From: Clostridia bacterium
GTDB lineage: Bacteria > Bacillota > Clostridia > Christensenellales > CAG-314
Reading direction: 5' to 3'
Length of the DNA stretch: 57,534 nt
Assembly: GCA_028698585.1 (NCBI GenBank)
Contig: JAQVWG010000010.1
Location: 1 to 57,534, forward strand
A program made the translations under genes and the position numbers. The notes under the pieces were generated by a model that worked only from the letters and a program-made list of their open reading frames with translations, had not been told where the DNA came from and made no database searches. The stretch's first letter is position 1; every line of letters starts with the position of its first letter. Shown here piece by piece: positions 1 through 57,534 of the stretch.

Positions 1-269
1 CTCGTACTTAGATAATGGCAAGCTGTCAATACAGTATGCGTCAGTAAATTGAATCGTGGTATTAACGTATCTACAGATTTACACCAGTAGACACTCTAAG
101 TGCTAGATATATTGTCTTGTTGTGCATTAGTTAAGTAACTTACTCGTACTTAGATAATGGCAAGCTGTCAATACAGTATGCGTCAGTAAATTGAATCGTG
201 GTATTAACGTATCTACAGATTTACACCAGTAGACACTCTAAGTGCTAGATATATTGTCTTGTTGTGCAT
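1..269. repeat. Tandem duplication of the gtrA 3' end
   Basis: Positions 1-127 and 143-269 are identical over all 127 bases, with a period of 142 bp. The right-hand copy contains the last ten codons and stop of the reverse-strand gtrA-like gene (238-269) plus its downstream DNA. The left-hand copy repeats this beyond the stop. The array reaches the window edge and may continue outside it. No transposase, inverted ends or mobile element is visible. Confidence 0.95.
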
Positions 270-816
270 CGGTCGAATTATTACTCTGCGTTACTTGGGC
301 GTTAGGTAAATTGTTCTGTTGAGTATCTTGCGTGTTGGTTGAATCTGGTTGTATCGTGTCAAGCTGTTGGCGTTTAGCTAGGTCGTTAGTGTTCTCGCTG
401 TTGCGATATACCCAGAACTTGCACACTAAGTACTCTGTTAACATATTGACTATCATGGTGCCTAATAGTACGATATATTCAAACCCTCTCCATGTAACTG
501 CCTTGGTCAGCGCTACGCCCCACCATATTGACAACGGTGTAAACACGCAGTAATATGCGAATATTTTGAGCATGGCAATGGGTATGTTGTTAGCAGATTT
601 GAATGTAAACTTGCGGTTAAATGTAAAGTTCCACAATACAGACAATACCAGCGCAATGAAATAGTTAGGGCCATATTCTGTGGCGACAAACTTGGGTCCC
701 CAGTTGACCAACTCGTTAAGTAGGGTAAAGGACACAGCCTGTATAACGCCAGCAGATATGCTGAATAGTACGAACTTGAGCATTTGCCATAACTGTGCTT
801 TTTTGTTTTTATCCAT
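238..816 (-). CDS. GtrA family membrane protein with polar C-terminal tail
   Basis: 192-residue integral membrane protein. The first ~140 residues carry about four hydrophobic segments and the WNFTFNRKFTF signature of the GtrA family, whose members help move lipid-linked sugars or act in cell-surface polysaccharide and teichoic acid glycosylation. Residues ~140-192 are a Gln/Asn/Thr-rich low-complexity tail that the family does not need. An AGGAG-type site precedes the ATG. The gene stands alone, divergent from the fibre gene, and its last ten codons are duplicated downstream. Function within the family (which glycan) cannot be told from sequence. Family call is firm, role inferred. Confidence 0.85.
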   Translation of the reverse strand: MDKNKKAQLWQMLKFVLFSISAGVIQAVSFTLLNELVNWGPKFVATEYGPNYFIALVLSVLWNFTFNRKFTFKSANNIPIAMLKIFAYYCVFTPLSIWWGVALTKAVTWRGFEYIVLLGTMIVNMLTEYLVCKFWVYRNSENTNDLAKRQQLDTIQPDSTNTQDTQQNNLPNAQVTQSNNSTDAQQDNISST

Positions 817-1069
817 AAATTGTTACTCCTCACATGATATTGCGCTGCATTATACACATAATTATAACTGCTACGGTGCAAATGTCAACAGATTTTCTCG
901 CGGTGGCAATGTAATTGTTGATAATAGTGGTGGAATGACATTGTTGTATGTTAAGCGAATGAATAATTAGAGCTACATTTCATGTAAGACTTATGTAAAT
1001 GTTACTTTCTAACCAACATCATGTTATGTCGCAGAGACTGCTATATGTAAATATGTGGCAGATGCTACC

Positions 1070-1097
1070 TTTACAAAACGGTATTGTATAGTATAAT
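1070..1097 (+). promoter_or_regulatory. Promoter for the collagen-like gene
   Basis: TTTACA (1070-1075), a 16-base spacer and TATAAT (1092-1097) make a good sigma-A type promoter. It is about 90 bases before the collagen-like gene, which has an AAAGGAG site at 1173-1179. The stretch 817-1187 otherwise shows no gene. Confidence 0.6.
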
Positions 1098-1187
1098 GCC
1101 GATAAGATGTAACATGCCACAGTTGTACCTAAGCAGGAGTTACTGACCTGCACCCAAAGGATTTGACAAAATAAAGGAGTATAATTA

Positions 1188-4100
1188 ATGGCAGTTTTTA
1201 ACTATTATGCTCAACTGGACCAGCATAAGAATCTAAGTCTGTTGAGTAACTTCAGCCTTAATCAAGGCGAAAATCTTACGACTCGCATAAAGTTCATCAT
1301 ACCGATAGAGTATTGGGATTACAGTTTTGCGTTGGAAATTGAGACACCCATAAACAGGTATATAACGGCGACATTGGAGTGGGAGGAGGACGCAGACAAT
1401 ACGCAGGTCCTATTCTACGATATAGAAAACTGTATTACTGCACATAGAGGGCTATTGACTCTGCAATTGGTGGCACGTGACGGCGGTGATAACAGCATAG
1501 TTTTCAAATCAAATATTAACAATCAATGTACGCTCAGTGTGCTGCCGTCAGTACAAGGCAACGTGAGTACATACACGGAGCAAAGCCTTAGTAGTGCGAT
1601 ATTCGACGGCATAGAGCAACTTGCCGACATAGTTGGACAGGTCAATAACGCTATTGAACAAGTGCAACAGCAAGGACAGACTGTAGCGGGGATTGGCGAA
1701 CAATTGCTTGAGGATAAGAATAACGGAGTATTCAATGGTGCAGACGGACAAAGTGCGACCGTGTCTGTCGGCACAGTTACTACAGGGGATGCAGGCTCCA
1801 GCGCTAATGTTACAAACTGTGGCACTGGCGCCAGCGTCGTGTTAAACTTCGCTATCCCAAAGGGCGATAAGGGTGATACTGGAGCACAAGGAACTAGTGG
1901 TGCAAACGGTCAGGACGGCAGAGGTATAGTATCTGTTGTAAAGACTGGCACGAGTGGACTGGTTGATACTTATACAATCACATTTACCGATAATGTAACC
2001 AACACATTAACTGTTACTAATGGTGATGACGGTGCCGAGGGATTAAGTATGTATCGCACCTCACAGGCAACATTAGTTTCTACAACATCACTTATTAGGA
2101 CAAGCATTAATGTACCAGCGTATAGGAGCATTAAAGTTGGTGACTTAATTATTGCAGACAATTACAATCATACAGCCACCTACATATACTCTGTAACAGC
2201 AGTAGGAGATGACAATGTTACTGTGGGATATATCACTGTGATAACAGGTGCGACTGGACCACAAGGAGCAACAGGAGCAACAGGGACAACCGGTGCTAAA
2301 GGGGACAAAGGTGACACTGGCGAACAAGGGATACAGGGACCACAAGGTATACAAGGTATAAAGGGGGACAAAGGTGATACCGGAGCACAAGGAATACAAG
2401 GCATACAAGGTGTACAAGGCGAGCAAGGAATACAAGGTGTCAAAGGCGATAAGGGTGATACTGGTGACAGTTTTTCAATTAGTGGAACTTTTGCTAGCAT
2501 TGACTTAATGAATGCTTCTACCCTATACGATGTTGGGGACTTTGTGCTGATTGATACAGGCACAACGACAGATACCGATTATGGTAAGGTATATATGCGC
2601 ACTTCCAGCGGTATTGGCAGTATACATTGGTCTTATATTGTGGACATGTCAGTAACGGGTATTAAGGGTGACAAGGGTGATACTGGTTCGACTGGCCCGC
2701 AAGGTGTACAAGGTGAACAAGGTCCGCAAGGTGTACAAGGTGAACAAGGTGTTAAAGGGGACACAGGCGAAACTGGTGCTCAAGGCCCACAGGGCGAACA
2801 AGGGCTTCAAGGGCCAAAAGGTGATACTGGTGATACCGGAGCACAAGGCGAGCAAGGTATACAGGGTATTCAGGGTATTCAAGGTGAAAAGGGTGATACA
2901 GGAGATACTGGTGCAAAAGGGGACACTGGTGATACAGGGCCTCAAGGTGAACGTGGACCACAAGGTATACAAGGATTGCAAGGTGATACTGGCGCAGATG
3001 GTCAACAAGGTATACAAGGTCCACAAGGTCCACAAGGTGAACAAGGTATACAAGGTCCACAGGGTGAAACTGGTGCTACTGGTGCTCAAGGATTACAAGG
3101 TGAAGCAGGATTGCGAGGACCGACCGGAGCGAGTGGTAATCCTGTATGGATAAGATATAGTGCATATGCTGATGGCACCGACTTTACATCAACTTGGACA
3201 AGTGGACAAAACTATATAGGTGTAGTAGTGGCACTATCTGCACCGACAGATAAAAGCAGTTATAATTGGTGTCTGTTCAAAGGTGAGCAAGGAATACAAG
3301 GGACAACCGGTGCTACTGGTCCTCAGGGAGAAACCGGACCTCAAGGAGAGACTGGTCCTCAAGGAGAGACTGGTGCAACTGGAGCAACTGGTGCCACTGG
3401 AAAGGGTATAACTTCAATAGCGAAAACAAGTACGAGTGGATTAGTTGATACACATACGATAACTTTTACAGATGCTACAACAAGTACATTCACCGTTACT
3501 AATGGTACAACTGATATTTATGACTTGGTGATTGCAAGTCAAAGCGACTTTACTACTTTTTGCACAGCGATAGACAATAGCACATTAGATACTGGTATAC
3601 ACTCGATATTAATTAAGGGTGATGGTGGTACGACATCATATGCTCGCACGGGTAATTTAACACTACCATCTCACATAACAGAACTGCACGGTATAAACGG
3701 TGCGAAACTTGCATTTACAGATTGTGTTTTGACTTCTGCGACACAATATTCTGTCAAAAAATGTGACGGAGTCAATTTCTTATTGGGTGGTAAAACCACC
3801 ACGATATCATACTTTGACAATCTGCAAAACTGCCAAATATCCTTCGCGTCGGTTACTTATGGCGGTGTGGCGCAAGCAGTTGGTTACTGTAACAACTTAA
3901 TTAACTGTAATATGGTATATAGTGAGGCATTAAGTGAAAATCTTAATCCGCAGAGAGTGTTGTTTGGATATTGTAATAACCTAGTCAATTGTAGTGGCTC
4001 GTTAAAATATAGTGCACGGGTATATTACAACGGATTAAAATATAATTACTACAATGCAAATGCCTATGTTTACTATAACTGTACCAATATATCTAACTGT

Positions 4101-4334
4101 TCTGGTACAGCAACAACTGCTAATGAGGTAGGAAGCAGTACAGCAACAGGTGTTGCGGTCGCGTTTAATACTTGTAGTCTTGTGTCCAATTGTACAGGGA
4201 ACGCTAGTAACACAAACTCATCTACTGGAAATACTTGTTCATATAGAGATTGCAGTTATGGAAGCAGTTGCAAGGCGTTATCTACTACAACAGGTGGCAC
4301 AATAACCAAGTGGGATACGGACAGTTGCGATTAA
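1188..4334 (+). CDS. Collagen-like fibre protein with phage baseplate/tail-type N-terminus
   Basis: 1048 residues. Residues 1-~170 resemble the N-terminal module of phage BppU/tail-fibre proteins (anchor domain, then a Gln-rich helical stretch). Four blocks of Gly-X-Y triplets follow (about 226-246, 354-427, 491-650 and 699-739), rich in GPQG, GEQG and GDTG, which would form a collagen triple helix. They are separated by small globular insertions, and a KTxTSGLVDTxTITFTD module occurs twice (~252 and ~745). The C-terminal ~170 residues hold repeated C-x-x-[LIVN]-x-x-C steps ([24 protein letters not shown]), suggesting a beta-solenoid tip. No signal peptide is obvious. AAAGGAG lies 8 bases before the ATG. 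It may be a domesticated tail fibre or adhesin. Related proteins occur in prophages, but no other structural phage genes are nearby. Confidence 0.85.
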
Positions 4335-4348
4335 GGAGATAAATAATT

Positions 4349-4633
4349 ATGACAGAACAAGAAATAAGAGCAAGAATGAACGAAGCGTTTAGAGAAGATA
4401 GAGAAAGATTCTTCAAAGTAGCAGATAGTATACACTTACAACCTAAATATGCAGAACACTTAACAGAACTTGAGCAAGTTAAACAGCAATGGCGAGATAT
4501 ACCAGCACAAGCAGACTATCCTAACTTTACTCATCCTGTTGAATTGCCGAGCTGGTTTCCAACGGTTAAGTTTACAAGCAGTTGGGAAAAAGACACCTAT
4601 ATCGCCGATACATTATTAAGTGTAGCGCAATAG
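4349..4633 (+). CDS. Small protein resembling a phage tail-fibre assembly chaperone
   Basis: 94 residues, 14 bases after the fibre gene with an AAGGAG site overlapping the fibre stop, so co-transcribed. The first half is charged and helical (EQEIRARMNEAFREDRERF). The second half has the pattern QQWRDIP-x5-YPNFTHPVELP, similar to the W-x-x-Y/IP...FP...WP-x-P motif in small tail assembly chaperone proteins (Tfa/gp38-like, Phage_tail_APC) that commonly follow tail-fibre genes. It lacks membrane segments and would be cytoplasmic. Position and motif support a fold or assembly partner of the collagen-like protein. The motif match is from memory, so treat the family call as tentative. Confidence 0.6.
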   Translation: MTEQEIRARMNEAFREDRERFFKVADSIHLQPKYAEHLTELEQVKQQWRDIPAQADYPNFTHPVELPSWFPTVKFTSSWEKDTYIADTLLSVAQ

Positions 4634-4884
4634 TATCATTACTGTGGCTATACAGTGTGTCGTTAATGATATAATAGCGGCGTGCAAGGGCGACTAGTGA
4701 TAATTATGTGGTCATATATTGCACACCACAAAATGCGTTTATGTAGTGGCTACAGGAATGAAACTAGTCTTAGGGTAATCCGTGTTATATCAAGAGTATG
4801 CAGTACGGATTGACTTTCGAGTAAAGGTTAAGAATAATTGGTGATAATATCACAATCAATAGCATGCCAGTGTTATAAAGATAA

Positions 4885-4917
4885 AATAGGGTGCAAGTAT
4901 AATGCTTGCACCCTATT
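4885..4917 (-). terminator. Rho-independent terminator of glnA
   Basis: Perfect 13-bp stem (4885-4897 with 4905-4917) and 7-base loop. On the reverse strand the stem is followed by TTATCTTTAT, fitting termination of glnA, whose stop is 180 bases upstream. The rest of 4634-5096 shows only a weak hairpin (TATCATTA...TAATGATA, 4634-4671) after the chaperone-like gene. Confidence 0.75.
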
Positions 4918-5096
4918 GATGTGTATTATGTAATGGTTAATCACTAACTATGGTCAGTTATGTAGTACCGGCTAGCCACCCTAATATTTATAGTAGCCTT
5001 GTCGCCTACTGGGTGTTCTAAATATCCTACAATTAGGCTATCGCCAACGCCAGTAAACAAGCGCATTAACTCAACTGTTGCTATGACTAGAATATG

Positions 5097-6536
5097 CTAT
5101 AAGTCATAATACTGCGCAAACTCGGCAGGGTTGGGGATTTGATTAATTTTTTGCGCTTCCTTGCGTTTGCGAGCAATCCATAGTTCAATAAGAGTCTTAG
5201 AGAATACGCCACCTTGTTGCAAGTACTCGTTGTCCTTACTGAGTGCGTCTAGCGATTCATTAAGTGAAGTGGGCAGATGACCTATCTTGGATTTCTCTTC
5301 TTCTGTCAAGTTGAACAGGTTGAAGTCGAATGGTCCCCAGGCGTACTTACTGGCGTCTATTCTATTCTTGATACCGTCTAGTCCTGCCATTAAGATAGCA
5401 GAGTATGCATAGTATGGGTTGCATGTAGCGTCTGGATTGCGTAGTTCAAATCGCTTATGATTGGGCAACTTGGCGTATGCTGGTATTCTTATGACTGCAC
5501 TACGGTTACTCATTGCATAACCTATAGTAACTGGTGCTTCGAATCCCGGCACTAGTCTCTTGTATGAGTTAGTAGATGGGTTAGTAAATGCGCATAGGCT
5601 GGCAGCGTGACTAAGCAGTCCACCCATAAAATACATTGCAGTCTGTGATAGTTGACCATAACCTGACTGGTCATAGAACAGTGGTTGGCCGTTCTTCTTA
5701 AGTAACATATGAACGTGCATGCCGTTGCCTGCCTCGCCATATAAGGGTTTAGGCAGGAATGTAGCAGTCTTGCCATATTCTACAGCACAATTCTTAATTA
5801 AGTACTTGATAATCATTGTTGCGTCAGCCATAAAACTCATTTTGCCTAGTTCTACTTCTATCTCCAACTGGCCGGGACCACCTACCTCATGGTGATGATA
5901 TTTTACTGGTATTCCCCATTCCTCCATTCGAATACAGATATCTGAACGTAGGTCGTTATTGACATCCTGTGGCAGACAGATGTGGTAGCCACCTTTAAGC
6001 GGTATCTGGTATCCGTTGTTATTATCTTCGCTACCACCGTTCCACTCTGCCTGAGAAACGCCTATCTCGAATGCAACTCTGTTGGGTGTTACCTGATATT
6101 TAACATTATCGAATACGTGGAACTCGAACTCCGGTCCTATAAGATATTCGTCTGCGATACCTTGCTCTTGCATATATCTCTCGGCAGACAGTGCAACATT
6201 CTTGGGATATTGATCAAAAGGCTTGTTGGCGGATAGTTCTATGGAACACACATCGCCTAGCATAGTCAGCGTAGGCACTTGAGCGAATGGCTCGACTTGA
6301 GCAGATTGAATATCTGGTATGAATACCATATCGCTCTTTTCCACTGCCCTAAAGCCATAGTTAGAACCGTCGAAACCTATACCGTAGACTACGGTATCCT
6401 GAGTAAAGTTATGGCTAGGTATGGTTATGTGGCGCCATCTACCATCGATGTCAATCATTTTGAAGTCAATCATAGCAATGTTATGTTGTTTACAATAATC
6501 TTGCACTTGCGCTACCGTGGTAACATTATTAATCAT
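5097..6536 (-). CDS. glnA: Glutamine synthetase, type I
   Basis: 479 residues. It makes glutamine from glutamate, ammonia and ATP in the cytoplasm. Hallmarks in order are FDGSNYGFRAVEKSDM near residue 55, the metal/ATP region with KYHHHEVGGPGQ, GNGMHVHMLLKK, and the substrate loop RLVPGFEAPVTIGYAMSNRSA. It is longer than the ~445-residue Bacillus enzyme and ends EFAQYYDL like the longer type. The NLYxLP tyrosine that is adenylylated in proteobacterial enzymes is replaced by phenylalanine (NLFNL, Phe408), so control by adenylylation is not expected. A promoter and an overlapping inverted repeat lie directly upstream, suggesting transcriptional control. Confidence 0.96.
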   Translation of the reverse strand: MINNVTTVAQVQDYCKQHNIAMIDFKMIDIDGRWRHITIPSHNFTQDTVVYGIGFDGSNYGFRAVEKSDMVFIPDIQSAQVEPFAQVPTLTMLGDVCSIELSANKPFDQYPKNVALSAERYMQEQGIADEYLIGPEFEFHVFDNVKYQVTPNRVAFEIGVSQAEWNGGSEDNNNGYQIPLKGGYHICLPQDVNNDLRSDICIRMEEWGIPVKYHHHEVGGPGQLEIEVELGKMSFMADATMIIKYLIKNCAVEYGKTATFLPKPLYGEAGNGMHVHMLLKKNGQPLFYDQSGYGQLSQTAMYFMGGLLSHAASLCAFTNPSTNSYKRLVPGFEAPVTIGYAMSNRSAVIRIPAYAKLPNHKRFELRNPDATCNPYYAYSAILMAGLDGIKNRIDASKYAWGPFDFNLFNLTEEEKSKIGHLPTSLNESLDALSKDNEYLQQGGVFSKTLIELWIARKRKEAQKINQIPNPAEFAQYYDL

Positions 6537-6577
6537 TATGTTTTGTCTCTCCTAGTAAGTGATATTAAATCATTATT

Positions 6578-6598
6578 TTGCATGCGCTTGCATGCCAA
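6578..6598. promoter_or_regulatory. Inverted repeat just downstream of the glnA -10 box
   Basis: TTGCATGC (6578-6585), a 4-base gap and GCATGCCAA (6590-6598) form an inverted repeat with one extra base. It sits right after the reverse-strand -10 box, a normal place for a repressor operator. It does not match the GlnR box (TGTNA-N7-TNACA). Confidence 0.4.
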
Positions 6599-6602
6599 CA
6601 GC

Positions 6603-6631
6603 ATTATATATTATTTTAAGGTTTACTTCAA
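6603..6631 (-). promoter_or_regulatory. glnA promoter
   Basis: On the reverse strand TTGAAG (6631-6626), a 17-base spacer and TATAAT (6608-6603). The predicted start gives a leader of about 60 bases containing the inverted repeat at 6578-6598 and an AGGAGAG ribosome site. Confidence 0.6.
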
Positions 6632-6670
6632 TAGTTTTGAGTGGATATTTATTATAAGTTAATTTTTTAC

Positions 6671-6698
6671 TTGCTTTTTAGGACCGTTAATATATAAT
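6671..6698 (+). promoter_or_regulatory. galE promoter
   Basis: TTGCTT (6671-6676), a 16-base spacer and TATAAT (6693-6698). Transcription would start near 6705, after the TTG codon at 6703, which argues against that TTG as the galE start. Confidence 0.6.
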
Positions 6699-6723
6699 AG
6701 AATTGGATAGTAATCTAGGGGAG

Positions 6724-7752
6724 GTGGCTAAGACGAATACAGTACTATTGACAGGTGGCACCGGCTATATTGGCAGTCATGTGGCAGTAGAATTGGCCAT
6801 GTCTGGACATTCAGTAGTGCTACTGGACAACCTGTCCAACAGCAGAGCAAGTGTAGTTGATAGAATTGCGCAAATCACCTGCAAGCCTGTGCAGTTTATA
6901 CGCCTAGATATGTTAGATTATGAAGGGCTGTGCGCTGTTTTCGAGCAATATAACTTCGACGGTGTCATACACCTAGCAGGCATGAAGGCAGTTGGCGAGA
7001 GCGTAGAAAAGCCGTTGGAGTATTACAGGAACAATGTGGGCGCAACAATCAATCTGGCTAGGTGTTGCTGTAAATATAATGTAGTTAATATCGTTTTTTC
7101 TTCATCAGCTACAGTATATGGTACTAATGCTAATATGCCACTATGTGAGGACAACGATACTGGTTGCGTCAATCCATACGGTTGGACTAAATTGATGAGT
7201 GAACAGATACTACGAGATGTGGCACGGTCAAGAAAAGATTGCAATATTGCACTATTAAGATATTTTAACCCAATAGGTGCTCACAGTAGCGGCTTGATAG
7301 GTGAGTGTCCTAACGATATACCAAGCAACCTAGCACCCTACGTGCTCAAAGTTGCCAGTGGACAACTGCCTTATGTGAGAGTGTTCGGTAATGACTACGA
7401 TACCGTTGACGGCACTGGCGTTAGGGATTATATACACGTGGTTGACCTAGCTAAGGGACACATAAATGCTCTGGATAAACTTAATACCAACTGCGGTCTT
7501 GTTACCTATAACTTGGGCAGGGGTAAAGGATACAGCGTGCTAGAAGTTATTGCCGCATTCGAGAGAGCGTGTGGCAGGAAGATTCCATACAAGTTCGTAC
7601 AGAGAAGGGCAGGAGATATAGCCATCTGTTACGCAAGTGTAGACAAGGCGAGAGAACAACTCGGCTGGCAAGCGCAGTACGATATAGACCAAATGGCGAT
7701 TGACGGCTGGAAATGGCAACAGTATTACGTCAAGAATCTGTTTAACGAATGA
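6724..7752 (+). CDS. galE: UDP-glucose 4-epimerase
   Basis: Interconverts UDP-glucose and UDP-galactose with bound NAD, feeding galactose use and glycan or glycolipid synthesis. It begins with the Rossmann motif TGGTGYIGSH and has the short-chain dehydrogenase site SSSATVYG followed by Y-G-W-T-K, with FNPIGAHSSG and GTGVRDYIHV downstream, full length for the family (~342 residues). The start is unclear. The frame opens at TTG 6703 without a ribosome site and upstream of the predicted transcript start. GTG 6724 gives the natural N-terminus, but AGGGGAGG abuts it with almost no spacing. I prefer GTG 6724. The next gene follows after 83 bases, possibly co-transcribed. Confidence 0.93.
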   Translation: MAKTNTVLLTGGTGYIGSHVAVELAMSGHSVVLLDNLSNSRASVVDRIAQITCKPVQFIRLDMLDYEGLCAVFEQYNFDGVIHLAGMKAVGESVEKPLEYYRNNVGATINLARCCCKYNVVNIVFSSSATVYGTNANMPLCEDNDTGCVNPYGWTKLMSEQILRDVARSRKDCNIALLRYFNPIGAHSSGLIGECPNDIPSNLAPYVLKVASGQLPYVRVFGNDYDTVDGTGVRDYIHVVDLAKGHINALDKLNTNCGLVTYNLGRGKGYSVLEVIAAFERACGRKIPYKFVQRRAGDIAICYASVDKAREQLGWQAQYDIDQMAIDGWKWQQYYVKNLFNE

Positions 7753-7835
7753 TAATAACTACATTCCTGTATGCTAAACGGTTGTACGATAAACAATGCG
7801 TATAGGTAGCATATATGGATAAATGAGTGGAGTAT

Positions 7836-8813
7836 ATGATAGTAATTTTTCGCAATATTGATGAGCAAGATATAGACAGCATGACTAAATGGCTTAATAA
7901 ACAAGGCGTGAGCATGCAAATATTCGACAATGACGGAACGATTATCGGTAAACTGTATGGTAACATTAAGGCTATTGATAGCCGTTTCCTATATGAATGG
8001 AAAAGTGTAATTAACGTTATATCTACCGAGTGCAATCACGCGCTGGCAGGCAATAGTAAGGGCAAGAGAACAGTAACTGTCGGTAATGTGACATTCGGGC
8101 AAGAGTTCGTAATGATAGCAGGTCCATGTACAATAGAACAAGAGCAGGACTTATTGACTGTCGCACGTGCTGTCGCTGATAGTGGCGCTAAAGTGTTGCG
8201 AGGAGGCGCATACAAGCCTCGTACTAGTCCATACTCTTATCAGGGGCTAGGAAGTGAAGGACTCGCCATGCTAGAAAGGGCAGGCAAAGAGTGTGGACTA
8301 ATGACGGTATCCGAGATACCGGATGCACAACTGTTATCACAGTTTGACCATATAGACATACTCCAAGTGGGAGCAAGGAATATGCAGAACTACTATTTAC
8401 TCAAACAACTGGGTAAGTGTAATAAGCCCATTCTACTCAAGAGGGGACTATCAAGTACAGTTGATGAATGGTTATATAGCGCAGAATATATAATGAGCGA
8501 GGGCAACTGCAACGTGATTCTGTGTGACAGGGGCATAAGAATGGGAGATCGATGTGTTGTGGATATTGCTCAACTATACAATTCATTAGAAATGACGTGT
8601 CTGCCAATTATTGTTGACCCCTCGCACGCATGTGGTAACAGTAATCTAGTGTTGCCGTTGTCGAGGGCTGTTGCCAGTCTAGCGATAGATGGATTAATGA
8701 TAGAAGTCAATGCCGACTGCCAAAAAACTCTGTGTGATGGCGTACAATCATTAAGTATTACACAGTATCAACAGTTGGTAACTCAAGTGGATACTATAAG
8801 AAGGGTGATATAG
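7836..8813 (+). CDS. aroF: 3-deoxy-7-phosphoheptulonate (DAHP) synthase, type Ib with N-terminal regulatory domain
   Basis: Condenses phosphoenolpyruvate and erythrose 4-phosphate, the first step of the shikimate pathway. Residues 1-~70 form the ferredoxin-like regulatory domain seen in Thermotoga-type enzymes. The barrel then shows IAGPCTIE, LRGGAYKPRTSPYSYQGLG, QVGARNMQN, LLKRG and VDPSHACG, which hold the phosphoenolpyruvate, metal and phosphate ligands. The ATG at 7836 gives the usual MIVxF start and follows GTGGAG. A GTG at 7827 would add three residues. aroB lies about 1 kb away on the other strand. The stretch after LCDRGIR is several residues shorter than in Thermotoga. Feedback control by aromatic amino acids is likely from the domain but not shown. 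Confidence 0.94.
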   Translation: MIVIFRNIDEQDIDSMTKWLNKQGVSMQIFDNDGTIIGKLYGNIKAIDSRFLYEWKSVINVISTECNHALAGNSKGKRTVTVGNVTFGQEFVMIAGPCTIEQEQDLLTVARAVADSGAKVLRGGAYKPRTSPYSYQGLGSEGLAMLERAGKECGLMTVSEIPDAQLLSQFDHIDILQVGARNMQNYYLLKQLGKCNKPILLKRGLSSTVDEWLYSAEYIMSEGNCNVILCDRGIRMGDRCVVDIAQLYNSLEMTCLPIIVDPSHACGNSNLVLPLSRAVASLAIDGLMIEVNADCQKTLCDGVQSLSITQYQQLVTQVDTIRRVI

Positions 8814-8880
8814 TAGCGTAAATGCACATTACAACTGTCTATGACTACTATATGAAAATAGAACTAATAGTGAGGTGAAT

Positions 8881-9510
8881 ATGAAATCTAATATTAAGTT
8901 TTTTTTGTTCGGACAAACGGAAGGTAAGGCGCAGATAATTGTGCGCATTGCCATAATGATGGGTATTACCATACTGATTCAGTATCTTACAGGGCTGGCA
9001 GGCATACAGTTGTTGACCGGCTCATTCGTCAACCTACTGTTACTCCTATCTGTACTGCTTAGTGGAATGGTAGGTGGAGCGTGCGTCGGTATAATAACAC
9101 CGTTTATTGCGCTGTCAATAGGGCTCAACCCTAACGTATTGCTCGTACCGTTTATCGCGCTGTCCAATGCCATATTAATAGTCGCCTTCAGTCTAGTATG
9201 CATGCTGTTGAGATTATCTCAGAGAGAGGCCGTATGGCAGAGAATATGTGTGCTGATTGTTGCAGTTATTGTTGGCGCACTACTCAAGTATTTATTTATG
9301 TATTTTGTATGTATCAAGCTTGTATTCCCACTACTATTCCCTGCACCAATGGTTAATAAATTATCATTAGCATGGGGATTGCTACAGCTGGCTACTGCGT
9401 GTATAGGAGGTGCTGTGGCCACTGCGCTGTACTATCCATTACAAAAGGTTGGATTAATTAGGTCAGTACAAGTGAATAAGGACGGGCTAAATGATAACAT
9501 TGAACGTTAA
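8881..9510 (+). CDS. Membrane protein, probable ECF-type transporter S component
   Basis: About 209 residues with five to six hydrophobic segments, short loops and a charged tail. The pattern of small-residue helices (LLSGMVGGACVGIITPFIALSIG and GLLQLATACIGGAVA) is typical of substrate-binding S components of ECF vitamin or precursor transporters, which share an energizing module encoded elsewhere. No ligand-specific motif is recognised and no riboswitch is seen before it, so the substrate is unknown. The ATG at 8881 follows TGAGGTG. GTG 8875 is an alternative. It is the last gene of the galE-aroF stretch and is followed by a clear terminator. Confidence 0.6.
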   Translation: MKSNIKFFLFGQTEGKAQIIVRIAIMMGITILIQYLTGLAGIQLLTGSFVNLLLLLSVLLSGMVGGACVGIITPFIALSIGLNPNVLLVPFIALSNAILIVAFSLVCMLLRLSQREAVWQRICVLIVAVIVGALLKYLFMYFVCIKLVFPLLFPAPMVNKLSLAWGLLQLATACIGGAVATALYYPLQKVGLIRSVQVNKDGLNDNIER

Positions 9511-9595
9511 TGTCGCAATCTTGATAACAACTGTGTAGTCAATAGTACAGATAATAAGTATGCCAATGGCAGTTCAAATATATAGAATGTAAAAT

Positions 9596-9624
9596 GAGGA
9601 ATTGATAAGGTCAATTCCTCGTTT
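9596..9624 (+). terminator. Rho-independent terminator after the S-component gene
   Basis: GAGGAATTGA (9596-9605), loop TAAGG, TCAATTCCTC (9611-9620), then GTTTT. AAAAT precedes the stem, so it could work in both directions, for the S component and for aroB. No gene is seen in 9625-9839. Confidence 0.85.
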
Positions 9625-9839
9625 TAATATATATGAGTCTTAATTCACACTATGCGATTACTGTATTGACGTATCTGAGTGGAAAATTACTAGATGTTGC
9701 TCCGGTTCTTATGTAGATTATCTGTTAATGTGATTAATACAGAATGAAATGATATCAACAACACCCTATATATTAGTTATTATCTACTTAACTTACATAG
9801 TACTGATTGACAGATTGGTCAATATCCACAAGGCGAGCG

Positions 9840-10889
9840 CTACTTGCTCAATGTCTGTGTGAGAATAGAATGGAATTGTTGCCAACTGACAGTTTCTATA
9901 TAACAGTCGGCTATACCGTTAATCAATATTATCTCTAATCCACCATTGCTAGCCTTCTTATCGTTAAGACAGTAATCAATAATATCGTCTGCGCATAGGT
10001 GGTCAATATGGGGCATATTGAGTTGAGTGTACATATTAATTAAACTATCATAATCTGCATTCGTCAGTTTACCAACAGCATAAGCGTATTTAACTGTCAA
10101 TAATACCCCTTGTGCTACTGCCAAACCATGTGGGGTAGTGTAGTTACTCATCCTCTCTATGGCGTGTGCAACCGTATGGCCAAGATTAAGCAGTTTACGC
10201 TTGTTGTAATCTAGGAAGTCTTCTTTAACAATGCCTGCCTTATACTCGGCGCAAATGCTAATAATGTTTGACAAGTTAATGCGCCAACTACTCATTAAAT
10301 GTAATAATGGTTTACCAATCAATAAACAATATTTGAGTAGCTCACCCATACCGTTACTCCACTCGTTACTAGGTAACGTGGATAGAGTAGACGTATCGCA
10401 AAGAATAAGTTGTGGATTCGAAATGACACCCAATAGATTCTTGCCTTGAGGTAAATTGATAGCAGTCTTTCCGCCTATGCCTGCATCAATCTGAGCAAGC
10501 AGTGTCGTGGGAATATTGATATAAGCAATACCCCTCTTATATGTGCTGGCGCAAAAGCCACCTAGGTCACTAATTGTTCCACCACCTAGATTAACAACTA
10601 TATCTTCTCTAGTAAAATTGTTGTTCGCAAGAGTATCTATTATTGATAAATAGTTATCTACACATTTGGCGTTCTCGCCCGATTGAACTATGTGAGTAAT
10701 AACCGTTACACCGCAACTACACAGTTGTGCTGATACTGTATCTGCATACAATGGGGCTACTATGTTATCGGTAATAAGTAGCGCTTTCTTGCCTGCTAAT
10801 GCTCGTATAGACGGATAACTGCCCAGTGTATGTAGGCAGTTATCTATTATCAACTCGCATGAGTATGCTAAATTAATGTCTAATCTCAT
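9840..10889 (-). CDS. aroB: 3-dehydroquinate synthase
   Basis: Second step of the shikimate pathway: cyclises DAHP to 3-dehydroquinate using NAD and a divalent metal. 349 residues, normal length. Key stretches are GGGTISDLGGFCASTYKRG (NAD loop), PTTLLAQIDAGIGGKTAIN, KNLLG, the metal-ligand region GELLKY followed by LNLGHTVAHAIE, and HGLAVAQG. GGAAGG lies 6-7 bases before the ATG. It stands alone on the reverse strand, facing the aroF segment across a shared terminator region. No neighbouring aroA, aroC or aroE is present in the window. Confidence 0.96.
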   Translation of the reverse strand: MRLDINLAYSCELIIDNCLHTLGSYPSIRALAGKKALLITDNIVAPLYADTVSAQLCSCGVTVITHIVQSGENAKCVDNYLSIIDTLANNNFTREDIVVNLGGGTISDLGGFCASTYKRGIAYINIPTTLLAQIDAGIGGKTAINLPQGKNLLGVISNPQLILCDTSTLSTLPSNEWSNGMGELLKYCLLIGKPLLHLMSSWRINLSNIISICAEYKAGIVKEDFLDYNKRKLLNLGHTVAHAIERMSNYTTPHGLAVAQGVLLTVKYAYAVGKLTNADYDSLINMYTQLNMPHIDHLCADDIIDYCLNDKKASNGGLEIILINGIADCYIETVSWQQFHSILTQTLSK

Positions 10890-10975
10890 TTACTACCTTC
10901 CTTATCCATAACAATTGTAGGTATTCGAAGGTTTTTTGTCAAGTGTTGTTTCGTGGCGTCTATGTCTATTGAGTG

Positions 10976-11680
10976 CTAAATAGTGATTACTACACTGGCT
11001 TTATCGTGTGCACTCTGCACATCTAATATGGTGACACCCTTATATTTGCGCATTTCCTTAATAGTTCTGGATAAGATTGTTCTTATTTCGCTGGGTGTTA
11101 ACTCCAGTTTTGCAAGTTGACCGTTGAGCCTTTCGCCATTATACTTCTTACATGAGCCATTAGCATCATCATCCGTAGAATTATCTTCACTATCTATATG
11201 TTTACTAATCAAGTTTGCCACTTGTTTAGGCTTAAGTTTAATGTCTACGCAGTCGCTATTATTAAGCGCGTCGCCGATATTGTCTATTGTGGTTGGTTTT
11301 CCGTCAGCGTCTATGCTCAGTATCTCATCAAGTACAGACTTGACATTAGATACAGCCTCGTCTGCATTGGGTTGAAGGTTCTCTGTCGTCTGCGTGTCAG
11401 TTAAACATCCAGTACTTTGCCCGTTGGCGCATACATTAGTGGTATTGGCGGACAAATTATCGGTTATGCCCTCTATATCTATACCGAGTTCACGCAGTTT
11501 ATCCTTCTTCTGTTCAAGCTTAGTTCTGACAGCTTGTTCATTGGCAGTATTTGGACGCTTATTGATAGCCTTAGATAGCAGACGTGAACCAAGTCCTGAT
11601 GCTAGTAGAAGCAGTGGTATTGCCAACTTGATTTTTTTACTCTTACCCTCGTCATTCACGTAAGTGACGTTAATCTTCAT
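10976..11680 (-). CDS. Unrecognised protein with one N-terminal membrane segment, partner of the XRE regulator
   Basis: 234 residues, function not recognised. A short polar start (~17 residues, lysine-rich) is followed by one hydrophobic segment (about 19-36). A long acidic, Asn/Thr/Asp-rich linker (about 60-190) leads to a C-terminal ~40-residue folded-looking part (SEIRTILSRTIKEMRKYKG...VVITI). The opening (KINVTYVNDEGKSKKIKLAIPLLLL) resembles the small domain at the end of the upstream regulator. AAGGAG precedes the ATG, and the gene begins 12 bases after the regulator stop, so the two form an operon. Such pairs often belong to envelope-stress circuits of the YvlB/LiaX kind, but this is inference. 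Confidence 0.6.
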   Translation of the reverse strand: MKINVTYVNDEGKSKKIKLAIPLLLLASGLGSRLLSKAINKRPNTANEQAVRTKLEQKKDKLRELGIDIEGITDNLSANTTNVCANGQSTGCLTDTQTTENLQPNADEAVSNVKSVLDEILSIDADGKPTTIDNIGDALNNSDCVDIKLKPKQVANLISKHIDSEDNSTDDDANGSCKKYNGERLNGQLAKLELTPSEIRTILSRTIKEMRKYKGVTILDVQSAHDKASVVITI

Positions 11681-11692
11681 AGTGGTCTCCTT

Positions 11693-12178
11693 CTATTCTA
11701 CAGATATCTCTACTTGATCACCGTCTGCGCTATTAACTTCGACTATCTTGCCCAGCATACCCATCTCTACCAACTCGAAAACTTGATCGAAATTGATATC
11801 GCCCAACTTGTCGCCGATTGCAGGTATCTTGACGCCAGTTTGAATGGCTACCTTGATGATAGTGTATGGTAGATTAATGTTGACTCTGTCGCCGTCCATT
11901 GATAGTACGGATATCTTGAGCATTAAATTGCTCTTCTCCTTGTTAGTCAATGTCTGTGCCTGTTTAGTTAATTCCGGCGTTGCAACACCAAGCAGTTGGT
12001 CTGTGGTAATACCGAATATTTCGGCCAGTAGTGGCAACGAACTGATGTCAGGGCAAGTAATATCGTTCTCCCACTTACTTACTGATTGAGCAGTGACGCC
12101 CATTTTCTCTGCCAGTTGCTCTTGTACGTAGCCCTTCTGTTTACGATAGTATGCTATACGTTCTCCTAATGATTGCAT
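11693..12178 (-). CDS. XRE-family transcriptional regulator with YvlB/LiaX-like C-terminal domain
   Basis: 161 residues. Residues 5-60 are a Cro/C1 helix-turn-helix (LAEKMGVTAQSVSKWENDITCPDI). Residues ~85-160 (LMLKISVLSMDGDRVNINLP...) resemble the small N-terminal domain of YvlB/LiaX-type envelope-stress proteins rather than a ligand domain. AAGGAG lies 8 bases before the ATG. It is the first gene of a two-gene operon and is divergent from the GT4-PlsC fusion gene. Two perfect palindromes in the shared 375-base intergenic region are candidate operators, so autoregulation and control of the lipid enzyme are plausible. DNA-binding call firm, C-terminal assignment moderate. Confidence 0.85.
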   Translation of the reverse strand: MQSLGERIAYYRKQKGYVQEQLAEKMGVTAQSVSKWENDITCPDISSLPLLAEIFGITTDQLLGVATPELTKQAQTLTNKEKSNLMLKISVLSMDGDRVNINLPYTIIKVAIQTGVKIPAIGDKLGDINFDQVFELVEMGMLGKIVEVNSADGDQVEISVE

Positions 12179-12282
12179 TGTATAATCTCCTTATGAACAA
12201 TTATTTATTGTAGTTGCGCAACTTACACTTACAGTATAGTGTGCAAACAACCATAAAGCAATATATTAAATTGATATTTTGT

Positions 12283-12326
12283 AACTCATGAGTTGATTTA
12301 TTGAGTTATAAACTAACCCGTTAGTT
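12283..12326. promoter_or_regulatory. Two palindromes, candidate XRE operators
   Basis: AACTCATGAGTT (12283-12294) is a perfect 12-bp palindrome. AACTAAC-CC-GTTAGTT (12311-12326) is a perfect inverted repeat. Both start AACT and end AGTT, and their centres are about 30 bp (three helical turns) apart, in the divergent region between the XRE gene and the fusion gene. Confidence 0.5.
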
Positions 12327-12553
12327 AAAATGCAACATTTTAGTCACCTTAAATGCTACCGTGCACATGAAATGTGTTCGAACAAAATCCGACTAAATAC
12401 AGATATTGAGGTACAGTTGACATTGAGTTGACAATTAAGTGATATGGTGCGTTGGTAATACAATCAGTACAGAATGGTAACGAGTTGGACAAATGCACAT
12501 AATAAGGTGTAATGCGCAGTATTCTTTGTCCAATTACGTACATAGGAGATTAA

Positions 12554-14452
12554 ATGAAAATTACATTAGTAGCAGACATATACGGCGAACAGAATAACGG
12601 TACCACTATTACTGCAAGGCGACTGGTGGACAATCTGCGCAAGCGTGGACACACCGTTAAGGTGGTTTCCGCACACGATTGTGGAACGGACTGCGTGGTT
12701 CTGCCTAAACGCAGTTTCGGGATATTCAACAATTATATAGAGAAGAAGAATGGCGTAGGTTTCGCTCGACCAGATGAAAATAAGTTGCGCGAGGCTATAG
12801 CGGGAAGCGATTGTGTACACTTCTTGTTGCCATTTAAGGTGTGCCAAAAAGGTATCAAGATAGCCAGAGAACTGGGCGTACCTTATACAACTGCTTTTCA
12901 CTGTCAGCCAGAGAATATAACTTCGCATATGTTCATGGAGAACTTCGCGCCAGTCAACAACTATATATATAGAATGTTTTACCGCGATTTCTATAAATAT
13001 GCGCACTTCATTCATTGTCCTAGCGAGTTTATTGCAAGTCAGTTGCGCAAGAATGGATATATTGCAGACATAAGGGTAATCAGTAACGGAGTCATACCCA
13101 CTTATCAACCGTCACCCACACCTAAGCCGGACAACCTCGTCAACAAGATATGTATCCTGTTTATTGGTAGGTATAGTAAGGAAAAACGACACGATTTACT
13201 AATAGATGCTGTGGCAAAGAGTAGTTATAGCAAAGATATTCAGTTGATTTTTGCAGGCTGTGGACCACAGCAACAACACATAGAGCAGTTGGGCAAAAAA
13301 CTGGTCAATCCACCCATACTACGACTGTTCAGTAAGGAGGAGTTAGCCGAGACAATCAATTACTGTGATTTATATGTGCACCCAAGCGATGTAGAGATTG
13401 AAGCAATCAGTTGTATTGAGGCATTTACTTGTGGGCTAGTTCCTATAATTAGTGATTCTGCCAGAAGCGCGACCAAACAGTTCGCACTGTGCCCAGAGAG
13501 TTTATTCAAACAGGGTGATAGTCAGGATTTAGCGAATAGAATTGACTACTGGTTGACTCATCCGCAGGAAAAAGCTCACAAGTCGGCAGAATATATAGAG
13601 TATGGCAAGAACTTTGCAATAGAAAAGTGTATCGACCGAATGGAACAGATGATGATGGATGCAGTCGTTTACTATAAACAGTACTATACTGAACGCAGCG
13701 AATTGTATGATACCAATAAGCACTATAGATATATATATCCTGATGACCCTACTCAACACATGATACACATCAAGCACGTCAATAACGCCCCCAAGAAGGA
13801 TAGCAAATATAAGTTTGTCAACACAGGTGTGCTATATAGTGTGTATGCAACTGCGCTGAGAATATTAGCACTCGTTGCACTGCCAGTATATGCCAAGACT
13901 ACTACCAAGTACAAGATAGTAGGCAAAAAGAACTTGCGCAAGGTCAAAGGCAAGGGTGCTGTGTTGGTTGCCAATCACGTTCACACAATGGATACAGCAA
14001 TCATTTGTGCATGTGCCAGTCCGCTAAGAAAAATTAATTATGTGACGTTATCGGACAATGTAGATATACCTATTGCCGGCAGTATAATTAAGGCTCTAGG
14101 CGGTATACCGCTTGCAGACTGCATAAGTGGTATGAAAAAGTTCGATATAACGATATGTCGAATGCTAGAGGATAATAAGCCTATTTTGTTCTTCCCAGAG
14201 GGTTCGCTATGGCCTGAGTATAAAGGCATTAGACCATTTCACAAGGGTGCGTTCGTTTATGCCATTAAGAGCAACGTTCCTATTGTTCCTTGTATCTACA
14301 CATTCAGGACGGATATGACGGGCAAAAAACTGATTACATTAACTATATGTGAGCCATTCTACCCACAGACTAGTAGTCCTCAGGGGTTGGCAGATTACAC
14401 CAAGGCATACTTTGACGAGTTTACTGACAAATACTATCGTGAACACGCATAA
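12554..14452 (+). CDS. Bifunctional GT4 glycosyltransferase - PlsC-type acyltransferase fusion
   Basis: 632 residues in one frame. The first ~390 residues are a GT-B glycosyltransferase of family 4, with the sugar-nucleotide region FIGRYSKEKRHDLLIDA and an E-x7-E motif in HPSDVEIEAISCIEAF. Residues ~430-632 are a lysophospholipid acyltransferase domain with NHVHTMD (H-x4-D, His475), GGIPLAD and FPEGSLW (about 547-550). The GT part probably glycosylates a lipid acceptor and the second part acylates it or supplies phosphatidate, at the inner face of the membrane. A hydrophobic stretch around residue 435 could anchor it. AGGAG lies 5 bases before the ATG. It is divergent from the XRE gene. Acceptor unknown. 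Confidence 0.88.
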   Translation: MKITLVADIYGEQNNGTTITARRLVDNLRKRGHTVKVVSAHDCGTDCVVLPKRSFGIFNNYIEKKNGVGFARPDENKLREAIAGSDCVHFLLPFKVCQKGIKIARELGVPYTTAFHCQPENITSHMFMENFAPVNNYIYRMFYRDFYKYAHFIHCPSEFIASQLRKNGYIADIRVISNGVIPTYQPSPTPKPDNLVNKICILFIGRYSKEKRHDLLIDAVAKSSYSKDIQLIFAGCGPQQQHIEQLGKKLVNPPILRLFSKEELAETINYCDLYVHPSDVEIEAISCIEAFTCGLVPIISDSARSATKQFALCPESLFKQGDSQDLANRIDYWLTHPQEKAHKSAEYIEYGKNFAIEKCIDRMEQMMMDAVVYYKQYYTERSELYDTNKHYRYIYPDDPTQHMIHIKHVNNAPKKDSKYKFVNTGVLYSVYATALRILALVALPVYAKTTTKYKIVGKKNLRKVKGKGAVLVANHVHTMDTAIICACASPLRKINYVTLSDNVDIPIAGSIIKALGGIPLADCISGMKKFDITICRMLEDNKPILFFPEGSLWPEYKGIRPFHKGAFVYAIKSNVPIVPCIYTFRTDMTGKKLITLTICEPFYPQTSSPQGLADYTKAYFDEFTDKYYREHA

Positions 14453-14675
14453 GCACACGGATATAGTTAATAAGCGCAGTGTGATAATATACTTAATAAG
14501 TTGACCTATGTTTCAAGGATTAATCAGTATAAGTACGGTAGATAACACTCTGGTAACATGTATATATATAAAGTGCATTATATATATAATCAATTATAGA
14601 CAATTACAAACACATAGCACACGGATATAGTTAATAAGAGCAGTGTGATAATATACTTAATAAGTTGACCTATGT
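14453..14675. repeat. Direct repeat of the sequence after the GT4-PlsC stop codon
   Basis: 14453-14511 and 14617-14675 match at 58 of 59 bases, with a period of 164 bp. Similarity continues weakly in both directions. Upstream it includes the last codons and stop (AACACGCATAA versus AACACATAG). Downstream a shared TACGGTAG block is visible. The unit is therefore the gene's 3' end plus trailer. Confidence 0.9.
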
Positions 14676-14831
14676 ATTGATGATAAACAGCATACGTACG
14701 GTAGTGTTGCTTGTACTATGAAATGTAAACATAACTATAGTAAATTAGACAATGGCAGACAAATGCCGTAGTATTGTTGCCGTGCCAATAAAAAAGAGCA
14801 ACAAAAAAGTGCTATAATTTTGACTTTGATA

Positions 14832-14860
14832 TTGACTTTTGTTAATTGTTGCTGTATGCT
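14832..14860 (+). promoter_or_regulatory. Promoter of the ilvE-vor operon leader
   Basis: TTGACT (14832-14837), a 17-base spacer and TATGCT (14855-14860). Transcription would begin near 14866, right at the ribosome binding site of the leader ORF, which fits an attenuator leader. Confidence 0.65.
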
Positions 14861-14876
14861 AATGCAAGAGGTAAAA

Positions 14877-14996
14877 ATGTTGTTTATCAAACAAAATATT
14901 ACTGCACTAATCTCAATAGTAGGTGTTTGTTTACATATGATATGCAAGCACTCAGTCGAAGATTTACTTTTTGACTACCATAATAACTCGTGGTAG
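14877..14996 (+). CDS. Candidate leader peptide rich in Leu/Ile/Val
   Basis: 39-codon ORF preceded by AAGAGG with 5-base spacing and starting about 11 bases after the predicted transcript start. Thirteen of 39 residues are Leu, Ile or Val, with a dense run at codons 11-19 (LISIVGVCL). Its final codons TGG TAG lie inside the 3' arm of the terminator hairpin at 14974-15004. Placement between promoter and terminator, directly before a branched-chain amino acid operon, suggests a regulatory leader peptide. It could alternatively be a small hydrophobic protein or chance. No T-box sequence (AGGGTGG...ACCGCG) is present. Confidence 0.6.
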   Translation: MLFIKQNITALISIVGVCLHMICKHSVEDLLFDYHNNSW

Positions 14997-15004
14997 TTTT
15001 TTTT
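14974..15004 (+). terminator. Attenuator-type terminator before ilvE
   Basis: ACTACCA (14974-14980), 10-base loop, TGGTAGT (14991-14997), then an unbroken run of T to 15004. It lies 52 bases before the ilvE ATG and after the operon promoter, so it must be read through for expression. The leader ORF runs through the stem. I could not find a convincing competing antiterminator pairing by eye. Confidence 0.85.
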
Positions 15005-15055
15005 ATGTAAATACAAATGATACTGCAATACAATACAAATGGAGGCAAACTATAA

Positions 15056-16114
15056 ATGAAGTTTATTAAAGCAACACAATTGAAGGATAAGCCTGATGCA
15101 ACCAAACTGAAGTTCGGTCAATTATTCACCGACTACATGCTGGAGATGAATTATGAGAACGGGCAATGGGGCGAACCAGTTATCAGTCCTTATCACGATT
15201 TAGTGCTTGCTCCAGAGAGCATGATTCTACACTACGGGCAAGGCATCTTCGAGGGTGCTAAGGCTTTTCGCAATGATGAGGGTAAGATAATCCTATTCAG
15301 ACTGATGGATAATCTCAAGCGTCTTAATCTATCTGCCGAGAGAATGTGTATGCCACAGATGGACACAGACAAAGTAATGGGTTATATACTGGAACTTATT
15401 GATATAGAGAGAGATTGGGTGCCTAGCTCACCGGAGACATCACTATACCTGCGCCCCACAATGATTGCCACAGAGAAGGCAGTGGGCGTGCATGCGTCGA
15501 ACAGTTACAAGTTCTTCGTCATATTATCTCCAGTTGGGCCATATATCAATGGATTTAATAACCCTGCCAAGATATACGTAGAAGACACTTATACAAGGGC
15601 TGCTGTCGGTGGCACAGGCGAAGCAAAGTGCGTTGGCAACTATGCGGGTAGTATATTGGCTGCACATAAGGCCAAGGCAAAAGGTTACAATGAAGTACTG
15701 TGGTTAGACGCTAAAGACAGGCAGTATATCGAAGAAGTGGGTGCAATGAACGTGATGTTCGTTGTGGACGGCGAGATAATCACGCCTACTTTAACAGGCA
15801 GTATACTAAGAGGTATCACAAGGGATAGTATTATCAAGATGATGAGAGATATAGGATATACTGTCAGAGAGGAGAGAATCAACATCAATGATTTAATTAA
15901 ATGGTACGATGAGGGCAGAGTGACAGAGATGTTCGGCTGTGGTACAGCAGCAGTCGTTAGCCCAGTTGGAACACTTACTTATAAAGATAAAGTGTGTGTG
16001 TTTAACAATGGTAAATCTGGTCCTGTGGCAAGAGTGGCGTTCGACAGGCTAGACGACATACGTAAACTGCGTGTTCCTGATAAATACGGCTGGATAACAG
16101 TACTAGGGAAATAA
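15056..16114 (+). CDS. ilvE: Branched-chain amino acid aminotransferase
   Basis: 352 residues, PLP-dependent fold type IV. It transfers the amino group between Leu/Ile/Val and 2-oxoglutarate. Family marks are GQGIFEGAKAFR, YLRPTMIATE, and GGTGEAKCVGNYAGSILAAHKA, with the cofactor lysine at the conserved EVLWLDAKD...EEVGAMNVMF region. Length and layout match the longer (type II) enzymes of Gram-positives. GGAGG lies 11 bases before the ATG. It is the first gene of an operon with the 2-oxoacid oxidoreductase and CoA transferase genes, so here it probably acts mainly in catabolism, supplying 2-oxoacids. Expression is probably set by the leader at 14832-15004. Confidence 0.95.
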   Translation: MKFIKATQLKDKPDATKLKFGQLFTDYMLEMNYENGQWGEPVISPYHDLVLAPESMILHYGQGIFEGAKAFRNDEGKIILFRLMDNLKRLNLSAERMCMPQMDTDKVMGYILELIDIERDWVPSSPETSLYLRPTMIATEKAVGVHASNSYKFFVILSPVGPYINGFNNPAKIYVEDTYTRAAVGGTGEAKCVGNYAGSILAAHKAKAKGYNEVLWLDAKDRQYIEEVGAMNVMFVVDGEIITPTLTGSILRGITRDSIIKMMRDIGYTVREERININDLIKWYDEGRVTEMFGCGTAAVVSPVGTLTYKDKVCVFNNGKSGPVARVAFDRLDDIRKLRVPDKYGWITVLGK

Positions 16115-16198
16115 TTACGACGTGTCGCAAGGCACATAAGCAGAGAACAAAAGAGTATAATATAAGTTGATAAAATACCTAAAAAAGAGGAAAACAAA

Positions 16199-16396
16199 AT
16201 GCAAGTAAAGATTGATTTCGAAAGATGCAAGGGCTGTGGACTATGCGTAAACGCTTGTCCAAAAAAAGTCCTGTGTATCGGCGACAAGAGCAACAAAGGT
16301 GGATATTTTGTGGCAAGGGTAGACAAGCCTGAACAATGTATAGGCTGTTGTGCATGTGCTTACATGTGTCCTGACAGTTGTGTGGAGGTGGAATAA
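16199..16396 (+). CDS. vorD: 2-oxoacid:ferredoxin oxidoreductase, delta subunit (2[4Fe-4S] ferredoxin)
   Basis: 65 residues with two CxxCxxCxxxC-type clusters (CKGCGLCVNACP and CIGCCACAYMCP), the normal form of the small ferredoxin subunit that passes electrons from the TPP site to ferredoxin. An AAAAGAGG site precedes the ATG. The alpha-subunit gene begins 4 bases after the stop. The first subunit gene after ilvE, 84 bases downstream of it. Substrate class (branched-chain 2-oxoacids) is inferred from ilvE linkage and from the similarity of the alpha subunit to VorB, since sequence alone does not exclude KorD. Confidence 0.92.
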   Translation: MQVKIDFERCKGCGLCVNACPKKVLCIGDKSNKGGYFVARVDKPEQCIGCCACAYMCPDSCVEVE

Positions 16397-16400
16397 TAAG

Positions 16401-17459
16401 ATGGCTAAGAAGTTATTCAAGGGCAACGAGGCACTGGGCGAAGCTGCGGTGCTGGGCGGTTGCAGATTTTTCTTCGGTTATCCAATCACACCACAGACAG
16501 AATTAAGCGAGTATCTGTCATGGAGATTGTATGATGTCGGTGGCACATTCATACAGAGCGAGAGCGAAGTGTCAGCTATCAATATGGTGTACGGTGCAGC
16601 AGGTGCCGGCGCCAGAGCGTTGACAAGTAGTAGCAGTCCGGGAATATCGCTTAAACAAGAGGGGATATCATACATAGCGTGTGCTGAGTTACCTTGCGTA
16701 ATCGTCAATATGATGAGGTCTGGACCAGGACTAGGCGGTATTATGCCCAGTCAAGCCGATTATTCGCAAGCAACTAAGGGTGGCGGACACGGCGATTACA
16801 GAATGTTGGTGTATGGACCAAGCACCATTCAAGAGGCAGTTGACATTATGTATAACGCTTTTGATAAGGCAGAACAATATAGAATACCAGTTATGATACT
16901 GGGTGACGGTATGTTAGGTCAGTTAATGGAACCAGTAGAGTTTCCACCACTTAAGCAGATGCCAGATCCAAGTACTAAGGAGTGGGCAACCACAGGTACT
17001 CACTATGGTAAGGACAGGAGAATAGTCAACTCACTGTACATAGTGGCCAGCGAAAACGAGGCAGTCAACATTAAACTGCAAGCCAAGTATGACTTACTCA
17101 GGAAGAACGAAGTAATGTGCGAAGAGTATATGTGCGAAGATGCCGACATCATCATTACAGCATACGGCACAGTGGCAAGAATATGCAAGTCTGCCGTTAA
17201 AGCATTGAGGGAGAAGGGAATCAAAACTGGTCTGATTAGACCTATCACACTGTTCCCATTTCCAACTGAAGTGTTCCATAAGTATGCAAACAGCGACAAG
17301 ACTAAGAAATTCGTAACCATCGAGTTGTCTACTGGACAATATAACGAGGACGTGTTACTGTCCGTTATGGGCAAGAAACCAGTCGAGTTCTATTGCAGAA
17401 TGGGTGGCTCGGTAATGACTGTTGAAGAGATTGTCAATAAAGTTAAGGAGGTGTACTAA
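16401..17459 (+). CDS. vorB: 2-oxoacid:ferredoxin oxidoreductase, alpha subunit (VorB-like)
   Basis: 352 residues. It carries the pyrimidine-binding and domain II part of the enzyme that oxidatively decarboxylates 2-oxoacids to acyl-CoA. Typical stretches are FFGYPITPQTELSEYLS, QSESEVSAINMVYGAAGAGARALTSSSSPG and SGPGLGGIMPSQADY, with GHGDYRMLV. I place the start at ATG 16401, which follows GGAGGTGG and gives the usual short MAKKLFKGNEA N-terminus. The frame is open to 16350 but that would overlap vorD. Part of the ilvE-vorDBAC operon. Assignment to branched-chain 2-oxoacids rather than 2-oxoglutarate rests mostly on context. Confidence 0.92.
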   Translation: MAKKLFKGNEALGEAAVLGGCRFFFGYPITPQTELSEYLSWRLYDVGGTFIQSESEVSAINMVYGAAGAGARALTSSSSPGISLKQEGISYIACAELPCVIVNMMRSGPGLGGIMPSQADYSQATKGGGHGDYRMLVYGPSTIQEAVDIMYNAFDKAEQYRIPVMILGDGMLGQLMEPVEFPPLKQMPDPSTKEWATTGTHYGKDRRIVNSLYIVASENEAVNIKLQAKYDLLRKNEVMCEEYMCEDADIIITAYGTVARICKSAVKALREKGIKTGLIRPITLFPFPTEVFHKYANSDKTKKFVTIELSTGQYNEDVLLSVMGKKPVEFYCRMGGSVMTVEEIVNKVKEVY

Positions 17460-17464
17460 TAACA

Positions 17465-18208
17465 ATGGCTACTTATCATAAATCTAATATGCTAACAGAT
17501 ACACCACTATCATTTTGTCCGGGTTGTACACACGGCATTGCACATAAATTGATTGCAGAGGTTCTGCAAGAATTAGGACAACAAGGTAATGTAATAGGTG
17601 TTGCACCTGTTGGTTGCTCGGTATTTGCCTATAAGTTCTTCAACTGCGACATGCAGGAAGCAGCACACGGCAGAGCGCCTGCTGTAGCAACAGGTATCAA
17701 GAGAGTTCACCCCGATAAAGTTGTATTTTCCTATCAAGGAGACGGCGATTTGGCATCTATCGGCCTTGCAGAGATTATGCACGCAGGACTGAGAGGGGAG
17801 AATATCACAGTAGTATTCATTAACAACGCAATATATGGTATGACTGGCGGGCAAATGGCACCAACATCACTAATTGGACAGAAAACAACCACTTCACCAT
17901 TCGGTCGTACGGTTGAGCGACAGGGTAACCCAATTAGAATGTGTGAGATGTTGGCTAGCCAAGACGGACCGGCATACCTTGAGAGAGTTATGTTGACAGA
18001 CTATGCTAACGTACTCAAGGCTAAGAGGGCTATTAAGAAAGCGTTCGAATATCAAATAGCAGGCAAGGGATTCAGCATGGTCGAGTGTCTATCTACTTGT
18101 CCAACCAACTGGCATATGACACCTGTACAGGCATGTCAACATATCAAGGACAATATGACCAAGATTTACCCGTTAGGTGTATTTAAGGATGTAGGGGGTG
18201 CAAAATAA
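17465..18208 (+). CDS. vorA: 2-oxoacid:ferredoxin oxidoreductase, beta subunit (TPP-binding)
   Basis: 247 residues. It binds thiamine diphosphate through GDGDLASIG...NNAIYGMTGGQ (the GDG-x25-NN motif) and has the usual FCPGCTHGIAHKL near the N-terminus and GCSVFAY further on. AAGGAGG from the end of vorB precedes the ATG. The stop overlaps the next start by one base (TAATG), a sign of coupled translation. Together with vorB, vorC and vorD it forms the four-subunit cytoplasmic enzyme that yields acyl-CoA, CO2 and reduced ferredoxin. Confidence 0.93.
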   Translation: MATYHKSNMLTDTPLSFCPGCTHGIAHKLIAEVLQELGQQGNVIGVAPVGCSVFAYKFFNCDMQEAAHGRAPAVATGIKRVHPDKVVFSYQGDGDLASIGLAEIMHAGLRGENITVVFINNAIYGMTGGQMAPTSLIGQKTTTSPFGRTVERQGNPIRMCEMLASQDGPAYLERVMLTDYANVLKAKRAIKKAFEYQIAGKGFSMVECLSTCPTNWHMTPVQACQHIKDNMTKIYPLGVFKDVGGAK

Positions 18209-18744
18209 TGGAACAAGGAATTATTTGTGCCGGATTCGGCGGACAGGGTGTGCTGTCGCTGGGCAAAATGATAGTGTATGTTGCAATGGAAAAAGGGTTG
18301 CATGTTACTTGGCTACCTAGTTACGGACCAGAAATGCGTGGTGGTACTGCCAACTGTTCCGTTGTTGCAAGCACCGAGGAAGTAGCAAGTCCACTGGTGT
18401 CTACGCCTGATTGTCTTATCGCTATGAACAGGCCAAGCCTTGACAAGTTCATTAACGACGTGGTCAGTGGTGGCATGGTGCTGATTAACAGCAGTCTTAT
18501 AGATATCAAAGTAGACAGGAAGGATATTAACGTGTACTATATACCCGCCAACGATTTAGCATTACAGCACGCTAATGAGCGTTCATCCAATATAGTAATG
18601 TATGGTGCTTACGCTAAATTGAATGGCAATATAGGTAGTATGGATGAGTTCGAGAAGATTCTAATTAAACAGTTTGGCAAGAGCGCAGACAAGGACAAGA
18701 TTATTAGTGCTTTCCATGCAGGTTATGAGGAAATTAAGGTATGA
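18208..18744 (+). CDS. vorC: 2-oxoacid:ferredoxin oxidoreductase, gamma subunit
   Basis: 178 residues with the family's opening GFGGQGVLSLGKM and LPSYGPEMRGGTANCSV, which contacts CoA and the alpha subunit. Start overlaps the vorA stop by one base and its stop overlaps the next ATG by four bases (ATGA), so the operon is tightly coupled. The four genes are complete and in the order delta-alpha-beta-gamma, common for VOR/KOR clusters of anaerobes. Confidence 0.92.
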   Translation: MEQGIICAGFGGQGVLSLGKMIVYVAMEKGLHVTWLPSYGPEMRGGTANCSVVASTEEVASPLVSTPDCLIAMNRPSLDKFINDVVSGGMVLINSSLIDIKVDRKDINVYYIPANDLALQHANERSSNIVMYGAYAKLNGNIGSMDEFEKILIKQFGKSADKDKIISAFHAGYEEIKV

Positions 18745-20036
18745 ATTATCAAAATAGACTGATTACCACTCAACAAGTATTACAGTTAATACAAGATAAC
18801 TACACCATAGCGATAGGTGAGGGACAGGGTGCGCCGAGAGGTTTTCTTGGACAATTACATACCCTTAATGACAGACCACTGACCGGAGTTGACGTGTGGT
18901 TCTGTCGTATGCCAAGAAGTTTTGAGTTTTTGCAGAGAGAGAGTAATAATTTTACACTTAATACTGTATTTACTACTAAACCATTAAGGGAAGCCAAATG
19001 TTTCGTAAATGGCTATGCGCCCACTCATCTGTCTAAGGCCGGTGCCACTATACGTTCACGCAGGGGAGTAGATATGTACGTAGTTACAGTTACCCCACCT
19101 GATGAGCGTGGTATGGTGTCTACCGGTATGGCAGGCATTATCAATAAAGAGATGGTAGATAACAGTCGCATGATTATAGGCGAAATAAACGAGAATATGC
19201 CCTATATATATGGTGCGACAGAGATACCTGTTGACAAAATCACCTACTTTACGCATGAGAATATACCACTAGACCCTCTGCCCCCAGTTAAGGCTGGCGA
19301 GAAAGAGATGGCAATCGCCAAAGAAGTGGCCAAGTACATCAACGATGGCGACTGTCTGCAAGCAGGGATAGGCGGAATACCTGATGCACTGATGACCTGC
19401 CTTGCCGATAAGAAGGATTTGGGCGTACATACGGAACTGTTAAGCGACGGATTGATACAACTAATTAAGAGTGGTGCCGTTAACTGTAGCAAGAAGAACT
19501 TTAACACGGGCAAAATTGTCGCAGCCACATTCGACGGTTCTCAAGAAGCATTTGACTTTTTCGACCACAACAAGGATATAGTGGCGTATGACAGCAGTTA
19601 TACTAATAATCTATACATTATGGGGCAGAATGATAACCAAGTGTCCGTCAACACTGCCATAGAGATAGATATAACGGGACAGTGTTGTGCAGAGAGTATA
19701 GGTAGCAGACAGTTCAGTGGCACGGGCGGATTCGCAGATACCGCACTGGGAGCACAGAAAAGCAAAGGTGGAAAGTCATTTATCGCACTATGTTCCACTG
19801 CTAATGCAACTATTAATGGCAAAAAAACTCTTGTGAGCAAAATAGTGCCCCAATTGAAGGCTGGTGCAACAGTGTCGTTACATAGGGATGATGTACAGTA
19901 TATTGCCACTGAGTATGGCGTTGTGTGTTTACGAGGACTACCAATTAGAGATAGAGTGCAACTAATGATAAGTATAGCTCACCCAGACTTCAGGGAATAT
20001 CTACATAAGTCAGCTCAAGAGTTGGGGCTGGAATAA
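18741..20036 (+). CDS. Acetyl-CoA hydrolase/transferase family CoA transferase
   Basis: 431 residues with both halves of the family: N-terminal part with GAPRGFLGQL, then GIGGIPDALM and the C-terminal ESIGSRQFSGTGGFADT with IATEYGVVCLRG. Members move CoA between acyl-CoAs and acetate, butyrate or succinate through a glutamyl-CoA intermediate. Overlapping vorC by four bases, it most likely releases isovalerate, isobutyrate or 2-methylbutyrate while making acetyl-CoA, which lets the cell conserve the thioester energy. Specificity cannot be read from sequence. The last seven codons and trailer are repeated twice downstream. Confidence 0.9.
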   Translation: MNYQNRLITTQQVLQLIQDNYTIAIGEGQGAPRGFLGQLHTLNDRPLTGVDVWFCRMPRSFEFLQRESNNFTLNTVFTTKPLREAKCFVNGYAPTHLSKAGATIRSRRGVDMYVVTVTPPDERGMVSTGMAGIINKEMVDNSRMIIGEINENMPYIYGATEIPVDKITYFTHENIPLDPLPPVKAGEKEMAIAKEVAKYINDGDCLQAGIGGIPDALMTCLADKKDLGVHTELLSDGLIQLIKSGAVNCSKKNFNTGKIVAATFDGSQEAFDFFDHNKDIVAYDSSYTNNLYIMGQNDNQVSVNTAIEIDITGQCCAESIGSRQFSGTGGFADTALGAQKSKGGKSFIALCSTANATINGKKTLVSKIVPQLKAGATVSLHRDDVQYIATEYGVVCLRGLPIRDRVQLMISIAHPDFREYLHKSAQELGLE

Positions 20037-20113
20037 ATAATCCAAAGAATGTAAGCGCTACACTAGGGTTAAGAATACGATAAGGCACAACGTGTTAATA
20101 TTTATAATGATAA

Positions 20114-20137
20114 ATGGGCAGATTGATATCTGCTCAT
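20114..20137 (+). terminator. Terminator, first copy
   Basis: ATGGGCAGAT, loop TGAT, ATCTGCTCAT with one G-T pair, followed by TGTTCTTAT. First of three hairpins in the tandem array after the CoA transferase gene. Confidence 0.7.
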
Positions 20138-20259
20138 TGTTCTTATACTCTATAAGCCTAATCAAGAGCTAGGGCTTGCAAAAATATTCCAAAAAACATT
20201 ATGTGCCACACTAACCATTAATAGTAGGGCAAGATACAGTGTGAAATACTTAACAATAA

Positions 20260-20287
20260 ATGGGCAGGATAGATTATCTCTGCCCAT
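20260..20287 (+). terminator. Terminator, second copy
   Basis: ATGGGCAG-GATA with TATC-(T)-CTGCCCAT, loop of three bases and one bulged T, followed by TGTTTAT. Middle unit of the array. Confidence 0.6.
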
Positions 20288-20412
20288 TGTTTATACCCTA
20301 TACAACTCTAATCAAGCGTTAGAACTGGAATAAATATACCAAAAATGTAAGTGCTACACTAGGGATTAAGAATACGATAAGGCGCAACGTGTTAATATTT
20401 ATCATGATAAGT

Positions 20413-20432
20413 GGGCAGATATTTATCTGCCC
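20413..20432. terminator. Terminator, third copy
   Basis: GGGCAGAT, loop ATTT, ATCTGCCC, then GCTGTTTAT. It lies 94 bases from the ABC ATPase stop and could also serve that reverse-strand gene. Confidence 0.6.
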
Positions 20433-20525
20433 GCTGTTTATCTATAACGATATATATAAGATAACTAAGTGTAATCACATAACATGATAAGCACCTTGTA
20501 AATATTTGCAGGAATCAGCGCGTAA

Positions 20526-21338
20526 TTACTTAATTACGTCTGTTACGATGTTCTGACTGCTGACATATGTCATATACAGTTCTTCTAGCGAGGTGCCTTG
20601 TTTTTCGAGGTCTGCAAGAGCCCATTCACCTATCAGTTTGCCATGTCCTATGATAAATATTTTGTCACAGATTTTTTCTACTACTTCTATCACGTGAGAG
20701 GAGAAGAATACTATGTTGCCCTTATTGGCATGTTCTCTCATACATTCTTTGATTTGCCAACTGCTGGTTGGATCAAGTCCAGTCAATGGTTCATCCAGTA
20801 CCCATATCTTCGGGTCGTGCATAAGCGATGATATCACAACAATCTTCTGTTTCATGCCGTGTGAGTAACTGCTTATCTCACTGTCAATAGCGTCTGTTAA
20901 GGAGAACATCTGTAAATATTTATCAAGTTTACTTTCCCTCTCCTGCTTGGGTACTAGGTATAGGTCTGCGACGTAGTTGACATACTCCCTGCCTGTCAAT
21001 TTCTCGTAGACTGCATGGTTATCTGATACGTATCCTATGTTGAGCTTAGCCTCTAACGGTTGTTTAGTGATGTCGTAGCCAAAAACCGATATTCTGCCCT
21101 GAGTAATTGTCTGTATGCCTACAAGCGATTTGATAGTGGTAGATTTACCGGCACCGTTATGTCCAAGGAATCCATAAACACAACCCTTGTTGATTGTCAG
21201 TGATAGATTATCTATAGACGGTTTAGTGCTACCTGCGTAGGTCTTGGTAAAATTAGATATTTTTACCACGTCTGCTAAGTCGGGATACAATGGAGAAGAT
21301 AGTTTCTTATCCGCCGTGAGTTTGTCAAAATCTGCCAT
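20526..21338 (-). CDS. ABC transporter ATP-binding protein (ABC-2 type), no permease nearby
   Basis: About 270 residues. Walker A GHNGAGKST, signature SYSHGMKQK (the S-H-G-M variant of ABC-2 exporters), Walker B KIWVLDEPLTGLDP, and switch histidine in SSHVIE. It would power an ABC-2 type exporter or permease. The frame is open to 21530, but I place the start at ATG 21338 (MADFDK), preceded by AAAGAGG. The upstream extension has no ribosome site and would overlap the GGDEF frame. Usually such an ATPase is followed by its permease gene. Here it is followed by the repeat array and a convergent operon, so the partner must be elsewhere or lost. Confidence 0.9.
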   Translation of the reverse strand: MADFDKLTADKKLSSPLYPDLADVVKISNFTKTYAGSTKPSIDNLSLTINKGCVYGFLGHNGAGKSTTIKSLVGIQTITQGRISVFGYDITKQPLEAKLNIGYVSDNHAVYEKLTGREYVNYVADLYLVPKQERESKLDKYLQMFSLTDAIDSEISSYSHGMKQKIVVISSLMHDPKIWVLDEPLTGLDPTSSWQIKECMREHANKGNIVFFSSHVIEVVEKICDKIFIIGHGKLIGEWALADLEKQGTSLEELYMTYVSSQNIVTDVIK

Positions 21339-21593
21339 AAATAATAATACCTCTTTAATAGTAATTAGATTATAACGCAGTTTACATTTTTTGGCAACAA
21401 TATTAAGTTTTATCGGCGTATAATATATGAATGTCGAGTAGTACAAAATGAATATCGCTAAAGTGTTGCATTTTATCACATTTTTTGATACTATAATTAG
21501 TGAACTGATGTGTTGGGACATTGGATGCAACTCTATCAGCTTACCTGCAACACTATGTTGTTGGTTTTTTTATTTACTATAGGAGGTTTTCAA

Positions 21594-22742
21594 ATGATAT
21601 TTGGTTATTCCGCACAGCGTATAATATTCGGTTCGCTAGTTGCCATTGAAATGATCTTCTTCAATATGTTCACCGTGGATAGTTGCTGTCAACGTAAGTA
21701 CAGCAGATGGGTTACTGCATTACTGACAGCCCTATTTACTTTTGCGATAATTCCCTCCACTGTGTTGGTACTGAAGATGGGAACAAGACTGATGCTTGAG
21801 ACGGGCAACGGATTGGTATTATTGGTAGGGTGGCTGTACGTACCATTCTGCCAGCTATTATACAGCGGACGATTCATGCGTAAGGTCAGTATAGTATTCA
21901 CCACTTGGTCTTACACGTATTTCGTATATTACATTGCCGTTGCACTTGTAACGTTGTGTGAATCACAGAATATAATGTTACATATGTTCGTGGTGCAAAG
22001 CAGTATATACCTGATATCTGGAATGTTTTTTGCCCGCTTCGTCAAGCGTAATTACATCAAGATGCTTAACACCTTGACCATATCGAACGAGTTTTTCCTC
22101 ACCGTAGTTACGGGGATATGGTTTATAACCATAATGATTGGCAGTCAAGCGTTTATGTTCGACTTCATTTGGTTGGATACATCACTGGCAATACTAGTAG
22201 GTGCGGATGGTATATTAAGTTATGTGGCGTACTACCGACTATCTAATAGCGAGATTAGGAAGGAAGAGTTGGAGAAGTTGGCATACACCGATGCACTATG
22301 CCAACTCAACAACAGGACCAAATTATACATTGACATTAAAGAGTTGTTGAATAAACAAGATTCATTTAAGCTCATTTATGTAGATATTAACTGGCTGAAG
22401 AACATTAACGATAGTTATGGTCATTCGTATGGAGATAATTACATAGCATTATTCGCATCTAAGGCAGTTAAGTTGCTCGGAGAGTCTGGCAAGATGTATA
22501 GGGTATCTGGCGATGAGTTCGTCTGCATATATACAGGTACGCAGGAGCTTAAAGAGATATTCGAGTTGGCGTTGCGCAATCAGTTATGGATGGACACTCA
22601 TCCCACAATTAAGTATTACGGCTGTGGGATAGGTGAAGCGCACTATCCCAAGGACGGAGATGACATGGACGCACTGCTCAAGGTGGCAGATGCCAATATG
22701 TACTTAGACAAGAGCAATAAACCTAAACGGTTCGAATTATAG
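21594..22742 (+). CDS. Membrane-bound GGDEF protein, probable diguanylate cyclase
   Basis: 382 residues. The first ~215 residues contain about six to seven hydrophobic segments. The GGDEF domain (from about residue 225) has YTDALCQLNNR, the metal-site YVDINWLKNINDSYGHSYGD and the active-site loop RVSGDEF, where SGDEF is an accepted working variant. No RxxD inhibitory site is seen just before the loop. It probably makes cyclic di-GMP from GTP in response to a membrane signal. The ATG at 21594 follows a strong AGGAGG. The frame extends to 21510 but without a site. Heads a four-gene same-strand run (MATE, YfcE-type, FAH-type). No EAL or PilZ protein is in the window. Confidence 0.88.
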   Translation: MIFGYSAQRIIFGSLVAIEMIFFNMFTVDSCCQRKYSRWVTALLTALFTFAIIPSTVLVLKMGTRLMLETGNGLVLLVGWLYVPFCQLLYSGRFMRKVSIVFTTWSYTYFVYYIAVALVTLCESQNIMLHMFVVQSSIYLISGMFFARFVKRNYIKMLNTLTISNEFFLTVVTGIWFITIMIGSQAFMFDFIWLDTSLAILVGADGILSYVAYYRLSNSEIRKEELEKLAYTDALCQLNNRTKLYIDIKELLNKQDSFKLIYVDINWLKNINDSYGHSYGDNYIALFASKAVKLLGESGKMYRVSGDEFVCIYTGTQELKEIFELALRNQLWMDTHPTIKYYGCGIGEAHYPKDGDDMDALLKVADANMYLDKSNKPKRFEL

Positions 22743-22770
22743 ATTAATATATACAGGTTATCAAACATAG

Positions 22771-24312
22771 ATGAAATACAGCATACAGTCAACGATTAAA
22801 AGTTATCCACATCACAGCGCTCGTCAGGACAAAAAAGATTTAACTCAGGGCAACATACTCATACAGTTACTCCTATTCGCACTGCCTATACTGTTTACCA
22901 ACGTTTTTCATCAGCTATATAATGTAGTTGATTCTATTGTTGTTGGCAGGTATGTCGGTCATGAAGCGCTTGCTGCAGTGGGCGCTAATAACTCTATATC
23001 TAATCTGCTAATGTGTCTGTTTCTTGGCCTAGGTGCAGGAGGTGGCGTGATTGTAGCACAGTACTATGGGGCTAAGGATTACGATAACGTGAGCAGAACG
23101 GTACACAATATCATTATACTGGCAATAACCTGTGGGGTGGCTATCTCTGTTGCAGGATTTTTCCTAGCTCGCCCCATACTATTGCTCATACAATCTCCCA
23201 GTGACGTAATAGATTATTCCACACAATATCTCCAAATATATTTTGTTGGCGCAGTATCGGTGTTGTTCTATAATATGGGATCTGCCATACTGCGTGCGAT
23301 AGGCAATTCCTTTGCGCCGTTACTATATCTGATTGTATGTGCAATCATTAACTGTGTTCTTGATTTCCTATTCGTTAAGGATTTCGGCTGGGGAATTAAG
23401 GGTGCTGCTTGGGCGACAGTAATCGCACAGACAGTATCTGCCATACTGGTGCTACTCAACCTCATTTTAACTAAGTCTCCTTGCAGATTGTCAGCAAAAA
23501 AACTTAAACCAGACTCTGTGTTGATTGGCAAGATTATCAAAGTCGGACTGCCCATAGGATTGCAGACAAGTATGTTTTCTATAGCCAATTTGTTACTGCA
23601 AGCCAGCCTAGGAGCCAACTTTAATTCAGTCGTTATGGCAGGGTGGGTTGCCGCCAACAAGGTGGATACCCTTACATATGCACCCATACAATCATTCGGC
23701 ATAGCAGTCAACACGTTCGCAGGACAGAATGTTGGCGCAAGAAAGTACGACAGAGTCAAAAAAGGCGTATTCGTGGGTAGTGCATTGGCTCTGTGTACCG
23801 CATTGCTGGTTATAGTTCCTATGCTGATATGGAGAAGGCCGATAATCGGCATATTTAGTGAGGAAAAGGCAGTTATTGACATAGGCGCAAGAGCAATGTG
23901 TTATATTATACCTTTCTACACCGTGTTCGGACTGACGGAGGTGTTATCTGGAACATTGAGAGGGGTGGGAAAGACGGTTACATCTGCTAGTATTGCGCTT
24001 ATTGGGATAGGCGGAGTGAGGGTGTTCTGGCTATATGTGATAGTACCTATATGGCCGACTATAGATGTATTATTCTTCGTACATCCAATATCATGGGTTA
24101 CCAACTTCTTGCTGTTTTTGATATACTACTTAATCAAAAAATGGAACGGAGTGTTGAATATAGGTGGAAAACAGTTGATAAATACTCAACAACCTGAGGA
24201 CATAGTAAACACCAGCATTGAGTGTACTTCAACCAGTTGTCAATCTATAGAGTGCAAGGCAGTTGAGTGCGTATCTACTGATATACAAGGGAACGATAAT
24301 ACTAATAATTAA
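22771..24312 (+). CDS. MATE family efflux transporter with Cys-rich tail
   Basis: 513 residues, twelve hydrophobic segments in two similar halves, matching the Na+- or H+-coupled MATE drug/metabolite exporters (NVFHQLYNVVDSIVVGRYVGHEALAAVGA near the start, and LPIGLQTSMFSIANLLLQ at the second half). Residues ~467-513 are an extra polar tail with repeated SIEC/VEC steps (four cysteines), not needed for transport. It starts 28 bases after the GGDEF gene, with only a weak ribosome site. Substrate unknown. Confidence 0.92.
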   Translation: MKYSIQSTIKSYPHHSARQDKKDLTQGNILIQLLLFALPILFTNVFHQLYNVVDSIVVGRYVGHEALAAVGANNSISNLLMCLFLGLGAGGGVIVAQYYGAKDYDNVSRTVHNIIILAITCGVAISVAGFFLARPILLLIQSPSDVIDYSTQYLQIYFVGAVSVLFYNMGSAILRAIGNSFAPLLYLIVCAIINCVLDFLFVKDFGWGIKGAAWATVIAQTVSAILVLLNLILTKSPCRLSAKKLKPDSVLIGKIIKVGLPIGLQTSMFSIANLLLQASLGANFNSVVMAGWVAANKVDTLTYAPIQSFGIAVNTFAGQNVGARKYDRVKKGVFVGSALALCTALLVIVPMLIWRRPIIGIFSEEKAVIDIGARAMCYIIPFYTVFGLTEVLSGTLRGVGKTVTSASIALIGIGGVRVFWLYVIVPIWPTIDVLFFVHPISWVTNFLLFLIYYLIKKWNGVLNIGGKQLINTQQPEDIVNTSIECTSTSCQSIECKAVECVSTDIQGNDNTNN

Positions 24313-24372
24313 TGACAATAAATTACTGCGACGTGAACACTATACAGAATAAGACAATAAGTGGATAGAATT

Positions 24373-24915
24373 ATGAGTAAAACAATTTTTGCAGGCGATA
24401 TACATGGTAGTACGTTCTATTGCAGAATGCTACTAGACCGAATGTCGAGCGAAAAAGCCGACAAACTGGTTCTATTGGGCGACCTATATTATCATGGCAT
24501 AAGGAATCCGTTGACCAAGGATTATCTACCCATTACAGTGTGTCAAATGCTCAACGAAATGGCAGACAAGCTGTATGTTGTACAGGGTAACTGCGATAGT
24601 CAAGTGGATGTAACGGTATCGAACTTTACATTCAACGACAGTGGCATAATTGAGTGTGCTGGCAAGAGAGTTTTTGTCACTCATGGCCATATCTATAACA
24701 GTTATAACGTGCCGCCAGGCGACTATGACATACTGATGTATGCGCATACGCACGAAGGGTGTATATACAGACTACAAGATATAATTGTGTGTAATACTGG
24801 CTCTGTATCTATGCCTAGGGGAGACAGTAAGTACTCTTATGCGTGTCTGAGCGAGCACTGTATAGCACTTAAGGATTTATTAACAGGTGAAGTCATACAA
24901 TCCATAACATTGTAG
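24373..24915 (+). CDS. YfcE/MJ0936-type metallophosphoesterase
   Basis: About 180 residues with the complete metal-binding series GDIHGS, GDLYYHG, GNCDS, THGH and AHTH. HGIRNPL and THGHIYN match the YfcE group of small phosphodiesterases, which act on model phosphodiesters in vitro and lack a firm physiological substrate. Start chosen at ATG 24373 (MSKTI). A GTG at 24361 would add four residues. Third gene of the GGDEF-MATE-YfcE-FAH run, with the FAH-family gene 20 bases downstream. Confidence 0.87.
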   Translation: MSKTIFAGDIHGSTFYCRMLLDRMSSEKADKLVLLGDLYYHGIRNPLTKDYLPITVCQMLNEMADKLYVVQGNCDSQVDVTVSNFTFNDSGIIECAGKRVFVTHGHIYNSYNVPPGDYDILMYAHTHEGCIYRLQDIIVCNTGSVSMPRGDSKYSYACLSEHCIALKDLLTGEVIQSITL

Positions 24916-24935
24916 GAATAACAAGGGAGATAACT

Positions 24936-25694
24936 ATGAAGATAGCAAGGGTATTGACTAAAGAGGGTATTAAGTACTGCAACTACATGGGCGAAACGTA
25001 TTACTTGATAGATGGTGATATATATGGACAGTATACAGTTACCGACAGGGTAGTCGAAATCGATAAACTGTTGGTGCCGGTACAGCCGAGCAAAATTATA
25101 TGTATAGGTGTCAACTATGCTGAGCATGCCAAGGAAATGGGCAGAGAATTAAGGCAGGTACCGGCAGTATTTATCAAGCCGAGCACATGCCTACTCGAGC
25201 ACAATGGAAATATTGTGTATCCGTCTATTGCAACACTTGTGCACTATGAGGGAGAACTTGCCATAGTAATGGGCAGAAAAGCGCATAAAGTCAGTGCAGA
25301 CAGAGCACTTGAGTACGTATTAGGCTATACGTGTGCTAATGACGTTACCGAGCGCAAGATACAGAGAAGCGATTTTCAGTGGACTCGGGGCAAAGGATTC
25401 GATACCTTCTGCCCAGTTGGCCCATATATAGCAACGGATGTTGACAGTAGTAATCTGTCAATCAGCACATATGTCAATGATGTGGCAGTGCAGGCAGGCA
25501 ACACAGCGGATCTTATCTATAATGTGCCCGACTTAATTGAGTTTATAAGTCAATGGACAACACTGTTGCCTGGTGACATCATCTTGACAGGCACTCCAGC
25601 AGGCGTTGGCGAACTTAGAGTTGGCGATAAGGTAGAGGTGAAAATAGAACAGATTGGTAGCCTTATTAATACAGTTGTACAGGACATCGAATAA
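24936..25694 (+). CDS. Fumarylacetoacetate hydrolase (FAH) family protein
   Basis: 252 residues. An N-terminal ~55-residue domain is followed by the FAH fold: KIICIGVNYAEHAKEMG, the metal ligands in HYEGELAIVMG, GYTCANDVTERKIQ, and the closing ILTGTPAGVG. Bacterial members hydrolyse or decarboxylate acylpyruvates and related 2-oxoacids (for example oxaloacetate decarboxylation or acylpyruvate cleavage). The exact substrate cannot be told here. AAGGGAG is well placed before the ATG. Last gene of its run, followed by two terminator-like hairpins. Confidence 0.88.
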   Translation: MKIARVLTKEGIKYCNYMGETYYLIDGDIYGQYTVTDRVVEIDKLLVPVQPSKIICIGVNYAEHAKEMGRELRQVPAVFIKPSTCLLEHNGNIVYPSIATLVHYEGELAIVMGRKAHKVSADRALEYVLGYTCANDVTERKIQRSDFQWTRGKGFDTFCPVGPYIATDVDSSNLSISTYVNDVAVQAGNTADLIYNVPDLIEFISQWTTLLPGDIILTGTPAGVGELRVGDKVEVKIEQIGSLINTVVQDIE

Positions 25695-25940
25695 TTATAT
25701 TATAAAACGATTATCACCCCATACTGACAGCAATATGCGTACCAACTAAATGTAACTGATGATACGATTGCATAACACATTGATTGACAAGTTATGAATG
25801 ATTATTACACAAGCGCGCTACTACAACGGATAGTAGTGTATGACTAACCGTAATTATCAATGCTATACCGACTGTGTTACTCTAGGGTGCAACTGCATAT
25901 CTGTTGAATAACATACTCGTTATTAATTATTTACATTATC

Positions 25941-26008
25941 AAACACTCCTTTAACAAGGGGTGTTTATTCTTATTGTTAGCACTTACATAACAAGAGGTG
26001 CGTTTTTT
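25941..26008 (+). terminator. Two terminator hairpins in tandem
   Basis: First: AAACACTCCTT (25941-25951), loop TAAC, AAGGGGTGTTT (25956-25966), one G-T pair, followed by ATTCTTATT. Second: GCACTT...AAGAGGTGC with one bulge, followed by a T-rich run to 26008. They share TAACAAGRGGTG, so the second looks like a decayed copy of the first. The stretch 25695-25940 holds nothing else recognised. Confidence 0.7.
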
Positions 26009-26049
26009 GGCTACAATTAATACTGCGTGGCGAGTTAATAATTGTAGCC
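26009..26049. promoter_or_regulatory. Long perfect inverted repeat in the glmM leader
   Basis: GGCTACAATTA (26009-26019) and TAATTGTAGCC (26039-26049), 11 bp perfect with a 19-base gap, located 73 bases before glmM and right after the tandem terminators. No T run follows, so it is more likely an operator or RNA element than a terminator. Confidence 0.5.
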
Positions 26050-26122
26050 GAATGGTAATGCGTTTAACACTTTTACATAGTTGACAATATAATATATTAT
26101 TATTGATTTATTGGGTGGTTGA

Positions 26123-27412
26123 ATGAATTACTTTGGGACGGATGGTATAAGAGTGATAGCCGATGACGACCTTAATATTCTGGCGTACAAGTGCGGTTAT
26201 GCACTGTCTGGCGCAGGTAATATTGTGGTCGTCGGGCGAGACAACCGACCAAGTGGGGAACAACTGCTATCATACTTCTGCAAGGGTGTAACAACAGCTG
26301 GTGGCAAGGTCCTTAACCTAGGCATTACCTCGACACCCTGCGTGGCATACATGACTAAACAGGCAATATGCGACTGGGGTGTAATGCTGACTGCCAGCCA
26401 TAACCCTGAGCAGTACAATGGTATCAAGATTTTTGACAATTTAGGCTACAAAATAGCCGGTAATATGGAGCGCAGTATTCAGCAAAAAATGTGCGCTGTC
26501 AACTATAAGAAATGTATAAGTATCAACAGTGTTAATATGTGCGATGAGGAATATATTAACTACTGTTTATCTGTAAGTCGCACAAGCCTACAATCTATCA
26601 GCGTTGTGGTCGATACTGCCAACGGGAGCACTAGCCAGTTGGCTCATAGAGCATTTGAGAGGCTCTTAATGAATGCAGACTATTATAATGACAGTCTCGA
26701 CGGCAAAATCAATGAGAATTGTGGTTGTTTATTCGTAGAAAATATAGTAGATAAAGTGTTGAAGAAAAAAGCACAGTTAGGTGTAGCGTTCGACGGCGAC
26801 GGCGACAGAATAATCGCTGTTGATAACAACGGTCAAGTGCTAGACGGCGATTGTATTCTATACTGTATCGCAGTGTACCTTAAACAGCATAACAGATTAC
26901 CCAATAATCTGGTTATAGGGACACACCACACGAACATGGGCATACAGAATGCACTGGCAGACAAAGGAATATCGTTACTTCGAACTGACGTTGGTGACAA
27001 GTACGTGGTGGAAAAAATGCTTGCTACATTCGCGTGGTTAGGTGGCGAACAGTCCGGACATATTATATGTCTTCCCTCAACTACCGGTGACGGATTATAT
27101 ACTGCTCTGACACTGTGTAAGATGATAGATAATTGTAGTATGCCTATATCTTCTATGTGCGATTACATATTATATCCTCAATGTAACATCGCGCTAGACG
27201 TAATAAATAAGGACGAGATTATGCATAATAGTTGGCTAAACAGCGAGATTGATAGCATACGACAGCAATACCAAGGCAGAATACTCGTTCGTGCGTCCGG
27301 CACAGAGCCCAAGATAAGAATAATGGCAGAGGGAAGTGACTATCAGCAAACAAGAGAGATAGCAGATTTGCTGGCAACAAAAGTAAATATGGTGGTAAAT
27401 GGGGGGAGTTAA
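26123..27412 (+). CDS. glmM: Phosphoglucosamine mutase
   Basis: 429 residues, slightly short for the family (~445). It interconverts glucosamine 6- and 1-phosphate on the way to UDP-GlcNAc. It begins YFGTDGIR, has the phosphoserine loop TASHNP, the metal loop FDGDGDR, the sugar loop GGEQSGHI, and the phosphate loop RASGTEPKIR. The glycine usually following the first GTDGIR is valine. glmS follows two bases after the stop, so the two are one operon making glucosamine 1-phosphate for peptidoglycan. The leader holds the 26009-26049 inverted repeat. Confidence 0.95.
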   Translation: MNYFGTDGIRVIADDDLNILAYKCGYALSGAGNIVVVGRDNRPSGEQLLSYFCKGVTTAGGKVLNLGITSTPCVAYMTKQAICDWGVMLTASHNPEQYNGIKIFDNLGYKIAGNMERSIQQKMCAVNYKKCISINSVNMCDEEYINYCLSVSRTSLQSISVVVDTANGSTSQLAHRAFERLLMNADYYNDSLDGKINENCGCLFVENIVDKVLKKKAQLGVAFDGDGDRIIAVDNNGQVLDGDCILYCIAVYLKQHNRLPNNLVIGTHHTNMGIQNALADKGISLLRTDVGDKYVVEKMLATFAWLGGEQSGHIICLPSTTGDGLYTALTLCKMIDNCSMPISSMCDYILYPQCNIALDVINKDEIMHNSWLNSEIDSIRQQYQGRILVRASGTEPKIRIMAEGSDYQQTREIADLLATKVNMVVNGGS

Positions 27413-27414
27413 CG

Positions 27415-29346
27415 GTGTGTGGAATAGTAGGCTACATAGGAAAGGAGAGGGCAAGCACACACATATATGATGGTCTTAGCGCGTTAGAATACAGAGGTTA
27501 TGATTCTGTAGGCATATCTGTAATAGATGAAAGAATACATACCATCAAAAGGAGTGGACGAGTTAACACACTCAAAGAATACTTGAACATCCTTGAAGGC
27601 AGGATAGGTATTGGGCACACTCGATGGGCAACACACGGCAAACCAACTCAAATCAATGCACATCCACACAACTGCGGAGTATTCTCTATCGTGCACAATG
27701 GTATAATCGAGAACGCTACGCAAATCAAACATAATTTGATTAACAATGGGCATACATTTATCAGTCAAACAGACACCGAGGTTATGCTCCACTTGATTTG
27801 GGACAACTATAATAGTATTTGCAGTGAGAACAGCGCCAACAACAGCACATTTATTGATATGACAGTTGATAGTTCGGCGCATTGCGACATTACTGAACAA
27901 GTTACTATCGGTCAACAACCGAATACTGTTATGCAAGAAGGTGATTGCTGTATGGACCCTGCTTATTTAGTGTTACTAGCAATCAACCGAGCTCTTGCGC
28001 AGTTAAGTGGTTCATTTGCAATAGCATTATTGTGTGAACACTGTAAAGACTGCATATTCGTGGCCAAACGAAGTGCGCCATTACTGATTGGACTAGGTCA
28101 AGATAACGCTGTCGTTGCAAGCGACGTGTGTGCTCTAGGTGGCGGTTGTGACAATGCACTGGTGCTGGCTGATGACTGTGTAGGTGCTGTATATATAGAC
28201 AAAGTCTGTTGTTATGATATCAACATGGACGCAGTCCAATTGACGAGTATGTCAATTGAGCATAACCGCGTGCAACACATAGATAAACAACAGGACTACA
28301 TGATTATGGAAATCGGCCAATGTCCCTTGTCTATTCAGGACACAATGGCTGGGTTCGGTCAAGGTGTAGACATGGTATCGTTCAGTCGCTTTTGCCGTAC
28401 TATAGACAGAATCATGCTAGTGGGATGTGGTACTGCATATCACAGTTGTGTTACAGCCAAGTATCTAATAGAGGCAATGGCAAATGTATCGGTGGAAGTG
28501 GATATTGCCAGTGAATATAGATATCGTAACCCTATTATGCACAGCAAAACACTATTTATAGCTGTGTCTCAATCGGGTGAAACGGCAGATACTATATTTG
28601 CGCTCAAGTTGGCCAAGAAAGGCGGATTGACTACTATGGTAATAACTAATGCACCCACATCTACTATAACAACGATTGCAGACTACGTATTCATCACCAA
28701 ATGTGGGCAGGAAGTGGGGGTGGCAGCGACAAAAAGCTATTGTGGGCAACTAGCCGTGTTTATAAGTCTGGCATTGTTACTGGCGAGAATTAAGTTGAAT
28801 ACAGATACCACTTCACTTGAACAGCAGTCAGCCTTAGTGCATGCGCAAGCTAAGTCAATTATTGATAACCAACAAGAATTGAAAGCGTTATCTAACATAG
28901 TCGCAGACAGCCAGTCGGTGTTCTACATCGGACGAAACATAGATTACGCCACAGCGTTAGAGGGTAGCCTTAAACTGAAAGAGATAACCTATATGCATAG
29001 CGAGGGTTATCCAGCAGGTGAACTAAAGCACGGGACTATTGCGCTGATTAGTGACAAATCTCTTGTTATAGGTATTGTCACGGTTAAGCATGTAGCAGAT
29101 AAAACAATGACAGCACTGCACGAAGTCAAGGCACGTGGCGCCAAGGTACTGTTGATAACATGTTTTGCACAGTATTTACAGGACGAAGTGGTAGATTATC
29201 ACTACCTATTACCATATAGCCCTAGCCTATTCATGCCGTTATTGAGTATATTGCCCTTACAACTGATTGCCTATTACGTAGCAAAGGGCAAGAATTATGA
29301 TGCAGATAAACCTCGAAATCTGGCCAAAAGTGTTACAGTAGAATAG
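27415..29346 (+). CDS. glmS: Glutamine-fructose-6-phosphate aminotransferase
   Basis: 643 residues. It makes glucosamine 6-phosphate from fructose 6-phosphate and glutamine. The GTG start is required because the next codon gives the catalytic Cys of the processed N-terminus (CGIVGYIG). The glutaminase domain has HTRWATHGKP and HNGIIEN, and two SIS sugar-isomerase domains follow, ending NLAKSVTVE. It is ~35 residues longer than usual because of a low-complexity insertion at about 131-181 between conserved TDTEVMLHLI and ALAQLSGSFA. GGGGGAG from the end of glmM serves as ribosome site. No room for a glmS ribozyme. The last 34 codons are duplicated downstream. Confidence 0.96.
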   Translation: MCGIVGYIGKERASTHIYDGLSALEYRGYDSVGISVIDERIHTIKRSGRVNTLKEYLNILEGRIGIGHTRWATHGKPTQINAHPHNCGVFSIVHNGIIENATQIKHNLINNGHTFISQTDTEVMLHLIWDNYNSICSENSANNSTFIDMTVDSSAHCDITEQVTIGQQPNTVMQEGDCCMDPAYLVLLAINRALAQLSGSFAIALLCEHCKDCIFVAKRSAPLLIGLGQDNAVVASDVCALGGGCDNALVLADDCVGAVYIDKVCCYDINMDAVQLTSMSIEHNRVQHIDKQQDYMIMEIGQCPLSIQDTMAGFGQGVDMVSFSRFCRTIDRIMLVGCGTAYHSCVTAKYLIEAMANVSVEVDIASEYRYRNPIMHSKTLFIAVSQSGETADTIFALKLAKKGGLTTMVITNAPTSTITTIADYVFITKCGQEVGVAATKSYCGQLAVFISLALLLARIKLNTDTTSLEQQSALVHAQAKSIIDNQQELKALSNIVADSQSVFYIGRNIDYATALEGSLKLKEITYMHSEGYPAGELKHGTIALISDKSLVIGIVTVKHVADKTMTALHEVKARGAKVLLITCFAQYLQDEVVDYHYLLPYSPSLFMPLLSILPLQLIAYYVAKGKNYDADKPRNLAKSVTVE

Positions 29347-29463
29347 TTGATAATGAGTATATTGCCCTTACAACTGATTGCCTATAACGTAGCAAAGGGC
29401 AAGAATTATGATGCAGATAAACCTCGAAATCTGGCCAAAAGTGTTACAGTAGAATAGTTGATA
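29243..29463. repeat. Tandem duplication of the glmS 3' end
   Basis: 29243-29352 and 29354-29463 differ at a single base (29274 T versus A), with a period of 111 bp, which is 37 codons. The second copy is therefore in the same frame and would encode a 34-residue glmS tail from ATG 29353 to TAG. A third, truncated copy of the unit's start (TATTGAGTATATT) appears near 29482 just before uppP. Confidence 0.95.
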
Positions 29464-29578
29464 TGTAGTAATTTATAGCCGTATTGAGTATATTATAGGA
29501 GTATGTGTGAAAAAATGGATGACAAGAAACCTGGACAAGGTTACAATATCCCTACCACACATTCTAGGAGCGAGATAA

Positions 29579-30352
29579 ATGATAGATATACTCAAAGCCA
29601 TTCTAGTAGGTATTGTTCAGGGGTTAACAGAGTTTTTCCCTGTATCATCAAGTGGGCATCTCGTGTTGGCACAGGAAATACTCAATACCAACTTTGGAGC
29701 AGACACGGTTATTTTCGAGTTGATGTTACACCTCGGCACGCTCGTTTCACTCATCATAGTGTTCTTCAAGGATATACTCAACTTGTTTAAGCCACCATTC
29801 AAGAAGATAGGATTGCTGATTATTGCAACCATACCGTCTGTTATTGTTATGGCACTGGCAAGAAATCAAATAACTGCTCTATTCAACATACAGTTCGTTA
29901 CATTCGCATTCTTGTTTACTGCAGGTGTGCTACTTTTAACCAAAATAATTGTGTCAAGACCACATCATAATGAGCTACAACCATTAGGCCTAAAGACGTC
30001 CATTGCTATGGGGCTGGCTCAAGCACTGGCAGTATTGCCTGGTGTATCTCGCAGTGGTTGTACTATATCAGCCGGCATAATCAGTGGGGCAGATAGAGAT
30101 GAAGTTGCCAAGTTTAGCTTCTTCATGAGCGCCATAGTGATAGTTGGCTCCTGTATCGTATCCTTGTTTGATTATCAAAGTGTCAATGTAAACTTCTTGC
30201 CAATAATTGCAGGTACTATATCTGCAGGTGTTACTGGATACTTCGCAATCAAAGTGATGATGAAGGTCATCAAGAGCGACAATTATATGGTTTTCGTTAT
30301 CTACCTACTGGCAGTGTTTATACTATCATTTATTTTCGCATTTATAGTTTAG
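29579..30352 (+). CDS. uppP: Undecaprenyl-diphosphatase
   Basis: 257 residues, about eight membrane segments. It dephosphorylates undecaprenyl diphosphate so the carrier lipid can be reused for wall synthesis. The two BacA/UppP signature loops are present: GLTEFFPVSSSGHL (residues 15-28) and LPGVSRSGCTISAG. AGGAG lies 8 bases before the ATG. It follows glmM-glmS on the same strand, so the three are a peptidoglycan supply group, though separated by the glmS duplication. Confers low-level bacitracin tolerance in many species. Confidence 0.96.
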   Translation: MIDILKAILVGIVQGLTEFFPVSSSGHLVLAQEILNTNFGADTVIFELMLHLGTLVSLIIVFFKDILNLFKPPFKKIGLLIIATIPSVIVMALARNQITALFNIQFVTFAFLFTAGVLLLTKIIVSRPHHNELQPLGLKTSIAMGLAQALAVLPGVSRSGCTISAGIISGADRDEVAKFSFFMSAIVIVGSCIVSLFDYQSVNVNFLPIIAGTISAGVTGYFAIKVMMKVIKSDNYMVFVIYLLAVFILSFIFAFIV

Positions 30353-30456
30353 TGCTAGCTAACAAGTATGCTCAAGGTGTATACGAAACAGGCTCTAGCC
30401 GTCAGCGTCTATACATAGTGATAGTGATAATATAACAGGAGATACATTAATTAATA

Positions 30457-30492
30457 ATGCGCACATTCAAGCCGAAACGTAATGGTGCGCAT
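30457..30492. other. Hairpin downstream of uppP
   Basis: ATGCGCACATT paired with AATGGTGCGCAT (one bulged G) around a 14-base loop. No T run follows. It may be a weak terminator or an RNA end for uppP. Confidence 0.4.
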
Positions 30493-30544
30493 CAAGGAAA
30501 ATGACGGAAAAGTTACTTAAGCAAATAGGTACAATGTAAATATA

Positions 30545-30907
30545 TGATAATCTACAATATTGCCCACACACTGACTATCTGCTATTGACTAGATAACTCT
30601 ATAAGCGCTAAATTGTAATGTTAAACTATCAACTTAGATAGTGCCGATACTCGAATTATATTAACGTAATCCGTTAGATGTAGTTATACTATGTGATTGC
30701 CTGTAACATTGCCCGTATACTAACTATCCACTATTGACTGGGTAACTGTATAAGCGCTAAATTGTAATGTTAAACTATTAATATAGATAGTGCCGATAGT
30801 CGAATTATATTAACTTAATCCGATAGATGTAGTTATATTATGTGATTACCTGTAACATTGCCCGTATACTAACTATCCACTATTGGCAGAGTAACCGTAA
30901 AAGTGCT
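30545..30907. repeat. Three tandem copies of the histidine kinase 3' end
   Basis: Period 149 bp throughout. The anchor GCCC(G/A) occurs at 30562, 30711 and 30860. The rightmost copy includes the true last 13 codons and stop of the reverse-strand kinase (30869-30907). The other two lie downstream of its stop, with the block TAATGTTAAACTAT at 30616 and 30765. The leftmost is the most diverged. Confidence 0.93.
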
Positions 30908-31921
30908 ACCTTCACAAGGTTGACTGTTAACTTTGATTGTCCCTCTGACCAGTTGAATTATCTGTTTGACTATAGGTAGTCCTAAACCATTGCCGTTGGT
31001 GGTGTGTGAATTATCCTCTTGATAATACTTGTCGAATATGCGTGGAAGGGATTGAGGCTTAATACCACACCCATTATCGCTGAAGATTACCTCAATAGAG
31101 TTGGTGGATTGTACCAATGATATGCTTATCCTGCCATTACATGGAGTAAACTTGATTGCATTCGATAATAGATTCAACCACACTTGTTGAAGTACGGCAG
31201 GATTACTTTCGTAATTGACCTCCTGCAAGTTAATTTGCATGTCTATCTGTTTATCAGTCCAGTCTTTTTCTAGTAGTAATACACATTGGCGTATCTGTTC
31301 AGCGAGCGAAAAAACTGTCTTGTCAGTAATTAAATGCTGACTCTCTAGTTTACTCAATACCAGTGTGTTGGTGGATAGGCGTACCAGTCTATCACACTCA
31401 TACTGAATGATGTCTAGGTAGTCTTGGCGTTGCTCTTCGGTGAGATTATGATTACTCAATAGTTTAGCAAATCCAGATATAGACACTATGGGAGTCTTCA
31501 ACTCGTGAGAGTAGTTCTGCACAAAATCTCTGCGCATTGCCTCAATACTGGATAATTCCTTGGTCATGGCATTGAAATTATCATACAAGCCGTTATATAT
31601 ATTACCCTTGGTTGGTGGTATGTATGTATCAAAATTACCACTTGCCACGCTCTGTAGTGCAGTGATTATCTTGTTGATTTGCCTAAATACTAGCATATAT
31701 GCAAAGGGTGAGAATATCAATACCAGAACCAGTGTGGTAGCCAGTGTGATGATAAGCACACTGTATGGTTGAAGTACGCTTGTTTCGAAATTGACATACT
31801 CATACACGAATCCCGTCACCGTCGCAATCAAGGTATATGAGGACAGCATAAGTATGAACACGAAAAGTGTGAACTGCCACATTTGTTTAGTTTTTTGTTT
31901 ATCCATCAGTTTATTTGACAT
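30869..31921 (-). CDS. Sensor histidine kinase, short extracytoplasmic loop
   Basis: 350 residues: two membrane segments (~16-37 and ~56-78) with only about 18 residues between them, a HAMP linker, dimerisation/phosphoacceptor helix with NYSHELKTP (His139), and an ATPase domain with NLLSNAIKF (N box), FSDNGCGI, and GLGLPIVKQI. The short loop is typical of kinases that sense the membrane itself or a partner transporter rather than a soluble ligand. The ATG at 31921 overlaps the regulator stop by 11 bases. An ATG at 31906 is an alternative. No obvious target transporter adjoins it. Its 3' end is tandemly repeated downstream. Confidence 0.93.
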   Translation of the reverse strand: MSNKLMDKQKTKQMWQFTLFVFILMLSSYTLIATVTGFVYEYVNFETSVLQPYSVLIITLATTLVLVLIFSPFAYMLVFRQINKIITALQSVASGNFDTYIPPTKGNIYNGLYDNFNAMTKELSSIEAMRRDFVQNYSHELKTPIVSISGFAKLLSNHNLTEEQRQDYLDIIQYECDRLVRLSTNTLVLSKLESQHLITDKTVFSLAEQIRQCVLLLEKDWTDKQIDMQINLQEVNYESNPAVLQQVWLNLLSNAIKFTPCNGRISISLVQSTNSIEVIFSDNGCGIKPQSLPRIFDKYYQEDNSHTTNGNGLGLPIVKQIIQLVRGTIKVNSQPCEGSTFTVTLPIVDS

Positions 31922-32591
31922 CTTTCCTTACTCCCTTATACCCTAGTCCGCGAACTGTAACTATGTCAAAGTCGGGGTTATCTGCAAAGCGTGTGCGTAA
32001 TCTATTGATGTGTACATTGACTGTGTGTTCATCTGTCATGCTGTCCATTCCCCATATCTCATCCATAAGCGCAAGCCGTGTGAATATCTTGTTGGGATAA
32101 GATAATAATTTATACAGTAGCAAAAACTCTTTTTGGGGCAACTCCTCAGTATGTTCTCCAGTTGACACTGTAAGGTTGTCATAGATTAGGGTAGTAGTGC
32201 CCAACTGAAGTCTCTTCTCTGCGACTATTCTAGATCTGCGCAATAATGCCTTAATGCGCAGTGTCAACTCATCCTGATTGAATGGTTTAGTCATGTAGTC
32301 ATCTATGCCGACAATGAATCCTTGTTTAACATCGTCAACGCCTTGTTTGGCAGTCAGCATGAGCATGGGAGTCTGATTGTTACACGAGCGTAAACACTCT
32401 GTTAACTGGAATCCATCTAGCCTTGGCATCATAGCATCTACAATAATAAGGTCTACATGGTTATGGTCTAGTATATCTAATGCCTGCATGCCATCTTGCG
32501 CTGTGATTGCATTATAGTTGTTGGATGCAAGAATAGCGACTAGCAGTTTGCGAGTATTCTTGTCATCCTCGACTATGAGTATAGTAAGCAT
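31911..32591 (-). CDS. OmpR-family response regulator
   Basis: 226 residues. The receiver domain has the acidic pair EDD (8-10), phosphoacceptor Asp52 in VDAMMP, and TKPF. The C-terminal winged helix has VNVHINRLRTRF and VTVRGLGYKG. Partner of the overlapping kinase gene. AGGAG lies 8 bases before the ATG and a good promoter is just upstream. Target genes cannot be told from the window. Confidence 0.95.
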   Translation of the reverse strand: MLTILIVEDDKNTRKLLVAILASNNYNAITAQDGMQALDILDHNHVDLIIVDAMMPRLDGFQLTECLRSCNNQTPMLMLTAKQGVDDVKQGFIVGIDDYMTKPFNQDELTLRIKALLRRSRIVAEKRLQLGTTTLIYDNLTVSTGEHTEELPQKEFLLLYKLLSYPNKIFTRLALMDEIWGMDSMTDEHTVNVHINRLRTRFADNPDFDIVTVRGLGYKGVRKDVK

Positions 32592-32615
32592 ATGCGTTAT
32601 CTCCTATTGCGACAC

Positions 32616-32644
32616 ATTATACAACATAGTTATCAAAAAATCAA
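32616..32644 (-). promoter_or_regulatory. Promoter of the two-component system
   Basis: Reverse strand: TTGATT (32644-32639), 17-base spacer, TATAAT (32621-32616), about 25 bases before the regulator ATG. The remainder of 32645-32991 shows no convincing gene. Confidence 0.6.
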
Positions 32645-32991
32645 CAATTGACCATTATGCCATAAGACAGGTACAGCGAACATATAATGTATTATAGCGC
32701 TTAGTGAATCTTCAACTATCATACTAATTAACTAATTGCAGTCTAGTGCGACAACAGTTATCTACACACGATAATTATAGGTATGCCCTCGAACAGTATT
32801 GGATAGCATTAGTTAAGCCGATACTATTATATAATAGCGTAACTGCTCCTAAGAATACTTATAGTGATATGAAGCTATTTGGCTTACACAACAGGATAAT
32901 TGACAATACAAAACTCTGTACAAAACAATGTATATATGTTAGAATACTACAATAACGATTGGCTATCTTACGAGGGGCACCTTGGAGGGAA

Positions 32992-34227
32992 ATGATGAAA
33001 AAGAATAAAAGATGGGTTAAGAGGCGCCATGCAGTTGTGCATGGTATGTTGAAGGGCGCTTTTGCACGGGCAATGGCGAGAAACGGGTATAATTATCAAA
33101 AGGCTAATCTGCCAAAAGACCAGCAATATCTCATTCTGTCCAATCACCAGACTGGCATGGACCAATTCGTCATTCAATTGATGTTAGACAGACCGCTTTA
33201 CTTCATCATACGGTCTGAAATGTTGAGCAAAGGACTAGTATCTAAAGCACTATCCTATCTTGTTGCGCCAATCCCCAAAGATAAGTTGAGCAGAGATAAT
33301 AAACCTATCCGAATCAGTGTACAAGTGGCTAAAGAGGGTGGCAGTATAGTATTATTTCCCGAGGGCAATCGCACAATGTCCGGCACTACCGAGCACATTG
33401 ACAAGTCCATTGTTACATTTATCAAACTGCTCAAACTTCCAGTAGTATTCATCAATCTTGTGGGTGGATTCGGCAAAAAGGCAAGGTGGTCAAGAGAACA
33501 GAAAGACGGACCATTCAATGCATATGTTAAATCGGTTGTGCCGTATGAGGTATATAAAGACTACACTAATGAACAAATATACAATATGGTAGTAGATAAC
33601 CTAGCTGTAGACGATGTGGCTATGGGGGGACACTATAAGGGTCAATGTATAGCTGAGTATATGGAGTGTATGTTGTTCGTTTGTCCCAAATGTGGTTTAG
33701 CACACTTTAACAGCCATGGAGACACCGTAGAGTGCTGTATGTGTCACAGAAAGGCAACGTATGGTGAGGATTTGAGATTTGCTCCCAACGACTTCAATAT
33801 GACCACTGTCAAACAATGGTTCGATTACCAAAAGGATTATATTCGCAGTTACCTTTTCGACACAGTAGATGAGGATACTATCCTCATGCAAGATGATATT
33901 GAGAGCGTCAGCATGGAGGTCAAGAATAAGCGTAAGCGCAAGTTATTGTGCAAGAGCAGGCTGATGTTATACAAGGACAAACTTGTGATTAAGCCTAAGC
34001 GCGTCAAGAAACTAGAGATAGAGGTTACACTAGAACATATCGAGGGCATCGCTATGTATGATCGCAATAAAATAGAACTTAAATATGGTCTAGGCAAATA
34101 TCATATAGTGGGCGGAGACAGGTTCAATGCGCTTAAGTATATTTATACCATGTATCACCGCAGAAATGTGGAAGGTATGCCATTCGATGCATCCAAAAGC
34201 GAGGATAAAGAGTTCCTCGGACTATAA
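32992..34227 (+). CDS. PlsC-type acyltransferase with zinc ribbon
   Basis: About 411 residues. Residues ~40-200 are a lysophospholipid acyltransferase domain with NHQTGMD (H-x4-D, His52), a middle IRSEML step and FPEGNR. A zinc ribbon follows, Cys231-x2-Cys234-x13-Cys248-x2-Cys251, then a basic, strand-rich C-terminal region (~300-390) that looks like a small PH-type module. The extra parts are not found in ordinary PlsC. It probably acylates a lysophospholipid or related lipid at the membrane. Start set at ATG 32992 (ATG 32995 is equally possible) next to TTGGAGGG. Frame open to 32959. Stands alone between the two-component system and the peptidase operon. Confidence 0.85.
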   Translation: MMKKNKRWVKRRHAVVHGMLKGAFARAMARNGYNYQKANLPKDQQYLILSNHQTGMDQFVIQLMLDRPLYFIIRSEMLSKGLVSKALSYLVAPIPKDKLSRDNKPIRISVQVAKEGGSIVLFPEGNRTMSGTTEHIDKSIVTFIKLLKLPVVFINLVGGFGKKARWSREQKDGPFNAYVKSVVPYEVYKDYTNEQIYNMVVDNLAVDDVAMGGHYKGQCIAEYMECMLFVCPKCGLAHFNSHGDTVECCMCHRKATYGEDLRFAPNDFNMTTVKQWFDYQKDYIRSYLFDTVDEDTILMQDDIESVSMEVKNKRKRKLLCKSRLMLYKDKLVIKPKRVKKLEIEVTLEHIEGIAMYDRNKIELKYGLGKYHIVGGDRFNALKYIYTMYHRRNVEGMPFDASKSEDKEFLGL

Positions 34228-34501
34228 TAGACGCACGTGCTTGTTGCGTTGATATATTGATTACCCATGTCAATACGACAACCTCAGCTCTTGCATGATT
34301 AGGAAATAAGCTAATAAAGTATATGCTTAATAACCACACGCACAAGAAATATCTACATATCTACTCAAGACATATATTGGCCAGGTGCGCAGTAGTTAAA
34401 CCCATATTTAATAAGCTACAATTTATAATTTGTGCAACTAATTGATATGCTGGTATTCACATAACAATATGTCCGTCTGTAATTACATAGTAGTTAATAT
34501 G

Positions 34502-34525
34502 ACCTCTCGGTAGACGCCGAGAGGT
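34502..34525. other. Perfect hairpin in the 34228-34735 gap
   Basis: ACCTCTCGG, loop TAGACG, CCGAGAGGT: a 9-bp perfect stem with high GC content for this region. There is no T run on either side. It may be a terminator-like or RNA element. No credible gene is seen in the gap. A 106-codon reverse frame here overlaps the M28 promoter and looks like chance. Confidence 0.5.
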
Positions 34526-34735
34526 TACGTCTATATAATAAATACTTATAGCATTACCCATACGCATGCACTGATAGTCATTATCTATGATAGATACTGA
34601 CTGGCAATGTGTATCGGCTACAACTACACATTCAATTCTACTTGGTATTATATGTGAGTAGAAATGAGTGTGGTGTGGTGAAAAAATAACGATTGTTAAA
34701 GTGGAGATGAATGGGTATGCGGTTAACGTAACGGA

Positions 34736-34764
34736 TTGACAAAAGAGGTAATATTTGGTATTAT
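34736..34764 (+). promoter_or_regulatory. Promoter of the peptidase operon
   Basis: TTGACA (34736-34741), exact 17-base spacer, TATTAT (34759-34764), 29 bases before the ATG at 34793. Frames that start at 34736 would begin inside the -35 box and are rejected. Confidence 0.75.
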
Positions 34765-34792
34765 AATCAAAACACAACTATGGAGGCATACT

Positions 34793-36034
34793 ATGGATAA
34801 GAATAGAGCATTCGAATTGCTTGGCAAGATAGGCTTTACACGAGTGGGCGGTAGTGCTGAAGAGTTACTATGTGCAGAAATGCTACTAGACGAGATTAAG
34901 AGCGCCGGTGGAGATGGGCACATTGAACCTTTTCAAGTCAACCGCCAAACGATTACTAAGCAGACTTTGACTGCCGATAACGTAGAATATCCCGTGGTAG
35001 GATATGGCAACAGCGGTAGTACAAGTGCAGAGGGATTGACTGCGCCGTTCTACTATATGGAGCTATGTAAGGATAACGAGGTTGATAAGTTCAAAGCCCA
35101 AGGGTGTATAGTCCTGGTCAATGGATATCTAGGCAAGGAAGCTTACAAGGCAGTAGTAGACAGCGGAGCAGTTGGGTTTATTACATTCGGCGGTACCATA
35201 CTGGACAAAATAGAGGACAGTGACCTTATGCTGAGAGAATTAAGACAGCCACTAAAAGACATCAAAGTACTGCCTGGAGTTAATATAAGAGCAAGCGATG
35301 CGCTAAATCTCGTTAAGCAGAACCCTAATTATGTTACCATTAACCTGCAACAGGAGGAAGGTATGTGTGATAGCCGTAATGTCGTTGCATACATTAAAGG
35401 CGACATTGCAGAAACCGTTGTGTTTACTGCACACTATGATAGCGTACATTACAGTAAAGGCGTGTATGATAATGGCGCAGGCAGCGTTATACTTATGGAG
35501 TTGTACAGATATTTTCTCGCTAATAAGCCACGCAGGAATCTAGTTTTCGTATGGTGTGGGAGCGAAGAGAGAGGACTGCTTGGGAGCAAAGCATATGTTG
35601 CTCAACATCAAGACCAACTTGAAGAGATAGTATTTTGCGTTAATGTTGATGTGGCAGCGCCAGTACTGGGGGTGGAAAGCGCAATATGTATAGGCGAATC
35701 CAATCTTGCAAGTATTGTAGACTATATGGCCAAAGAGATAGGGCACGTGCTGAAAGTGAGTACTGACATCTACTCATCCGACTGCATACCATTCGCAGAC
35801 AAAGGTATACCGGCCATCAATTTCATGCGGTTCGGTCCAGCAGGCACGGCATATCTACATGATAGAAATGACACCATGGCATTCTTGTCTGCAGATGCGC
35901 TTGCCAAGACGGGCGAGTTCGCCGAGCATTTCTGTAAGCGCATAGTCAACTGTGTCGCATTCCCCATTAAGAAGACTATCCCTAAGGATTTGGTTGAAAA
36001 GGTAGATAAATACCTCGGAAAGGACATTAAATAG
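34793..36034 (+). CDS. M28 family metallopeptidase with inserted PA-like domain
   Basis: 413 residues, no signal peptide, so probably cytoplasmic. Dinuclear zinc ligands are visible in AHYDSV (His), VYDNGAGS (Asp), GSEERGLLGS (Glu-Glu), NVDVA (Asp) and YLHDRNDT (His). Residues ~75-190 before the catalytic core are a PA-type insertion (GCIVLVNGYLG...GAVGFITFGG). Members are aminopeptidases or carboxypeptidases. GGAGG lies 6 bases before the ATG. The trypsin-like gene follows after 7 bases, so the two are co-transcribed from the 34736 promoter. Confidence 0.9.
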   Translation: MDKNRAFELLGKIGFTRVGGSAEELLCAEMLLDEIKSAGGDGHIEPFQVNRQTITKQTLTADNVEYPVVGYGNSGSTSAEGLTAPFYYMELCKDNEVDKFKAQGCIVLVNGYLGKEAYKAVVDSGAVGFITFGGTILDKIEDSDLMLRELRQPLKDIKVLPGVNIRASDALNLVKQNPNYVTINLQQEEGMCDSRNVVAYIKGDIAETVVFTAHYDSVHYSKGVYDNGAGSVILMELYRYFLANKPRRNLVFVWCGSEERGLLGSKAYVAQHQDQLEEIVFCVNVDVAAPVLGVESAICIGESNLASIVDYMAKEIGHVLKVSTDIYSSDCIPFADKGIPAINFMRFGPAGTAYLHDRNDTMAFLSADALAKTGEFAEHFCKRIVNCVAFPIKKTIPKDLVEKVDKYLGKDIK

Positions 36035-36041
36035 AATTATT

Positions 36042-36770
36042 ATGAAGCGATATATTAGAACAATAGCCATATTACTCGTGGCAGTGAGTACAATGTGTAC
36101 GCTGTGTACATGTGCGGTTGGGGATACAATTGACCAACAGTTGTTAATGTCTACACGAAGTATTATAAGGCAGTCCAACATCTATATCGAAACTGCGCTG
36201 TATGAACGGAGTCCTCTAGGCATGTTCAACTTCTGTATGAGTAGAGGCTTAGGTTCCGGCGCAGTATTCTTAGAGCTAGACAACTATTACTATGCTATAA
36301 CTAACTGGCATGTTATCGAGTACGAGGGGTATGATTCTGCTGTATATACCATAACCAACTTCTATGGAGAGAAAACGACCGGTCAAGTTGTCAAACAGGA
36401 TAAAGACAAGGATTTGGCAGTTATTAAGTTTGCAAAAGTAGAACAACAGTTGACTATTATAGATTATACCACCAGACTGGATAAGCCACTTATTGTAGGA
36501 GAGTTGTTACTGGCTGTCGGTAACCCCAGCGGGGTACAGAATAATGTTACATTCGGCGAGTATATGGGACTGGCAAAGATATCCAACGTTGACTACAATG
36601 TTGTATATCATAGTGCCTTAATCAGTTCTGGTAACAGCGGCGGGGCGCTATGTGATATCAATGGTAGTCTCGTGGGTATCAACACATGGAGTACTGCAGA
36701 CAGCGATGAGCGAAATTACTCTATTCCACTATCTATCATATATGACTTCATCAAGTCGTTCATTGCTTAA
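36042..36770 (+). CDS. Exported trypsin-like serine protease (S1C/HtrA core without PDZ)
   Basis: 242 residues. A hydrophobic export signal (~8-24) ends in TLCTCAVG, possibly a lipoprotein site though the lipobox is not canonical. Catalytic triad: His in TNWHVI, Asp in KDLAVIKF, Ser in SSGNSGGAL. It is a chymotrypsin fold similar to the protease core of HtrA/DegP, but it ends about 40 residues after the active serine with no PDZ domain. It probably works outside the cell membrane in protein quality control or processing. Co-transcribed with the M28 gene. A fragment resembling its C-terminus lies 129 bases downstream. Confidence 0.87.
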   Translation: MKRYIRTIAILLVAVSTMCTLCTCAVGDTIDQQLLMSTRSIIRQSNIYIETALYERSPLGMFNFCMSRGLGSGAVFLELDNYYYAITNWHVIEYEGYDSAVYTITNFYGEKTTGQVVKQDKDKDLAVIKFAKVEQQLTIIDYTTRLDKPLIVGELLLAVGNPSGVQNNVTFGEYMGLAKISNVDYNVVYHSALISSGNSGGALCDINGSLVGINTWSTADSDERNYSIPLSIIYDFIKSFIA

Positions 36771-36898
36771 TATACTTAATGGGTTATTTATAATTAACAT
36801 CTGTGAGTAATGTATGCAAGTTATCAATCTGTCGGGTGGCCGAACAGTCAAGTACATTAGTCATCGGTTGAATACTAGCTACGATAATGCAGACAAAT

Positions 36899-36994
36899 GC
36901 AGACAGCGAGGAGCGAAATTACTCTATGCAACTATCTATTAGCTACGCCTTTATTAAGTTGTTTATTGACGGATACAGCAATCGCACTGACTAA
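36899..36994 (+). pseudogene. Fragment of the protease gene 3' end
   Basis: Aligns with 36696-36767 at a 203-bp offset, roughly 80 percent identical, ungapped and open in frame (ADSEERNYS...AFIKLFID, then a different ending and TAA). Several differences are synonymous (TTC/TTT, ATC/ATT, TAT/TAC), which may mean it is the remnant of a second complete protease gene rather than a recent local duplication. 36995-37233 shows no gene. Confidence 0.75.
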
Positions 36995-37233
36995 CACTGA
37001 CACACATGTGTGCTCAAATTATGTGACTGTAGTTACGACAGCCAACTAGTTTATTATAGGCAAATATTGTTTATTCATGTTCAATAGTATTATGCAATTA
37101 ATTTAGACTAAGTGGCGATATATGGCTTGTTAATAAGTCTTGATAAACGTATAATGACCGAGAATTAAGAATGTTTATATACAGGACTGTGCCTAGATAA
37201 TATTACGTGAGCACATCAACTATAATGGATAAT

Positions 37234-37263
37234 AAGAAGTCCCCATAATAATGAGGACTTCTT
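37234..37263 (-). terminator. Terminator of the MFS gene
   Basis: AAGAAGTCC (37234-37242) and GGACTTCTT (37255-37263), 12-base loop with an inner CAT/ATG pairing. On the reverse strand TTATTATCC follows the stem. It lies 16 bases after the transporter stop. Confidence 0.75.
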
Positions 37264-37278
37264 GCATTCTGTGTTACA

Positions 37279-38925
37279 TTATTGCTCGGTTGATTGCTGT
37301 GTCTGCGACAGTATTTGCTCTGCGTTGCTGTCGCCGTGTTTAACGAATATCATGGTAACGAAGGACAGTGCTACGAAAATGGCCCCGTATGGGAACAACA
37401 CCTCACGCATACTGATAACATCCATAAGTTTGCCCGACAGTATAGGCGTGACTATTTGTGCAGCCATACTTGCTGTGTAATAGTAACCAGTGTATTTACC
37501 AACATCTGCGCCGGTTGCTAGTTCTACTACCATAGGTAGACTGTTGACATTTATTGATGCCCAGCCGACACCGGCCAATATGAACAGGGCATTCATCAGC
37601 CACACGCTAGTGCCTGCGCCAAGGAATGACGCAGTCAAGAATGCAGCAGTTAGTAGTATAATACCTCCCATTATTGTCTTCTTGCGACCGATTCTGGTTG
37701 CCAACATACCTGCCGGTAGGAATGCTATCAAAGCGGCAATTTGAGCGATAAGTAATGTTGTGTTGTAGTCAACTAATAATACTTGTGATGCATAGACTGC
37801 ATACTTACTGGTAATAGCATTGTAGCCAAAAAACCAAAGTGCGATGGACAACATTAGGAAAATGAAACTAATCTTACGATTCTTTGCCATCTTCTTGTGA
37901 CCCTGGCTGTCCACTATCATATCTTTTTCTTCATCCAGTCCCAGTCGTTTAGTATCTTGCTCCATTGTCGCGACAAGAGAGGGTTCATTGACTGTAAACA
38001 TGAATATTATAAGGGCAATTAACATCACAATACAGGTTATTCCTACCATAGGTATATAACTCATCAGAGCATTGGCAGGTTTGCCCGTGCCTATCACCAT
38101 GCCAACCAGCAGAATAATTGCACCACCGACAACGCCCATTATGTTAATTATGCCGTTAGCCTTACTCCTGAGTGGCTTGATAGTAACTGCCGGCATAAGT
38201 GCGACAGCAGGACTGCGGAATGTGGCCATACTAAACAGTGCGAACAGTAGTATAATGATAAATACTATTAGGTTGGTTGGATTCTCATTCGTAATGACCT
38301 CAGCATAGGCATTACGCACAGGAATAACTACGTCTGCATAGTCCTGTTTAGCTTGCTTATCGTCATTATTATTATCATTGAGCATGTAGCTGTTGAAGTC
38401 ATCAAGCGTATATAAATCCTGAAGTTTACCTTTTTCGACCGTAACGCTTGCACGAAATCCCTCTGGTATATCATCTAGCCTATCTGCCTGTTCGGTAGAA
38501 GATAGAGAGTCAAAGTTCTTAACGTAATAGGGGTTGTTAATCTCTCTATTCGTGTTCCATAGATTAGTAGCGGCTATCTCGGGATTGGAGTAATCCTGCA
38601 TGAGTTTAGCTTGATTGGTATCGACTACAGATAGGCAAAAGAAGCAAACTATTGCGATAATGGTGCCTATTAATATGAACGGTGTGCGCTTGCCGAACCG
38701 TTGAGCCAGTCTGCCGTTAGCCTTGTCGGATAGGGCGCCGAACAATGGCAACATGAACAGTGCCAACACGTTATCCAGTGCCATAATGACACCTGACCAT
38801 GATTGTGACATGCCGTACTTGTTGGTTAGAGTTAATGCAACCAGCGTATCATATGATTGCCAAAACACACAGATGAGGAAAAAAGCCAGTCCAACCAAAA
38901 AAGTATTTTTATAGTTGAGTTTCAT
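37279..38925 (-). CDS. MFS transporter with large loop, SLC45/sugar-type
   Basis: 548 residues. Twelve membrane segments; the MFS loop motif GALSDKANGRLAQRFGKRTPFILIG after segment two and ATRIGRKKTIMGG in the second half resemble the SLC45/sucrose-transporter branch. An unusual ~110-residue hydrophilic insertion (about 105-215, rich in Asn/Asp) follows the fourth segment and probably lies outside. The Gln/Ser-rich tail is short. GGAGG precedes the ATG. It is a single-gene unit with its own terminator. A sugar or glycoside substrate coupled to protons is likely but unproven. Confidence 0.88.
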   Translation of the reverse strand: MKLNYKNTFLVGLAFFLICVFWQSYDTLVALTLTNKYGMSQSWSGVIMALDNVLALFMLPLFGALSDKANGRLAQRFGKRTPFILIGTIIAIVCFFCLSVVDTNQAKLMQDYSNPEIAATNLWNTNREINNPYYVKNFDSLSSTEQADRLDDIPEGFRASVTVEKGKLQDLYTLDDFNSYMLNDNNNDDKQAKQDYADVVIPVRNAYAEVITNENPTNLIVFIIILLFALFSMATFRSPAVALMPAVTIKPLRSKANGIINIMGVVGGAIILLVGMVIGTGKPANALMSYIPMVGITCIVMLIALIIFMFTVNEPSLVATMEQDTKRLGLDEEKDMIVDSQGHKKMAKNRKISFIFLMLSIALWFFGYNAITSKYAVYASQVLLVDYNTTLLIAQIAALIAFLPAGMLATRIGRKKTIMGGIILLTAAFLTASFLGAGTSVWLMNALFILAGVGWASINVNSLPMVVELATGADVGKYTGYYYTASMAAQIVTPILSGKLMDVISMREVLFPYGAIFVALSFVTMIFVKHGDSNAEQILSQTQQSTEQ

Positions 38926-39212
38926 ATAATAACCTCCATTGATAATGTTGCTGTTTATTCGGGTATACTATTTTTGAGATAAGTATTGCTGTTTTTGAGT
39001 ATACTACCATTCGGGTCAAAAGTAAATAGTATTTCTTTAGGTTATTAACTAACATACGCCTGACGGCATAATATATCTAGTGTCAATGTAATTAGAGTGT
39101 GCACGAAAGTTGCATTAAATGCAATATTGCTTAGCATAAACAGTTGATTTTTATTGTTGAAAGGACTAGTATAGTTAGGTAAAAAAAACAGGAAAAACAG
39201 AGGTGCAACAAT

Positions 39213-39551
39213 ATGAAAATGTTCATGATAATTGTCACACGCAACGATGACCACCTTAATAAACTTCTCAATAATCTGCGTGACTACGAGCTCAAGGGCA
39301 CAGTGATACCTACTACCAGTATAAGACATGCGATACTGGACAACAATATTGAGCCATTGCCCGTGTTCGGTGGATTGCGGCAACTATACAGCAAGAATAC
39401 CGACCTTAATACGACTATCATGCTGGCAGTAGAACAAGAGGAACTAGAGAATGTTAAACAAGCTGTGCGCGATGTGTATCAAGATGTTGGTCAGCATAAA
39501 GCGCTTATGCTTGCCACACCGTTATCTTACTTCGAGGAGTTGACTGACTAA
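39213..39551 (+). CDS. PII-like small signalling protein
   Basis: 112 residues with the PII/CutA-type order strand-helix-strand...strand-helix-strand: KMFMIIVT, DDHLNKLLNNLRDYELKG, a loop at ~38-62 (the T-loop position), NTTIMLAVEQEELENVKQAVRDVY, and a C-terminal LMLATPLSYFEEL. The classical uridylylation tyrosine region is not conserved. It ends 5 bases before the CPA2 antiporter gene, and AGAGGTG precedes the ATG. PII-like proteins often bind nucleotides and gate the transporter encoded beside them, so it probably regulates the antiporter. Fold call moderate, ligand unknown. Confidence 0.7.
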   Translation: MKMFMIIVTRNDDHLNKLLNNLRDYELKGTVIPTTSIRHAILDNNIEPLPVFGGLRQLYSKNTDLNTTIMLAVEQEELENVKQAVRDVYQDVGQHKALMLATPLSYFEELTD

Positions 39552-39556
39552 ATAAC

Positions 39557-40918
39557 ATGAGTACTATATTGATTCTGGGCCTAGCACTCGCTATAGGCCT
39601 ACTTTTTACACGGATAATGAAATTAGTGCACTTGCCTAACGTTACAGGATACTTAATTGCAGGCGTACTGATTGGCCCTTGCTGTTTCAAGCTGTTCAGC
39701 GTGCAATCGCTAGGCACGGTTGAGGCGATTACCGAGGTAGCACTAGGGTTCATCGCTTTTTCGATAGGTGCATCCATTAAACTATCCACAATCAAACAGC
39801 TAGGTAAGAGTATCATTACCATTACCTGTTTTCAAGCGCTGACAGCAGTCGCACTTGTAGACCTAGTGTTGTGGATAATAGGCACGCCCATACCGTTAGC
39901 AATAACACTGGGCGCTATCGCTACTGCAACAGCACCTGCAGCCACACTTATGGTGGTAAGACAGTACAGGGCAAAGGGCAAGGTTACTGATACATTGTTG
40001 CCCGTAGTTGCGCTAGATGATGCCATCGGCTTGATAGTTTTTGCCATATCATTATCTATTGCCAAAGTGCTAGCAGTTGGTGGTACTGTTACCGTTCTAG
40101 ATGCAGTTGTAATGCCACTACTCGAGATATTGATATCATTCGCTGTGGGTGGAGCGCTGGGATTTATTTGTGCTTACGGGACCAGACTGTTCAAATCTCG
40201 TGCCAACAGGTTAACTCTAATTATTGCTATTACCATGTGCGGTGTTGCACTGGCAACGATATGCAAGGCATCATCTCTATTAATATGTATGACGATTGGT
40301 TGCATTTACTGTAACTTCTTCAAACAGAATGCAGTACAACTTGATGTATTAGATAGGTGGACGTACCCATTATTTATGCTGTTCTTCATCATATCCGGTG
40401 CACAACTAGATATATCGGTGTTGCCAACGGTGGGAATAATCGGTATTATGTATCTTATAGCCAGATCCGTTGGTAAATATTTAGGCGCTTTGGTGGGTGC
40501 TAAGATAGTCAAAGCAGATGATAATGTGTGTAAATATCTAGGGTTAACTCTACTCCCTCAGGCTGGCGTTGCCATAGGCATGGCTACGATAGTCATGGTT
40601 CAACTGCCACAGTTTGGCGAGCAGGTCAACGCTATCGTGCTAGCAGCCACGCTGGTGTATGAACTGATAGGCCCGTTAGTTACCAAGATTGCTTTAATCA
40701 AAGCCGGCGAAATAGACAGACCGACACCCAGAAAACGCGCTAAGGAACTACAGAACAACGAAGATGAACAGACGTTAACAACACCCACGCAAGGTGATGA
40801 TAAACAAAATATGAATACAATGGACTGTAGTGTGGAGCTGACGAACACTAACCCAGCCACTTTTACACAGAACAGCGAGAGTAATAACGGCGACACAGAC
40901 GCCAACACCAAGAAGTAA
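39557..40918 (+). CDS. CPA2-type cation:proton antiporter
   Basis: 453 residues with about twelve membrane segments. The ion-site ALDDAIGLIVF (Asp-Asp pair near residue 155) and TATAPAATLMVV identify the Na+/H+ or K+/H+ antiporter family CPA2/Kef-like, without the TrkA-N domain. Residues ~388-453 form a polar Asn/Thr/Gln-rich tail. It is translationally close to the PII-like gene (5-base gap), so probably regulated by it. The last 28 codons are duplicated downstream. Ion preference cannot be read. Confidence 0.9.
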   Translation: MSTILILGLALAIGLLFTRIMKLVHLPNVTGYLIAGVLIGPCCFKLFSVQSLGTVEAITEVALGFIAFSIGASIKLSTIKQLGKSIITITCFQALTAVALVDLVLWIIGTPIPLAITLGAIATATAPAATLMVVRQYRAKGKVTDTLLPVVALDDAIGLIVFAISLSIAKVLAVGGTVTVLDAVVMPLLEILISFAVGGALGFICAYGTRLFKSRANRLTLIIAITMCGVALATICKASSLLICMTIGCIYCNFFKQNAVQLDVLDRWTYPLFMLFFIISGAQLDISVLPTVGIIGIMYLIARSVGKYLGALVGAKIVKADDNVCKYLGLTLLPQAGVAIGMATIVMVQLPQFGEQVNAIVLAATLVYELIGPLVTKIALIKAGEIDRPTPRKRAKELQNNEDEQTLTTPTQGDDKQNMNTMDCSVELTNTNPATFTQNSESNNGDTDANTKK

Positions 40919-41064
40919 TGTAGTTTCTACTTACCGTAATTAGATAATTAGAGACTTATATGTAGGGTAATACTGTGTTAGACTGTAGTGTTAAGCTGAC
41001 GAACACTAACCCAGCCACTTTTACACAGAACAGCGAGAGCAATAACGGCGACACAGACGCCAAC
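40823..41064. repeat. Duplication of the antiporter 3' end
   Basis: 40823-40906 (inside the gene, encoding its polar tail) and 40981-41064 match at 81 of 84 bases, with a period of 158 bp. The copy is out of the original frame and untranslated. Similarity stops a few bases before the gene's stop codon. Confidence 0.95.
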
Positions 41065-41128
41065 TTCAAGCAGTTATTCTGATATAAATCACTTGGATTG
41101 AGCGAATTATATATTTTTTTGTCATTAA

Positions 41129-41149
41129 ATGCCACAGTACATGTGGCAT
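41129..41149. other. Hairpin within nested inverted repeat
   Basis: ATGCCACA, 5-base loop, TGTGGCAT. An outer pair CATTAAAT (41123) / ATTTAATG (41156) encloses it. A run of seven T lies before it, so a reverse-strand transcript would not be terminated in the usual way. Role unknown. Confidence 0.45.
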
Positions 41150-41311
41150 CTGTATATTTAATGGTTAATGCGATGGCTGGTAATGCTTGATGAGCATATT
41201 GCGACTATAAGTTGATGTATATAATTATGTCTAGTATCTCTTGTCGTAGTCGCAGTGTATACGTAAATGCAAGTTGTAAGTGTTATCATTAAGTTGTGCT
41301 ACCAGCCCGTA

Positions 41312-41515
41312 TCCTATTACTAACATAATATTGTTGAATACACCTTTAGACATCTGGCGAACGCATAGCAGTATCTAAGGTGCCAGTTAACTGCATTAAC
41401 CCATAGCGTATTCCTCCAATGATGTTATAGATTGTTGAATATAGATGTTTAGCAGTACTACTTGACTGTGTTTTCCTATTACCAGCATAATATTGTTGAA
41501 TATACCTTTAGACAT
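41312..41515. repeat. Direct repeat in gene-free DNA
   Basis: 41312-41353 and 41474-41515 match at 39 of 42 bases (core ATAATATTGTTGAATA), with a period of 162 bp. A weaker third ATTGTTGAATATAG lies near 41432. The whole stretch 41065-42287 holds no credible gene. Period and decay resemble the 3'-end duplications elsewhere, though no parent gene is present. Confidence 0.8.
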
Positions 41516-42013
41516 GCTGGTGTGATATACGAAGCATAATACAATGTGACTAACATGCTGTTCTGAATACACCTTGATAGTTAGCGTACTGTTACTTAAT
41601 GGTTGAGTATGTTAATGAGCTGTACGCATAGACTGTTCGCTAGAGCTATTACTGACATACTATACCAAAAAATATCGCCTACTAAGCTAGTTATATTCGA
41701 CAATATTCGCCCTGTGCGAATTCAATCAATTTATGTTACAATTTGACGATTACTGGCGTGTAGAAAAATGTAGATAATCATCATTAAATGACTAATGTCA
41801 TTTATGGTCATATTATGAATAATTTATAATAAATATAGTGAAAAACAAGATGAAGTGTAACAATAACTTATACTTGCGCAGAAAATGTATAAATATAGTG
41901 GAATGGTATGATGCGTGGTAAGTATTGATTAATATTGACTACTTTTGTCGGTTGACATAAAGGATTATTCCTAAGGGTGAAAATATGTCGTATATAGGCA
42001 CAATTAATCGAGC

Positions 42014-42043
42014 ATTAGTCCAATATTGCTGATTTGGACTAAT
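42014..42043. other. Perfect 10-bp inverted repeat upstream of the solute-binding-like gene
   Basis: ATTAGTCCAA, 10-base gap, TTGGACTAAT. No T run follows. ACAATTA at ~41999 can pair instead with TAATTGT at 42041, giving two alternative folds. Possible operator or RNA switch for the gene at 42288. Confidence 0.45.
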
Positions 42044-42287
42044 TGTCGGGGAAGTTATCTATTGCTGTCATATGATAGTAAGAATAAGATACGACTAATA
42101 TATACCGCAGTAGACAGACTATAATTTAACCTATTAATGCAATATTTGACATTTATCTACTGGGCGATTATTTCTGGTTATGATTGGCCTATGGCGAGGT
42201 AATTTACACAATTAACGCGCAAGATATTGTTATACCATCTAGATTGACATAAGGTATTGTTGCTTTACTGCTAGCATATAATGGTGT

Positions 42288-43445
42288 ATGCAAGTCAATG
42301 ACGGCAAGCGCATGGTGGGGGTTGGGTTATTAATCATATATGTGCTGTTCTGCATTCTCTGGGTTATCCCCAAGTTCAGTCAACAGCACGAGAAGTCCAA
42401 CACCGAGCCCTGTATATTACAGATATGGCATATCGACACTGCCGAGGGAGGCAGTATTTCGCGCGCCAGCTGGCTTAAGAGAATCATATCTGCATATGAA
42501 CATAATAACAAAAGTACATATGTACATATCAGCACATTGACATATGAGCAGGCATTGTTAAAAGTGCAAAATAAGGAGTCTTTTGACTTATTATCATTTG
42601 GGGTAGGAGTTGGGCGCAGTTTTTTGGATTATATTGTCGAACTAGACGTCAACACTGTTGCTAAGGGTGTAAGGAGAGAGTTGATTGAGGGTGGCACGGT
42701 GCTTAACAAGTTATATGCAGTTGCTTATATGATGGGTGGCTATTGCTTGTTTACAAGACAGTCTAGCGTACAGCACTTATTGCCAAGTGATATGACTGCA
42801 ACTAGCAATAGAGTTAACCTTATTGAAGTATTGACCTACAATTATGCACATGACAAGAAGTCAAAAAATGTTTCCTGTGTAACAGGATATGGAAAGTGTA
42901 ACTTGCCACTGACTTGTCTGTCGCTCAATACAGCGCATAAACTGACTAGTGATAATTTCGTACTACTCGATAATGCCATATCGCAGTATGACGCCTATGC
43001 ACACTTCATTGATAATGACGGCACAATGCTACTGGGCACCCAGAGAGATATATACAAGTTGGAGAACAGACTGAGTAGCGGTAGCGTGTCCGCATTGGTG
43101 TATCAACCGTTAAAGCACTTCACTGATCTAGTTCAGTACATGGCTATTTCTGCGCAGACAATGTATATGGACAAGTGCATTAGTCTGTTGCAGTATCTAG
43201 TAAGTCCATCTACGCAGATGTTAATTGATCAAGCATATATGTTGTCTGTGCTGAACATACCCGTATATGTCGATGGTTATATGGCACAACTTCAAGAAGC
43301 ATTATCTACAGAGATTACCACCATTAATGCGTTCTGCGATATAGAAATACTGTTCAAACAACGGCAAGATGACATAAGTAGCCTTCAAAAAGCTTCAAAA
43401 AATAATCTGGATATTTTTTTGCCTATGTTATGGCTAGGAGATTGA
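42288..43445 (+). CDS. Membrane-anchored extracellular solute-binding-like protein
   Basis: 385 residues. One N-terminal hydrophobic segment (~9-27) without a lipobox, then a region resembling family 1 solute-binding proteins: LQIWHIDTAEGGSISRASWLKR, a DLLSFGVG step, and LYAVAYMMGGYCLFTR. Family members bind sugars or peptides for ABC importers, but no importer genes are here. The start is uncertain: ATG 42288 lies only 5 bases after a TATAAT, with no good ribosome site. ATG 42312 would remove eight residues. murB begins 13 bases after the stop, so they are likely co-transcribed. An orphan binding protein used for sensing or wall-related function is possible. Confidence 0.68.
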   Translation: MQVNDGKRMVGVGLLIIYVLFCILWVIPKFSQQHEKSNTEPCILQIWHIDTAEGGSISRASWLKRIISAYEHNNKSTYVHISTLTYEQALLKVQNKESFDLLSFGVGVGRSFLDYIVELDVNTVAKGVRRELIEGGTVLNKLYAVAYMMGGYCLFTRQSSVQHLLPSDMTATSNRVNLIEVLTYNYAHDKKSKNVSCVTGYGKCNLPLTCLSLNTAHKLTSDNFVLLDNAISQYDAYAHFIDNDGTMLLGTQRDIYKLENRLSSGSVSALVYQPLKHFTDLVQYMAISAQTMYMDKCISLLQYLVSPSTQMLIDQAYMLSVLNIPVYVDGYMAQLQEALSTEITTINAFCDIEILFKQRQDDISSLQKASKNNLDIFLPMLWLGD

Positions 43446-43458
43446 AAAAAAACGTTAT

Positions 43459-44373
43459 ATGGTATATAATGATTATTACACAAAAAAAGCCGTTGGTATA
43501 CTCCAAAGTATAGATAACTGCAGATTAGATACTGATGTAAGTCTTAGCAACCTAACGACATTCTCAATAGGTGGCAATGCACTGTTATGTACGCCCACTA
43601 CTATCAGCGCATTGATGAGGGTCATTACCGCATTGTCTAATAGTGGCATACCATACTTCGTACTGGGTCGTGGCAGTAATTGTTTGGCCGATGATGACGG
43701 ATATAATGGTGTGATAATTAAACTAGGTGGTCAACTGTGCAGGTGTAGGGTCAGTGGCAATATGCTAATAGCGTATGCAGGAGCGACCACTGGTGCTGTC
43801 AGTAATCTGGCAATAAGAAGTGGGCTAAGTGGTGCAGAGTTCTGCGCATGTATACCTGCTAGCATAGGTGGTTGTACAGTGCTTAATAGTGGCTGTTACG
43901 GCAGTCAAATGAGCGACATTGTCGACAGCACACTGTTAACTGATGGGAAAAGACTCTTTACATACACTAATGCGCAGATGAAATACTCTTATCGTTCCAG
44001 TGTGCTGAAGGGGGACAGGCTAATAGTATTAGCAACCAAGTTGAAACTATCCCCTGCGCCCAGATTAGACATACAGCGCAAGATAAGCGATATATGGGCG
44101 AGCAAGAGTAAGACACAGCCACTAGATTTACCCTCGGCAGGTAGTGTGTTCATGAGAGAGGGCAACGTAATACCTGCAAGACTCATTGAACAAGCAGGAT
44201 TGAAGGGCGCAACAGTGTTCGGTGCACAAGTGTCATACAAGCACAGTGGATTTATAGTTAATGCCGGTAAGGCACGAAGCGTGGATGTAAAAAAACTCAT
44301 TGACATTATCACCAAGCGAATATATGCTGAATATGGTATAATGCTAAAGAGGGAAATTACGTATATAGAATAA
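43459..44373 (+). CDS. murB: UDP-N-acetylenolpyruvoylglucosamine reductase
   Basis: 304 residues. An FAD enzyme completing UDP-MurNAc synthesis with NADPH. Conserved parts are TTFSIGGNA, VLGRGSNCLADD, GAEFCACIPASIGG, the YSYRSS substrate region, PSAGSVF and the closing YKHSGFIVN. No Shine-Dalgarno is apparent, and translation may be coupled to the upstream gene 13 bases away. It heads the conserved murB-PHP-whiA-dnaE order of Clostridia. Confidence 0.95.
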   Translation: MVYNDYYTKKAVGILQSIDNCRLDTDVSLSNLTTFSIGGNALLCTPTTISALMRVITALSNSGIPYFVLGRGSNCLADDDGYNGVIIKLGGQLCRCRVSGNMLIAYAGATTGAVSNLAIRSGLSGAEFCACIPASIGGCTVLNSGCYGSQMSDIVDSTLLTDGKRLFTYTNAQMKYSYRSSVLKGDRLIVLATKLKLSPAPRLDIQRKISDIWASKSKTQPLDLPSAGSVFMREGNVIPARLIEQAGLKGATVFGAQVSYKHSGFIVNAGKARSVDVKKLIDIITKRIYAEYGIMLKREITYIE

Positions 44374-44441
44374 ATCAAGACAGGTATTGAATGATAGGAG
44401 CAGGACAGGTGGTTCAATACCATATATAAGGACTAAGGAAG

Positions 44442-45185
44442 ATGATTCTAAGCGACTTGCACTGCCACACTAAATACAGCGATGGCAAAGGAACAGTAGA
44501 AGAGATGGTAGACGCCGCCAGAAAGGTTGGTCTCAAGCAGTTGGGTATCACCGATCACGGACTCGGCCATATTGCATTTGGTACATCTGTTGCCAAGCTT
44601 TATCAGGCTAGGGAGTGCATTGATAGACTCAATGCCCAATATGATGACATAGAGATATTACTGGGAATAGAGGCCAACATATATGACAGTAACGGTGACT
44701 TGGATTTACAGAACGCAGACATGGGTGTATTCGACTATATAGTTGCAGGTTTTCACCAGATTGCTAAACCCAAGAATATATTAGATTATTTTAGATATAA
44801 TTTACGTGGCATTATTCCGCACCACAGAAGCGCAAGGGAAATCAAATCTACAACAAGAGCATTCTGTAACGCTATCAATAATAGCGTTATGAATGCATTC
44901 ACACACCCATTCTATGGATTGGCTATGGAGATAGCACCAGTTGCCAAGGCTGCAATAAATAACGGGGTATTCATTGAGCTCAATGGTAAGAAAGTAAGCA
45001 TGACTGATGAGCAAGTGTTAGAGTTCGAGTCTTACGGAGTGGATTTCTTATTGAGTTCGGACGCTCACTCGCCAGATAGAGTGGGAGATGTAAGTGTACC
45101 ATTAAGCGTGGTTGAGAGAGTCAATCTAGACAAGTCGAGGATTGTTAACTGGGAGAAGACAGTCAAGTTGACAAAACGCTGGTAG
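44442..45185 (+). CDS. PHP-domain phosphatase (YcdX/histidinol phosphatase-like)
   Basis: 247 residues. Metal-binding PHP motifs: DLHCHTKYSDG at the start, ITDHG, an internal GIEANIYD, and late SSDAHSPD. Such proteins hydrolyse phosphate esters with three metals. Linkage to murB, whiA and dnaE is the usual Clostridia arrangement and gives no specific substrate. AAGGA lies 3 bases before the ATG. Confidence 0.9.
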   Translation: MILSDLHCHTKYSDGKGTVEEMVDAARKVGLKQLGITDHGLGHIAFGTSVAKLYQARECIDRLNAQYDDIEILLGIEANIYDSNGDLDLQNADMGVFDYIVAGFHQIAKPKNILDYFRYNLRGIIPHHRSAREIKSTTRAFCNAINNSVMNAFTHPFYGLAMEIAPVAKAAINNGVFIELNGKKVSMTDEQVLEFESYGVDFLLSSDAHSPDRVGDVSVPLSVVERVNLDKSRIVNWEKTVKLTKRW

Positions 45186-45291
45186 ACTACACAATATTAC
45201 TGATATCTACGCAGTAAGAAGATACATCCGTCAAGTCAACGAGTTGACTGGCCCCCAAAAAACACTAGTACGGAATATTAAGAATAGAATA

Positions 45292-46245
45292 ATGGAAAAA
45301 CTTACTTTTTCGCAACAAGTAAAGAACGAAATACTACTCAACCAACACCAGCCACCATGCTGTCTTAACGCTTTTTTGACTGCAGTCATTATGTCTAGCG
45401 AGCTATCTATATCACAGAAGGGTGTTGGTTTCTGCATATCTTCGATTAATTTAGATTTTGTTAAATATATCGCACAAATTGTGGACAAGTTATACGGTCA
45501 ACAGACTGATATACTTGCTGAGAATGTCAACAAGAATAAGTACCTGTACACAATCACAGTATTCAACCAACAGATACTGTTCGACTGTGGTGTGCTTTAT
45601 CGTGATGATAATGGATTAACTCAAATCAACAGTAATGTTAGTCCTTACGTTATAGAACAGGAGTGTTGTAAAAAAAGCTTCGTCAGGGCACTGTTTTTAT
45701 GCTGTGGATCGGTAGTGGTGCCACAGATAACAGACGAAAAACAGTCATTGAGTTATAAAATGGAGTTTGCGCTCAGTAATAGTAACTTAGCATTAACACT
45801 CGTGCAGATTATGAGCCAATTCGGTTTTGATTTCAAGAGCATTGACCGCAAGAGCGGTGTCAGTGTGTATATTCAAGAGAGTGACACGTTGAGTGATATA
45901 CTGACTTTTTTTGGCGCACAACAATGTATGTTCGTACTAGAAGATGTCAAAATAGCCAGAATGTTACGCAATCAAGCCAACAGGCAAGCCAACTGTGACG
46001 TAGCAAACATCAACAAGAGTATAGATGCGGCCGAGAAGCAGATAGAGTGTATTAAGAAGCTCATTGAGAGTGGCAAGATGAACCTACTCGATGATAAACT
46101 TAAACAAATGGCAGATTTACGCATGGAGAATGCGTCGGCCAGCATTGCAGAGTTAGCGGATATGCTCGGCATTACCAAGAGCGGTGCAGCACACCGTATG
46201 AACAAGCTGATAGAGTTTGCTGAGCAGGAGCAACTTGACACTTAG
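45292..46245 (+). CDS. whiA: WhiA-type DNA-binding protein
   Basis: About 317 residues. The N-terminal half is the LAGLIDADG-like domain preceded by TFSQQVKNEIL and CC (HQPPCCLNAFL). The C-terminal helix-turn-helix is ASIAELADMLGITKSGAAHRMNKLIEFA. In Gram-positives it affects cell division and chromosome organisation. ATG 45292 (MEKLTFSQQ) is the family start. The frame extends 16 codons upstream without support. Unlike many Firmicutes, no rapZ (yvcJ) or yvcK precedes it. Confidence 0.95.
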   Translation: MEKLTFSQQVKNEILLNQHQPPCCLNAFLTAVIMSSELSISQKGVGFCISSINLDFVKYIAQIVDKLYGQQTDILAENVNKNKYLYTITVFNQQILFDCGVLYRDDNGLTQINSNVSPYVIEQECCKKSFVRALFLCCGSVVVPQITDEKQSLSYKMEFALSNSNLALTLVQIMSQFGFDFKSIDRKSGVSVYIQESDTLSDILTFFGAQQCMFVLEDVKIARMLRNQANRQANCDVANINKSIDAAEKQIECIKKLIESGKMNLLDDKLKQMADLRMENASASIAELADMLGITKSGAAHRMNKLIEFAEQEQLDT

Positions 46246-46272
46246 GGCAGTAGTATCAAATGGGTGCATAAC

Positions 46273-46289
46273 CATTCAGTGACTGAATG
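46273..46289 (+). terminator. Weak hairpin after whiA
   Basis: CATTCAG, loop TGA, CTGAATG, 28 bases after the whiA stop, with no T run. Possible weak terminator. Confidence 0.35.
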
Positions 46290-46329
46290 CCGAAAAACAG
46301 TTAATGATGACAACAAGCAAATAGAGGGG

Positions 46330-46532
46330 TAACTCGTAATCTCATCTTGACCGTCTGAGTTCATAGCACATACATGGTCTACTGAGGTAAACACCTATCT
46401 AATATAGAATTACAGATATTGCCACCTGCATGGTAATTGCATATTGCACCACTCGTAAGGTAATTACATTATTCTAGCAGAGGGTATAATAACTTGTAAT
46501 CTCAACTTAAACGTCGGAGCTCAAAAGCATTT
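46330..46532. repeat. Decayed direct repeat between whiA and dnaE
   Basis: 46330-46372 and 46490-46532 match at about 34 of 43 bases, with a period of 160 bp. Smaller ATTGCACC...GGTAATT copies lie near 46418 and 46443. No gene lies in 46246-46645. Confidence 0.7.
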
Positions 46533-46645
46533 ATATTGACAACTTAAGCTAAGGAAAAACAATAGAGAGTTACAAATAGCACCACTATATAGGTACGATA
46601 CCAGCATAATCAAAGGAAAACATACATAAGGAAAGCGATATAAGA

Positions 46646-49600
46646 ATGGGAGATTTTGTTCATCTACACGTGCATACAGAGTATAGTCTGCTTGACGGTG
46701 CATCGAGAATCAAGGATATTTTCGATCGGTGCCACCAGAAGGGGATGAAGGCTGTTGCTATAACCGATCACGGTAATATGTATGGTGCATATCAATTCTA
46801 TATTGCTGAACAAGAACGTATCAAGGCAATCAAAGAGGAGCAGGGTGATGAGGCTGCGCGGATTGCCAAGGATAATATGGTCAAGCCCATTATCGGTTGC
46901 GAGTTCTATGTGGTTGACAATATGCACAGGAAGGAAGGCAAGGTGGACAGAGAGTACTACCACCTTATTCTGCTCGCTAAAGATAACGAAGGATATAGCA
47001 ATCTCGTTAAACTCAATTCTTGCGCTTTTGTCGATGGATTCTACTATAAACCCCGAATTGATTTTGAATTACTCAAGCAACATAGCCGAGGGCTAATATG
47101 CCTGTCTGCCTGTATAGCCGGTGAGGTGCCACAACTTATACTGACTAATAGGGAAAGTGATGCAGAGCAGGTATTACTGGCATATAAACAATTATTCCAA
47201 GATGACTATTATTTAGAGTTGCAGGACCATGGTCTTGCAGAGGAAAGGTACGTTAATCCACGCTTAATTGCCCTAGCCAAGAAGCACGATATCGAATTGG
47301 TTGCAACCAACGACGTACACTACATTCAGCGAGCAGATGCAGAGGCGCACGACCTACTGCTGTGTGTACAGACAATTAAGGATTACGACGATCCAACCAG
47401 ACTGAGATTCGAAGGTACTGAGTATTACCTCAAAGAGCCTAAGGAAATGGAGGAATTGTTCTCATACATTCCGTCTGCTATTGAGAATACTGTCAAAATA
47501 GCGCAGAAGTGTAATGTTGAGATTAAGAAAGAACAGTTACTCCCTAACTACGTGCCACCGGACGGTAGTACGCCCGAACAGTTCTTGCGCAACCTCATGG
47601 AAGAAGGATTGGCAGAAAAATACGGTACGCCACTGCCACAGAACGTATTAGATAGAGCAGAATACGAGTTTCGCGTAATCAAGAAAATGGGCTTCATAGA
47701 ATACTATCTAATTGTGTGGGATTTCATACACTATGCAGAGAAAAACGGCATAGCTGTCGGCCCTGGTAGGGGAAGCGGTGCAAGTAGTATAGTCGCGTAC
47801 GCGGTTGGTATAACTAAAGTCGAGCCATTAAGATACGACCTGATTTTCGAGAGATTCCTCAACCCAGAAAGGGTATCTATGCCCGACTTCGATATAGACT
47901 TCTGTATGGACAGACGACAGGAAGTTATTAACTATGTAATGGACAAGTACGGTCACGATAACGTGGCGCAGATAATCACATTCGGCACAATGGCATCAAA
48001 GAATGCTATAAAGGATGTCGCAAGAGCGCTCAAAGTACCCTACGCTACAGTTGATAAGATAACCAAACTCATACCTAACGGAAGTAAGGCTAATATTAAA
48101 CAGATGTTAGGACTGGAGAAAGGTAAGAATGATGAAGACTGGACTTTGCCTGAACTCAAAGAGATATATACACAAGACTACCAAATGAAGCGTGCTATTG
48201 ACCTCGCTATGCAGTTGGAGGGATTGCCCAGACAGTCCAGCATGCATGCTGCCGGCGTCGTTATCTGTAAGGACCCTATAAGTGACCACGTACCACTCCA
48301 AAGAAAAGGCGATAGTATCACTACACAGTTCAACATGACGGAGGTAGAAAAGTTGGGATTACTCAAGATTGACTTCTTGGGGTTGACCAACCTTACCGAC
48401 ATAGATAAGGCAATCAGGGCAGTCAAGCAGAACAGAGGTATAGATATAGACTTTTCGACATGCACGTATGACGACCCCAAGGTATTCGAGTTGATATGCA
48501 GCGGCGACACGCGTGCTGTATTTCAACTGGAGTCTGGTGGCATGACTAGACTGATGAAGGAGTTGCAACCCACTCATTTAGAGGATATTATAGCAGGAAT
48601 ATCATTATTCCGTCCCGGTCCTATGGCATTCATCCCTGATTACATCAATGGCAAGCGTACACAGGGAGAGGTAACATATCTACACCCAATGCTTAAGAAT
48701 ATACTCAAGACAACGTATGGCTGTATGGTGTATCAAGAGCAAATAATGCAGATATGCAGAGAAATGGCAGGGTTCTCGTACGGGGACGCGGATGTTGTCA
48801 GGCGTGCTATGAGTAAGAAGAAGGCTAGCGAAATGGAGATTCAACGCAAATACTTCTTATATGGTAAGCCTGCTACCCCTGCAGAGAGAGCCAGAGGCAA
48901 GGCAGATGTTGAGGGTGCCATTGCACGTGGGGTTGATGAGAATATTGCTAACCAAGTGTTCGACAAAATGACCGACTTCGCACGATATGCATTTAATAAA
49001 CCACATGCAGCAGGCTACGCATATATTGCATATCAAACAGCGTATCTCAAATGCTACTTCTTGCCCGAGTTTATTGCGTCCATCCTTACCAACAGAATGA
49101 CTAAGATAGACGAGATTAAGAAGTACGTTGCATACGCCCAAGAGAAGGGAATCAAGGTTATAATACCCGATATCAATAAATCGTATGTGGGATTCACCGT
49201 TGATAATGGCGACATTCGTTTCGGTCTAGCAGCCATTAAGGGCGTAGGGGAGAATGCCATAGAACTGATTATACAGGAGAGAATGCAACACGGCTTATTC
49301 AAAAGTTTTGAGGACTTCTTGACTCGTATGGACAAGTATTCGTATAATAATCAACTGGAAAACCGTGTACTCAACAAGCGTTTAATCGAGAATATGATTA
49401 AGGGTGGTGCACTTGATAGCCTTGGGCTCAAGAGGGCGGAGATGATGGCTACCTATGAGCTGGTGCTGGACAGAATCAGCACTCAGCGCAAAGTGCGTGA
49501 GACGGGACAATTATCCATTACCGATTTATTGGGTGAGGACACTACTGTTGTTACCACTACCAACGAGAATATAAAGGAATACGGCCAAAAATATCTATTA

Positions 49601-50245
49601 GCACTAGAAAAAGAATCGCTAGGAATATGTATATCCGGCAATCCACTTATTGAGTACGCTGATAAACTTCGCTCTTACAACTTCAATACATCATACTTGA
49701 CAGTTGATAACGACGAGGATAGCAGACAACAATTGGAGAGTGATTGGAACAATAAGCGCGTGGTTATGGGCGGGTGTTTAAGTGAAGTCAAGAAGAGTAT
49801 TACCAGAGCAGGCAAGATGATGTGCTCTGCTAAACTAGAAGACCTATATGGCACCATATCAGTTTTGATTTTTGCTGGCAACTATGATAAGTACAAGAGC
49901 GCACTTGTTGATGACAATATGGTAACGATACAAGGCACCATATCTGCTAGAGCAGATGACGAAATCAAACTATTCATAGATAACATTGAAGTGTGGAAGG
50001 AAAACGATCACTCTGCGGTAACTTCGCAAAAAACATTGTATTTACGCATAGCCAAGAAGGATGAGGAGTTATATGACCAAATAACCTCCATATTATCTAA
50101 CTATGAGGGAGATAACAGGGTCATTTTGGTCATAGGGTCTGCAAAGTACAGCATGCCATTTACCGTAAGAGAGTGTGCAGGCATAATATACGAGTTGACT
50201 GCAAAACTGGGCGAACAGAATGTCAAGTTCGTTGAGCAAAAATAG
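46646..50245 (+). CDS. dnaE: DNA polymerase III alpha subunit
   Basis: 1199 residues, the replicative polymerase of the DnaE1 type. N-terminal PHP domain (VHLHVHTEYSLLDGASRI), palm with the catalytic acidic triad partly in MPDFDIDFC (about 413-420), then fingers (QITFGTMASKNAIKDVARAL), tandem helix-hairpin-helix and OB domain near the C-terminus. Complete and intact. AAGGAAAG precedes the ATG. Last of the murB-PHP-whiA-dnaE block, followed by an exact palindromic terminator. Confidence 0.97.
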   Translation: MGDFVHLHVHTEYSLLDGASRIKDIFDRCHQKGMKAVAITDHGNMYGAYQFYIAEQERIKAIKEEQGDEAARIAKDNMVKPIIGCEFYVVDNMHRKEGKVDREYYHLILLAKDNEGYSNLVKLNSCAFVDGFYYKPRIDFELLKQHSRGLICLSACIAGEVPQLILTNRESDAEQVLLAYKQLFQDDYYLELQDHGLAEERYVNPRLIALAKKHDIELVATNDVHYIQRADAEAHDLLLCVQTIKDYDDPTRLRFEGTEYYLKEPKEMEELFSYIPSAIENTVKIAQKCNVEIKKEQLLPNYVPPDGSTPEQFLRNLMEEGLAEKYGTPLPQNVLDRAEYEFRVIKKMGFIEYYLIVWDFIHYAEKNGIAVGPGRGSGASSIVAYAVGITKVEPLRYDLIFERFLNPERVSMPDFDIDFCMDRRQEVINYVMDKYGHDNVAQIITFGTMASKNAIKDVARALKVPYATVDKITKLIPNGSKANIKQMLGLEKGKNDEDWTLPELKEIYTQDYQMKRAIDLAMQLEGLPRQSSMHAAGVVICKDPISDHVPLQRKGDSITTQFNMTEVEKLGLLKIDFLGLTNLTDIDKAIRAVKQNRGIDIDFSTCTYDDPKVFELICSGDTRAVFQLESGGMTRLMKELQPTHLEDIIAGISLFRPGPMAFIPDYINGKRTQGEVTYLHPMLKNILKTTYGCMVYQEQIMQICREMAGFSYGDADVVRRAMSKKKASEMEIQRKYFLYGKPATPAERARGKADVEGAIARGVDENIANQVFDKMTDFARYAFNKPHAAGYAYIAYQTAYLKCYFLPEFIASILTNRMTKIDEIKKYVAYAQEKGIKVIIPDINKSYVGFTVDNGDIRFGLAAIKGVGENAIELIIQERMQHGLFKSFEDFLTRMDKYSYNNQLENRVLNKRLIENMIKGGALDSLGLKRAEMMATYELVLDRISTQRKVRETGQLSITDLLGEDTTVVTTTNENIKEYGQKYLLALEKESLGICISGNPLIEYADKLRSYNFNTSYLTVDNDEDSRQQLESDWNNKRVVMGGCLSEVKKSITRAGKMMCSAKLEDLYGTISVLIFAGNYDKYKSALVDDNMVTIQGTISARADDEIKLFIDNIEVWKENDHSAVTSQKTLYLRIAKKDEELYDQITSILSNYEGDNRVILVIGSAKYSMPFTVRECAGIIYELTAKLGEQNVKFVEQK

Positions 50246-50304
50246 TAAGTAGAATGTAGTACAAGGACAGAGCCAACAACGTGATTACGAGATATAATTA
50301 CACA

Positions 50305-50337
50305 CACCTTGAACATATGTTCAAGGTGCATTTTTTT
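50305..50337 (+). terminator. Terminator of dnaE
   Basis: CACCTTGAAC-ATAT-GTTCAAGGTG: the 24 bases 50305-50328 are fully self-complementary, followed by CA and seven T. Parent of the degenerate copies downstream. Confidence 0.92.
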
Positions 50338-50740
50338 GCAGTGGTGTGTACGCTCGTAGTCACACCGCAAAAACTGTTAAGTAATTATTAAGATAATACG
50401 ACCAGTATTAGTATTGTAGTGATTGACTCAGATGACGATTGACTAATTGCGAAATAGATAATTATCAACGACTGAGTCAGCAATTGAGATTGCTGGATAT
50501 ATTAAACACACACCTTGAATATACGTTCAAGGTGTCATAGTAGTCTGTGATTAATAGGCTATTTCCTTCGCACGGTAATCAAATCTGTGATATCTATATA
50601 GCTAACGTATACATTGAATATGCCTTCAAGGTGTTCGGCTTAGATTGATTTAATTGATAAGTGTTGCAGTGGCATTCATATCAACACAGCAACAATTTGT
50701 GAGTAATACGCATGCTAATTATGGTCAAGGTGTTAAATCG
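50305..50740. repeat. Four serial copies of the dnaE terminator
   Basis: After the intact hairpin, further copies appear at 50510-50535 (ACACCTTGAA...TTCAAGGTGT, 6-base loop), 50611-50634 (left arm ACATTGAA mutated) and about 50724-50736 (only GGTCAAGGTGTTA remains). They decay with distance. An inverted TGACTCAG/CTGAGTCA pair lies at about 50425/50472. No gene in this stretch. Confidence 0.85.
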
Positions 50741-50970
50741 GGCCATAATACTAAAGTGCAAGCTTATTTGCATGATATACTTAATTAAAGGAAATGAGTG
50801 GTTATTTCTACCGTATTACTTGGGTTGTTATTGTTAATTATTGTGATTAACTGGTGGGTTGCCCGTGCATAGGTAACCGAGTGAGGTAGTATATCTATCT
50901 ATTGAGTCTATTGTTAATAAGGCGCAACAGATACTAGCGAAAAAATACCCAATCGTTTTCTATTGAGTGC

Positions 50971-50999
50971 TTGACACAAAAGTGAACAGTGTTTACAAT
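50971..50999 (+). promoter_or_regulatory. Promoter with a long leader before the ABC exporter
   Basis: TTGACA (50971-50976), exact 17-base spacer, TACAAT (50994-50999). It would give a ~358-base leader before the ABC gene. That leader contains a 19-codon ORF at 51078 (MVIMPML...) and no recognised riboswitch. 50741-50970 shows nothing else. Confidence 0.6.
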
Positions 51000-51363
51000 A
51001 AATATCAGACTGTAAAGTATCATAAAAGAGATAATGCTGAAGGCGTGACTGACAACATACTAGTCTAGCGGAATAAATGGTAATCATGCCAATGCTAAGA
51101 CACATAAATGACAATCAATTAATACTTGAGAGATAGCGACAATGTCGACAAGTGCCGAGTAATGATGCAAACACACTGCGTTAATTTTAATATTGCATAT
51201 CCACTCGCCTGTTAGTTATTAATAGGCAACATTATCATAGGCGACAACTCAATTATTAAGTAGTGATTACGGTAACGAAACAAATGTAGTCTCCATTAAC
51301 CACAGTACAACAGGCAGTGGCAATCATAAATTAACGCAATAAATAGTTGATAGAGGTATATAG

Positions 51364-53124
51364 ATGAATACTAAGAGTCAAATAGGCAGGTTATTATCCT
51401 GCCTTAAGGGATACAGACTGTCCACTGTGCTGTGTCCGTTGTTTTTGGTAGGGGAGGTAGTACTAGAAATAATCATACCCTACCAGATGAGTCAAATGGT
51501 CAATCTTATATCTACGCTAGAAGGTAACATCATTACTGCTGATATTATATGGCAGATAGTACGCATGGGATTGATGATGATAATGTATAGTGTGATATCT
51601 TTAACGTGTGGTGCAGTATCCGCATACTTTGCGTCCAAGGCAGGCGTGGGTTTTGCCACCAACATAAGAAGAGAGATATTCGACAAAGTACAGTCATTTA
51701 GTTTTGCTAACATTGACGCATTCTCCACTTCTTCATTGATTACAAGGTGTACAACAGATATAGTCAACGTTCAGAACAGTTTCATACAGATACTGCGTAC
51801 GTGTACACGCTCACCATTAATGTTCATCCTCGCAGTAATTATGTCCTTCAAGGTGGGTGCTAATGTCGCTTGGATTTTCCTGCTGGTGATACCTATCCTG
51901 CTAGTTATTGGCGTAGTTGTGTTGAAAAAGGCATTTCCGTTGTTCCAAAGAATGTTAGGTAGTTATGATGAACTCAACTCCAGTGTTCAAGAGAATCTAA
52001 TAGGCATACGAGTAGTCAAGTCGTTCGTTAGAGAAGATTATGAGTATGACAAGTTCAATGTTAAGGCATCTAACGTTATGGACTTATCCATTAAGGCAGA
52101 GAGAGTAATGATAATTCTAATGCCTGCAATGCAGTTTCTAATGTATGTATGTAGAGTGGGAATTGTGGGCATAGGGGGTACTGCAGTTATGGGTGGCACA
52201 CTGCTGATAGGCAGTATGACGGCAATGCTAACGTTCGCCATACAGATACTTAACAGCCTGTTGATGTTGACAATGGTGTCCGTTGTATATATAACGAGCA
52301 AGGCAAGTATCGGCAGAATATGTGAGGTGTTGGATACCGCCAACGATATGCCAGATGGGGATATAGACACACCCATACAGGACGGTTCAGTCGTATTCGA
52401 AAATGTCAGCTTTGCATATAACGGCGATAACAGTAATCCAGTATTGACAGACATCAATCTTACTATCAACGGTGGAGAAACGGTGGGTATTATCGGTGGT
52501 ACGGGCGAAGGCAAGAGCAGCCTTGTTCAACTTATACCTAGACTGTACGAAGTCAGCAGTGGCAGTGTCAAAGTAGGCGGTATTGATGTGCGTAACTATA
52601 CCATGCATAACCTTAGAGAGAGCGTTGCCATGGTATTGCAAAAGAATGTATTGTTCAGTGGGACTATTATGGATAACTTGCGTTGGGGTAATCCTAATGC
52701 GACTTTTGAACAGATTCAAGATGCATGCGAAAGGGCACAAGCGGACAGTTTCATACGGTCATTTCCAGATGGATACAATACCGTTCTCGGTCAAGGGGGA
52801 GTCAATGTGTCCGGTGGGCAGAAACAGAGAATATGTATAGCACGAGCATTGCTTAAGAATCCCAGAATACTTATTCTTGATGATTCGACAAGCGCAGTTG
52901 ATATGAATACCGATAGGAAGATTCGAGAAGCATTCATGAATACTCTGCCCAATACAACCAAGATAATCATTGCTCAGAGAATAGCGTCTGTTATGAATGC
53001 AGACAAGATAATTGTGCTAGACGAGGGTAAAGTGGTATCTGTAGGTACGCACGAGCAACTACTGGCTACTAACCATATATATCAGGAAGTGTATTATTCA
53101 CAGACGCAGGAGGTGGCAGTATGA
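51364..53124 (+). CDS. ABC exporter half-transporter with degenerate ATP site
   Basis: 586 residues. Six membrane segments (ABC transporter type 1), then the ATPase domain: Walker A GGTGEGKSS (~378), signature VSGGQKQR, Walker B ILILDDSTS where the catalytic Glu is Asp, and IAQR where the switch His is Gln. These two substitutions mark the non-catalytic half of heterodimeric exporters such as TM287/288 and BmrC. It overlaps its partner by four bases (ATGA). Substrate unknown: drugs, lipids or peptides. The repeat protein at 55404 lies downstream but has its own promoters. Confidence 0.93.
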   Translation: MNTKSQIGRLLSCLKGYRLSTVLCPLFLVGEVVLEIIIPYQMSQMVNLISTLEGNIITADIIWQIVRMGLMMIMYSVISLTCGAVSAYFASKAGVGFATNIRREIFDKVQSFSFANIDAFSTSSLITRCTTDIVNVQNSFIQILRTCTRSPLMFILAVIMSFKVGANVAWIFLLVIPILLVIGVVVLKKAFPLFQRMLGSYDELNSSVQENLIGIRVVKSFVREDYEYDKFNVKASNVMDLSIKAERVMIILMPAMQFLMYVCRVGIVGIGGTAVMGGTLLIGSMTAMLTFAIQILNSLLMLTMVSVVYITSKASIGRICEVLDTANDMPDGDIDTPIQDGSVVFENVSFAYNGDNSNPVLTDINLTINGGETVGIIGGTGEGKSSLVQLIPRLYEVSSGSVKVGGIDVRNYTMHNLRESVAMVLQKNVLFSGTIMDNLRWGNPNATFEQIQDACERAQADSFIRSFPDGYNTVLGQGGVNVSGGQKQRICIARALLKNPRILILDDSTSAVDMNTDRKIREAFMNTLPNTTKIIIAQRIASVMNADKIIVLDEGKVVSVGTHEQLLATNHIYQEVYYSQTQEVAV

Positions 53125-55055
53125 GGAACATGTTCAGGGGTGGTGGTCGCCAAATGCAGGGATATGTGAATAAACCCAAGCACACCAAGGCGACTTTTGC
53201 CAGAATACTGTCTTATCTTAAACCATTTAAGGTCAAATTAATAATAGTTACCCTATTCATCATCATTACTGCAGGAGCCAACATAGCGGGAACATATATG
53301 CTTGAACCAATAGTAGACAATGCACTACAAGTGGTCAATCCCAGTTGCGATACATACGCATATTTCGCAAAAATGCTTATGCTCATGTCGGTAATCTATA
53401 TAATCGGCTCAATATGTAACTATATATACCAGTTACTGATGCTGAATATCAGCAATGGCATACTGCGTAATATACGTTTCGAGCTATTCAAGAATATGGA
53501 AAGGCTACCCATTGAGTACTTCGACAAGAGAACGCACGGAGAGATAATGTCCACATACGTTAACGATGTAGGGAGTATGAGGGAGTTGGTGGCAAGGGCT
53601 CTGCCGTCCTTCATACAATCAGGATGCATGATAGTAGGATTCTTTATTGCTATGATTGCGCTTAACTGGATGTTACTCATTATCTGTATAGTACAAACAG
53701 TAGCCAACATATTGACAATCAAGTTTATAGGCACCAAGAGCAGAGTAAATTACAAAAAACAACAGAAGGCACTCGCTATGGTTAATAGTCAGATTGAAGA
53801 GATAATGGAAGGGCAGAAAGTGGTCAAAGTGTTCAATCACGAGGCAAGGGCGAGAGAGCAATTCGAGGTGGTCAACAATCAACTAAGAGAGTGTGGCACC
53901 AAGGCCAACGTGTATGCAACAGTTTTGATGCCGATAATGGGCAATCTCGCTCACATATTCTACGCAATTATAGTCACTTTAGGTGTGTTAATGCTCTATA
54001 ACGCAACTAATGGGCTGTTCTATATGGGCCCTCTGTATGTGAGCATTAGTATAGGTGGATTGGTAACTTTTCTGGAGTTTTCGAGGAGATTCTCTATGCC
54101 TATTACCAACCTTTCTCAGCAGTTCAACTCCATTTTCCACGCACTGGCAGGCGCAGAGAGAGTATTCACTCTACTAGACGAGAAGGCCGAAGTAGATGAT
54201 GGTAGCGTTACCCTAGTCAACGCTGATTACGTAGGTGATTCCCTGGTCGAAAGTGATACCAGGACGGGCATCTGGGCATGGAGAATAAGGGAAAAAGACA
54301 ATTCAATTAAGTATGTTAAAGTGGAGGGTGATGTCGTAATCGAGAATGTCACTTTTGCATACGAAAAAGATAAAACAGTGCTTGATAACATTTCACTGTA
54401 TGCATTTAAAGGGCAAAAAATAGCCTTGGTTGGCTCAACAGGTGCGGGCAAGACAACTATAACCAATCTATTAACTAGATTTTATGACATCTCGCAAGGA
54501 ACAATTACTGTTGACGGTATAGACATCAAGGACATAGCAAAATCAGACTTGCGTAGGTCGCTTGCCATGGTGTTACAAGACACACATTTATTTACAGGTA
54601 CAGTCATGGAGAACATACGATATGGCAGGCTGAGCGCTACTGATGAGCAGTGTATCAATGCTGCTAAACTGGCTAATGCAGACTTCTTTATCTCACACTT
54701 GCCACTGGGATACAATACCATGCTAACTGCAGATGGTGATAACCTCTCACAAGGTCAAAGGCAACTGCTCAACATAGCAAGGGCTGCCGTTGCCGACCCA
54801 CCCATACTCATCCTTGACGAAGCAACCAGCAGTATCGACACACGCACAGAGAAGCTGATAGAAAAGGGTACTGACAAGTTAATGCAGGGCAGAACGGTGT
54901 TCTTAATTGCTCACAGATTGTCCACAGTGCGTAATGCAGACGCAATACTTGTTATGGAACAGGGCAAGAATATTGAGAGAGGTAATCATCAATCACTGCT
55001 CGCTCAACGAGGTAAGTACTATGAGTTATATACCGAGAAGGCAGAGTTGGATTAA
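53121..55055 (+). CDS. ABC exporter half-transporter with catalytic ATP site
   Basis: 644 residues. Six membrane segments then an ATPase domain: Walker A GSTGAGKTT, altered signature LSQGQRQL, Walker B ILILDEATS with the catalytic Glu, and IAHRLSTV with the switch His. The altered signature faces the partner's Walker A, exactly as in TM288-type subunits, so the pair has one working site. An insertion of about 35 residues (GDSLVESDTRTGIWAWRIREK region) precedes the ATPase domain. Coupled to the preceding gene by overlap. Confidence 0.93.
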   Translation: MRNMFRGGGRQMQGYVNKPKHTKATFARILSYLKPFKVKLIIVTLFIIITAGANIAGTYMLEPIVDNALQVVNPSCDTYAYFAKMLMLMSVIYIIGSICNYIYQLLMLNISNGILRNIRFELFKNMERLPIEYFDKRTHGEIMSTYVNDVGSMRELVARALPSFIQSGCMIVGFFIAMIALNWMLLIICIVQTVANILTIKFIGTKSRVNYKKQQKALAMVNSQIEEIMEGQKVVKVFNHEARAREQFEVVNNQLRECGTKANVYATVLMPIMGNLAHIFYAIIVTLGVLMLYNATNGLFYMGPLYVSISIGGLVTFLEFSRRFSMPITNLSQQFNSIFHALAGAERVFTLLDEKAEVDDGSVTLVNADYVGDSLVESDTRTGIWAWRIREKDNSIKYVKVEGDVVIENVTFAYEKDKTVLDNISLYAFKGQKIALVGSTGAGKTTITNLLTRFYDISQGTITVDGIDIKDIAKSDLRRSLAMVLQDTHLFTGTVMENIRYGRLSATDEQCINAAKLANADFFISHLPLGYNTMLTADGDNLSQGQRQLLNIARAAVADPPILILDEATSSIDTRTEKLIEKGTDKLMQGRTVFLIAHRLSTVRNADAILVMEQGKNIERGNHQSLLAQRGKYYELYTEKAELD

Positions 55056-55133
55056 TCACCTACACTAGTTTACCGTCAACCAAGCATAAGAGAAGCGAAA
55101 TAGTCTTAAGCAACAAAAAAAAACCAAATAATG

Positions 55134-55160
55134 CCAAAAAATATTTTTTAATATTTTTGG
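55134..55160 (+). terminator. AT-only hairpin after the ABC genes
   Basis: CCAAAAAATATT pairs with AATATTTTTGG (one base unequal). It lies 78 bases after the ABC stop inside a very AT-rich stretch and may terminate that operon. Confidence 0.45.
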
Positions 55161-55169
55161 AAAAAACTA

Positions 55170-55198
55170 TTGACATTTGTTTTTGATTGCTATACACT
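55170..55198 (+). promoter_or_regulatory. Upstream promoter of the repeat-protein gene
   Basis: TTGACA (55170-55175), 17 bases, TACACT (55193-55198). Just after it TGTGTGAA occurs twice, 11 bp apart (55210 and 55221), a possible regulator site. Confidence 0.5.
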
Positions 55199-55292
55199 AT
55201 TTCGCTTTTTGTGTGAAGATTGTGTGAAAATTGAGTTAAAACTTCTTCACAAAATATTTTTTTATTTTTTTAATATTGTTCTACTTTGATCG

Positions 55293-55322
55293 TTGACACC
55301 TTATTTTGTTATAGGCTATACT
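55293..55322 (+). promoter_or_regulatory. Proximal promoter of the repeat-protein gene
   Basis: TTGACA (55293-55298), 18 bases, TATACT (55317-55322), about 80 bases before the ATG, which is preceded by GGAGGG. Confidence 0.65.
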
Positions 55323-55403
55323 GAGTTATCGATAGTATTATTATATATACTATCTATGAATTAGTAAATATTATATATAATATATAACCTTACGGAGGGA
55401 ACT

Positions 55404-57534
55404 ATGAACAGGTTAATCGCTTTTGTTTTAGGAATGCTCTTTGCAGTTATTAGCATCCTCGGCGCTGTTACCGGTGCAATCGCTTTTGTGTATACACAGG
55501 TTACCATCGAGATAATCGCTGGCGATGCATTCGACCCAGATGATAACTGGGGCAGTATCAAGTCGATGACGGTAGAAGAACTACAGATGTTAATCAGCGA
55601 TATGTTGGCCAATCCCAGCATAGGTACGATTAGTTATCTGCAAGAGAATTACGCATTCGACTTGGAGGCTATACTTGACCTCGACAGCATAGATGAGAAA
55701 CTCTATGACCAGATTAAGGATATCGGCATATTCTACCTGGCGACAGGAGACATTAATGCCTTCTTGGATACTGTAGATGTTGGACTCGGATTGGTATTCA
55801 TTAAGGATTACGTGTCCGATGGTGCCATGGAGTTGCTGGGAGATATCAGCATCAAGGACATCATTGGAGGAGTCGGTATAGGTAGCCCATTAAGAAATGC
55901 ACTGTCGCAGTTGAAACTAGGTGCTTTTCTCGTGAAAACCTTCGATGAAACGTACAACCCCGTGACAGGTTCATATACATACACCCTCAAAGAGGGATTA
56001 GAAATGACCACTCTAGGACTATTTGCCAATATTCCTCTCGGTGGTTTTTTGACTTTATTCGACAACGGATTCTCACTGTCTAACCTGCTCTATCAGATTA
56101 AATATGGCGAGTTGGCAGAATTAGGTGCAGTGAAGTTTGCCGAGATATTCCAGACTCTTGGCTTGCCCTCCGGCATAACCAACATCACCGACAGAGTATT
56201 TAGTGTCAAGTGCATTGGCGACTTGATTGCCTATGACGAAACCAGTGATACTTACAAGTTCGATCCAATCAACATTGTAAGGGGTACTCACATTGGTGAC
56301 GCGCTAGGTTACTATTATGATGATGCAACTCAGCTGTGGTACAAAGACGCCGATATGACTCAGCCCGTAATGTCTGTGCTGAGCGCAGTTAGCGATATTG
56401 ACGTTGGCGCAGCGATTGACAGTATTATCGCAGGTAGATACGGCGAACCATTCATTTCTATTCAAGTTGGTCACATTATGGGTATGTACTACAACCAAGC
56501 AGACCAATGTTGGTATCAGGATGCGGGATTTACCTCAGCACCAGCACAACCATTGATTGCCCTACTTGCTTCCCTCAATGTAGGCGATACAATCGGTTAT
56601 ATAATCAGTAATAATCTACCCGCCATCATAGGTGGCTGGAAAATAGGCACACTGCTTAATCACTATCAGGATACCACAACGGGTATATGGTACAGTGATT
56701 CGGCGATGACCAAAGAGATAATACCTGTTCTTGGCGCTCTTGCAGATGTAGACCTTTCACAAGCACTAGAACAGCTGTTAGCTGGTAATTACAACGGAGC
56801 CGTTACTGAGGTTACCCAATATGCACAGCTCGGCGAATTGATGAACTGCTATCGCGCTGATGACGGAACATGGTATGTCGACAGTCAAGAGACTCAGGAG
56901 TTGATTAACGTTCTGGCTGTGTTTGCCGACCGTGAGCTGACAGACCTGTTATTGCCATTAGTTAACGGTGCTAATTTCTGGGGATTCATCAGTTATCTAC
57001 TCAATGGTTCTCCCGATACTATGGACGACAACGCAACATTGGGTAGACTGCTGACAGACTTTGTCGATGTGAATGCAAGTTGGTTTGCACCCTTTGCTAG
57101 TCTTGAGCCTTACATAATCCTAGACAAAGCAATTAACGAGAATCTGGATGCAATCATGCAATATCTGTTCAGTAATATTACAATTGGTACACTGATTGGG
57201 TCTACAACAGTGCCTGTTCTGTCAGCATTCGCAGACAGACAGATATACGAAATTATCTCTAACGCAATAGAGGGCAATTTTGAGTATCTATTGCAATATG
57301 TATTCGAGGATATCAGCATTGAACAACTGGTTGACGGTATCAATGGACTTGACAACCTAGATTCTATTCCCGTGCTGGGCGCATTGAAGGATGTAATGCC
57401 TTACAATGATATCATAGATGTTATTCTCAACGGAAATGACGACACTATGGTAAACGACATTCTCAACAATGTACTTGCCGGTGAGACCATAAGCAATCTA
57501 CTTGGTAGTGAACTTACTAATACAGTTGCAGGAT
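55404..57534 (+). CDS. Large repeat-rich, membrane-anchored surface protein of unknown function (partial, runs off window)
   Basis: 710 residues are visible with no stop before the window end. GGAGGG lies 4 bases before the ATG. An N-terminal hydrophobic segment (~4-31) with only one basic residue before it and no clear cleavage site suggests an anchored or exported protein. Residues ~270-530 contain repeats of about 60 residues, each with a Gly-containing step, one or two Tyr, an Asp/Thr linker and WY-x-D (YYYDDATQLWYKD, MYYNQADQCWYQD, HYQDTTTGIWYSD, CYRADDGTWYVD), then a hydrophobic-acidic helix pair ending in a GNY/GRY turn. Helix-type repeats without WY continue to the edge. No family recognised. 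Two promoters upstream suggest strong or regulated expression. Confidence 0.85.
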   Translation, partial: MNRLIAFVLGMLFAVISILGAVTGAIAFVYTQVTIEIIAGDAFDPDDNWGSIKSMTVEELQMLISDMLANPSIGTISYLQENYAFDLEAILDLDSIDEKLYDQIKDIGIFYLATGDINAFLDTVDVGLGLVFIKDYVSDGAMELLGDISIKDIIGGVGIGSPLRNALSQLKLGAFLVKTFDETYNPVTGSYTYTLKEGLEMTTLGLFANIPLGGFLTLFDNGFSLSNLLYQIKYGELAELGAVKFAEIFQTLGLPSGITNITDRVFSVKCIGDLIAYDETSDTYKFDPINIVRGTHIGDALGYYYDDATQLWYKDADMTQPVMSVLSAVSDIDVGAAIDSIIAGRYGEPFISIQVGHIMGMYYNQADQCWYQDAGFTSAPAQPLIALLASLNVGDTIGYIISNNLPAIIGGWKIGTLLNHYQDTTTGIWYSDSAMTKEIIPVLGALADVDLSQALEQLLAGNYNGAVTEVTQYAQLGELMNCYRADDGTWYVDSQETQELINVLAVFADRELTDLLLPLVNGANFWGFISYLLNGSPDTMDDNATLGRLLTDFVDVNASWFAPFASLEPYIILDKAINENLDAIMQYLFSNITIGTLIGSTTVPVLSAFADRQIYEIISNAIEGNFEYLLQYVFEDISIEQLVDGINGLDNLDSIPVLGALKDVMPYNDIIDVILNGNDDTMVNDILNNVLAGETISNLLGSELTNTVAG

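Follow-up and report, generated by a model that had tools for sequence, protein, structure and literature searches.

A short open reading frame ending at its terminator precedes ilvE-vor operons in one family of Clostridia: a candidate translation-dependent attenuator

The window analysed here comprises 57,534 nt of a Clostridia bacterium (assembly GCA_028698585.1, contig JAQVWG010000010.1) and carries on its plus strand an operon that opens with ilvE (15056–16114), whose product was identified as a branched-chain amino acid aminotransferase (NCBIfam PRK13357, 435 bits with a cut-off of 307; TIGR01123 likewise above its cut-off). The following genes, all on the same strand, encode a ferredoxin-type subunit of 65 residues with cysteine clusters (16199–16396), which its translation and operon position mark as the probable vor delta subunit, and VorB (16401–17459), a subunit of 3-methyl-2-oxobutanoate (2-ketoisovalerate) ferredoxin oxidoreductase (NCBIfam PRK07119, 524 bits, cut-off 399). 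Next come the 2-oxoacid ferredoxin oxidoreductase beta (17465–18208) and gamma (18208–18744) subunits, both scoring below curated cut-offs and assigned from operon position, and a protein of the acyl-CoA:acetate CoA-transferase family (18741–20036; TIGR03948, 248 bits, below the cut-off of 675). Upstream, positions 12554–14452 encode a protein of 632 residues with a glycosyltransferase-like N-terminal and an acylglycerolphosphate acyltransferase-like C-terminal part, in both cases by weak matches only. Between the end of this gene and the leader promoter, two direct repeats of about 90 bp (14452–14541 and 14616–14704) are 90% identical to each other, and elsewhere in the genome copies of this repeat were found only on the duplicate contig C16. 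This contig carries the leader, ilvE and vorB part of the window (contig C15) in reverse-complement orientation, with 100% identity and a matching offset, which is probably due to assembly redundancy.

The leader of the operon, about 140 nt and mostly ORF, begins behind a putative sigma-70-type promoter (14832–14860, plus strand) read from the sequence, in which a -35 element TTGACT (14832–14837) and a -10 element TATGCT (14855–14860) are separated by a spacer of 17 nt; its 9 of 12 matches are, taken alone, at chance level. A Shine-Dalgarno sequence GAGGT (14868–14872, plus strand) precedes a leader ORF of 39 codons (14877–14996, plus strand), for which the first ATG past the presumed transcription start (14877) was taken as start codon, another in-frame ATG being located five codons earlier, at or before the presumed transcription start. 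The ORF translates as MLFIKQNITALISIVGVCLHMICKHSVEDLLFDYHNNSW and closes with TGG TAG (14991–14996). Its last codons are overlapped by an intrinsic terminator hairpin of 9 pairs and about −10 kcal/mol (14973–14998, plus strand), to which a T-run of 8 belongs (14997–15004, plus strand). Promoter, ribosome site, ORF and terminator are hence packed as the original prediction had it, and the TAG (14994–14996) does reside inside the 3' arm. A terminator scan of the window recovered the leader hairpin independently, yielding two terminator-like sites as compared to 0.3 expected from shuffling. Within the roughly 1.41 Mb read of the 1.49-Mb genome, 29 terminators in attenuator position were found upstream of genes, among which the window leader is the only one where an ORF with a Shine-Dalgarno sequence ends within the hairpin; only 11% of the ordinary gene terminators of this genome start at most 9 nt from a stop codon. 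Neither the T-box (RF00230) nor any other Rfam family matched the window at the gathering threshold. Elsewhere in the same genome, T-box matches are located at C2:33636-33869, C2:1667-1844 and C4:297055-297272, before genes reading as pheS, thrS and valS.

An ilvE of the window type is present in 9 of 41 genomes of the same family, and an arrangement of ilvE followed by vor genes was found in five genomes from four genera, namely that of the window (G000), G001, G003, G005 and G013, the ilvE products of the others being 56–61% identical to that of the window. In each of the five operons, ilvE is preceded by a promoter-like site followed by a short ORF with a T-run terminator. All of them have a TTGAC(T/A) element some 35–50 nt ahead of the leader ATG, and GAGGT recurs in G001, G005 and G013 and is absent in G003, i.e., the Shine-Dalgarno sequence is kept in four of the five leaders. 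The leader is thus real and recurrent and not a lone coincidence. The leader translations are MTLGFFILMLLLSIIFPIILVTGKIILPNNKG (G001), MELLSIIMCNSVLLGLNTVIYIGYPLKEVFFK (G003), MVMLMQKIMRKLNLGQR (G013) and MAMSMQIMHKLSLKQR (G005), differing in sequence and length between genera. An ORF that is not conserved next to a hairpin that is had been named as speaking against the original prediction; here, conservation extends to the existence of the ORF, its start and the position of its stop, but not to its sequence. The same pattern is found between the congeners G005 and G013, whose leaders comprise 16–17 codons: Shine-Dalgarno sequence, start, stop and hairpin are kept, most substitutions within the ORF are non-synonymous and the sole indel is one of 3 nt. 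As the gene upstream of the G001 leader appears to be divergent, the leader terminator cannot belong to that gene.

Among the relatives checked, ilvE outside this operon is not preceded by the element. In genus g5, represented by three genomes, a plain promoter is located before ilvE. No such leader was found before 25 further ilvE loci (21 readable) in other families of the order, where ilvE occurs in other contexts, nor at 25 vorB loci (22 readable) and vor operons of other families. A DNA search within the window's genus found no second genome, and a protein-pattern scan of GTDB r220 contigs returned only two distant loci, both without leader. Within G003 (L005), the terminator hairpin GGCTATCCTTTAAAGGAAGTC is present twice in tandem with a period of 39 nt, the first copy being located inside the leader ORF; this ORF is without a Shine-Dalgarno sequence and starts almost at the predicted transcript start, and may thus be leaderless. 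In G008 (L022), where the vor genes are located on another contig, a promoter upstream of ilvE is followed immediately by an ORF of 28 codons (MCKFAVIRHLCGERTCDCRLTTMFLSGD) and a GC-rich hairpin without T-run, which is possibly a distant counterpart of the ilvE-vor leader.

The clearest indication of the mechanism comes from the distance between stop codon and hairpin. In a classical attenuator the unstarved ribosome reaches the stop codon of the leader, and the terminator must still form. For thrL and leuL the terminator was measured here to be located 22 nt past the leader stop, 52 nt were reported for the S. aureus ilvD leader (PMC5794164), and amino-acid biosynthetic attenuators were described to all leave more than 20 nt between both elements (PMC4824070). 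None of the five leaders possesses such a spacing: the gap between stop and hairpin amounts to 6 nt in G001, 6 nt in G003 (second hairpin), 3 nt in G013 and 4 nt in G005, and in the window the stop codon resides inside the hairpin, the ORF running through the terminator. All five terminators are therefore found where the leader ORF ends, either overlapping it or starting a few nt further on. When the ORF was shuffled and the hairpin kept, the chance of a stop in that zone was 0.124 for the window, 0.023 for G001, 0.025 for G003 and 0.234 for G013, which for these four independent lineages (G005 being a congener of G013) gives a product of 1.7e-5; stops are present in the remaining two reading frames of each of the five leaders. 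When pyrL was measured by the same scripts, its hairpin was found inside its ORF. The pyrBI-like coupled geometry first noticed in the window was thereby seen again in four further genomes of the family, which represent three other genera, each time before the same operon. With stops at these positions, 3–6 nt ahead of the terminator or within it, a ribosome that does not stall would keep transcription from terminating, which is the reverse of classical attenuation. An E. coli terminator 5 nt past a stop codon was reported to drop from ~90% to <10% efficiency upon translation and to be restored without translation (PMC4824070).

Folding of the transcript with a ribosome placed at each codon left the terminator able to form up to the last few codons; with the ribosome at the stop codon it is lost in four of five leaders (window, G001, G013 and G005), while masked folding of G003 is complicated by its two tandem hairpin copies. 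The region before the hairpin is structured no more strongly than expected from shuffling (z −1.4 to +1.3), and no consistent or conserved pause hairpin was seen in the five leaders.

Considering that these leaders share the blocking geometry with pyrL, they are best read as elements in which translation to the leader end would open the operon. Judged from sequence, it is somewhat probable that the element is a translation-dependent attenuator whose ribosome-blocking geometry is functional. Transcription would start a few nt before the short ORF, and the intrinsic terminator would be met at the ORF end. With no following ribosome, or with an early stall, the hairpin would form and transcription would stop; a ribosome at the last codons, close behind RNA polymerase, would cover the 5' arm or the whole hairpin and thereby permit readthrough, as in pyrBI. 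We infer that the leader ORF would be translated, that the ribosome would be coupled closely enough to the polymerase and that the signal would be the supply of amino acids, possibly of branched-chain ones. Plenty of branched-chain amino acids as the specific signal is a doubtful assumption. More doubtful still is the complete scheme, according to which such plenty would switch the operon on by direct ribosome blockade, a Leu/Ile/Val leader read to its stop leading to branched-chain amino acid oxidation, the inverse of trp and leu attenuation.

The nature of the signal was approached via the composition of the leader peptides. In the window leader, which had been described as rich in Leu/Ile/Val, these residues account for 13 of the 38 following Met as compared to 9–11 expected from open shuffled frames (p = 0.07 or 0.33, depending on the null used), an excess that is not clearly above chance. 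For the four lineages together, 46 were counted and 34.6 expected (combined p 0.007), mostly owing to G001; three of the four lineages lean to Leu/Ile/Val, the genus of G005 and G013 being without excess, and hydrophobic residues overall are enriched at least as much (p 0.001). The idea that the Leu/Ile/Val codons act as sensor thus fared poorly, as these codons are not conserved, are near chance in the window and show no excess in one genus. Given the same blocking geometry, another signal may be at work, i.e., general translation capacity, nucleotide-dependent polymerase pausing as in pyrBI, or leader initiation. This sub-case of the best explanation is possible, if on the unlikely side: what is conserved is the stopping place of the ribosome and not the codons that it reads, a view with which the short leaders of G005 and G013 agree, whereas the lean of three lineages to Leu/Ile/Val and the fact that the operon handles these very amino acids speak for a more specific signal.

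The reading of translation opening the operon depends on a ribosome close behind the polymerase, and it is here that a simple premature terminator that acts constitutively or under the control of a protein or another RNA, with the ORF being incidental, has to be considered. Runaway transcription is predicted for Bacillota (PMC13323073), hence RNA polymerase may outrun the ribosomes in the phylum of the host, and the coding purine excess of the window's genome (0.085) is close to that of Bacillaceae (0.086) and unlike that of E. coli (0.031). Furthermore, E. coli terminators located in a coding region at most 100 nt from its start were reported to usually escape the ribosome unless the polymerase pauses (PMC4824070), and the leader hairpins start ~55–105 nt past the ATG. 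The spacing between stop codon and terminator was evaluated as a test for coupling, yet 200 kb of E. coli and 200 kb of Bacillaceae plasmids were not separated by it, so that this spacing says nothing on coupled versus runaway transcription. An incidental ORF would also be in line with the lack of peptide conservation, and a motif G(A/G)CTA(C/T), located at or just before the hairpin and common to all five leaders, would suit control by another factor. Nevertheless, a plain terminator is unlikely, as the placement of the stops with respect to the hairpin is far from random, the Shine-Dalgarno sequence is kept in four of five leaders and the window is devoid of T-box and other Rfam matches.

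Classical amino-acid attenuation, where a stall at Leu/Ile/Val codons would favour an antiterminator and starvation would switch the operon on, requires a separate folding approach, as masking of the full-length transcript is blind to it and hides the antiterminators of thrL and leuL. Transcripts were therefore cut before the 3' arm and the ribosome was treated as a barrier, whereby the thrL antiterminator was recovered (−13.7, p 0.01) and that of leuL was weak (−8.4, p 0.10); the non-classical control pyrL scored p 0.03 although it is a direct-blockade system. For G003, a 2:3 pairing between the tandem hairpins of −11.0 kcal/mol as compared to −5.6 for the terminator was identified with the ribosome at Val-Ile-Tyr-Ile (p 0.01), so that this leader could also operate by the classical mechanism. 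The antiterminator of the window is marginal (−7.1 kcal/mol, terminator −10.2, p 0.07), a value that carries little weight given the pyrL result, and G001, G013 and G005 did not exceed chance (p 0.31–0.37). Pairing between the Shine-Dalgarno sequence GAGGTA and the 5' arm was considered as well; it is strongest in G005 and G013, where the best antiterminators are within chance.

The metabolic direction of the operon bears on the same question. IlvC was not found in any of the five ilvE-vor genomes, three of which are only 76–82% complete. This enzyme, the ketol-acid reductoisomerase, is required for the synthesis of all three branched-chain amino acids. IlvC, together with a strong IlvD match, is present in two relatives that belong to another genus. 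The window's genome, which is without IlvC, encodes a diverged IlvD/Edd-family protein (C4:254162-255124, minus strand; 555-aa open frame), and the IlvC-bearing relatives score twice as high in the match to this family. The ilvE-vor-CoA-transferase operon may serve the oxidation of branched-chain amino acids or, in the other direction, their formation from branched-chain acids, its sequence being compatible with both. As IlvC is absent and the operon could run either way, salvage of branched-chain acids is also possible, and the label of a catabolic operon was not borne out. Synthesis by reductive carboxylation of branched-chain acids would suit a starvation switch. The classical mechanism is all the same distinctly unlikely, considering the spacing, the lack of conserved control codons and the three leaders without an above-chance antiterminator. 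A functional small membrane peptide as product of the ORF is highly improbable: the leaders of G001 and G003 are very hydrophobic, but sequence and length are totally different between genera, and in G005 and G013 the leader is short and does not resemble a membrane peptide.

The preferred reading, in which translation to the leader end opens the operon, has its closest known relative in E. coli pyrBI, where a short leader ORF (pyrL) is likewise located near the transcript start and a close ribosome prevents formation of the terminator hairpin. The ilvE-vor leader may work like pyrBI, yet it is not a pyrBI attenuator: in pyrL, an ORF of 44 codons, the hairpin begins 47 nt ahead of the ORF end, whereas the stop of the leaders described here is found 3–6 nt before or inside the hairpin, and pyrBI is a pyrimidine operon with UTP as signal via polymerase pausing, whereas a consistent pause hairpin is lacking before ilvE-vor. 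With thrL, leuL and the S. aureus ilvD leader, the ilvE-vor leaders share a leader ORF, a terminator and the connection to branched-chain amino acids; the control codons, conserved in that class, are not conserved here, and a competing antiterminator above chance is lacking in three of the five leaders. T-box riboswitches also place a premature terminator upstream of amino-acid genes, but the ilvE-vor leader is without T-box match and consists mostly of ORF. In literature searches, no attenuator with a leader ORF was found to have been described for catabolic vor or ilvE operons.

Given these comparisons, the distance between stop codon and terminator would provide a simple genome-wide signature for finding similar switches. 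If the ribosome does open the operon, a pyrBI-like switch would have been reused for amino acid metabolism, with a logic opposite to that of textbook attenuators. If true, this would point to working transcription-translation coupling in an apparent Bacillota group, i.e., within a phylum that is predicted to lack coupling.
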